Below, in pieces: positions 1 to 32,787 of a DNA stretch of 32,787 nucleotides. Made by a program: the position numbers and the translations under genes. A model generated the notes under the pieces. The model ran no database searches. It was not told the origin of the DNA and worked only from the letters and a program-made list of their open reading frames with translations. How positions within the stretch are numbered: the first letter of the stretch is position 1; every line of letters starts with the position of its first letter. The DNA is from an uncultured Gammaproteobacteria bacterium (GTDB taxonomy: Bacteria; Pseudomonadota; Gammaproteobacteria; Steroidobacterales; UBA11654), in assembly GCA_937801655.1 (NCBI GenBank), contig CALMWC010000018.1, forward strand, positions 1 to 32,787, written 5' to 3'.

Positions 1-19
1 CCTTCATTTTAATTTATTA

Positions 20-1018
20 TTATGAGTCAATATTGACCACAATTTTTCCAAAATGATTACCAGAGGCTATGCCCATAATCGCTTCAGCTCCTTGATCAAA
101 ATTCATTTCTTGATCAATAATTGGGTGAATATCATGTTTTATAAAGAATTCATTCATCGCTTGATGGTCTTCTTTTGTTCCCACTGTAATACCATGAGTA
201 TTGATATTTTTGCCCACCATTTGGAGAAGATTAAGCTCTGCTTTTATTCCACTGAGTGCTCCAATCAAGCTGATATGTCCGCCATTGCAAAGAGCAAACA
301 TACTTTGTTCAAAGGTTCCTCCGCCACCTATTTCAATCACTCCATTGACACCAGACCCAGACAATTTGAATGCCTCATGGCCCCAATCTGGATTGTCTTT
401 ATAATTAATAATTTGGTCTGCACCCAATGCTTTTGCTCTGTCCAATTTATCATTACTGCTGGATGTAATAATGACATTAGCATCCAATGCTTTAGCTATT
501 TGCAAACCAAAAATTGATACTCCACCAGTACCTTGCAAAAGAACAGTATCACCAGCTTTAATATTTGCTGCTTGTAGACAAGTCCAGGCAGTTACTGCAG
601 CACAAGGGAGAGTTGATGCTTCTGCATAACTAAGATGTTCAGGCATGGGTAGCACAGCTGAAATCGGTAGAACGGCATATTCAGTTAAAACTCCTGCGGC
701 ATCTGAGCCGGTACTAACAAGTCTTGTTTGTTGAGCATTATTCCAGTCTTGCCAAAAAACAGAGGTCACATCGTCTCCAATTTTGAAATCAACTACATCA
801 TTACCTATGGCAACCACTTCACCACTTCCACAAGATAAAGGAATTAATGGTAAGCTCAGATTAGGATTATAAAAACCTTTTGCAATCATAAAATCACGGA
901 AATTAATCGATGAAGATTTCATTTTTACAATGACTTCTCCCAGGCAGGGACTGGGATCCCCTCTTTCTGTTATTGTTAAGCCATCATCTCCAAAAGACTT
1001 TAATTCAAACAATTTCAT
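20..1018 (-). CDS. MDR-family (quinone oxidoreductase-like) NAD(P)-dependent alcohol dehydrogenase
   Basis: A 332-residue medium-chain dehydrogenase/reductase. The N-terminal half is a GroES-like domain (SSINFRDFMIAKGFY near residue 40). The second half is a Rossmann domain with the nucleotide-binding loop LQGTGGVSIFG near residue 160 and the typical ALGADQIINYK stretch. I do not see the cysteine/histidine set of a structural zinc site, so it belongs with the zinc-independent COG0604-like members; the substrate cannot be named. The ATG at 1018 has AGGAG about 9 nt upstream. It follows the Spy-like gene on the same strand, but a strong terminator hairpin lies between them, so it is probably transcribed separately. 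Confidence 0.85.
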   Translation of the reverse strand: MKLFELKSFGDDGLTITERGDPSPCLGEVIVKMKSSSINFRDFMIAKGFYNPNLSLPLIPLSCGSGEVVAIGNDVVDFKIGDDVTSVFWQDWNNAQQTRLVSTGSDAAGVLTEYAVLPISAVLPMPEHLSYAEASTLPCAAVTAWTCLQAANIKAGDTVLLQGTGGVSIFGLQIAKALDANVIITSSSNDKLDRAKALGADQIINYKDNPDWGHEAFKLSGSGVNGVIEIGGGGTFEQSMFALCNGGHISLIGALSGIKAELNLLQMVGKNINTHGITVGTKEDHQAMNEFFIKHDIHPIIDQEMNFDQGAEAIMGIASGNHFGKIVVNIDS

Positions 1019-1092
1019 TAAATTACTCCTAATGTAAATAGTTAGGGAGTAATTTTAATACAGTCATTTATTTTTTGCTTGATAGATTCAAA

Positions 1093-1137
1093 TAAAAAAG
1101 CTGGAATAAGTCATTAGGGGATCGACTCATTCCAGCT
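1093..1137 (-). terminator. Rho-independent terminator of the Spy-like gene
   Basis: Arms 1099-1112 and 1124-1137 form a 14-bp stem with one mismatch around an 11-nt loop. Read on the minus strand, the stem is followed directly by CTTTTTTATTTG. It sits 33 bp after the stop of the Spy-like gene at 1170 and separates that gene from the MDR oxidoreductase. Confidence 0.85.
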
Positions 1138-1169
1138 CCGGTTCTGCCTTGCTGGCAAATATTAGTTTC

Positions 1170-1586
1170 TTATTTATGATCCTTATTGTTATGTTTCATA
1201 TGTTTTTTTCCCTTCTTATGATTCCTTTTCTTCATCTTAGACCTTTTATTTTTTGCTCGTTTTGCATTTTTATCAAATTGGCTCATTTGTTCTGCAGTTA
1301 AAACTGATGATAAACGATCTCTGGTTTCTGTCTGTATGGCTAGCATTTGAGGTTCATTCTCTTGTTTTATTGATTCCAGCATTGCTTCACTTTTTTCTTT
1401 TTGCTCACCCATAATTCTTTTGACCTGGTCTCTTTGCTGCTTATCCATATCAATGTCTCGAAATAGCATTTTAGGATTTCCTTTTTTTTCATGTCCATGA
1501 TGTCCTGCAGCTATGGAGGTGTCTATTAGACCGATTGTCCCTATATAGATAAATACGGTCATAACTACTGTGATTATTTGTTTCAT
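1170..1586 (-). CDS. Spy/CpxP-like periplasmic LTXXQ-motif protein
   Basis: 138 residues: an N-terminal signal peptide (hydrophobic residues about 4-26, likely cleaved after SIAA), then a helical, charged domain with an LTAEQ motif (residues about 96-100) matching the LTXXQ signature of the Spy/CpxP family of periplasmic chaperones and stress sensors. The C-terminal 30 residues are extremely Lys/His/Asn rich (KKRNHKKGKKHMKHNNKDHK), with histidines also just after the signal peptide, which could bind metal (inference). It is divergent from baeSR with a 122-bp shared upstream region. In E. coli spy is a BaeR target, so regulation by the neighbouring two-component system is likely. The assignment rests on length, the motif and context. 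Confidence 0.75.
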   Translation of the reverse strand: MKQIITVVMTVFIYIGTIGLIDTSIAAGHHGHEKKGNPKMLFRDIDMDKQQRDQVKRIMGEQKEKSEAMLESIKQENEPQMLAIQTETRDRLSSVLTAEQMSQFDKNAKRAKNKRSKMKKRNHKKGKKHMKHNNKDHK

Positions 1587-1708
1587 TTTAAAACTCCATA
1601 AGATTTATATAACATGGTAGTAATTATTCATCTAAATAATGAAGTAAATATGAAGAAAAGATGAATTCATGATTCAGTAGACTTAATTTATCTATAATTA
1701 CAATCGAC

Positions 1709-3166
1709 ATGAAGATATTTCCAAAACTTTTTATTACTTTTTCTGCTAGCTTCATAGTAGTTATCGCCATGATGATTGGCTTCATATCATGGAACATATC
1801 AGAGCGCTTTAGTGGTTATGTTAGACAATTAGAAATGGAAACATTAGAAGTCTATGCAACTGTTTTTGAGGATTATTATGGTGAAGTAAGAACTTGGCGA
1901 TTTATTAAATCTGATCCAAGAATTGCAAACATAATTCTCAATCCAAGAGGACGATTTGATGAGAATGTGATCACTTCTAGAGCGATTGAACCCTTCGGCT
2001 ATGAAAAAGAATATCGTTTTTATTTTGATGGAATAGAAAAGAAACAAAACTCTCGAAAAAAAAATACAAAGAAGACAAAACCAAACATGCTTCCCGGTCG
2101 CTTAATTCTTTTGGATAAAAATAATGAAGTTATTGTGGGTATAAAAGATTTCCCAGAAAATTCTATTAATGCCCCTATAAACTATAAAAATAAACAAATA
2201 GGAACATTGACCTTGATTCCAGCTCGCTTTTTGAGCAAAGAAGAGGACCTAAGATTCCAAGAAGCAACTAGATCAACACTTTATTCGGTCGGGGCAATTG
2301 CATTAGTAATAGCTGCATTGATCTCTTTATTACTAACACTAAATTTTACTGGTCCTGTTAGAAAATTGGCAAGAGCCACCAAAGGTCTCATTGGTGGTGA
2401 ATTTAAGACAAGGGTGAATATTAAAAATAAAGATGAATTAGGAAAGTTGTCTAGAGATTTTAATGTATTAGCTAAAACATTGGATAAGAATGCAGAATCT
2501 CAAAAACAGTGGCTCGCTGATATTTCACATGAGCTTAGAACACCATTAGCAATTCTTAAAAGTGAACTGGAAGCCATAGAGGATGGTGTTAGAGAATTTG
2601 ATCAAGAAGCTCACAAATCACTAAGCAGTGAAGTCAATAGACTTTCTACATTGGTTAATGATCTTTACGAACTGACCTTATCTGATATTGGTGCAATGAG
2701 ATACCAAATGGATGAAGTTGATTTAAAAGAAATTTTAAACAAAGCAATTGAAAGTTATATTGAGAGATTTAAATCTCAAGGCATTGAATTAAAAATTGAA
2801 ATTAATGAATCCATTACAATACTTGGTGATGAACTTAGATTGACTCAATTATTTACCAACCTATTAGAAAACTCTCTTCGATACACCGATTCTCCAGGAG
2901 TTATTGAGATATCACTTATCACACTAAACAACAATGCAGAGATCACATTCTCAGATTCTTCTCCGGGTGTTAAACAATCCTCGATTGATAAAATTTTTGA
3001 CCGTTTCTATCGAGAAGAATTATCAAGATCAAGAGAAAAAGGTGGTGCTGGACTTGGTCTGGCAATATGTGCAGAAATTATTGATGCTCACTCAGGAACC
3101 ATAAAGGCTAGCCCATCAGATCTCAATGGACTTAGGATTATCATGGAATTTAATAAGGTTGATTGA
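1709..3166 (+). CDS. baeS: BaeS-like sensor histidine kinase
   Basis: 485 residues. A transmembrane helix (about 8-30), a periplasmic region of about 160 residues and a second helix (about 192-212) precede a HAMP domain, the HisKA box ISHELRTPLA with phospho-acceptor His274, and a HATPase domain (N box LLENSLRYTD, G boxes DSSPGV and GGAGLGLAIC). The membrane-proximal segment containing GEVRTWRFIKSD resembles the GNWRFLRN region of BaeS. It overlaps the next gene (TGATG), so kinase and regulator are co-translated. A TATAAT at 1693-1698 lies only about 10 bp before the ATG and no Shine-Dalgarno is visible, so the message may be nearly leaderless. Predicted role: envelope-stress sensing, activating BaeR. 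Confidence 0.88.
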   Translation: MKIFPKLFITFSASFIVVIAMMIGFISWNISERFSGYVRQLEMETLEVYATVFEDYYGEVRTWRFIKSDPRIANIILNPRGRFDENVITSRAIEPFGYEKEYRFYFDGIEKKQNSRKKNTKKTKPNMLPGRLILLDKNNEVIVGIKDFPENSINAPINYKNKQIGTLTLIPARFLSKEEDLRFQEATRSTLYSVGAIALVIAALISLLLTLNFTGPVRKLARATKGLIGGEFKTRVNIKNKDELGKLSRDFNVLAKTLDKNAESQKQWLADISHELRTPLAILKSELEAIEDGVREFDQEAHKSLSSEVNRLSTLVNDLYELTLSDIGAMRYQMDEVDLKEILNKAIESYIERFKSQGIELKIEINESITILGDELRLTQLFTNLLENSLRYTDSPGVIEISLITLNNNAEITFSDSSPGVKQSSIDKIFDRFYREELSRSREKGGAGLGLAICAEIIDAHSGTIKASPSDLNGLRIIMEFNKVD

Positions 3167-3843
3167 TGATGCAAACAATACTAATAGTCGAAGATGAAAA
3201 AAAATTAGCCCATATTCTATCGGACTATTTGAAAAGAGATGGGTTTAAAACAGAAATGATTGATGATGGAATTGAAGTCGTACCATGGGTTAAAGCAAAC
3301 AACCCTGACCTAATATTACTTGATTTGATGCTACCAAATGCAAATGGTAAAGATATTTGCAAAGAAATCAGAACCTTTTCTAAAGTCCCAATTATTATGG
3401 TCACCGCTATGATCGATGAAGTTGATAGATTGATTGGTTTGGAATTGGAAGCAGATGATTATATATGCAAGCCCTTTAGCCCTAAAGAAGTTGTAGCCAG
3501 AGTTAAAACTGTTTTGAGAAGATCGGATCCTGATTACATCAATACAGACCCTTTAAAAGGTTTTGTGGTTAATGCTGAAAACTATTCCATCATTCTAGAA
3601 GGGAAAAAATTGGACTTAACACCAGTGGAATTTAGAATCTTGTCCATGTTTATTAACTACCCAGGTCGAGTTTATAATCGAGATCAAATTCTAAATATTA
3701 TATTTGAAGATGGCAGAATTGTTCTGGATCGAACGGTTGACACACACATCAAGAATCTAAGAAAGAAATTACAAGCTATTATGCCCGGTCAAGAATATAT
3801 TCGATCAGTGTATGGAATTGGCTATAGTTTTGAAGTGAGTTAG
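3166..3843 (+). CDS. baeR: BaeR-like OmpR-family response regulator
   Basis: 225 residues from the ATG at 3166. The receiver domain has the acidic pair VEDE, phospho-acceptor Asp in LLDLMLP (about residue 53), the switch Thr in MVTA and Lys in ICKPFSP. The stretch running from MVTAMIDEVDRLIGLE into EADDYICKPFSPKEVVARVK is very close to BaeR. The C-terminal winged helix ends VDTHIKNLRKKL and VYGIGYSFE as in OmpR/PhoB regulators. A TTG at 3163 is also in frame, but ATG 3166 has AAGG 7 nt upstream and overlaps the kinase stop by one base. It ends 2 bp from the convergent gene at 3846. Probable targets include the divergent Spy-like gene. Confidence 0.9.
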   Translation: MMQTILIVEDEKKLAHILSDYLKRDGFKTEMIDDGIEVVPWVKANNPDLILLDLMLPNANGKDICKEIRTFSKVPIIMVTAMIDEVDRLIGLELEADDYICKPFSPKEVVARVKTVLRRSDPDYINTDPLKGFVVNAENYSIILEGKKLDLTPVEFRILSMFINYPGRVYNRDQILNIIFEDGRIVLDRTVDTHIKNLRKKLQAIMPGQEYIRSVYGIGYSFEVS

Positions 3844-3845
3844 TT

Positions 3846-4436
3846 CTATTTTTTCTTAAACACTCTATAAGGCTCATAATCCTTTAGAATTCCGTATTCT
3901 CCACTATAGACATAACCAAAATAGTTTTCGAATAGAAACATTTTTGGAGGGTAAAAAGTAAAGGTAGAGAACATAAATACCAATGTTGCATAACCAGTTA
4001 TAATTAGTCGTTTTGAGGGGCGATTAAATTGAGGCCTAACCATAATCTTGTAAGCCACGACAGAAGCTAAAGTGAGTCCAAAGAACATAGTTGCTATGTC
4101 GTATTCAAAGAAACCCTTTCCATAAATAGGGATAGAAATAGACAAGTATCCATAAAATGAAACAATAACTCCCAATGGAACAGCAATCAATGAGGCTAAC
4201 TTGGCTAACCAATAGTTGTTTGCAATATCTCTGGTGTAAGTATATTGAACTAAGGCAAAAACTAATCCTGGCCAAAAATACATTTTTAAATGCTCCCAAG
4301 TGCTTTCATTGACCGATGATACGAATGCTAAAGGTGTCCAAAACTCACTTAATTCAAATGAAAAATGGAGTGCTGAACCTGCCAAAGCTATCCATATATA
4401 GCTTCCAACTTCCCATAATATTAATCTTTTTTTCAT
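3846..4436 (-). CDS. DUF6512-like integral membrane protein
   Basis: 196 residues with about six hydrophobic helices. The conserved segment VSSVNESTWEHLKMYFWPGL (about residues 39-58) matches my memory of the DUF6512 signature (AVNESVWEHLK followed by a WP-containing helix); no function is established. It is the last gene of a minus-strand run after the alpha/beta hydrolase and the HupE-like protein, 16 bp behind the latter, so co-transcription is likely. A role in metal or small-molecule handling with HupE is only a guess. Confidence 0.6.
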   Translation of the reverse strand: MKKRLILWEVGSYIWIALAGSALHFSFELSEFWTPLAFVSSVNESTWEHLKMYFWPGLVFALVQYTYTRDIANNYWLAKLASLIAVPLGVIVSFYGYLSISIPIYGKGFFEYDIATMFFGLTLASVVAYKIMVRPQFNRPSKRLIITGYATLVFMFSTFTFYPPKMFLFENYFGYVYSGEYGILKDYEPYRVFKKK

Positions 4437-4452
4437 AGTGAGTGCCTATCCA

Positions 4453-5049
4453 TTAAATAAATACAGAGGTTAAGAAATATAAACCTGAAAGAGCGATGCC
4501 AAAACCAGCAACCCTTAAAATAATTTTCCCCGAATTGTAATGAGTTGAAATGTCAGCAAGAATCAAACCAGTAATGTGCAGCATTATAGTGCCCATCATA
4601 AAACCACTGACATAAGGAATTGGTTCAGCAACCGTTGGTATTTCTTCGCCATGGGCATAGCCATGAAAAATAGCAAAGACTCCAACTGCAATCATTGCAA
4701 AATTACTTGGAATTGTTTTATCAGCCGCTAAAGCACTACCTAATAATAGAACGGAGAGTGCTATACCAATTTCATAGCCTGTCAAACCTTCAATATTAAT
4801 TCCAACTAAACCACCAATAAACATAACTATCACAAAGGTACTGGGCACGCCCCATATTGCTTTACCACCAATTTGTGCACTGATCATGCCAACACTAACC
4901 ATTGCTAACAAATGGTCAAATCCCAATACAGGATGAGTAATGCCACTTAGAAATGGACCATAAGGAAGAGAATTTGCTTCATGTGATTGAACTGCAAAAG
5001 GAGCTAATGCTAAACAGAATAGTAAAAATTTATTGATTGTTTTTTTCAT
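4453..5049 (-). CDS. hupE: HupE/UreJ family membrane protein, probable Ni/Co permease
   Basis: 198 residues with a signal-like N-terminus (cleavage near VQSHEA, residues 20-25) and about six membrane segments. Both family hallmarks are present: HPVLGFDHLLAMVSVG (residues 39-54, with His39, Asp45 and His46) and FAIFHGYAHGEE in the middle, whose His and Glu residues are thought to bind nickel or cobalt in HupE/UreJ. It lies 14 bp downstream of the alpha/beta hydrolase, so they probably form one operon. No hydrogenase or urease gene is in the window, so the metal and its consumer are unknown. Confidence 0.82.
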   Translation of the reverse strand: MKKTINKFLLFCLALAPFAVQSHEANSLPYGPFLSGITHPVLGFDHLLAMVSVGMISAQIGGKAIWGVPSTFVIVMFIGGLVGINIEGLTGYEIGIALSVLLLGSALAADKTIPSNFAMIAVGVFAIFHGYAHGEEIPTVAEPIPYVSGFMMGTIMLHITGLILADISTHYNSGKIILRVAGFGIALSGLYFLTSVFI

Positions 5050-5063
5050 ATCTCGATAACACC

Positions 5064-6032
5064 TTATTCACTTAAAAATGCTATAACCTTTCTGTTGACT
5101 TCTTCTGGTTGATCATAAATAGCAGCATGACCTGCGTCATTAATTACTTCAACCTTCATATTAGGAATCAGTTTTTTTATTTTTTTCCTTATCTTTTTTG
5201 GATTGTATAAAACTTCAAATTCACCAAATATTAATAAACCTGAATTCTTAAAGCTTACTAATCGTTTCTTATCCACCGAGAAGAAAAACTTACCAATTAC
5301 TTTCAATGCTTTGATGTAGTTGACTCTAGAATTGCTTTCATTATAGATGCCCAATGATTTATCCACTCGGTAAAAACGAGTGCAAAGTGCCATGCCTCTT
5401 GCTAATTGTCGATCAAATGAACCGAATGTTTTTCCTGAACGTGGTTTTGAGAAAGAAGATGCTGTTAAATCACCTTCAAGAACATCGGCATCTTTTTGTT
5501 TAGCCATCGCTCTTGAAAACCATTGATGAAATGGAAGTCTAGCTCTCGCTAAACCTGTAGGACCGCACATAACAACTTTGTCGATTAATTCAGATTTTGA
5601 AATAGCCATATCCATCGCCGTCGTTCCGCCAGTACTAACTCCTATAATGTGAGGTCTATTCAATTCCAATGAAGTAATAACATCTTCTAACCAATTGGTG
5701 TAATCATCATTAAAAACTGAAAGTGGGTTTGGGTCACTCTTTCCTGGCTGCCCAACAATATCAAGTGCATAAACCTTAAACTTTTTTGAGAGTTCATTGA
5801 TTTGCTTTCTCCAAAGAGGTGCACAACCGGCTACTCCAGGGATCAGAATTATAGGTTTAGAATTATCATCACCTGCAGCAATAACATGAGTTTTACCAAA
5901 CCTTGTATCTGCATAAACTGAATGATGTTCTACAGTAATTTCACTTTGAACGCGATTATACCAATCCATTATTTTTTCAAAACCCTCTTCAGACTTATAG
6001 AGTTTCATTTGATTGTTGAGGTTTTCAGACAT
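5064..6032 (-). CDS. Alpha/beta hydrolase
   Basis: 322 residues with the full alpha/beta-hydrolase layout: oxyanion-hole strand IILIPGVAGCAPLW (about 61-74), nucleophile elbow GVSTGG with Ser133, and catalytic histidine His302 in DAGHAAIYDQPEEV. The acid after strand 6 (FGEFEVLYNP) appears to be Glu rather than the usual Asp. There is no signal peptide, so it is cytoplasmic. The substrate cannot be predicted; relatives include esterases, epoxide hydrolases and C-C hydrolases. First gene of a probable three-gene unit with HupE and the DUF6512-like protein, starting about 90 bp downstream of tRNA-Leu, so read-through from the tRNA promoter is possible. Confidence 0.82.
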   Translation of the reverse strand: MSENLNNQMKLYKSEEGFEKIMDWYNRVQSEITVEHHSVYADTRFGKTHVIAAGDDNSKPIILIPGVAGCAPLWRKQINELSKKFKVYALDIVGQPGKSDPNPLSVFNDDYTNWLEDVITSLELNRPHIIGVSTGGTTAMDMAISKSELIDKVVMCGPTGLARARLPFHQWFSRAMAKQKDADVLEGDLTASSFSKPRSGKTFGSFDRQLARGMALCTRFYRVDKSLGIYNESNSRVNYIKALKVIGKFFFSVDKKRLVSFKNSGLLIFGEFEVLYNPKKIRKKIKKLIPNMKVEVINDAGHAAIYDQPEEVNRKVIAFLSE

Positions 6033-6118
6033 AATTTAAGTATATAAAGTCATCTATGATGATTCGTAAAAATGACTCGTTTGGATTCTTTTTACACATA
6101 TATTCTTTTTTCACATTT

Positions 6119-6205
6119 TGGTGCCCAAGGCCGGACTCGAACCGGCACGAGAGTTATCTCAACGGATTTTAAGTCCGTAGCGTCTACCAATTCCGCCACT
6201 CGGGC
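6119..6205 (-). tRNA. leuZ: tRNA-Leu (UAA)
   Basis: 87 nt on the minus strand with encoded CCA. The acceptor arms GCCCGAG and CTTGGGC pair fully, the D arm GTGGCGGAATTGGTAGACGC is typical of class II leucine tRNA, there is a long variable arm (GTTGAGATAACTC), and the T loop is GTTCGAGTC. The anticodon loop CTTAAAA gives UAA. It lies 5 bp downstream of tRNA-Cys in the same transcript orientation, as leuZ follows cysT in E. coli. Confidence 0.97.
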
Positions 6206-6210
6206 CAAAA

Positions 6211-6284
6211 TGGAGGCAAGGATCGGAATCGAACCGACGTACACGGCTTTGCAGGCCGCTGCATAACCACTCTGCCACCTTGCC
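6211..6284 (-). tRNA. cysT: tRNA-Cys (GCA)
   Basis: 74 nt on the minus strand with encoded CCA. Acceptor arms GGCAAGG and CCTTGCC pair perfectly, and the anticodon loop CTGCAAA gives GCA. In E. coli this tRNA sits between glyW and leuZ behind pgsA. Here tRNA-Leu is still adjacent, but the intact tRNA-Gly is 11.4 kb away. Confidence 0.97.
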
Positions 6285-6301
6285 ATTTCAGAAACAGATA
6301 A

Positions 6302-6307
6302 ATTATA
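6302..6307 (-). promoter_or_regulatory. Putative -10 box for the tRNA-Cys/tRNA-Leu pair
   Basis: On the minus strand a perfect TATAAT lies 17 bp upstream of the tRNA-Cys 5' end, the right distance for a short tRNA leader. No good -35 box is visible. A local promoter is expected because the pair has been separated from the upstream pgsA/tRNA-Gly transcript. Confidence 0.4.
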
Positions 6308-6387
6308 CCTATTTAAAAAATATTAGCTTATTTGATTAAAGAATATAGTTTTATTTAGGTAAAACTATTATTTTGAAATATCAATAT

Positions 6388-6406
6388 ATAAATGATAATC
6401 ATTTTC
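6388..6406 (+). promoter_or_regulatory. Fur box upstream of the TonB-dependent receptor
   Basis: The core ATGATAATCATT sits inside a 19-bp site matching the Fur consensus at 15 of 19 positions by hand alignment. It is 76 bp upstream of the receptor start, a usual place for iron repression. A TTGACA at 6445-6450 lies between the box and the gene, but I cannot place a convincing -10 after it. Confidence 0.7.
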
Positions 6407-6481
6407 ATTTAATTAGTTTGATATATATAAAATGTGTGTATATATTGACAGTCTACTTACAATTATTTAACGGGGAATTAA

Positions 6482-9172
6482 ATGAATCTTAGTAAACTTT
6501 TCGTATCTAAAAGCATTTTAGCGGTTACTCTTTTTGCCTTCTCACTATCTGCCATAGCTCAAATAGAAGAGATCGTTGTCACTGCTAGAAAAAAATCTGA
6601 ATCATTACAAGACATACCTGTACAGGTTGATGTGTTAACAGCACAAGAAATTGCTAGGAAAGGTATCACAAGTCTACAAGATATATCGAAAATGTCGTCT
6701 GCGTTAGTTTTCGATAATGGTTTCACACAATCAGATACAAGGATTTCACTCCGAGGATTATCGCCAATTAGAGGAAGACAAAATGTTGCTGTGCTTCAAG
6801 ACGGTGTTGATATGTCTAGTGAGAACCTAACCATAGCCGGTGGAACAGCCTTAATTAATTCAAGACTTTTTGATCTTGAAAGGGTTGAGGTTGTAAAAGG
6901 ACCCCAAAGCGCTCTTTACGGTCGTTCCGCATTTGCTGGAGCTATCAACTATGTCACTAAAAAACCTACACAAGAAGGTGGAAGTAGTATCTCATTAACG
7001 ATGGCTTCAGATGCAGAACTTGATGCAAGACTATCTTGGAGTGGTGGTTTGAGTGAAAACACAGCAGTAGGATTCAATTTTGCATCGTGGGAAAGAGATG
7101 GTCATCACACTAATCTAGTTTCTGGTGAAAAAGTTGGTGGCGAAGAAGGAACTGCTGCATCACTTACTTTTAATTATGAGCCAACTGATGATTTTAGCCT
7201 TTTAACAAGAATTGAATACAGCGATGATGACTTTGAGCAAGCAGCACAAACACAGATATCAGGATCAAGTATGTTGCCTGTTCCTTCCATTGCAACGCAA
7301 GCTGTAAATACTTGTATTATTCCTGCAGGGCCTGCTTGTCTTGCTTATTACACCACGGGTAATGTTATCTCTCCTTTAGTAACATCCATGCCTGCAAATT
7401 TGGGAATTATTCCAAATATTGATGATCTTACAGGGATGGCGACTCTTAATATGAATCCGAGAACGGGTAAAGATTACCCAGGTGCAAATAGAGAAATTAC
7501 AAAATTCACAATGACAGCTGTAAAGGATTTTCAAAATGTCACCTTTACATCTGTTACAAGTGTCTTTGATGCTAAAGTATTTACATTCGAAGATTCAGCT
7601 TTTAGAGGAGATGGGTTTACTAGAACACAAGTTGGAGAACTTCATTACAATCAAGAAACAGAAACAACGAGTCAAGAATTTAGATTGCAATCCAATAATA
7701 CTGAGGGTATGAGATGGACGATAGGCGCTCAAGTTTGGAATCAAGATATGAAATTGGCAGATAGTTCATTCAATGTAATCACATATTTAAATACTAGGCC
7801 TTGGTTCGCCCCTGCTTTTCTTAATCCAAATTCACCCTTTATACATGGAAGTGGAAATCAATATTTGGCTGCAATTTGTGCACCAGGTACTGAAGGTGGA
7901 CAATTTAGTGGCTGCCTGGATAGAGGTGTACAACTCTGGAATCGTGATACAAAACATAAATCAATCTATGCTTTACTAGAATTTGATATCAGCGATCAAT
8001 TGATGTTGACTTTGGAAGGCAGATCATCAAAAGAAGATGAAAGAACATGTGGTTCAGATGGTGGTGGAACTGTTGATCCTAATGGAGTTGGATTTGCAGG
8101 ACCCGGTCAAAAAAGATTAACTCCCCCAAACTGGACTTATCGAATCTGTGGTGACCATGATGAAAATATGTCAACACCTAAAGCCACGCTAACTTATACA
8201 ATGTCTGATGACATGATGGTTTATGGATATGTTGCTAAAGCTAAAAAACCTGGTGGAATCAGTACAGTTACTGGTGGTGGATTTTCAATCTATGATCCTG
8301 AAGATAATAGATATGATGCTGAAGAAATGAGTGTTTATGAAATTGGTATGAAATCCACATTAATGGATGGAAGACTCCAATTGAATGGGGATATATTCTT
8401 TCAAGACTTTACTGATAAACAAGCAGCAACACAGGTTGTAAATAAAACAACGGGTTTACTGCAATCTAAGGTAATCAATGCAGCAAAAGCTGAAGTTAAG
8501 GGTTTAGAAGTAGATTTACTCTATCAAGCCTCAGAAAATTTGACGTTATCTTTATCTTATACTCATCTTGATAATGAATACTCAAACTTTACACGATTAA
8601 CATCGGGCGCTTCTGACCTAGCAAGAGCAGGAAACTGTACAGTGCTTACAGACACAAGTGGAGCAAAAACATGCCAAATAGATTTATCTGGTAACCCTCT
8701 TGAGAATGCTCCAGAAAGTTCAGTAGTATTAGGTGCGACTTATAATTGGGATACTGCAGATGGAAGAACTTGGTTGGTTGAAGCTGATGTAATGTATCAA
8801 GATCAACGAGCTGTAGGACAGTTTAATAGAACATTCTTAGATTCATACACTAAGGTTGACCTAAGAGCAGGTTTTGTTTCGGATAATTTTGAAATCATAG
8901 CTTATGTTGAAAATGCATTTGATGACTTAACTACAAGATCTTCTTATGGATTTACTGATTTGGATAATATGAAATTCATACTACCAATACCAAACTTTTG
9001 TGGTGTTGCAGGTCCGGGTGCAGGATCGGGAGTTTTCTTTCCAGCTCCATGTGTAAACCCAGCGGATATTTCAAAATCCAATGGACCTAGTACATTCGTT
9101 CTACCTACAAGCAATGTTTTGTTTTTTCCAGATGGAAGAAGATTTGGTATTAGAATTAAAAGAAGCTTCTAA
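6482..9172 (+). CDS. TonB-dependent outer-membrane receptor (probable iron/siderophore type)
   Basis: 896 residues. A signal peptide (cleavage after LSAIA, about residue 26) is followed at once by the TonB box IEEIVVTARK. The plug domain carries LQDIPVQVDVLTAQEI, ISLRGLSP and the conserved end VEVVKGPQSALYGRSAFAGA. The rest is the beta-barrel, with TonB_dep_Rec features such as YEIGMKSTLMDGRLQLNGD and a C-terminus ending RFGIRIKRSF (terminal Phe, as outer-membrane barrels require). GGGGA lies 5 nt before the ATG. The Fur box upstream suggests iron limitation induces it; the ligand cannot be read from sequence. It is monocistronic, with a strong terminator just after it. Confidence 0.93.
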   Translation: MNLSKLFVSKSILAVTLFAFSLSAIAQIEEIVVTARKKSESLQDIPVQVDVLTAQEIARKGITSLQDISKMSSALVFDNGFTQSDTRISLRGLSPIRGRQNVAVLQDGVDMSSENLTIAGGTALINSRLFDLERVEVVKGPQSALYGRSAFAGAINYVTKKPTQEGGSSISLTMASDAELDARLSWSGGLSENTAVGFNFASWERDGHHTNLVSGEKVGGEEGTAASLTFNYEPTDDFSLLTRIEYSDDDFEQAAQTQISGSSMLPVPSIATQAVNTCIIPAGPACLAYYTTGNVISPLVTSMPANLGIIPNIDDLTGMATLNMNPRTGKDYPGANREITKFTMTAVKDFQNVTFTSVTSVFDAKVFTFEDSAFRGDGFTRTQVGELHYNQETETTSQEFRLQSNNTEGMRWTIGAQVWNQDMKLADSSFNVITYLNTRPWFAPAFLNPNSPFIHGSGNQYLAAICAPGTEGGQFSGCLDRGVQLWNRDTKHKSIYALLEFDISDQLMLTLEGRSSKEDERTCGSDGGGTVDPNGVGFAGPGQKRLTPPNWTYRICGDHDENMSTPKATLTYTMSDDMMVYGYVAKAKKPGGISTVTGGGFSIYDPEDNRYDAEEMSVYEIGMKSTLMDGRLQLNGDIFFQDFTDKQAATQVVNKTTGLLQSKVINAAKAEVKGLEVDLLYQASENLTLSLSYTHLDNEYSNFTRLTSGASDLARAGNCTVLTDTSGAKTCQIDLSGNPLENAPESSVVLGATYNWDTADGRTWLVEADVMYQDQRAVGQFNRTFLDSYTKVDLRAGFVSDNFEIIAYVENAFDDLTTRSSYGFTDLDNMKFILPIPNFCGVAGPGAGSGVFFPAPCVNPADISKSNGPSTFVLPTSNVLFFPDGRRFGIRIKRSF

Positions 9173-9192
9173 GCAAAACTTGAAGCAAACTG

Positions 9193-9218
9193 AAAGACCC
9201 GCTCAGCGGGTCTTTTTT
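9193..9218 (+). terminator. Rho-independent terminator of the TonB receptor gene
   Basis: AAAGACCCG and CGGGTCTTT form a perfect 9-bp stem around a CTCAG loop, followed by a T run. It begins 20 bp after the receptor stop. The convergent GH3 gene ends 19 bp beyond; the A run on the other side of the hairpin could help terminate that gene too. Confidence 0.93.
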
Positions 9219-9236
9219 TAATTGATCCACTTTATT

Positions 9237-11171
9237 TCAGCGATAACTTAAGCCAAAACCTTTTTTAAATGTCGGATTCAAGGTATCGTCTGGCATGTCT
9301 TCCAATTGATTCTCTACCTCACTCATGGAAGATGGGATTTCAAATGGCAGTATACCCTTTGGATTATGGTTGCCTGTTAATACTGCTTTAACAGCTTTCT
9401 CATTGACTCCAAAGGTTCCAATTAATGCATTACTGTATTGATTGATTTTATCTAGAATTGCAGGTCGGTTTAAATTCACTACTGTAATCAACTTGGCTTT
9501 CTTTGAATAAGACTCTATTTTCTTTAAAGTCTCAGAATCAAAGTTTAAATTTTGATCTGGAAAAACTGTGCTTAAAAGTAAATCTGAAAACTTTTCCGTA
9601 CCAGGTATTTGTGTTCCATTAAAAACAATATTGAGCTTAACCAAGATGATATCTGCCTCTTCAATATCCTCTGTCAGATTGAAGTCTATAAAATTCTCTG
9701 AATCAAAACCATCCATATAAATTTGTTCACCTTGATTGTTAAGGGGCAATACAGGCTTCTCTTCATAAGAATCATTTTTCAAAAGAATAATTGATCGTTT
9801 TTGTGCTTCAAGTCCAAGATTCTCATGTTCCGATGTATTGACCAGTTCACTAATTCTTGAAAGATCTACATAGGGATTATCAAAGAGTCCAAGTTCAAAT
9901 TTATTTCTCAATAAGCGTCTTGCAGATTGATTGATTCTATTTGGAGTGATTCTCTTGTCTTTCACCAACTTTAAAATATACGCAATTTCTGATTCACCAC
10001 CATACTGATCAATGCCTGCTTCAATTGATTTAAAGTATCGATCTTCAATTGATAAAGCCTCAACGCCCCAATTTCTATCGCTAATAATACCCCAATCAGT
10101 ACACACTACTCCCTCATATTTTAATTTATTCCTTAATAAATCTGTCAGTATTTCTTTGTTGTATGCCATGGCTACATTTTCAGAGGTTTGGCCCATTGGT
10201 ATCCCATAATAAGGCATAATTACCTTTAGATTATTGTTGATAGCATGAATAAATGGATCAAGATGATAATCAAAATTATTACCAGGATAGACTTGCTCTT
10301 CACCACTTTTTAGATGAGGATCTAGACCTTCTTTTTGTGGCCCACCTCCTGGAAAATGCTTAACCATTGTTAAAACACTATTCTCATTAATCGTGCTTTT
10401 CTGAAAACCATTCATATACGCGACAGTGAGTTCTTTGCTTGTTACTGCACTGGATCCAAAAGTTCCAAAGTTCCTAGCCCAACGAGGTTCAGTAGCCAGA
10501 TCAAGCATAGGATGAAGTGCTGTATGAAGACCAATTGCTCGGTATTCCTTGCTGGCAACAACTCCAAATGAATTGATAATATTTGGGTCATTAGCAGCTG
10601 CAAAGCCTAATTGTGACGGCCATTTTGATAACCCTCTCAAAGGAGAAGCAGCTATACCTCCGAATCCTTTTACTTCATGAATGGGGTCTGAACTAAATGT
10701 AATGGGAATGCCAAGTCTTGTTTGTTCAGCTAGTTTTTGCAATTCATTGAGTCTATTGGCTAATTTATGGATAGTAGGTTGTCCATAGAAATTAAAATGA
10801 TTGATGTTTTTATAAAAAATAAGCCTCTCTGTAGAAGGGTTTCTGCCAAGCGATAATCCGTAAATAAGTGACCAGAACTCTCCGTTTATTTGCGTTGGTG
10901 GATGAAACATTAAGCCAACCTTCTCTTGCAACGTCATTTGACTCATTAGATCATCTACCCTAAGACTGACTTTCAATCGACTGTCTTCATATGGATCCAA
11001 TCGTTTATTTTTATTTAAATCTCTGAATGGATGCTCATCAATGACTAAGAAATGTATAATTTGATTGGCATTCGATTGAATAAAGAAATTTTCAACTGGG
11101 TGAAAAAAATACTCAGTTCCCAAGAAAAATATGGTTAATAAAAATAAAAAAATATTTTTCAAATATTTCAA
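9237..11171 (-). CDS. Glycoside hydrolase family 3 protein (beta-glucosidase-like), exported
   Basis: 644 residues. An N-terminal hydrophobic helix (about 6-22) marks export or membrane anchoring. A Ca-binding-like element DLNKNKRLDPYED (51-63), common before GH3 catalytic domains, comes next. The GH3 barrel shows LGIPITFSSDPIHEV, VKHFPGGGP and the nucleophile motif VCTDWG with Asp359. The C-terminal alpha/beta sandwich includes SIILLKND and ends KKGFGLSYR. It hydrolyses beta-glycosides; linkage unknown. The start is a TTG at 11171 whose last bases overlap the TGA of the upstream DUF3598-like frame (TTGA), with no clear Shine-Dalgarno, so translation probably depends on ribosomes finishing that gene, which is itself frameshifted. 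Confidence 0.87.
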   Translation of the reverse strand: MKYLKNIFLFLLTIFFLGTEYFFHPVENFFIQSNANQIIHFLVIDEHPFRDLNKNKRLDPYEDSRLKVSLRVDDLMSQMTLQEKVGLMFHPPTQINGEFWSLIYGLSLGRNPSTERLIFYKNINHFNFYGQPTIHKLANRLNELQKLAEQTRLGIPITFSSDPIHEVKGFGGIAASPLRGLSKWPSQLGFAAANDPNIINSFGVVASKEYRAIGLHTALHPMLDLATEPRWARNFGTFGSSAVTSKELTVAYMNGFQKSTINENSVLTMVKHFPGGGPQKEGLDPHLKSGEEQVYPGNNFDYHLDPFIHAINNNLKVIMPYYGIPMGQTSENVAMAYNKEILTDLLRNKLKYEGVVCTDWGIISDRNWGVEALSIEDRYFKSIEAGIDQYGGESEIAYILKLVKDKRITPNRINQSARRLLRNKFELGLFDNPYVDLSRISELVNTSEHENLGLEAQKRSIILLKNDSYEEKPVLPLNNQGEQIYMDGFDSENFIDFNLTEDIEEADIILVKLNIVFNGTQIPGTEKFSDLLLSTVFPDQNLNFDSETLKKIESYSKKAKLITVVNLNRPAILDKINQYSNALIGTFGVNEKAVKAVLTGNHNPKGILPFEIPSSMSEVENQLEDMPDDTLNPTFKKGFGLSYR

Positions 11172-11669
11172 AGAGTTATTTCATCATAAAGTGGGTCAAC
11201 TCCTTCGTAAGCCGACCAATCCAATGAAACTCTTGATTCATCAATCAGAGTTCTTTGAAACAACCTGTCATTTTTAAACCATTGCCATGTTCTAGCTCTA
11301 GTGAGTCCATCATCAGACATTTGAATCATTTCATATAAATAGGTATCTGGCTCATTTTTTCTCTCTCCAATACAAAAACATGGTCCTTTTATATTCATCT
11401 AAGTCAACTTCAGCACACCATCCATCAATATCAGTATTAAAAATCAGTCGATTGTTTATAATTTCTGCTGGAAAATCTCTGAAATCTTTTTTTCCATCTT
11501 TCCATCGATATAAATTTGTTTGATGATAGTCCTTGTTATCAATTAGTCTGCATAGAAGTCTGGATTTATGTTCATCAACTTTTCTTCCTTGATTGTCATA
11601 ATATCGATAATAACCATCCCAGACACCTTCATGTCTGGCTAGCACTGGCATGGAATTTTTTAGTGACAT
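11168..11669 (-). pseudogene. DUF3598-like protein, split by a single-base frameshift
   Basis: Two overlapping frames together make one protein of about 166 residues. The first (11669-11352) begins MSLKNSMPVLARHEGVWDG and carries SRLLCR, QTNLYRWKDG and FPAEIINNRLIF. The second (to 11168) continues NEPDTYLYEMIQMSDDG, RARTWQWF and RTLIDESRVSLDW, which I recognise as the remainder of the same DUF3598-type family. The frames meet at a run of six A on the coding strand (11355-11360); removing one A gives WREKNEPDT and an unbroken reading frame. The ATG at 11669 has GGAG 7 nt upstream, and the gene ends overlapping the GH3 start. It may be a real lesion, slippage recoding or a homopolymer error. 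Confidence 0.75.
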
Positions 11670-11798
11670 ATTAGTACTCCAAATATTAAGATAATTTAAT
11701 TAAACAGCATATAAATGTGATGATAATTGTTTTAATTAGTAGCTGTTATCATTCATACATTCAATAAATAATAGTCCAATTAGATTGCAGGTATTCAT

Positions 11799-12458
11799 TC
11801 AGACTGATTTGGGGAAATATACAACAGGATCATTATTTTCCCAAACTTTATACTTATTCATAACAGCTAGATATAAATCTGAATTTAAAAATTGATTTAA
11901 CCACTGTTGAATCTTGGGCAACGCCATATCGTTATCAAACCAATCTGTATCTGCAATTCTAAATTGCCTAATAAATGGAAGTATAGCCATATCTACAAAA
12001 GAAAAACGATCGCCATATAAGAGGTTGTGATTATTAATCTGACCTTCTATTTTATCCAGAATTTCTATCGCTAGATCTCTATTACCAATTGGGTCTTCAT
12101 TCTCATAGCGATTGGAGTATTTATATCGATCAAGATAATTCTTGAATGATGAATCAAAAAGTTGAATCAAATGATCCATTTCATTTTTCTTTTCCTGATA
12201 TTCTTCTAAGATTAATAAAGGATCATTTAATGAAAAAGACCATTTCATTATATCAATACTCTCCTCGATCATCGTGCCATCATCGAGCAATAAAACAGGG
12301 ACAGTTCCTTTTGGAGAGATATCGATCATTTCCTTTGGTTTATTCCTTAAAAGAACTTCTCTTAATTCACATGTAATTTGACTAGTATATATTGCCATCC
12401 TAGCTCTCATAGCATAAGGGCATCTTCTAAAGCTATACAAGATGGGGAACTGGTTCAT
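11799..12458 (-). CDS. Glutathione S-transferase family protein
   Basis: 219 residues, the normal GST length. The N-terminal thioredoxin-like domain begins ILYSFRRCPYAMRARMAI with the CPYAMRAR active-site stretch of the Grx2/GST type (Cys13), then KGTVPVLLLDDGTMIEES, the glutathione-binding cis-Pro and E-S region. The C-terminal helical domain contains GDRFSFVDMAILPFIRQF, the usual N-capping/hydrophobic staple segment. Cytoplasmic detoxification or thiol transfer is likely; no substrate can be given. It follows the small secreted protein on the same strand with a 65-bp gap. Confidence 0.87.
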   Translation of the reverse strand: MNQFPILYSFRRCPYAMRARMAIYTSQITCELREVLLRNKPKEMIDISPKGTVPVLLLDDGTMIEESIDIMKWSFSLNDPLLILEEYQEKKNEMDHLIQLFDSSFKNYLDRYKYSNRYENEDPIGNRDLAIEILDKIEGQINNHNLLYGDRFSFVDMAILPFIRQFRIADTDWFDNDMALPKIQQWLNQFLNSDLYLAVMNKYKVWENNDPVVYFPKSV

Positions 12459-12523
12459 ATGAATAAAAACTCTAGCAACTATCTAAGGATATATAGGAGC
12501 TGCTAAAGTTTTGAAAGGTGACT

Positions 12524-12958
12524 TTATTTAAAATTAACCTTATTGATAATCTGGTTATCAACCATCTTTCTGATCTCTTCATAGCCTTTAGAAATCGTAT
12601 TAAGTTCATCTTCAGATTCTTCATATCGTTCTTCAAGAATAGCATTAACCTCTTTATAATGAGCTTCATTAGGTTGCATTGCTGCCATATTTTCATAGGT
12701 AATAGTAAGCCAAACATTAGGATTGTTAGCACTGTCTGATGTATAGACTCCGTAGTCAACAATATGACCAAGCTCTTTCATAACTTCCATTGATCTAACC
12801 CAGGTTTTATTAAGATTAACCAAGTAATCGTCCAAATAATTACTCTCTACAGCTATTACTGTCAGTTGGATATGTTGTTCACTAGGCTCATAATCTTTAT
12901 AGATCTCAGCAAAGGCTGTATTACATAAAAATACAGATAAAATTAGTAAATGTTTCAT
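12524..12958 (-). CDS. Small exported protein of unknown function
   Basis: 144 residues with a clear signal peptide (MKHLLILSVFLCNTAFA, cleavage after residue 17). The mature part is acidic, with alternating strands and helices: QHIQLTVIAVESNY, VDYGVYTSDSANN, WLTITYENMAAMQ, then long helices. The pattern recalls ferredoxin-like dimeric alpha/beta-barrel proteins, but I recognise no motif. It starts 22 bp left of the first tRNA-Gly-like copy, so its upstream region is mostly module A DNA, and its expression may have changed when module A inserted. Confidence 0.6.
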   Translation of the reverse strand: MKHLLILSVFLCNTAFAEIYKDYEPSEQHIQLTVIAVESNYLDDYLVNLNKTWVRSMEVMKELGHIVDYGVYTSDSANNPNVWLTITYENMAAMQPNEAHYKEVNAILEERYEESEDELNTISKGYEEIRKMVDNQIINKVNFK

Positions 12959-12980
12959 ATTTTCTCCTTGATACTAAAAA

Positions 12981-13052
12981 TGGAGCGGGAAACGAGATTC
13001 GAACTCGAGACTTCAACCTTGGCAAGACTAGGTTCTACTATCTCTTTACCGC
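12981..13052 (-). repeat. tRNA-Gly-like copy 1 (left boundary of module A)
   Basis: Positions 12981-13026 match the 3' half of the intact tRNA-Gly (CCA end to anticodon stem) with two mismatches in the T stem. From 13027 the sequence keeps only a faint tRNA 5'-half resemblance (TTCTACTATCTCTTTACCGCC). The sharp loss of identity at the anticodon stem is what tRNA-targeted integration leaves as a distal att site. It cannot be a working tRNA-Gly because the anticodon and D stems are disrupted. Confidence 0.85.
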
Positions 13053-13266
13053 CCTTGTAAAAATCCCCTACACTTTATCCTATAGGGTACATAGCATTAT
13101 CATTGAATATTAAATAGGCTACGTCAAGTAGCAGTGACACCATAAGTGGCACATAAATTAGCCATTAAAAAACCACCCTACTATGCGCCTTATCCCTAGA
13201 TTGTTACAAACATTGATCTATTTCTGATCTATGTCTGATCAATCATCATTTGAAATCAATAGAGTA
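13027..13266. repeat. Left-end block of module A (paired GTGNCAC half-sites and GATC iterons)
   Basis: The first ~125 bp are highly similar to 15271-15394 in module B, including AGTGACAC (13133) and AGTGGCAC (13145) with a 12-bp period. An unrelated stretch of about 60 bp follows, then a second shared block with GATC at 13215, 13226 and 13237, exactly 11 bp apart, ending in ATTTGAAATCAATAGAGTA. No gene fits here. The layout resembles arm-type and accessory-protein sites beside a recombination core (inference). Confidence 0.75.
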
Positions 13267-13302
13267 TTTTGTTTTGTGTCATACGATAGGTAAGATGTCC
13301 GT

Positions 13303-13995
13303 ATGGCACTAAAGATAATAGGAGCAGGCTTTGGAAGAACTGGAACACTCTCTCTGAAGGTTGCTCTAGAGAAGCTTGGTTTTGGTCCTTGTCATCATAT
13401 GAAAGAAGTTATTCTCAATGATGAACAAACAAATTACTTTTATCATGCTTCACTCGGCGAACTAATGGATTGGGATGAGGTCTTCAAAGATTATCAATCG
13501 GCTGTAGATTGGCCTGCAATTGCTTACTATAAAGAATTAGCTGAGAAGTATCCCCATGCAAAAGTCATTCTTAGCGTTAGGGATGCGAGTGCTTGGTATG
13601 ACAGTGCAAGAGGTACGATATATCAAGTTCCCCTTAACTTTCCAAAATGGATTAGAAAGATCTTTCCAAGAAGTGATCGCCTCATGAAAATGATGCATAC
13701 CACAGTATTTGGCCCTCCATTTATGAACCGCTTTGAGGACAAAGAATTTGCTATGGAGGTATTTAATACCCATATTGAAACAGTGAAGAAGAGTATTTCT
13801 CAAGATCGACTATTGGTTCATACTGCAAAGGATGGTTGGAAACCACTATGTGAATTCTTGGAAGTACCCATACCAGAAGAGCCATATCCATGGGTCAATG
13901 ATTCAGTTCAATTTAAGAGAAGAATCTTATTCATTAAGTCTCTCAAATGGCTTCCACTCATTATTCTATTGATGTTGTCAGCCTATTTGATCTAA
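13303..13995 (+). CDS. Sulfotransferase-family protein with C-terminal membrane anchor
   Basis: 230 residues. The N-terminus holds the PAPS 5'-phosphosulfate loop motif GAGFGRTGTLSLKVALEKLG (7-26). KVILSVRDASAWYDS (about 89-103) corresponds to the 3'-phosphate-binding region, and FNTHIETVKK and WKPLCEFLEVPIP are typical of the Sulfotransfer_4-like group, often found in marine bacteria. The end is a hydrophobic helix (about 208-228), so the enzyme is probably tethered to the inner membrane. Acceptor unknown. First cargo gene of module A, 36 bp after the iteron block. Confidence 0.82.
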   Translation: MALKIIGAGFGRTGTLSLKVALEKLGFGPCHHMKEVILNDEQTNYFYHASLGELMDWDEVFKDYQSAVDWPAIAYYKELAEKYPHAKVILSVRDASAWYDSARGTIYQVPLNFPKWIRKIFPRSDRLMKMMHTTVFGPPFMNRFEDKEFAMEVFNTHIETVKKSISQDRLLVHTAKDGWKPLCEFLEVPIPEEPYPWVNDSVQFKRRILFIKSLKWLPLIILLMLSAYLI

Positions 13996-13999
13996 ACTT

Positions 14000-14110
14000 A
14001 TGAGAGCTGCAAGCTATTTGATGAATGCTCAGCTAGTAAAAGATGTAGCAGAAGATGGCTTACTAAAAGCTGGTGGATTTTCTCAAGTAAATGAAGAACC
14101 AACAGATTAA
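14000..14110 (+). CDS. 36-residue ORF, possible gene remnant
   Basis: The open frame starts ATGAGAGCTGC, 4 bp after the sulfotransferase stop, and encodes a peptide beginning MRAASYLMNAQLVKDVAEDG and ending NEEPTD. Its composition is coding-like, but there is no clear ribosome-binding site and I recognise no family. Its stop codon lies inside the leader shared by modules A and B, so it may be the tail of a gene whose front was lost when cargo was exchanged. Confidence 0.3.
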   Translation: MRAASYLMNAQLVKDVAEDGLLKAGGFSQVNEEPTD

Positions 14111-14124
14111 AAAGGAGAACTAAA
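14103..14124 (+). repeat. Shared cargo leader, copy in module A
   Basis: 22 identical bases (beginning CAGATTAAAAAGGAGAAC) also occur at 16988-17009 in module B. Both contain a strong AGGAG ribosome-binding site and both precede an exported protein. In B an ATG follows; here the corresponding codon is ATC. Confidence 0.8.
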
Positions 14125-14534
14125 TCAAAAACCTACTACTTGGCATCATTGCCATACTGTTCAGCTTTAATGGTTGGGCAGAAGATAACCTTAGAAAAAG
14201 CATCATGTTTGATGATGCAATTGTGAAAATAAAAATCCCTCAAACACTTTCCAATGAAGCCATTCTCGGAAAGAAAATTTTTGAGTCTAATTGCGTTGAA
14301 TGTCATGGTAAAAATGCAGTTGGGAAAAAAAAGATAGGGCCACCATTGATTCATAAAATTTATGAGTCCAGTCATCATAATGACTCAACATTCTATCGAG
14401 CAGTTGAAATGGGTGTTCGAGGTCATCATTGGACCTTTGGTGACATGCCGGCTATAGATGGTATAACAAGAAATGAGGTCAAAGCAGTCATTTCCTATAT
14501 TAGAGAATTGCAAAGAGAGAATAATATTTTCTAA
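14124..14534 (+). CDS. Exported class I cytochrome c with ATC at the start position
   Basis: From 14124 the frame encodes 136 residues: a signal peptide (KNLLLGIIAILFSFNGWA, cleaved before EDN), then a monohaem domain with CVECH, IGPPL and axial Met in FGDMPAIDG, ending in VKAVISYIRELQ. The first usual start, ATG 14205, would drop the whole signal peptide, which a c-type cytochrome needs for haem attachment in the periplasm. AGGAG lies 6 nt before an ATC codon, and a stop (TAA) directly precedes that ATC, so no upstream start exists. The gene is therefore start-mutated, uses AUC weakly, or contains a base error. Likely a small periplasmic electron carrier of the type seen near copper oxidases. 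Confidence 0.78.
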   Translation: MKNLLLGIIAILFSFNGWAEDNLRKSIMFDDAIVKIKIPQTLSNEAILGKKIFESNCVECHGKNAVGKKKIGPPLIHKIYESSHHNDSTFYRAVEMGVRGHHWTFGDMPAIDGITRNEVKAVISYIRELQRENNIF

Positions 14535-14551
14535 AGTAAGAAGAGGAATTC

Positions 14552-15172
14552 ATGTCACCCGATCTGATTTTATTGTTCATACCCACTATTGCATCTATTT
14601 CATTTACACCTGGGCTATGCATGACATTGGCATTCACATTAGGTCTGTCGATAGGTTACCAGCGAACACTATGGATGATGCTGGGAGAACTAATCGGTGT
14701 CGCAACTGTGTTCACGGCAACTTTTTGGAGCCTTAGTTGGCTTTTATCCCAAGATCCCATCTATTTCCAGATTATCTCATTCGTCGGAGGTGTTTATCTT
14801 TTATATCTTGCTTTCCAACTTTTTCGAGAAACACCTGAAACGATAAAAAATAGAGACCTTGAAAATACGCATCCGATGGCACTTGCTCTCCTCGGCTATG
14901 TAACAGCGGTCAGCAATCCTAAAGGGTGGGCTTTCTTGATGGCTTTGCTTCCAGGCTTTGTGTCAACGGATACAGAACTTCTCTCACAATTCATGATCAT
15001 GATGGGAATAATGCTAACAACTGAGTTTATATCCATGAGTGTATATGCAACAGGTGGACAGTGGCTTGCGAGTCGACTGAGCAATAGCAGAGGCATTGTG
15101 AATGCAAACCGAGTGGCAGCCACTATGCTGACTCTCGCAGCCTTGTGGGTTCTGAGCGGAGCACTTGGCTAA
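14552..15172 (+). CDS. LysE/RhtB-family amino-acid exporter
   Basis: 206 residues with six predicted membrane helices, the usual family size. The N-terminus has SFTPGLCMTLAFTLGLSIGY, equivalent to the family's PGP...G..G signature with Cys-Met replacing the usual residues after PGL. GGVYLLYLAFQLFRE and TAVSNPKGWAFLMALLPGF are also characteristic. AGAGGAA precedes the ATG. Last gene of module A, 17 bp after the cytochrome gene; its stop is 6 bp from the right-end block. Codons look more G+C-rich than in flanking genes, hinting at a different source. Confidence 0.87.
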   Translation: MSPDLILLFIPTIASISFTPGLCMTLAFTLGLSIGYQRTLWMMLGELIGVATVFTATFWSLSWLLSQDPIYFQIISFVGGVYLLYLAFQLFRETPETIKNRDLENTHPMALALLGYVTAVSNPKGWAFLMALLPGFVSTDTELLSQFMIMMGIMLTTEFISMSVYATGGQWLASRLSNSRGIVNANRVAATMLTLAALWVLSGALG

Positions 15173-15178
15173 TGAAAG

Positions 15179-15222
15179 CCCTTTATAATAAGGCTTTCAT
15201 ACATTTGGATAACTTAAAGGAA
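15179..15222. repeat. Right-end block of module A
   Basis: 44 bp beginning CCCTTTATAATAAGGCTTTC and ending AAGGAA, joined directly to tRNA-Gly-like copy 2. About 40 positions match 17674-17719, which is joined to the intact tRNA-Gly. GAAAGCC (15174) and GGCTTTC (15193) can pair as a hairpin but lack a T run, so I do not call a terminator. Confidence 0.8.
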
Positions 15223-15294
15223 TGGAGCGGGAAACGAGATTCGAACTCGCGACCTCAACCTTGGCAAGGTCGAATTCTACTATCTCTTTTCCGC
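15223..15294 (-). repeat. tRNA-Gly-like copy 2 (junction of modules A and B)
   Basis: Positions 15223-15270 are identical to the first 48 bp of the intact tRNA-Gly complement (CCA end through the anticodon stem). The 5' half diverges abruptly after that. This copy is a hybrid: its left flank matches the intact gene's flank and its right flank matches copy 1's right flank, as expected for the junction of two tandem insertions. Confidence 0.9.
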
Positions 15295-15481
15295 CTCTGT
15301 AAAACTCCCCTACACGTTATCCTGTAAGGTTCATAGCCTTATCATTGAATATTAAAAGGGCTACGTCAAGTAGCAGTGACACGTAAAGTGACACGAAACT
15401 AAAGTGCTCTATTTGCGAGTGTTTTTTATGATCTATTTCTGATCTAAACCTGATCAATTGACATTTGAAATCAATGGAGTA
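15271..15481. repeat. Left-end block of module B
   Basis: Counterpart of 13027-13266. The shared parts are the first ~125 bp, which include AGTGACAC at 15375 and 15387, and the block with GATC at 15430, 15441 and 15452, again at exactly 11-bp intervals, ending ATTTGAAATCAATGGAGTA. The stretch between them is unrelated to module A. The stretch to 15542 also holds a 15-codon ORF (15492-15539) ending 3 bp before the next gene, which I cannot support as a gene. Confidence 0.75.
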
Positions 15482-15542
15482 GTTTTAAGGTATGAAAAAA
15501 CTAATCCTAATGTCAGCAGAAATTCAGGAGTGTACTTGAAAA

Positions 15543-16469
15543 ATGTCTAAACCAAGAAAAAAAATACTTAAGTTTTTTAGTTTATTAATCGTTCCAGCCG
15601 TTCTTACTCTTGTTCTATTCTCTCAAGATGCAGAACCTTCAAATTATTTTGCAATACCGTTAGAAATTTTTTGGGTGCTAGCATATATATATTTAGCACT
15701 TTGGACAATAAGAGGTGTATGGAGGTTAATTTTTCATCCACCCGGAGAAGACTCGGTAAGATTTAAAGAATCATCTGCACCGATTAGAGCGAAATGGCTG
15801 AAAGACAAAATAAAATACTCTAGCAGTGAAAAAAAAGAAGCAAAATATAAAAAGGAGCTAGACTCTTTGGCAGAGAATTATGATATTGACCCACCAAAAA
15901 CTCCGGAGCAGATCCTAAAATCGCTTAAGAACGACCAAACAAAAGCACTTAAAGAAGCTCAGGATTCTGATTCTAGAGACTTAAATTTGTGGCGGTTGAT
16001 AACTATCACATTACAAGGGTTTGGCGAAGCTTTGGATACTATCAAGAGCGAATATGATCCACTTGTGCGCTTAGCAATTGTGTATATGTATGTAGAGCAA
16101 TTAAGCGATGAATATTCATCCAATGAGTCATCTTCGTTAGGTAAATTTTCCTACAAATTCTTTAAACAGGAGTTATCTGATGAAGATTGGGAGATCAATT
16201 TCGAAGGCACTGGTCCTGACGAGGGGGATTTCGAAGTCCCATCACCTTGGGGAAATATAATACAAGATAAAATTCAATCATCATATAAAGAGTTGCCCGA
16301 ACATGAAACAAGAAGCAACATCTGTGTAATGTTTTGCACAGACTTAGTCTCTCTTATAGATGATGATGACTTGATACAGAGATTTATATCCTTGGCACGA
16401 GATACTTTAACCGAATCAGGTTTTATGACTAAGTCTGCAGAAGGTACTTTTTCTTCAATGGAACTCTAA
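15543..16469 (+). CDS. Membrane-anchored protein of unknown function (module B cargo)
   Basis: 308 residues. A basic N-terminus is followed by two hydrophobic helices (about 10-27 and 36-58), then a large, highly charged and acidic cytoplasmic part: helical, with KEAKYKKELDSLAENYDIDP (possible coiled coil), an Asp/Glu-rich middle (ELSDEDWEINFEGTGPDEGD) and a Ser/Asp-rich tail. I recognise no domain or catalytic motif. AGGAG lies 12 nt before the ATG. The next gene starts 1 bp after its stop, so the two are almost certainly made together and may form one complex. Small size, unknown family and location in a mobile module make a defence, toxin or stress role possible, but nothing in the sequence shows it. 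Confidence 0.7.
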   Translation: MSKPRKKILKFFSLLIVPAVLTLVLFSQDAEPSNYFAIPLEIFWVLAYIYLALWTIRGVWRLIFHPPGEDSVRFKESSAPIRAKWLKDKIKYSSSEKKEAKYKKELDSLAENYDIDPPKTPEQILKSLKNDQTKALKEAQDSDSRDLNLWRLITITLQGFGEALDTIKSEYDPLVRLAIVYMYVEQLSDEYSSNESSSLGKFSYKFFKQELSDEDWEINFEGTGPDEGDFEVPSPWGNIIQDKIQSSYKELPEHETRSNICVMFCTDLVSLIDDDDLIQRFISLARDTLTESGFMTKSAEGTFSSMEL

Positions 16470-16470
16470 A

Positions 16471-16962
16471 ATGTCCCTTTCAGAAAAAGAAAAAAATTAT
16501 ATAAAAAAAAATATTGAGTCTGATAGCGATTTAGATCTAGAAATAATTATTGATGTAATAAACAAGAAAAGAGATCCTGACGATCAACTTGAGATAGAGG
16601 ATCTTACCGAATATATTGAAACACTTTCCAGCGGCAAAAAGAGTTCTAAAAAACATCTAAAAAAAGCAAAAGAAATGAAAAAATACAAAGATTTAGAAAC
16701 GCTGATTTTAGAGACAACTAATATAACGGCAGGGGTAATTGAAAATCTTCTTCCAGTATTAATTGATGACATTCTGACTCCCCAGAAACCAAAAGATTAT
16801 ACGATAGTTAAAGCTGCTGTGACTGAAGGTTTAGAGAATGATGTTAAAAAAATGATGTCAATTGGGTGGATACCATTTGGGGGTGTTGGTGTAGATAGAG
16901 CTGGTATGGGAGGAGTTGCATTAGGTCAAATGACATACTTTCAAGTCATGGTTAAATATTAA
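16471..16962 (+). CDS. Protein with C-terminal DUF1737-like domain (module B cargo)
   Basis: 163 residues in two parts. Residues 1-100 are highly charged, mostly helical and Lys/Glu/Asp rich (SDLDLEIIIDVINKKRDPDD; KKSSKKHLKKAKEMKKYKD). The last 55 or so residues, from DYTIVKAAVTEGLENDVKKM through SIGWIPFGGVGVD to YFQVMVKY, follow the DUF1737 pattern (strand, helix, GW.P.GGV, YYQAMVK), a small domain of unknown biochemical role. The N-terminal part may be a partner- or nucleic-acid-binding region (inference). Separated by one base from the membrane protein before it. Confidence 0.65.
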   Translation: MSLSEKEKNYIKKNIESDSDLDLEIIIDVINKKRDPDDQLEIEDLTEYIETLSSGKKSSKKHLKKAKEMKKYKDLETLILETTNITAGVIENLLPVLIDDILTPQKPKDYTIVKAAVTEGLENDVKKMMSIGWIPFGGVGVDRAGMGGVALGQMTYFQVMVKY

Positions 16963-16987
16963 TTACAGAAAAGGATTTAACCAAAGC

Positions 16988-17009
16988 CAGATTAAAAAGG
17001 AGAACTAAA
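16988..17009 (+). repeat. Shared cargo leader, copy in module B
   Basis: The same 22 bases as at 14103-14124, with an AGGAG ribosome-binding site, here followed directly by the ATG of the lipoprotein gene. The preceding bases ACCAA are also shared, with a small indel between. Confidence 0.8.
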
Positions 17010-17276
17010 ATGAAAAAAATTATGCTTAAGATTAAATATATTATTCCAATAGCCCTCATGATATTTATTACTGCTTGTGACAATCGAACTGATGCAGAAA
17101 AGAGATATGACGAAGCTAGGGAAAACTTTGATAGAGATTTGGACAGGATAATAGAAAAGGGAAAAAGAGACTTGGATAAAAATAGAAGAGGGGTGGAAAT
17201 GGAGTACTACCAAAAGTGCAAAGAAAACGCCTATGGCACAACTATTTGTACTACAGAATACGGTTATCCCGATTAA
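17010..17276 (+). CDS. Small lipoprotein with charged coiled-coil region
   Basis: 88 residues. A basic, hydrophobic signal ends in the lipobox ITAC (Cys23), followed by DN, where Asp at +2 favours inner-membrane retention. The mature part is a single very charged helix (AEKRYDEARENFDRDLDRII, EKGKRDLDKNRR) that could form a coiled coil, then a short tail with two cysteines (KCKENAYGTTICTTEYGYPD). No family recognised. Expressed from the strong leader shared with the module A cytochrome. It may work with the preceding pair, since all three are in module B and two are membrane-associated. Confidence 0.7.
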   Translation: MKKIMLKIKYIIPIALMIFITACDNRTDAEKRYDEARENFDRDLDRIIEKGKRDLDKNRRGVEMEYYQKCKENAYGTTICTTEYGYPD

Positions 17277-17673
17277 AAATAAGTTATCTTCGCCTTTGTC
17301 TGCTAACCAAACCAGAACCAGTTCAGGTTCGGTACGGACATCAACTTTTGATTCCAGTGTCTACAAAGAAACTGGAATGCGAAACCTTCGATTCATCAAT
17401 AGCTAGAAAGAACCTAGACCTCCCAAAAACTAACAAACTGAGCAACCTCAGTAAACAGCTTGAGCTAACAAGCCTTGTCAGCTAATTCACAAAGGTTGGA
17501 TATACAAAAAGTATTTCCTATCTTTACTCAAATTAGTGTATTTACCAAAAAAAGGTAGAAAATCCGAAAGTGCCACGTAAAGTGGCACGTGTTTTTAATG
17601 GGTTTCAAGGGATTGGAAAAAGGTATGAACCCTACACAGTATGAAAGTCGTATGACGACCAAATCATATCAAT
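17277..17673. other. Non-coding or decayed stretch at the right of module B
   Basis: About 400 bp with no convincing gene. It holds an 8-bp perfect inverted repeat (ATTCCAGT 17351-17358, ACTGGAAT 17371-17378), the GTGCCAC/GTGGCAC motif at 17569-17589, and the small palindrome GTCGTATGACGAC at 17647-17659. An open frame through 17216-17485 overlaps the lipoprotein and looks like chance or the tail of a lost gene. Confidence 0.5.
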
Positions 17674-17719
17674 CCCTTTATAATAAAGGCTTTCAGACAT
17701 TTGAGATAACTTGAAGGAA
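17674..17719. repeat. Right-end block of module B
   Basis: 46 bp beginning CCCTTTATAATAAAGGCTTT, matching 15179-15222 at about 40 positions, and joined directly to the CCA end of the intact tRNA-Gly. It is the immediate downstream flank of the tRNA. Confidence 0.8.
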
Positions 17720-17795
17720 TGGAGCGGGAAACGAGATTCGAACTCGCGACCTCAACCTTGGCAAGGTTGCGCTCTACCAGCTGAGCTATTCCCGC
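17720..17795 (-). tRNA. glyW: tRNA-Gly (GCC), intact; integration target
   Basis: 76 nt on the minus strand with encoded CCA. Acceptor arms GCGGGAA and TTTCCCGC pair, the D arm is TAGCTCAGCTGGTAGAGC, the anticodon loop TTGCCAA gives GCC, and the T loop is GTTCGAATC. It is the only complete one of four tRNA-Gly-related sequences here. Two partial copies to the left keep its 3' half and one to the right keeps its 5' half. It corresponds by position and type to E. coli glyW behind pgsA, though here pgsA is 13.4 kb away. Confidence 0.97.
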
Positions 17796-17945
17796 TATGT
17801 ACTATTTTTATTGACTTCCACCAGTTTTACTTAATGTGATTAAGGTGATTGTTCACACTAAGGTCACAGATCAGTTAAAAACATTGAGTTGAAATCAATC
17901 GTAATTAGCTAGATGAATTATACAGGAAAGATTGGTACATAGGGA

Positions 17946-18503
17946 TTAAACGAATAACCGAGCTTCTTTAGAAAATATTTCTTCAATCATAGGTATAAAA
18001 TGTTCTAAAGATTTGGTTTCATAATTTGGATCAAATGATTTTTGATCCCATTTAGAACAAAAATCTATACAGTCTTGATAATAAGGATGATCTTTGTATT
18101 TATCTCTTAAATTTCTATCTTCATCATAATGATGCACCCAATAGTAACCTTGAAATAATCCATGATTAAGAACTATCCAATAATTCTTTTCGCTAATGTA
18201 CGGCCTTAAAAGTGCTGCAGAAACCTGAGAATGATTAGATGGCAATATGACATCGCCTATATCATGAAGCAATGCACAAACTATTGTTTCTACGTCAGCT
18301 CCATCTTTTTCAGCTCTTGTAGCAGTTTGTAGAGAATGTTGAAGCCGGCTAATTTGATATGGGGATTCTCCATCCATCATTTGAAGCCACTGAATAGCTT
18401 TTTTCAATAAACCTCTTTCATTTTCTAATTGATGGATTGCTATAAGATCGTAATCTTCCTTAGTTCCTTTATCCATTGATATAAATTCAACTTTTTTTAT
18501 CAA
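17946..18503 (-). CDS. HD-domain protein, probable mixed-valent di-iron oxygenase (PhnZ/TmpB/MIOX-like)
   Basis: 185 residues from a TTG at 18503 with GGGAG 8 nt upstream. The HD core is visible: His56 in RLQHSLQTA, the pair His80-Asp81 in ALLHDIGD, His91 in PSNHSQ, His114 in VLNHGLFQGYYW, and Asp153 or Asp158 in KWDQKSFDP. Spacings (24 residues from the first His to HD, 23 between the third and fourth His) match those I recall for the di-iron oxygenases PhnZ and MIOX, and QHSLQTA recalls MIOX. PhnZ and TmpB cleave hydroxylated phosphonates made by a partner 2-oxoglutarate oxygenase. Here the partner is the gene just upstream, 5 bp away. The PhnZ Tyr/Glu substrate pair is not conserved in position, so the substrate is open; a plain phosphohydrolase is the alternative. 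Confidence 0.72.
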   Translation of the reverse strand: MIKKVEFISMDKGTKEDYDLIAIHQLENERGLLKKAIQWLQMMDGESPYQISRLQHSLQTATRAEKDGADVETIVCALLHDIGDVILPSNHSQVSAALLRPYISEKNYWIVLNHGLFQGYYWVHHYDEDRNLRDKYKDHPYYQDCIDFCSKWDQKSFDPNYETKSLEHFIPMIEEIFSKEARLFV

Positions 18504-18508
18504 ACTAA

Positions 18509-19588
18509 TTACTCCCTTAAATTTTCATAGAGAACTAAATTATTTTCTATGTTATCCATCTCATAGTATGCATCTTGAAGATGACGCTTACCACTTGGAT
18601 TAAACTTTTCTCTTCCATGAAGAACTCTATGAGCAGAAACTAAAAGTATATGCCCTGCTTCAAGTCTAAATTTTGATTTATATTTTTCACTATTAATTCT
18701 ATTACTGAGCTCATGATAAGCCTTATAAAATAAACTCACATTTTTTTTATGAGGATCTATCATTTGCATTAATTGATTTGAGTATCTAAATCCAATAATC
18801 TCATTTGTAGTATTTAACCTAATAATTGGCTCATTTGCATAAGTCTCATTTTCTTCATCAAACTCTCTGAATGGAACTGAGAAAGTACTCAAAACATTAA
18901 AAATGTCAGGATGATCATCTTTTAAGTCTTTAAGAACTTTATACCCATCAATTATCATTGATTCTCCACCTTCGCATTCATTTATTAGCATATGAAGAGC
19001 TTGAACACTCGGTGGCCATGAATAACTGGCAAAGTCATTATGAGGTGGAACTTCTAATGATGTGTGTGCAATATTATATACATGACCATCTATAGAAACA
19101 TTATGAATACGCTCAAACAATACCTCTCTTATAGGACCTAGTCTTGGAGCAAGATCTTCTAATGAATTTGGAATGCATGGAGCATTTTTAATACATATTG
19201 CTCCTTTGATAATAAATTCAGAAATAGCACTAATAGCAATGTCATTATTCTCAAGAAAGTCATTCCAATCGTAATATTTTGGAATGAAGTTATTAGTCCA
19301 TAATTCTTTTTCAGGCTTCCTAGGTTTTTTTAATAATTCTATGTCTTTAAAGCTTATGGTTGTTTCATGGTCATCAGGCCAACATATATGAATATCATTT
19401 TCATCTATGTCTACGCTTTTAGGTTTTAAATCTACAGGAACAGAATTAAGCTTAAACCTCTTTTCAAGAGTCTCCTCTATTCTGCACTCATTGCAAGGGC
19501 AGTTATCTCTAATCCATAGATATGGTAGTTCATAGTCTAATTTTTTATTACTTATAATTAATGAGATTTCATTAAGTTGAAAATCCAT
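18509..19588 (-). CDS. Gamma-butyrobetaine hydroxylase/TmpA-like Fe(II)/2-oxoglutarate dioxygenase
   Basis: 359 residues from the ATG at 19588, which has GGGAGA 5 nt upstream; an in-frame ATG at 19600 and a TTG at 19603 are less well placed. The N-terminal DUF971-type zinc domain has Cys30, Cys32 and Cys35 (LWIRDNCPCNEC) and His74. The catalytic double-stranded helix has the iron ligands His183-x-Asp185 (VPPHNDFASYSW) and His324 (RVLHGREKF), and the 2-oxoglutarate Arg335 (GKRHLQDAYY), so it looks active. The family hydroxylates quaternary amines: gamma-butyrobetaine, trimethyllysine or, for TmpA, trimethylaminoethylphosphonate. Pairing with the HD-domain gene suggests hydroxylation followed by oxidative bond cleavage. 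Confidence 0.82.
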   Translation of the reverse strand: MDFQLNEISLIISNKKLDYELPYLWIRDNCPCNECRIEETLEKRFKLNSVPVDLKPKSVDIDENDIHICWPDDHETTISFKDIELLKKPRKPEKELWTNNFIPKYYDWNDFLENNDIAISAISEFIIKGAICIKNAPCIPNSLEDLAPRLGPIREVLFERIHNVSIDGHVYNIAHTSLEVPPHNDFASYSWPPSVQALHMLINECEGGESMIIDGYKVLKDLKDDHPDIFNVLSTFSVPFREFDEENETYANEPIIRLNTTNEIIGFRYSNQLMQMIDPHKKNVSLFYKAYHELSNRINSEKYKSKFRLEAGHILLVSAHRVLHGREKFNPSGKRHLQDAYYEMDNIENNLVLYENLRE

Positions 19589-19731
19589 TCTATCTCCCAT
19601 CAAATATTTTTTGTCATGATCACACTATGGTCACACAAGAAAATCAACAGTTCAAGGAGTATAGTCTTTCAAATGTACTGTATATATAGGCTTTATACTA
19701 TATCTATTATGTTTATAAGAGAGGACATAGT

Positions 19732-19770
19732 CTTGACAAGGTTGCACTCTACTAGCTTCGCTATTCCCGC
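19732..19770 (-). pseudogene. tRNA-Gly 5'-half relic
   Basis: 39 bp matching the intact tRNA-Gly from anticodon stem to 5' end, with substitutions (anticodon position GGC to GAC on the plus strand, D-loop CAGCTGAG to TAGCTTCG) and an exact CTATTCCCGC 5' end. The 3' half is not recognisable to the left, where only faint similarity remains. It is the mirror of copies 1 and 2, which keep the 3' half, and is best explained as the decayed original or an older tandem tRNA-Gly. Confidence 0.75.
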
Positions 19771-19815
19771 TTAAAGTAAAGAAGAATGTTTTAACCTTAG
19801 CCTTTCAATCCTTTG

Positions 19816-20352
19816 TCATTCAGACCATTTTTGAGGTATTTTGACAATCTTAGTCATGTCATATCCAATGCTTTCAATGAAACTCATTGCATTAGAGTAA
19901 TCTTCTTCGCTCATAGTTGGAGACCTAGACATCAACCAGACGTAATCACGTTTATTTCTTCCAATAATTGTATAGGAATAATCATCGGCCAAGTACACGA
20001 CTCTAAAATCGGCTTTAATTGGCCAAATAAACTGCATCCCCCATAAAGCATTTGAATTATTATCCATGATGAATCCTTTCGGATTGTATTTTTTTCTTTC
20101 ACCACTGAAGTCTCCTTTATTAAACGAGAATTCTGTCGATATGGTTCCATCAGGATTCAAGGTGTAATTCTCAATAGCATTGAAAATATCTTTTTCAAGA
20201 AATGTAGGGATTACAGCTATAACAAACCAATCGCCCATAAATTTCTCAATATCAAGGTATTCAATTGTTCTCAGCTCATTGTTTTGAATGGAGCAAGAAG
20301 TTGAAGTTAAGATAAATAGGCAGAGCAATAGTGATTTAGTTATTTTTTTCAT
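19816..20352 (-). CDS. blc: Blc-type bacterial lipocalin (lipoprotein)
   Basis: 178 residues from ATG 20352, chosen over an upstream GTG (20367) because it starts a classic lipoprotein signal MKKITKSLLLCLFILTSTSC (lipobox Cys20). The lipocalin motifs follow: the GxW element FMGDWFVIAVIPTF, NYTLNPDGTISTEFSF, and the conserved VVYLADDYSYTIIGRNKRD followed by VWLMSRSPTM near the C-terminus. The family binds fatty acids or lysophospholipids at the outer membrane and is tied to envelope stress. It lies just right of the tRNA-Gly relic. Confidence 0.9.
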   Translation of the reverse strand: MKKITKSLLLCLFILTSTSCSIQNNELRTIEYLDIEKFMGDWFVIAVIPTFLEKDIFNAIENYTLNPDGTISTEFSFNKGDFSGERKKYNPKGFIMDNNSNALWGMQFIWPIKADFRVVYLADDYSYTIIGRNKRDYVWLMSRSPTMSEEDYSNAMSFIESIGYDMTKIVKIPQKWSE

Positions 20353-20397
20353 AGGATAAATATACACACTATCTTTATCATAAGTTAAAATAATTTT

Positions 20398-21180
20398 ATG
20401 AAAAATATTATTTTAGTACTGTTAGTCAATATATTAGCAATAGTAAATTCTTCTGCATCTGATCAAAATTTAAATACAAATAATATAAAAAAGAGTGGGC
20501 CTCAAAATATTTTATTTATTGGAAATAGTTACCTTTATTATAATGATAGTTTACATAACCATTTTAAAAGGATTGTTGAGGAAAGATTTCCAGATTATGA
20601 TGGAGGAAACAGCGTCAAATCTTCAACAATTGGTGGTTCAAGATTAAAACATCATAACTTAGAGCATTTGCTAGGAGCCAAATCAATAAGTTCAGTAGAT
20701 AAATTTGATCTAGTCATACTCCAAGGTGGAAGTGGAGAATCTCTTTCGAAAAATGATCGAGAGGAATTCTTCAAAGTAGTAAAAAAACACATTAATAAAA
20801 TAAAATCAATTGGATCAAATGCTGCCCTTTATATGATTCATGCATATGTTGAACCTCATGAAAGTTACTCACCTAATCTCATTCGAGTCATAGAAAAAAT
20901 GTATACAAAAGCAGGCAAAGATAATAATGCATTGGTGATTCCAGTGGGCTTAGCATTTGAGAATGCATATAATCAAAGACCTACCATCAAGCTGCATAAA
21001 ATAGATGGCACACATCCTGATATTTTAGGTACTTACTTGGCCGCTTGTGTTGTTTATGCGAGCATACATAAAGACAATCCTATTGGTATAAGTTATGACT
21101 ATAATGGTGCGATTAACTCTGAGGATAAATTATTTCTACAAAGCATTGCTCATGAGACAGTTCAAAAATATTTCAATTAA
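20398..21180 (+). CDS. Exported SGNH/GDSL-like hydrolase (DUF4886-like)
   Basis: 260 residues with a signal peptide (MKNIILVLLVNILAIVNSSA, cleavage about residue 20). Block I is ILFIGNSYLYYND (nucleophile Ser in GNS, in place of GDS), the GG and oxyanion region is VILQGGSGESLSKND, and the catalytic Asp/His pair is in KIDGTHPDILGTYLAACVVY. This matches the SGNH fold, close to DUF4886; likely a periplasmic esterase or carbohydrate deacetylase. First gene of a tight plus-strand operon: the next start codon follows its TAA directly. Confidence 0.8.
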   Translation: MKNIILVLLVNILAIVNSSASDQNLNTNNIKKSGPQNILFIGNSYLYYNDSLHNHFKRIVEERFPDYDGGNSVKSSTIGGSRLKHHNLEHLLGAKSISSVDKFDLVILQGGSGESLSKNDREEFFKVVKKHINKIKSIGSNAALYMIHAYVEPHESYSPNLIRVIEKMYTKAGKDNNALVIPVGLAFENAYNQRPTIKLHKIDGTHPDILGTYLAACVVYASIHKDNPIGISYDYNGAINSEDKLFLQSIAHETVQKYFN

Positions 21181-21894
21181 ATGAAAACAGTTTTAGTCAC
21201 AGGTGGGAATAGAGGATTGGGACTTGAGTTTGTTAAGCAATATTCTCAACTGGGTTACAGAATCATTGTGACCTGCAGAAAACCTGATGAAGCCAGAGAG
21301 CTGAATGTTTTGAAAGAAACCTCAAAGACAGATATTAAAATACATACACTGGATGTAACAAATCATCAGGAAATTGATGCATTGTCTAAGTCACTATCAA
21401 ATATAGCCATAGATATCATAATAAATAATGCAGGGATTATTGGGCCATTTCCAATATTTGAACATATTAAAAAACAACGTTTCAAAACAATGGATTACTC
21501 AGTCTGGGAAGAGGTACTAAGAACCAATCTCTTTGGACCAGTTAAAATCTCTGAATCGTTTCTAGAAAATATTAAAAGTGGACAAGATAAAAAAATAATC
21601 TTCATTTCCAGCACAGTAGGGTCAATCAATGAAGGCAAAGAATCTGCTTATGCTTATGCAACAAGTAAAACTGCATTAAATAAAGCAATTTCTCTGATGG
21701 CAGAGAACTTAAAAAGTGAGAAGATTAATGTATTGGCTCTCTGCCCCGGTTATGTAAAAACAAGGATGAATGGTGGTGGAGCCAACCTTGAAACCTATGA
21801 AAGCATTGAAGGGATGATTAAACAGATTGATTCACTCAATGAATCAAATACAGGTACTTTCTTGAGATACAATGGTGAAAAAATAACGTGGTAA
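21181..21894 (+). CDS. Short-chain dehydrogenase/reductase (C-factor-like)
   Basis: 237 residues. The cofactor-binding motif TGGNRGLG is at 7-14, the structural NNAG is in DIIINNAGIIGP, the catalytic Ser is in IIFISSTVGSI, and the YxxxK motif is in YAYATSKTALN, followed by CPGYVKTRM. This is a classical SDR; sequence style is close to C-factor/YciK-like carbonyl reductases. Substrate unknown. The ATG abuts the previous stop with no gap, and the VOC gene begins 6 bp after it, so it is part of a four-gene operon. Confidence 0.88.
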   Translation: MKTVLVTGGNRGLGLEFVKQYSQLGYRIIVTCRKPDEARELNVLKETSKTDIKIHTLDVTNHQEIDALSKSLSNIAIDIIINNAGIIGPFPIFEHIKKQRFKTMDYSVWEEVLRTNLFGPVKISESFLENIKSGQDKKIIFISSTVGSINEGKESAYAYATSKTALNKAISLMAENLKSEKINVLALCPGYVKTRMNGGGANLETYESIEGMIKQIDSLNESNTGTFLRYNGEKITW

Positions 21895-21900
21895 TTGATT

Positions 21901-22830
21901 ATGAAATTTATTAATTCAATTTCGAGTATCGTCGTTGGTGTGAGGAATATGGATGTGGCTCTTGATCTTTGGATTTCAACATTTGGTTTTGAAATACTAG
22001 AGCAAAGAAAAGGTGCAGACCCAGATTTATCAAAACTTTGGGGTTTAGATAAGGATGAAATCACACAACAAACTCTTATAGCTACTCCAAGTATGAAAGT
22101 TGGTATGCTTCATTTTGTCGAATTTAAAAATCCAAGTATAGAAGTAAGAGAATCAGCCTCCTCCACTGATCTTGGACCTAAAAATCTAGACATTACCTGT
22201 AAAGACCTACCAGAACGATACAATGAGCTTCTAACTATGGGACATCAATTTAGATCTAAGTATGTCAACTATAGAGTTGAAGCTACCAATGCTGACGTGA
22301 TTGAAGTACAAATGCCAGGGCATGATTCTACCAATATTATTTTCATGGAATGGTTGGGAGAAAAGATTACTTTATCGGATCAAGGTTATGGTGGAATTAC
22401 TTCATTGGTTACTGTGGTTCCTGACTTGGATGAAGAAGCAAAGTTTTATCAGTCCGTTTTTGGATTAAAAGAAACAATACATGAAGATTTGTTTGGTCCG
22501 CATGTGGAAGCAATGATTGGTCTTCCAAAAGGTGGTGGATTGGTTCTAAAACTACTGGAGGGTGATGAGACAGATCGCTATGGTCGTGTAGAGTTAGTTA
22601 ATTATGTGGGTGCAGATAAACAGGTTGATCGTTATAAGATTGCTAAACCCCCTGCCCTAGGAACTCTACATTGTAACTTTAGAACAGATTCACTAGATGT
22701 CTTTGGCGATAAATTAAATCAAATAGGTATTGAAAGCCAGTTCAATGAAAATCTTGATCTTATTCATGGAAAGAGCTCTATATATTCCATATGGACACCA
22801 GCGGGTCTTAGAATAGATGTAATGGAATAA
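21901..22830 (+). CDS. Two-domain VOC-family protein
   Basis: 309 residues from ATG 21901 (an in-frame TTG at 21895 is possible). Two VOC modules in tandem: the first opens ISSIVVGVRNMDVALDLWIS and the second ITSLVTVVPDLDEEAKFYQS followed by VFGLKE, each with the beta-alpha-beta-beta-beta layout of glyoxalase/extradiol-dioxygenase relatives. Candidate metal ligands include His in GMLHFVEF and Glu near the module ends (FMEWLG, IDVME). Reaction unknown; isomerase, lyase or dioxygenase are all possible. The next VOC gene overlaps its stop by one base. Confidence 0.82.
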   Translation: MKFINSISSIVVGVRNMDVALDLWISTFGFEILEQRKGADPDLSKLWGLDKDEITQQTLIATPSMKVGMLHFVEFKNPSIEVRESASSTDLGPKNLDITCKDLPERYNELLTMGHQFRSKYVNYRVEATNADVIEVQMPGHDSTNIIFMEWLGEKITLSDQGYGGITSLVTVVPDLDEEAKFYQSVFGLKETIHEDLFGPHVEAMIGLPKGGGLVLKLLEGDETDRYGRVELVNYVGADKQVDRYKIAKPPALGTLHCNFRTDSLDVFGDKLNQIGIESQFNENLDLIHGKSSIYSIWTPAGLRIDVME

Positions 22831-23315
22831 TGAATCAAACTAGTCCAATACGAAGAGTAACAATTTTTTGTAGAAACATTGAAAAATCACTGAGACTTTA
22901 TCGAGATATTCTAGGATTTACAGTTATTGAGGAGAAAACTATACAAACTCAAGAATTTTCTAAGTTAATGAATATAGAAGATGCAGATGCCTTTGTTAAT
23001 ATTTGCTATCTACAATCCAATGATAAAGAAGATGGATTGATAGCTCTATTTGAAGTTAATTCTAAAGAAATAACAATGACAAAAGTTGAATTTAAAAACT
23101 CTATTGAATATGGTCAAAGCGTGATTGTTCTATACACTGATCAATTTGATAAGATCTATAAAATACTCAAAGATAAAAGCTATCAGTTCTTAATTGAGCC
23201 AACGATTTATCATAAAACTGAAGACAGTTCTTATGTTAAAGCTGGTAGGTTCAAAGAAATGATGTTCTATGATCCAGACGGGCAATTAATAGATCTAGTA
23301 CAACAAGATACTTGA
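22830..23315 (+). CDS. Single-domain VOC-family protein
   Basis: 161 residues. It begins IRRVTIFCRNIEKSLRLYRD, ILGFTVIEE and ends KEMMFYDPDGQLIDLVQ, the standard VOC opening and closing strands, with Asp-Pro-Asp-Gly and a terminal Asp/Glu pattern seen in glyoxalase-like proteins. The start ATG overlaps the upstream stop (TAATG), so it is translationally coupled to the double-VOC protein; the two may act on successive or related substrates. Last gene of the SGNH-SDR-VOC-VOC operon, ending 1 bp from the convergent CurA-like gene. Confidence 0.82.
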   Translation: MNQTSPIRRVTIFCRNIEKSLRLYRDILGFTVIEEKTIQTQEFSKLMNIEDADAFVNICYLQSNDKEDGLIALFEVNSKEITMTKVEFKNSIEYGQSVIVLYTDQFDKIYKILKDKSYQFLIEPTIYHKTEDSSYVKAGRFKEMMFYDPDGQLIDLVQQDT

Positions 23316-23316
23316 T

Positions 23317-24321
23317 CTATAAATCGTCAAACTGAACGATTGTCTTCCCAAAATTATCGCCTTTCATTAAATGAATAAAGTGTTGTGGAGTGTTCTCTAT
23401 TCCCTTAATAATGTCTTCTTTGTAACTCAATAAACCTTGGTCATACCATTGCAAAGCATCTGATAAAAATGCCTCTCTCATGTGTTCAAAATCAAAAACT
23501 ACGAAACCAAATATGGTGGCACGTTGTTTACAGATATTACCTAAATTAGGTCCCAAAGGTGGTGTATCAGAATTATACTGACTCACCAAACCTGAGAGAA
23601 TAATTCGGCTATTAATAGCAATATGCTTCGATAAAATTAGTTTTTGAATATCCCCACCAGTATTATCAAAGAAAATATCAGCACCATTGGGAAGTGCCTT
23701 TCCAATTAGTTCATCTAAGTTCTGAGTTTTTCTATTTAGACAAGATTTCATTTTTGCATCACTTACAACCCATTCACATTTTTCTTCAGAGCCTGCTATT
23801 CCAATGGCTATAGCGCCTTTTATTGAAGCTATTTGACCAACCATAGAGCCAACGGCCCCTGATGCTGCTGAAACGATAATCTTATCTCCAGAGTTTAAAC
23901 AAGCGGGTCCCATCAGGGCCGAATAAGCGGTAAAGCCTGGCATTCCTAAGATACCCAATGCCGTGGTAATAGGTGCACTGCCAGTTATAGCTCTCACAAC
24001 TCCAGTCCCATCAGAGACGGCATAGGATTGCATTCCTGATTCCATTACTACTAAATCATTTTCCTTATAGTCTGAATGTTTTGATTGAACCACTTTACTA
24101 ATTGTTGAACCTCTTGGAATGTCACCAACTATTTCTTGATTGAAGAAATGTCTTCCTGTCATTGTGACTCTTACATATGGATCCAAAGCCAAATAAATAG
24201 TTTTCCCTAGAAATTCACCTTCTTGTATTACAGGTATCTCTGCATCCACAAAGCTAAAATCATCTAATTTAGGAATTCCACTAGGTATGGCTCTTAATCT
24301 GATTTGTTTATTTACAGCCAT
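23317..24321 (-). CDS. CurA-like NADP-dependent MDR oxidoreductase
   Basis: 334 residues. Features of the leukotriene B4 dehydrogenase/CurA group: KTIYLALDPYVRVTMTG near residue 40, GMPGFTAYSALMGPACLNSG, the cofactor loop VSAASGAVGSMVGQIA, and DIFFDNTGGDIQ followed by ILSGLVSQYN. The family reduces alpha,beta-unsaturated ketones and aldehydes with NADPH and has no zinc. Convergent with the VOC/SDR operon at 1 bp, so reactive-carbonyl detoxification could be a shared theme (inference). Confidence 0.88.
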   Translation of the reverse strand: MAVNKQIRLRAIPSGIPKLDDFSFVDAEIPVIQEGEFLGKTIYLALDPYVRVTMTGRHFFNQEIVGDIPRGSTISKVVQSKHSDYKENDLVVMESGMQSYAVSDGTGVVRAITGSAPITTALGILGMPGFTAYSALMGPACLNSGDKIIVSAASGAVGSMVGQIASIKGAIAIGIAGSEEKCEWVVSDAKMKSCLNRKTQNLDELIGKALPNGADIFFDNTGGDIQKLILSKHIAINSRIILSGLVSQYNSDTPPLGPNLGNICKQRATIFGFVVFDFEHMREAFLSDALQWYDQGLLSYKEDIIKGIENTPQHFIHLMKGDNFGKTIVQFDDL

Positions 24322-24343
24322 TATTGACGTCTGTATTGATTAT

Positions 24344-24820
24344 TTATTTGTACAGACTTATATTTTGAATATTATTAATTTCTTGGGCATTGCTTTTAAT
24401 TATTTTGATTGAACTAGGGTCAATCGAGGAAGGAAAATAAAATTCTATGCTTGCATTGTTATTGGCACCAATGCTTCTTTGGCCTTCATAACCGATATGT
24501 TGTGCATGAATTTCAAATGGATTGCCAATATCAATTGTGAATAGTTCTTTATCCTGATTATCCCTCAAAGAAATTGTGTATAGACCTTTGCTCACTCTAT
24601 TTTTATTTTTTTTATAGAAATTCTTAATTCTATTTGTTGCAACAACTGTCTCTATGGGTGATGAAACAAGAAAATACTCGGATCCTGTGAGTGTGATTTT
24701 TTTATAGATATCCTCAGTTGAAAGTTCAATGTTTTCAATAGAGTTTATATTAGCCATCAAAGGAGTAATAACACTGAAAATAATGAACAGGATTGAAATA
24801 TTAACTACATGCTTACTCAT
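24344..24820 (-). CDS. Exported protein of unknown function coupled to the M64 peptidase
   Basis: 158 residues from ATG 24820, whose ATGA overlaps the peptidase stop, with GGAG about 10 nt upstream. A further in-frame TTG at 24835 is less likely. The signal peptide spans about residues 1-23 (MSKHVVNISILFIIFSVITP, LMA). The mature part is strand-rich, ending FYFPSSIDPSSIKIIKSNAQ; no cysteine and no motif that I recognise. The overlap implies joint expression with the peptidase; a substrate-binding or inhibitor partner is possible but unproven. Confidence 0.65.
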   Translation of the reverse strand: MSKHVVNISILFIIFSVITPLMANINSIENIELSTEDIYKKITLTGSEYFLVSSPIETVVATNRIKNFYKKNKNRVSKGLYTISLRDNQDKELFTIDIGNPFEIHAQHIGYEGQRSIGANNNASIEFYFPSSIDPSSIKIIKSNAQEINNIQNISLYK

Positions 24821-26866
24821 TGATATTTGCTCCAATTAATCATAAGTGTTCCACTGGTGCATCCATCTGTATAGCCATAATTATATGAATCATAGGCCTG
24901 GTTATTAAAATTAAAAGGTCTATTTTGATAATCAACACCATCAGAGATCTTATTAAATGTTCCCGTTGATCTATCAAATAAACCTAAATAACAATCGTTT
25001 GGATCGTCAAGTAGATCTGGAACTAGAACAACCCCAGTTATATCTTTTACTTTCCATGTATAAGTTATCCAGGCATCGACTGATGGCCTATCAAAAGTAG
25101 CTTCCATTACATTATTTTTTGAAGTATCCAATACATTGTCTTTGTACCACTCAACTCTATACTTAGTAGTATCTAATGCGCCTCCATCAACAATACCCAC
25201 TTTCATTATAAGACCCGTGTAACCTGTATCAGCATCGCCAACAAATGCGGTGGTATCTCCAAATGCAGACCTAAAAAGATTCTCTGTTGATGCAATAGCA
25301 AAAGCCTCTGTCTGAACATCAATATAATCACTACAATTATTTTCAGCAAAAGTAGTAGTCCAACAACCAGGTGTTTGATCTTCGCATCGACTGCATCCCA
25401 TAATTGAATATTGTTGAGGTCTATAAGATCCTTCTTCAGAATAATAACTTCCTTCAAACAATCCAGTACCAATCTGACCAGCTGTTGCATGATAGCCAGG
25501 CACTAGGGTTAGGTCATTAATAAAATGCTTCCACTTAATGGATGCGGGATCTGATTCAACACCTATATTCACATCCCATTTTGTATAGCTTTCAATTTCT
25601 TCGGTGGTATATTCTCTCTCTCCATCAGAAGAATACTCATCGCCCAGATAGGCATGAGCATGTCCTAGCTCATGAGCAAAAGTGCGGTGTGTTCTCTCAG
25701 CAATGCCCTGAACCATGGTTGGAGGTCTTCCATAGTCATAAGAAGTAACACCCCTGCCCTGGAGGTTTGGAATTATTGCGGTAACATCTGGAAAGATATT
25801 AGGAAACAATAGTTCTTCAAGAGCACTAAGTTTTTCATTATCCCAACAAAAAATATCATCAGACCAATCACTGCATTCACCATCTGCAGTTAAATCGACA
25901 GAAGATGCAGCCATCTGGATTTAATGGCTCGACTATCATGACATTAAAAAATCCCTCAAAATATTGTGTTGCTGATGAATTTAAAAGTAAATTGATCGAC
26001 TTCAGCATGACTCTTCTAAACTCATCCACATCCGCTTGATTCTCAGCAGAATCAGATAAAATTAGCATATCTGTGTTTCTTCTACTGTCGCTATAGACAT
26101 CGTAAGAACCCATTAAATTGTATACTTTATACTTATCTTCAGTGCGATTATTGGTTGTAAAAAAAGAACTAAAAGTGCTATCACTGCAGGCATTATCTGC
26201 ATCACAGACTTCTATAGAGGCTGGAAAATACCCCGCATCAATAATTGAACTCACATCCAGCTCGAAATCCAAAATATCTCCATTCACAGGCATTGTAGTA
26301 ACCTCTGGTTTCTTTGCAGTGACCGGTATAGAGATATTATTAATAGTAGCGGTGTAAGTATTTAGATCTCTGTCGCTATCATTGTCTGTTACGGTCCCCG
26401 TAATCTTGACAATTCCATTCTCAGAAAATAATAAATCTTTTTCTGTTGGTGGCGAGTCAAAGATTAATTCAGGTTTATCATTCACAGCATTAACAGTTAT
26501 TGAAACAGTTGCCAAAGCAGAAGTGTAAGTTTCAGTGAGGGAGTATGCTTTAAAAGTAAATGAATCAGTGCCACTGAAATCTGCATTAGGTGTGTAAACG
26601 AAATCACCAGTACCAGCTAAGGTTAATTGTCCATTGGTTGGTAACTCTCCTAATTGTATAGTAATGGAACCGGTTCCATTGGTTGAGTATGCAACCTTGC
26701 CACTGTATGAATCATCTTCATTAACAGAAAAAGATAACGCGGTTGCAGTGAGAAAAAAGGGACTGGATCCACCTCCACCGCCACCTCCACCGCCGCCACA
26801 AGAAGCTAAATTAGTGTAATAGATGTAACTAAAAGTGTTTTAAAAAATGAAGAGATCAATTCTCAT
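24817..26866 (-). pseudogene. M64-type metallopeptidase lipoprotein with cadherin-like repeats, broken by two frameshifts
   Basis: Read through, this is about 680 residues: lipoprotein signal, lipobox LASC, a nine-Gly run, a cadherin/VCBS-like repeat (SFSVNEDDSYSGKVAY to FSGTDSFTFKAYS, then VSITVNAVNDKPEL), a second beta domain, and a peptidase domain with FAHELGHAHAYLGDEY, the HExxH...DEY zinc pattern of IgA-peptidase M64 proteins. Break 1 (about 26808-26812): the signal ISSFFKTLLVTSITLI lies one frame away from LASC; one more T would join them. Break 2 (about 25910-25916): NPDG runs into a stop, while AASSVDLTADGE continues one frame away; one fewer G joins them. The two shifts cancel. The start is unresolved (TTG 26859, or ATG 26866 if a further shift is allowed). 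Gene decay or assembly indels. Confidence 0.72.
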
Positions 26867-26897
26867 ACTATTATTGTGAATTTTTTAACTATTTTTT

Positions 26898-27278
26898 TCA
26901 AGAATGATGTTCATCTTTCAAGTCTTTTTCAATGTCCTCATGGTCACCGATCATTATATGGGACTTACTCTTAGTAACATACTTTTCAAGGAAAGGAATC
27001 AGTAATAGTGGCAATATACCGCCTAGAACGATTCCAAATGTCCTGGGTCGCATAGTGGGATCAAGAAGTGACGCAACCAGATCGGCTATCACATGTGCAA
27101 GGCAAGCTCCAATAATGCCAGCAATATAACCTTTGGTAGCACTTTTCAGAAGTCGATTAATACTCCAACCACTGTAAAACCCTAAAATCACAAGGCCAAC
27201 ATGAACAAAACCAAAAATGAATCCAGGAAGCATAGTTCCATTTTGAATCAATCCAATGCTTTCAAGCAAATGTTCCAT
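26898..27278 (-). CDS. Small membrane protein of unknown function
   Basis: 126 residues with three hydrophobic segments (about 16-40, 49-72 and 80-97): GFIFGFVHVGLVILGFYSGW, GYIAGIIGACLAHVIADLVA, FGIVLGGILPLLLIPFLEKY. It ends in a charged cytoplasmic-type tail rich in Asp/Glu/His (GDHEDIEKDLKDEHHS). The glycine-rich helices and in-membrane His/Asp are typical of small transporters or channel-like proteins, but I recognise no family. Divergent from the prolyl oligopeptidase with a 35-bp gap, so their promoters overlap. Confidence 0.65.
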   Translation of the reverse strand: MEHLLESIGLIQNGTMLPGFIFGFVHVGLVILGFYSGWSINRLLKSATKGYIAGIIGACLAHVIADLVASLLDPTMRPRTFGIVLGGILPLLLIPFLEKYVTKSKSHIMIGDHEDIEKDLKDEHHS

Positions 27279-27313
27279 CAGTTATCCTTAATAATTAAAA
27301 ACTAAAAAATATT

Positions 27314-29446
27314 ATGTTGCTAAGACCTATAAGATATTATCCATTATTCTTCTTTACATGGTTGATTTTATTTCAATCAATCGGTTTTTCCAATGAAATT
27401 AATTACCCCCTATCAAAAATATCCAATGTTCAAGATAACTATCATGGAAACATTATCGATGATCCTTATCGATGGTTAGAGGATCTGAATTCATTGGAAA
27501 CATCAGAATGGATACAATCTCAAAATAAATTCACTGAAGAATATCTAAACGGCTATAAGGAGATAAATCTGTTTAAAGAGATTCTTAGTAAAGCCTATAA
27601 AAATGAAACGAGATCAGTTCCATTTCGAGTAAAGTCTAAACATTTCTATTATGTAAATAATGGTGATTGGCAACAAAGTAAATTATTTTATGAAAATAAT
27701 AGTGAGAGTGAGAGAAAACTTCTTCTAGACCCCAATATTTTATCCGAAGATGGAACTGTTGCAATAAGCTCTGTGAGTGTCAGCCCAAATGCAGATTTAG
27801 TTGCTTATTCCTTATCTGATGGCGGATCGGATTGGAGAACTTGGAAAATCAAAAACATTAAAACAGGTGAGACATTAAAAGATTTAATACGTTGGTCAAA
27901 ATTCAGTAATGCTGAATGGAAAAAAGATAATTCTGGATTTTTTTATTCGAGATACGATGAACCAAAAAAAGGTGATGAGTTTGAAAGCATCAATACCAAT
28001 CAGAAATTATTCTTTCATAGAATAGGTCAATCACAAACAAAAGATGAATTAATCTATCAAAGAATGGATCGGCCTGAATGGGGATGGGGCACTACAGTTA
28101 CTGAGGATGGAAATTTCCTTATTCTCCATGTGAGTGAAGGAACGGATGAGAGAAATCGAGTCTTCTATCAGTCTATAGAAGGAAATAACAACAAGATAAT
28201 TGAGTTAATTCCAGATCTCAAAGCACAATTTAGTTTTATTGGAAATAATAAATCCATCTTCTGGTTTTTCACAGATCTAGATGCTCCCATGGGCAGAGTG
28301 ATTGCCATTGATATTAATAAACCAGATGAAGATAATTGGTTAGAGTTAATACCAGAAAATAAAAATACACTCATTGATGTCAGAGAAATTAAAGATTTTC
28401 TGATTGGTCAGTATCTAAATAATGTATCGAGTGAGATCGTTCTTTTCGAAAAAAAGACATTCAGTAAGTCGTATATGCAGTTTAATGATGAGGGCATCTT
28501 CTCCAGCCTTTCAACTGAAGTGGATTCTAATATCTTTTATTTTTTATATACCAACTATGTAAAACCCAATCAAATTTACCAATACAATGCATTCGATAAT
28601 AACCTCAAAACCATTTGGATAAAAAATGTACCGGGTTTTGAGTCGGATCAATATATTAGTAAAAAAGTATTCTATCCAAGCAAGGATGGGACACAAATCC
28701 CCATGTTTATTTCCCATAAAAAAGATCAGACAATTGATAGTGATACACCCTTATTACTCTATGGCTATGGTGGTTTTGATATATCAATCTTGCCAAGCTT
28801 TAGTGAACGTTATTTTGCGTGGATGAAAATGGGCGGTATTGTTGCAGTACCCAACCTTAGAGGTGGCGGTGAATATGGCGAGCTATGGCATCAACAAGGC
28901 ATGTTAGAGAATAAGCAAAATGTATTTGATGACTTTGCAGCTGCAGCTGAATACCTTCATAAAAATAATTACTCAAAACCAAAAAAAACAGTGATCAGTG
29001 GCCGCTCCAATGGTGGCCTTCTTGTTGGTGCAACATTCTTGCAAAGACCGACTTTATTTGGTGCAACTCTGCCTGCTGTCGGTGTAATGGATATGCTCAG
29101 ATTTAATAAATTCACTATCGGTTGGGCTTGGGAGAGTGATTATGGTTCTCCAGAAAATATTGATGGTTTTAGTGCCTTAATTAAATATTCGCCCTATCAT
29201 AATATAGCTCGAGATGTATGTTATCCACCTGCCCTAATAACTACCTCTGAAATAGACGATCGTGTTGTGCCTTCGCATTCCTATAAATTTGCAGCAAGGC
29301 TTCAAGAAGCCCAAGAATGCAATAATCCAATTCTCATACGTATTGAAACAAGAGCAGGCCATGGTGCTGGAACCCCCAAAGATAAGACTATAGATTATAT
29401 TGCTGACAGCTATGGATTTGCACTGCATCATCTGTTAAAGAATTAA
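27314..29446 (+). CDS. Exported prolyl oligopeptidase (S9A)
   Basis: 710 residues, the family's usual size. An N-terminal hydrophobic signal (about 8-26) ends near GFSNE, so the enzyme is periplasmic or surface. The propeller domain starts with DDPYRWLEDLNSLETSEWIQ, a hallmark of S9A. The C-terminal hydrolase has GYGGFDIS, NLRGGGEYGELWH, the nucleophile Ser565 in GRSNGGLLVG, Asp in EIDDRVVPSHS and His in RAGHGAGTP; the triad is complete. It cleaves after proline in short peptides, fitting peptide scavenging alongside the convergent DUF885 peptidase. Confidence 0.94.
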   Translation: MLLRPIRYYPLFFFTWLILFQSIGFSNEINYPLSKISNVQDNYHGNIIDDPYRWLEDLNSLETSEWIQSQNKFTEEYLNGYKEINLFKEILSKAYKNETRSVPFRVKSKHFYYVNNGDWQQSKLFYENNSESERKLLLDPNILSEDGTVAISSVSVSPNADLVAYSLSDGGSDWRTWKIKNIKTGETLKDLIRWSKFSNAEWKKDNSGFFYSRYDEPKKGDEFESINTNQKLFFHRIGQSQTKDELIYQRMDRPEWGWGTTVTEDGNFLILHVSEGTDERNRVFYQSIEGNNNKIIELIPDLKAQFSFIGNNKSIFWFFTDLDAPMGRVIAIDINKPDEDNWLELIPENKNTLIDVREIKDFLIGQYLNNVSSEIVLFEKKTFSKSYMQFNDEGIFSSLSTEVDSNIFYFLYTNYVKPNQIYQYNAFDNNLKTIWIKNVPGFESDQYISKKVFYPSKDGTQIPMFISHKKDQTIDSDTPLLLYGYGGFDISILPSFSERYFAWMKMGGIVAVPNLRGGGEYGELWHQQGMLENKQNVFDDFAAAAEYLHKNNYSKPKKTVISGRSNGGLLVGATFLQRPTLFGATLPAVGVMDMLRFNKFTIGWAWESDYGSPENIDGFSALIKYSPYHNIARDVCYPPALITTSEIDDRVVPSHSYKFAARLQEAQECNNPILIRIETRAGHGAGTPKDKTIDYIADSYGFALHHLLKN

Positions 29447-29469
29447 TGATAAATAAATCTGTCTCTAAG

Positions 29470-31209
29470 TTATTTAGAAGCCAATAGATAAGCATCAAAT
29501 CTCTCTTCAACAATATTTAAAGGTAAAGATCCCTGCTCTAGAATTACACTATGAAAGTCTTTGATACTGAAAGATTCTCCCAATTCTTTTTGAGCTTTCT
29601 CCTTCAATTCTAAGATTTTCAATTGACCTATTTTATAGGCCAATGCTTGGCCAGGCATTATCAAATAACGATCAATTTCATTAATAATATCTTGTTCAGT
29701 CTTAGCTGCATTGTCTTTAAAATAATCAATGGCTTTTTGTCTACTCCAACCTTTGTAATGCATTCCTGTATCCACTACCAATCTCACTGCTCTCCACATA
29801 TCATATGTTAGAGCACCAAACTTTGAGTAAGGATCCTGATAAAGGCCCATCTCCTCGCCTAAACTCTCACTATAAAGACCCCAGCCTTCAATGAAAGCTG
29901 TATAACCAGAGTACTTTCTAAAGTTTGGAATATTCTCTAATTCCATGGCTAATGCAATTTGTAAATGATGTCCAGGGACGGCCTCATGTACTGAGAGTAC
30001 TTCAATTTCGTATTTTGGTCTGACTTCAGGTCGATACAAATTAACATAAAAATAACCGGCTCGAGTCCCATCAGGTGAAGGCCTCATATAATAGGCTGTA
30101 GTTGTGTCAGGTGCTGATTCTTTGGGTATGGCTTTAATACCGTAAGGTGTTCTTGGTAAAGTCTTAAACAGTTTTAAGGTATGAGGGTCAATTCTTTTTG
30201 TAGTAGCAAGATATGCTTGGAACAATTCCTCTTCAGTTTCATAGTAAAACTGTGGATCGCTTCTTAAAAAATTAAGAAAGTCATCAAAACTACCTTGCCA
30301 ATTAAGAGATTCAATGATTTTTTCCATCTCGTCTTTGATTCTTGCGACCTCATCCAAGCCAATTTGATGTATTTCATCAGGAGTCAAATTAGTAGTTGTA
30401 TGGTTATTAGCTAAGTTTTCATACCATTCATAGCCATTTGGAAGATTATAAATGCCAAAAGTTTCTCTGGCAGCTGGCAGATAAGTATCCGTAAAGAATT
30501 GATCTAATTCTATATAAGCAGGTATCACCTTATCTTGAATAATGTTCTGAGCCTTAATTTGTATTTCTTTTTTATTTTCAATTCCATCAGGCATTACTGA
30601 GAAAATATTATAAAAAGGGCTCTCCTTTGGATCTTGATGTATTTGTAATTTAATTTGCCTAGAAACTCTTTCCATAAGAATCTTAGGTGCAGTCACACCT
30701 CGTTCAATTCCTAATTGTGCTAAGTCAATATGATCATTGATCACAGCAGGCAGTTTTGTTAAACGTATCAACCAATCTTGATAATCTTGCGTTGAAGAAA
30801 AATCTAAACTTTCTGCAGTTTCATGCTCCAATTGAATTCCTCCTCGCTGACCAAAGGTGAGTAAATGGGAATCAAATTGATGAGATTTGACGTACTTTTG
30901 ATAGTTGTATAAGAACAGTCGATAATTGAGCTGGGCAGTTTCAGACAATACCATTGGATCAATATTCTTGAGTTTCTGAAGAACTTCTCTCTCTTTTTTC
31001 TGACTTTTCCTCAATGCTTTCTCAGTGATGTCAGGCCAATCTTGATTGGCTGACTTATCCCCCAAATATGAAGCAAATAAAGGATCTTCTTTGACCCATC
31101 TTTGCCATTCATCATTGACAATCTGATTGAAGTTTTCTTCTTGATTATAGTTGGAACTACCTGTTATAAATAACATGATAAAAAACCATAAAAAAAAGTT
31201 TTTAATCAT
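29470..31209 (-). CDS. Exported DUF885-family metallopeptidase-like protein
   Basis: 579 residues from ATG 31209, which has AGGAG 8 nt upstream; the longer frame to 31266 would overlap pgsA. A signal peptide spans about 1-18 (MIKNFFLWFFIMLFITGS). The DUF885 domain shows SVHEAVPGHHLQIALAMELE, an HExxxGH-type zinc motif, GYTAFIEGWGLYSESLGEEM (second Glu region), and DTGMHYKGWSRQKAIDYF, all diagnostic of this dipeptidase-like family. It starts 2 bp after the pgsA stop, so it is read from the pgsA transcript, occupying the place where tRNA-Gly would be expected. Likely peptide degradation in the periplasm. Confidence 0.9.
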   Translation of the reverse strand: MIKNFFLWFFIMLFITGSSNYNQEENFNQIVNDEWQRWVKEDPLFASYLGDKSANQDWPDITEKALRKSQKKEREVLQKLKNIDPMVLSETAQLNYRLFLYNYQKYVKSHQFDSHLLTFGQRGGIQLEHETAESLDFSSTQDYQDWLIRLTKLPAVINDHIDLAQLGIERGVTAPKILMERVSRQIKLQIHQDPKESPFYNIFSVMPDGIENKKEIQIKAQNIIQDKVIPAYIELDQFFTDTYLPAARETFGIYNLPNGYEWYENLANNHTTTNLTPDEIHQIGLDEVARIKDEMEKIIESLNWQGSFDDFLNFLRSDPQFYYETEEELFQAYLATTKRIDPHTLKLFKTLPRTPYGIKAIPKESAPDTTTAYYMRPSPDGTRAGYFYVNLYRPEVRPKYEIEVLSVHEAVPGHHLQIALAMELENIPNFRKYSGYTAFIEGWGLYSESLGEEMGLYQDPYSKFGALTYDMWRAVRLVVDTGMHYKGWSRQKAIDYFKDNAAKTEQDIINEIDRYLIMPGQALAYKIGQLKILELKEKAQKELGESFSIKDFHSVILEQGSLPLNIVEERFDAYLLASK

Positions 31210-31211
31210 AA

Positions 31212-31775
31212 TCAGTTCTCCTGTATTGATGGCCAGGCTTTTACCATATAAAGAATCATAGTCCAAAGTGTTAGAGCAGCAGCTGAGATTAAAAATATTT
31301 GGCCGATAAAGTATATTGGTAAATTTATAACTGACTCTTTATACAACATAAAAGCCAAACCAAACATTTGCAATCCAGTTTTGAGTTTGGCATAGCCAAT
31401 GACAGATAATTGGTTGCGTTCACCAATTTCAGCCATCCATTCTCGTAGCGCTGAGATAGTAATTTCTCGACCAATAATAATCATAGCAGTGACTGTATTA
31501 ATGACCGTAGGGTCATTTTGAACAATCAGTACAAGCGACACACAAACAATGAGCTTATCGGCAACTGGATCCAGGAATGTTCCTAATTTAGAAATTTGAT
31601 TGTATTCTCTAGCCACCCATCCATCCAACCAATCAGTAATTGCAGCTAGAATGAATATAAATGACGCCAGCGGTCTTGAGTTTTCTAATGATGAAAAGAA
31701 AATGACAACAATTAAAGGAATGCAAGCAATTCTTATTAAGGTAAGTAAACTGGCGAAAGTAATTTTCTTAGACAT
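31212..31775 (-). CDS. pgsA: CDP-diacylglycerol-glycerol-3-phosphate 3-phosphatidyltransferase
   Basis: 187 residues, a multi-pass inner-membrane enzyme that makes phosphatidylglycerol phosphate from CDP-diacylglycerol and glycerol-3-phosphate. The CDP-alcohol phosphotransferase motif is perfect: Asp48, Asp51-Gly52, Ala55-Arg56, Gly65, Asp69 and Asp73 (in ITDWLDGWVAREYNQISKLG and FLDPVADK). The N-terminus FASLLTLIRIACIPLIV is typical of PgsA. It is 16 bp downstream of uvrC, the conserved gammaproteobacterial order, and is followed by a DUF885 gene instead of the tRNA cluster. Confidence 0.96.
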   Translation of the reverse strand: MSKKITFASLLTLIRIACIPLIVVIFFSSLENSRPLASFIFILAAITDWLDGWVAREYNQISKLGTFLDPVADKLIVCVSLVLIVQNDPTVINTVTAMIIIGREITISALREWMAEIGERNQLSVIGYAKLKTGLQMFGLAFMLYKESVINLPIYFIGQIFLISAAALTLWTMILYMVKAWPSIQEN

Positions 31776-31791
31776 AGCTTTATATATTCTT

Positions 31792-32787
31792 CTAGGTGTT
31801 CAGTGATCTATAGACTCTTAATGCTAACTCTTTATTGATTCCATTTACAGTCATCAAATCTTCAACCGATGCTCTTTTAAGTTCTTGGAGTCCACCAAAC
31901 TGTTGCATCAAGTTTTTTTTCTTTAATGGCCCAATGCCTTCGATGGACTCTAAGTCTGATTTTAATAATGTTTTCCTTTTTTTAGACCGATGGCCAGTGA
32001 TTGCAAAACGGTGGGCCTCATCCCTAATGTTTTGTAATAAAAACATTGCAGATGAATTATTTTCAATCGATAAGGGAGTTTTATTATTATTATAAAATAT
32101 CTTCTCATTACCATTCTTTCTGGTTTCACCCTTGGCAATACCTAATCGCTTGATGTGGCCTAATCCAAGTTCTTTAAGGGCATTTGAGGCACTGCTAAGT
32201 TGGCCCTTGCCACCATCAATAACAATGAGTTCGGGAAGTGTCTTATTTTCTTTTAGTAGTCTTGAATAATGCCTGGTTACAGCCTGATAAATTGCAGCAT
32301 AATCATCTCCTGGCTTTATGCCTGTGATATTAAATCGACGGTAATTTTTTTTGTTAAGGCCCTCTACATTAAAGGCTACACATGAAGCCATACATTTCTC
32401 ACCCATAGTATGGCTGACATCAAAACATTCGATATTGGTTAAAGTCTCATCTATTCTTAGAGTGTTCGTTAACTTTATCAACTGAGCTTGATTACTGACT
32501 GTAGAGAGCAATTTCATTGATAAAGACTCCTTAGAATTGATCTTAGCCATATCCATCCATTTTGCTCTTTGTGATCTGTAATTATTTTTTATAGCTATTT
32601 TGATTCCTTTTACAGAGGAAAAAGTTTCTTGAATTATTTTTTGACTTTTAAGCTTCTGATCAATCAATATCTCTTTAGGTGGCTCATGCATTAAATAATA
32701 TTGAGTTAAAAAAGATTCCAATACTTCAGATTCATCAGCAAATTTTGTTTTTACTGGGAAAAATGTACGACTTCCTAATATACGCCC
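31792..32787 (-). CDS. uvrC: Excinuclease ABC subunit C, C-terminal part (runs off the window)
   Basis: About 331 C-terminal residues; the frame stays open to the last base, starting RILGSRTFFPVK, and the gene's N-terminal half lies outside. Visible are the RNase H-like endonuclease domain (NIECFDVSHTMGEKCMASCV, PELIVIDGGKGQLSSA, LQNIRDEAHRFAI), which makes the 5' incision in nucleotide excision repair, and the C-terminal tandem helix-hairpin-helix (SIEGIGPLKKKNLMQQFGGL, VNGINKELALRVY). It recognises UvrB-DNA complexes. The stop is 16 bp upstream of pgsA, so they form an operon. Confidence 0.97.
   Translation of the reverse strand, partial: GRILGSRTFFPVKTKFADESEVLESFLTQYYLMHEPPKEILIDQKLKSQKIIQETFSSVKGIKIAIKNNYRSQRAKWMDMAKINSKESLSMKLLSTVSNQAQLIKLTNTLRIDETLTNIECFDVSHTMGEKCMASCVAFNVEGLNKKNYRRFNITGIKPGDDYAAIYQAVTRHYSRLLKENKTLPELIVIDGGKGQLSSASNALKELGLGHIKRLGIAKGETRKNGNEKIFYNNNKTPLSIENNSSAMFLLQNIRDEAHRFAITGHRSKKRKTLLKSDLESIEGIGPLKKKNLMQQFGGLQELKRASVEDLMTVNGINKELALRVYRSLNT

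Follow-up and report, generated by a model that had tools for sequence, protein, structure and literature searches.

Three modules inserted in a tRNA-Gly gene

The window, i.e. the whole stretch of DNA analysed in the present study, is a contig of 32,787 bases; the draft genome to which it belongs measures 1.40 Mb, is 82% complete and comes from a gammaproteobacterium that is probably marine. In this window, a tRNA-Gly(GCC) gene is interrupted by a 6.7-kb insertion holding three modules, in the order displaced 3' half of the gene, module 1, second 3' half, module 2, intact tRNA gene, module 3 and displaced 5' half (Table 1). Comparison with a sister genome (L049), which shares about 90% identity with the window over long stretches, identified both the empty site and the boundaries of the insertion. 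The tRNA-Gly gene is intact in the sister genome, its 3' flank corresponds to the window sequence up to 12978, and the match on its 5' side picks up again in the window after the outer 5' half. These results indicate that the segments at 12979-13026 and 19732-19771 are the displaced halves of the original gene. As in other attachment sites, the core lies within the target gene, and a restored copy and a displaced fragment are both present.

Module 1 carries genes for a sulfotransferase, a cytochrome c and a LysE-type transporter, and module 2 has three ORFs, all of unknown family. Among the ORFs of these two modules, neither an integrase nor a recognisable phage gene was detected. The cargo of module 3, another tRNA-Gly insertion, includes an HD-domain protein beside a TauD/GBBH-like dioxygenase (17949-19603), a combination known from phosphonate degradation (PhnY/PhnZ or TmpA/TmpB type).

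Table 1. Features of the insertion and their positions in the window
Feature	Position	Strand	Remarks
Displaced original 3' half of tRNA-Gly(GCC), outer boundary of module 1	12979..13026	-	96% to tRNA 3' half; left flank equals 3' flank of the intact tRNA-Gly of L049
Left-end arm spacer, module 1	13027..13132	.	Aligned with module 2, L045 and L112 attP; TATCATTGAATATTAA invariant in 4/4
Putative arm-type integrase sites, module 1 left	13133..13152	+	AGTGACAC-CATA-AGTGGCAC; sequence comparison
GATC array, module 1	13215..13240	+	3 units at 11 bp
Decayed promoter remnant, module 1 leader	13241..13270	+	TTGACA reads TCATCA; no start codon at +40
Right-end remnant of module 1 (47 nt)	15176..15222	+	No right arm pair; 90% to last 49 nt before 17719
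tRNA-Gly 3' half copy separating modules 1 and 2	15223..15270	-	100% over 48 nt
Putative arm-type integrase sites, module 2 left	15375..15394	+	AGTGACAC-GTAA-AGTGACAC; sequence comparison
GATC array, module 2	15430..15455	+	3 units at 11 bp
Candidate -35 (TTGACA), module 2	15458..15463	+	6 bp after start of last GATC; same in L039, L112-A and L112-B
Candidate -10 (TAGTTT, 16-bp spacer) and ATG at 15492, module 2	15480..15494	+	ATG 40 bp after start of last GATC
Putative arm-type integrase sites, module 2 right	17569..17588	+	AGTGCCAC-GTAA-AGTGGCAC; sequence comparison
Right-end arm spacer, module 2	17589..17719	+	Contains IHF-like site TATCAATCCCTTT at 17667-17679 (12/13)
Intact tRNA-Gly(GCC)	17720..17795	-	ARAGORN
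Candidate arm sites, module 3	17853..17868	+	TCACACTAAGGTCACA; 1 mismatch vs copy at 19620
Candidate arm sites, module 3	19620..19635	+	TCACACTATGGTCACA; pairs with copy at 17853
Displaced original 5' half of tRNA-Gly, outer boundary of the 6.7-kb insertion	19732..19771	-	88% to tRNA 5' half; sequence beyond matches 5' side of the intact tRNA of L049

Half-site pairs and the attachment site

An earlier note on this DNA had described two half-sites with a 12-bp period at a similar distance from the tRNA half in modules 1 and 2, and both pairs were recovered: AGTGACACCATAAGTGGCAC in module 1 stands 107 bp past the end of the tRNA homology (13026), and AGTGACACGTAAAGTGACAC in module 2 stands 105 bp past the tRNA half. 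A third pair, AGTGCCACGTAAAGTGGCAC, which that note had not included, lies near the opposite end of module 2. The occurrence of the AGTGNCAC pairs in the window is beyond chance, as no such pair (at most one mismatch) was obtained in 100 shuffles and no GTGNCAC pair in 300 Markov-1 simulations of the window, and six of the eight GTGNCAC sites of the window fall in the three pairs. Outside the window, the matches of a GTGNCAC pair scan across 296 genomes of the order were scattered; one (L052, genome G067) is inside a thiolase-like coding sequence, and the others were taken as chance by count and composition. Several matches in a viral collection were likewise discarded, namely those in a T7-like phage (L079), the number of which is consistent with chance, and chance matches in coding or unrelated sequence (L113-L121) and in coding sequence for Thr-Pro repeats (L160-L162).

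The function of the half-sites is suggested by L112, a 16-kb viral contig found by scanning the viral collection with the GATC block. This contig consists of two related 8-kb satellite-like elements (A and B), each encoding a protease/major-capsid fusion, an AAA protein, an AlpA or HTH_17 protein and an integrase. The two elements are joined at near-identical capsid genes, so the contig may have been assembled from two elements with a capsid gene in common. In element B, a complete attP reads, in order, three AGTGACAC repeats, 130 bp resembling the right end of module 2, the 3' half of tRNA-Gly, 105 bp resembling the left end in module 1 and in module 2, a further two AGTGACAC repeats and the stop codon of the integrase gene; the arm sequences are AGTGACACCAAAAGTGACACCAAAGTGACACC before the right-end sequence and AGTGACACCAAGAGTGACACC after the left-end sequence. 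The repeats therefore stand on both sides of the core in L112 (7331/7343 and 7645) as well as in module 2 (15375 and 17569). When the right and left ends of module 2 were joined at the anticodon loop, the resulting sequence matched this attP end to end, with 74.6% identity over 343 columns, indicating that the AGTGNCAC half-sites are very probably arm-type integrase sites, as the earlier note had supposed.

The same layout with other repeats was observed at both ends of element A and of L039, an integrated 8-kb relative in a tRNA-Ser gene (TGCAATCA and TGCGACCA). In L039, TGCGACCAAAGTGCGACCAA occurs at both ends, with one copy directly after the integrase stop codon, and module 3 carries the matching repeat pair TCACACTAWGGTCACA at both ends. 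These observations indicate that the layout is general and that the repeat sequence varies by element. A cognate integrase gene adjoins the attP in both elements of L112 and in L039, and not in modules 1 and 2. The arm-DNA-binding domain PF14657 was detected in the integrase of L039 (E 2e-8), and integrase A also has a recognised arm-binding domain. Integrase B (369 aa, phrog_1, L112:7671-8777) shares 24% identity with integrase A; no recognised arm-binding domain was detected in it, it has HTCK where tyrosine recombinases have HxxR, placing Lys at the position of the second catalytic Arg, and its single-sequence AlphaFold model reached a pLDDT of 36. In the wider alignment that the earlier note had called for, the half-sites and the 11-bp phasing are kept in independent elements, with the single exception of element A, where the first GATC is spaced by 7 bp. 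By sequence, the case for arm sites is strong.

This arrangement is similar to that of lambda-type tyrosine integrases such as IntS of ICEMlSym R7A, in which the core is flanked on either side by short arm repeats and the whole site spans a few hundred base pairs (a 283-bp attP with five arm-type sites; PMC11963761). However, the putative arms described here persist in modules that have lost their integrase gene. No second arm-like pair was found elsewhere in module 1 (best score 10/16). As for a possible mobiliser, a search of ten genus genomes, run without a positive control, gave no integrase of the L112-B type, and relatives of integrase B were likewise not found in genome_contigs; those of integrase A were a known contig (L125, i.e. 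G006:C79) and otherwise remote integrases of at most 29% identity. A 426-aa integrase-like gene of the genome that holds the window (C3) was rejected as a mobiliser, since counterparts in all ten genus genomes make it look like a core gene.

A hairpin (GCTAC-GTCAA-GTAGC, 15360-15374) stands immediately before the left arm of module 2, and its changes in L112 and L045 preserve the pairing via G-U on the + strand only, which hints at an RNA hairpin.

The GATC array and its fixed distance to the gene start

The earlier note had also reported GATC at three positions exactly 11 bp apart in both modules, and this was reproduced (13215/13226/13237 and 15430/15441/15452), as was the observation that the spacer between the half-sites and the GATC block is unconserved, the two modules being unalignable there. 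In 300 Markov-1 simulations, a GATC triple at 11 bp never occurred, and triples at any equal spacing of 8-14 bp occurred in six. A small set of five leaders was compared (module 1, module 2, L039, L112-A and L112-B), most of which had been found via the array or the leader itself. The 11-bp phasing is present in four of the five, with three to five units, the exception being the first unit of L112-A. Within the unit, GATC varies least, and one of the five units of L039 reads GGTC.

The array is followed at fixed distances by further elements. First, RGAGTA (GGAGTA or AGAGTA) begins 24 bp after the start of the last GATC in all five leaders. Second, TTGACA, which was also seen in L038, follows at 6 bp in four of the five, that of module 1 having decayed. 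Third, the ATG follows at 40 bp in module 2, L039 and L112-B and at 41 bp in L112-A; the sulfotransferase gene of module 1 starts further downstream of the array. In contrast, the distance from the arms to the first GATC is variable (63, 36, 11 and 9 bp in four leaders), and the array of L112-B is 3.5 kb from the attachment site, between divergent genes for an alpA-like protein and endonuclease VII. The first genes behind the array are different, encoding a GIY-YIG/NUMOD3 protein, endonuclease VII or a small secreted-type protein. Since it is the gene start, and not the arms, to which the array keeps its distance, the GATC block is best interpreted as an operator array of a promoter, with a function separate from that of the arms. 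Of the two options in the earlier note, an excisionase site or a regulator site, the second is thus favoured by the locking of the array to the TTGACA hexamer and the start codon. The order TTGACA, 16 bp, TATTTT or TAGTTT, 6-7 bp and ATG would place the transcript start at the start codon; the two -10 hexamers are weak and were not reported by a generic promoter scan. Cooperative binding on one face of the DNA, also suggested in the earlier note, is plausible from the spacing.

A recurring signal-peptide start (MKKLILISALLFSFNGWA-like) fronts different small proteins at 14103-14180 in module 1, where the ATG reads ATC, and at L039:3415-3465, L038:1-100 and L112:3834-5115.

Several explanations of the repeats were considered; for the array, the operator reading is the better one. 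In a first alternative, which takes up the excisionase site proposed in the earlier note, the arms and the array form a single attachment-site complex, and the array would be bound by an excisionase of the AlpA/HTH_17 type. The array does lie 9-63 bp from the arm pair in four of five elements, that of L112-B stands beside an alpA-like gene, and winged-helix directionality factors can bind both attP and promoters, as RdfS does, BldC binding with one turn of DNA per subunit (PMC11963761). Nevertheless, we consider this proposal unlikely, as the distance that varies is that to the arms and the fixed one is that to the start codon, and as one array is remote from the att site. Moreover, elements A and B have nearly identical arrays but unrelated integrases, and their AlpA/HTH_17 proteins could not be aligned, which makes an element-specific excisionase less likely than a shared factor and suggests that the gene for the binder probably lies in the host or in a helper phage.

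A response-regulator site of the OmpR/PhoB type is about equally doubtful. Such boxes, e.g. the Pho box, are tandem 11-bp direct repeats, and the array, with CTGATCT and four A/T-rich bases every 11 bp beside the -35, resembles them, a fit that is limited to geometry. The unit differs from CTGTCAT, and a three-unit array (at most three mismatches) was found nowhere else in ten genus genomes, so that no host regulon was seen there; a pstS-based Pho-box test gave no match to the PstS family in the genus.

A further reading takes the AGTGNCAC pair as the recombination site itself, with the cargo between the direct repeats being swapped there. The locus L045, from the same chromosomal position in a sister species, could represent the emptied form, as its left and right ends are fused across a single arm pair with no cargo. 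This reading appears improbable. L045 looks like a deletion between direct repeats, and an ordinary event of that kind can explain it; the spacing of the pairs varies, L112 has three repeats on one side, and in L112 the tRNA core beside the integrase gene is flanked by repeats on either side, as in an ordinary attP. The least probable alternative is a Dam-methylation-sensitive switch, as in phase-variable promoters, which the low variability of GATC might suggest and which we regard as very unlikely, because TIGR00571 (Dam) had no match in the 82% complete draft of the same genome, PF02086 (MethyltransfD12) had none in ten genus genomes (incomplete drafts), the positive controls having worked in both searches, and one unit of L039 reads GGTC.

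Proposed origin of the modules from satellite-like elements

Herein, we propose that modules 1 and 2 are cargo-bearing derivatives, without an integrase, of small satellite-like elements that enter tRNA genes by means of a tyrosine integrase, and that the GATC array is a separate promoter operator; we consider this explanation likely. The AGTGNCAC pair would be a pair of arm-type sites bound by the N-terminal domain of the integrase, the catalytic part of which would act some 110-190 bp further on, at the tRNA core. Module 2, which has kept both arms, could be moved in trans by an integrase of the L112-B type; module 1, whose right arm is gone, is probably fixed. The array, of three to five 11-bp units, would be an operator that directly precedes a -35-like TTGACA and lies at a constant distance from the start codon of the first gene, and its factor, probably from the host or a helper phage, might bind cooperatively on one face of the DNA. 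A bolder version, which we put forward only tentatively, is that module 2 is a satellite of a satellite, i.e. an integrase-less passenger that keeps arms for the integrase of a capsid-encoding satellite and carries a shared plug-in promoter cassette for its cargo. This cassette would comprise the GATC array, TTGACA, the fixed start codon and, in some members, a conserved signal peptide, and one host or helper-phage factor would switch on whatever cargo follows.

The relatives of these modules are comparable with marine phage satellites, such as PICMI (PMC10803314) and the VEIMEs and tycheposons (named in PMC11389934). Like these, L039 and L112 are small marine integrative elements with an integrase, an AlpA-like gene, site-specific insertion and cargo. 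PICMIs are defined by int, alpA and a primase of the DUF3987/DUF5906 type, are typically located next to fis and are without a protease/major-capsid fusion, whereas L039 and L112 encode one. L039 has an integrase, an HTH_17 protein, an AAA_25 protein, a capsid protein and a tRNA-Ser site, and no PICMI-type primase was detected in it, placing it outside the PICMI definition. Tycheposons and VEIMEs are tRNA-linked, carry a tyrosine recombinase and cargo, and occur in virus-like fractions; of these traits, tRNA linkage and an integrase are found in the relatives. L112 comes from a viral collection, and modules 1 and 2 are without a recombinase. Compared with marine phage satellites, even the integrase is missing from these two modules. 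In this respect they resemble CALINs and MITEs, the integrase- or transposase-less derivatives that are moved in trans (reviewed in PMC11389934), being non-autonomous, having kept their recombination sites and being possible substrates of a helper's enzyme. However, in place of attC sites or terminal inverted repeats, a complete attP of a tyrosine integrase is found here, with its arms, at a tRNA gene. Satellites that integrate at tRNA genes, with attP arms and non-autonomous derivatives, are already known; what is new is that orphan cargo modules with two arms occur together with a phased promoter cassette shared between elements.

The repeat pattern of the window thereby resolves into two testable parts, the attachment arms and core of a satellite and a proposed promoter cassette common to elements whose integrases are unrelated. 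If cargo is indeed moved by the integrase of another element and expressed from a common signal, this would provide a concrete route of gene turnover at tRNA genes in streamlined marine bacteria. The arm sequences also offer a means of matching orphan modules to their mobilisers in metagenomes.

Additional observations were made in these elements. The protease/major-capsid fusion (L039:3891-5636 and L112:5383-7101) stands alone in the 8-kb tRNA elements, no terminase or portal being recognised among the ORFs examined. A non-coding block of 113 bp is 100% identical between 17301-17420, a contig end of the same genome (L042:7-119) and a different species (L039:3638-3750), suggesting recent spread or a repeat at which the assembly was broken. 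Finally, a second conserved intergenic leader, CCAACCTTTGTGAAT...TTGTTAGC...GGGAGG...AGGTATG, occurs at 17418-17500 (reverse) and in L037, L043 and L044, and stands before different small ORFs in the sister genomes.

Follow-up and report, generated by a model that had tools for sequence, protein, structure and literature searches.

A cytochrome c gene with ATC at its aligned start codon and a chimeric-looking signal peptide in a gammaproteobacterial draft genome

Introduction

In integrons, short genes that are unrelated to one another form cassette arrays behind a short DNA element that recurs, and the variable lipoprotein families of mycoplasmas join a conserved 5' end to a variable remainder. 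Tycheposons offer a comparison case of integrative islands at tRNA genes, and infC, with its AUU start codon, offers one of initiation at a codon other than AUG. Further comparison cases of non-AUG starts are the GTG variants of lacI (PMC11445065) and the GTC start of sigR (PMC5472188). For ATC itself, a passage of PMC5597208 counts it as a rare start codon of E. coli, and the relevant passages of PMC4633059 describe its activity in mycobacteria, when preceded by a Shine-Dalgarno sequence, as low but above background. PMC6925171, in the parts that treat ATC, places it among the high and also among the low starts, and so settles nothing; PMC10158994 shows that IF3 disfavours weak third-base pairs; its passages on this point contain no figure for AUC paired with the ordinary anticodon.

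The locus described here lies in a 32,787-nucleotide stretch of DNA (contig CALMWC010000018.1 of assembly GCA_937801655.1), hereafter the window, whose forward-strand positions are used throughout. It holds a c-type cytochrome gene that appears to combine several features of these systems: an ATC where a start codon is expected, signal-peptide DNA that belongs in part to a dispersed repeat, and a tRNA-flanked setting.

Genomic setting of the cytochrome gene

Two tandem modules, A and B, occupy window positions 12979–17795 and are flanked by tRNA-derived direct repeats; the cytochrome gene lies in module A. The surrounding features are as follows.

12979..13152 (−), degenerate copy of a tRNA-Gly 3' end with its flank, left edge of module A (sequence comparison)
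13303..13995 (+), Sulfotransfer_4 protein (Pfam)
14000..14110 (+), 36-codon ORF between the sulfotransferase gene and the leader, without Pfam match (ORF list, Pfam)
14552..15172 (+), LysE-type translocator (Pfam)
15221..15394 (−), second degenerate tRNA-Gly copy, at the A/B border, 87% identical to the first (sequence comparison)
16992..17008 (+), second leader copy, in module B; one A separates it from ATG 17010 (exact-pattern genome scan)
17010..17276 (+), small lipoprotein-like gene, preceded by the second leader copy, without Pfam match (ORF list, Pfam)
17720..17795 (−), intact tRNA-Gly (GCC) bounding module B on the right (ARAGORN)

Pfam recognised no integrase among the sulfotransferase, cytochrome, LysE, and three module B proteins; integrase genes are present on a viral contig (L199) considered below. 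Orthologues of the cytochrome, 80–82% identical, occur in three of the nine other genomes of the genus (G002, G005, and G008), and no match was found in the remaining six, which are drafts of 77–92% completeness. The LysE gene lies 3' of the cytochrome gene in all three relatives, as it does in the window, and the DNA upstream of the cytochrome gene differs between the window and the relatives. In G008 and G002, a homologue of the sulfotransferase gene is found downstream of the LysE gene, an order that differs from that of the window, and neither cytochrome locus has a tRNA gene. It follows that the genes have moved in one of the lineages.

Start codon and leader

The following features define the 5' end of the gene and its frame.

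14107..14123 (+), leader TTAAAAAGGAGAACTAA (exact-pattern genome scan)
14113..14117 (+), Shine-Dalgarno sequence AGGAG, 6 nt spacing (sequence, duplex energy)
14121..14123 (+), TAA stop, in frame and immediately 5' of the ATC (sequence)
14124..14126 (+), ATC where the orthologues have ATG, ATG, and GTG (sequence, alignment)
14124..14534 (+), c-type cytochrome gene read from the ATC, with a chimeric-looking signal peptide and one CXXCH haem domain (translation, Pfam, three congeneric orthologues)
14205..14207 (+), next ordinary in-frame start, ATG (ORF list, translation)

As the original prediction had it, the ATC directly follows an in-frame stop and a well-placed AGGAG. Translation from the ATC reads KNLLLGIIAILFSFNGWA/EDN, and the frame remains open for 136 codons until the stop at 14532–14534; the gene is accordingly taken to extend over 14124–14534, and the first proposed boundary at 14103 belongs to the leader region. 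By eye, the N terminus comprises an n-region, an h-region, and GWA/ED, a putative Sec signal. The mature protein carries a single CXXCH haem motif (CVECH) and matches Pfam Cytochrom_C (PF00034) with 49.1 bits against a cut-off of 21.3, as expected of a class I c-type cytochrome. Its Ka/Ks against the relatives is 0.06–0.09, with Ks saturated; the mature cytochrome is thus under purifying selection, though a low ratio is silent on the time since the ATC arose.

Between the TAA and the ATG at 14205 the frame contains no ATG, GTG, or TTG, and that ATG lies 3' of the signal peptide, which bears out the claim that the first ordinary start would remove the export signal. The other in-frame starts of translation table 11 (ATC 14145, ATT 14148, ATA 14154, and CTG 14157) all fall within the hydrophobic core, and a survey of frames and starts found no ordinary start from which a functional cytochrome could be obtained. 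Initiation elsewhere, either at ATG 14205 without a signal peptide or at an upstream ATG with readthrough of the TAA, appears very improbable. Both frames are present, the upstream one being the 10-codon MKNQQIKKEN with its stop at 14121, but the first would yield a cytochrome lacking an export signal, the second has no Shine-Dalgarno sequence by eye and gives no hint of TAA readthrough, and the aligned starts of the relatives coincide with the position of the ATC.

The predicted Shine-Dalgarno duplex of the window gene (−8.7 kcal/mol) is stronger than those of the orthologues (−7.5, −3.8, and −4.3 kcal/mol), and no stable RNA structure was predicted over the start (z −0.36). Provided that the ATC is real, weak initiation at this codon from the strong Shine-Dalgarno sequence is the likeliest reading of the sequence. 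A genome-wide scan found two exact copies of the 17-base leader, at 14107–14123 and 16992–17008, and none of the backwards control pattern. The reported sharing of this leader with an ATG-initiated gene in module B is therefore correct as to the exact copy; the ATG at 17010 is preceded by one additional A, however, making the spacing there one base longer.

Alignment with the orthologues supports the position of the proposed start but not its codon: the orthologues begin at the same place, with ATG in G005 and G008 and GTG in G002. The ATC is private to the window genome, and a conserved ATC start is thereby ruled out. In all three orthologues the start codon overlaps the stop of the preceding gene (ATGA or GTGA), and this overlap has been lost in the window. 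Such a loss is consistent with an incipient pseudogene, in which a real mutation has left the exported cytochrome no longer translated. Further consistent with this reading, ATC is a poor start, persisting at 0.2% when selected in the presence of a Shine-Dalgarno sequence (passages of PMC4633059), and the cytochrome looks dispensable, given its absence from six of the nine other genus genomes, drafts as they are. Yet the other codons show neither stop nor frameshift, the haem motif is intact, and the strong Shine-Dalgarno sequence is retained; we consider a pseudogene unlikely.

A two-part signal peptide

Similarity searches divide the leader and signal peptide of the window cytochrome into two parts.

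14106..14155 (+), 5' half: leader, start, and codons 2–10, 90% identical to G007:C79:3415-3465 (search, alignment)
14158..14187 (+), 3' half of the signal peptide: dispersed repeat, 30/30 bases identical (search with G002 DNA)

The match of the 5' half (E 7.7e-13) is to the leader and first codons of a gene in G007 that encodes a 68-aa protein, MKNLLLGIIAI..., from an ordinary ATG start. The 3' half is identical to the dispersed signal-peptide repeat in the form present in the G002 cytochrome gene. Relatives of both halves have an ordinary start, from which the window differs by a single base, G to C. This two-part similarity makes the signal peptide look chimeric and the ATC a private single-base change; a merely slowly diverged orthologous signal peptide was ruled out, as the 5' half fits another gene better. 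The original prediction overlooked both the chimeric appearance of the signal peptide and the dispersed-repeat nature of the DNA that usually encodes it. The supposed donor is not the G007 gene itself, which is a relative of it. No viral contig matched in an exact scan that combined the leader with all possible third bases of the start codon.

On its contig, the MKNLLLGIIAI gene adjoins capsid genes (capsid-protease). A NUMOD3/GIY-YIG-type endonuclease gene, itself downstream of DNA that resembles the module border of the window, ends at its leader (locus L107, G007:C79, 2271–3640).

A private change of this kind may also be an error of consensus or assembly in the third base of the start codon, the true genome having an ordinary start. 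This is a serious rival, quite possible though short of probable in our judgement, because the ATC is private, the nearest relative of the 5' half has ATG, and a second gene is broken by one base. Relatives of both halves carry ATG or GTG at this codon, ATC is found at the start of only one of 46 copies of the signal-peptide repeat (that of the window), and the window genome is a draft of 24 contigs and 82% completeness. On the same contig, an M64-type peptidase gene is split by a one-base length difference relative to an intact frame in G007. Against this, an error would have had to strike exactly this base and leave the rest of the 136-codon frame intact, and the frameshift in the peptidase gene may itself be real. 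The purifying selection on the mature part and a Shine-Dalgarno sequence stronger than those of the orthologues also speak for a real ATC. The peptidase gene (24817–26515, −) is read in two frames, with one extra base relative to the G007 homologue, whose frame is open over 687 aa and which is 87% identical, and 93% over 279 aligned positions.

A dispersed repeat of signal-peptide DNA

The repeat to which the 3' half belongs is about 53 bp long, MKKLILISALLFSFNGWA. A 71-bp query from G002 identified 46 places in all ten genomes of the genus, cytochrome genes included, several of these matches spanning only 19–40 bases. Similarity between copies begins at the start codon and ends near the cleavage site. 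Among 117 sampled genomes of the order, matches were confined to the ten of the genus and one other member of the same family (G010); none of the 106 sampled genomes outside the family had one. A control query, 71 bp spanning the start codon and signal-peptide region of the TonB-type receptor gene of the window, returned only itself and one 21-bp match.

Proteins of at least 60 aa are encoded from the aligned start at 39 of the 46 places. Together with three viral examples, these make 42 proteins, which blastp of the mature parts sorted into 20 cargo groups, the first of which unites an amidohydrolase with the thioredoxin-like proteins, probably wrongly. Thioredoxin-like, MORN-repeat, S15 peptidase, L-PSP, beta-lactamase-type, and chlorophyllase-type proteins are among the cargo. 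One match (G000:C1:5920) is non-coding, and three lack ATG or GTG at the aligned place; by eye, an in-frame ATG stands slightly upstream in two of these three, and a run of A shifts the frame of the third. A copy near 45960 of locus L179 (G009:C9) appears frame-shifted in an A run after the start, through slippage or sequencing error. A truncated copy in L108 (G007:C55, about 5490–5513, −) reads MKKLILISV and then a stop, resembling a failed fusion; the gene just after it is presumably a GFA-type enzyme gene.

Synonymous codons distinguish common descent of the repeat from convergence. Their agreement was excessive both among copies chosen by DNA similarity, a biased set, and among copies chosen by peptide alone. 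The peptide-based search gave 50 places, 26 of them at 80% identity or more, and 24 of those 26 were among the 46. Between copies with different cargo (26 copies, 10 cargo groups), the synonymous codon was shared in 0.74 of 3758 cells, as compared with a null mean of 0.40 and maximum of 0.45 in 300 recodings with window codon usage. The excess agreement indicates common descent of the repeat DNA, not convergence, and rules out protein-level selection for one peptide as the sole cause. A result that runs against our reading is that, within the cytochrome family, the signal-peptide cassette is not better conserved than the mature part (0.79 vs. 0.84, window copy included). Among the papers listed in literature searches, none describes such a shared signal-peptide repeat, which does not prove that none exists.

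The repeat as a candidate recombination joint

Five pairs of copies are 92–100% identical over the 500 bp that precede the repeat and carry different cargo, the change falling exactly at the repeat. One upstream gene, which we take to be DedA-family-like, leads to the cytochrome gene in G008, to a thioredoxin-like gene in G005, and to a MORN gene in G001; another, presumably AGE-like, precedes the cytochrome gene and an unrelated gene on two G005 contigs. The shared stretch is only 24 bp in two further pairs, and in four pairs both the upstream DNA and the cargo are common to the two copies. Because the repeat begins with ATGA, it can provide the stop of an upstream gene together with the start and export signal of a downstream one: in 16 of 41 copies (a count made without a control), an upstream frame of at least 60 codons terminates at the TGA contained in the opening ATGA or GTGA of the repeat.

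Repeat copies are also found on L199 (IMGVR_UViG_3300020473_001896, 16 kb, IMG/VR), a satellite-like viral contig on which a tandem array of three genes, all bearing the shared signal peptide, occupies 3834–5115. This contig also carries two integrases, an AAA ATPase, and capsid-protease fusion genes, and the repeat genes lie between the integrase and capsid genes.

From these joins we infer that the repeat may behave like a recombination joint for exported proteins, with homologous recombination as the presumed process. The main doubt is that some of the cargo swaps may be misjoins of short-read assembly at a 53-bp repeat; suspicion falls most on G005, two contigs of which share 500 bp at 100% identity. 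We offer only tentatively, at somewhat below an even chance, the wider proposal that in this family the repeat is a recombination joint at which homologous exchange replaces one exported protein by an unrelated one in frame, both in host arrays and on phage-satellite-like elements; the window cytochrome would then be one of the products, its signal peptide a hybrid and its start damaged.

Discussion

The reading that we favour, and consider rather probable, is that the window cytochrome belongs to a family of exported proteins sharing one signal-peptide-coding repeat, and that its 5' end was replaced. Its leader, start, and first ten codons would have given way to those of another gene borne on a mobile element, similar to the MKNLLLGIIAI gene of G007, yielding a chimeric yet still plausible Sec signal peptide. 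One base at the start of this chimera departs, ATG to ATC, from what the relatives of its two halves have. Should that base be correct, the ribosome would most likely still start at the ATC, weakly and guided by the strong Shine-Dalgarno sequence at 6 nt, and the cytochrome would be made and exported at a low level.

The start codon alone is a curiosity, and possibly an error; its setting tells more. The repeat is present throughout the one family that tested positive, ahead of unrelated exported proteins. If the proposed role is correct, a DNA repeat encoding a secretion signal would be a simple natural route by which new genes acquire export signals and by which the secreted proteome is reshuffled. 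Short-read assemblies of these small-genome marine gammaproteobacteria may also be misjoined at such repeats.

Like the described non-AUG starts of bacteria, this gene combines an intact frame and a weaker start codon with a retained Shine-Dalgarno sequence. It differs in that the codon is ATC, is known from the sequence of one draft genome, and shows no indication of a regulatory role. The tandem, tRNA-flanked modules are reminiscent of phage satellites and tRNA islands such as PICMI (PMC10803314), and both the relative of the 5' half (G007:C79) and the tandem repeat copies (L199) sit on elements that carry capsid and AAA genes, with integrase genes also present in L199. Unlike those systems, the two window modules have no recognised integrase, and capture of host genes is here only presumed. 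With integron cassettes the locus shares short unrelated genes behind a recurring short element, although here the recurring element itself encodes the signal peptide. With the variable lipoproteins of mycoplasmas it shares constant signal-peptide DNA, a variable remainder, and suspected recombination; the cargo here, however, consists of unrelated enzyme families and not of one antigen family.
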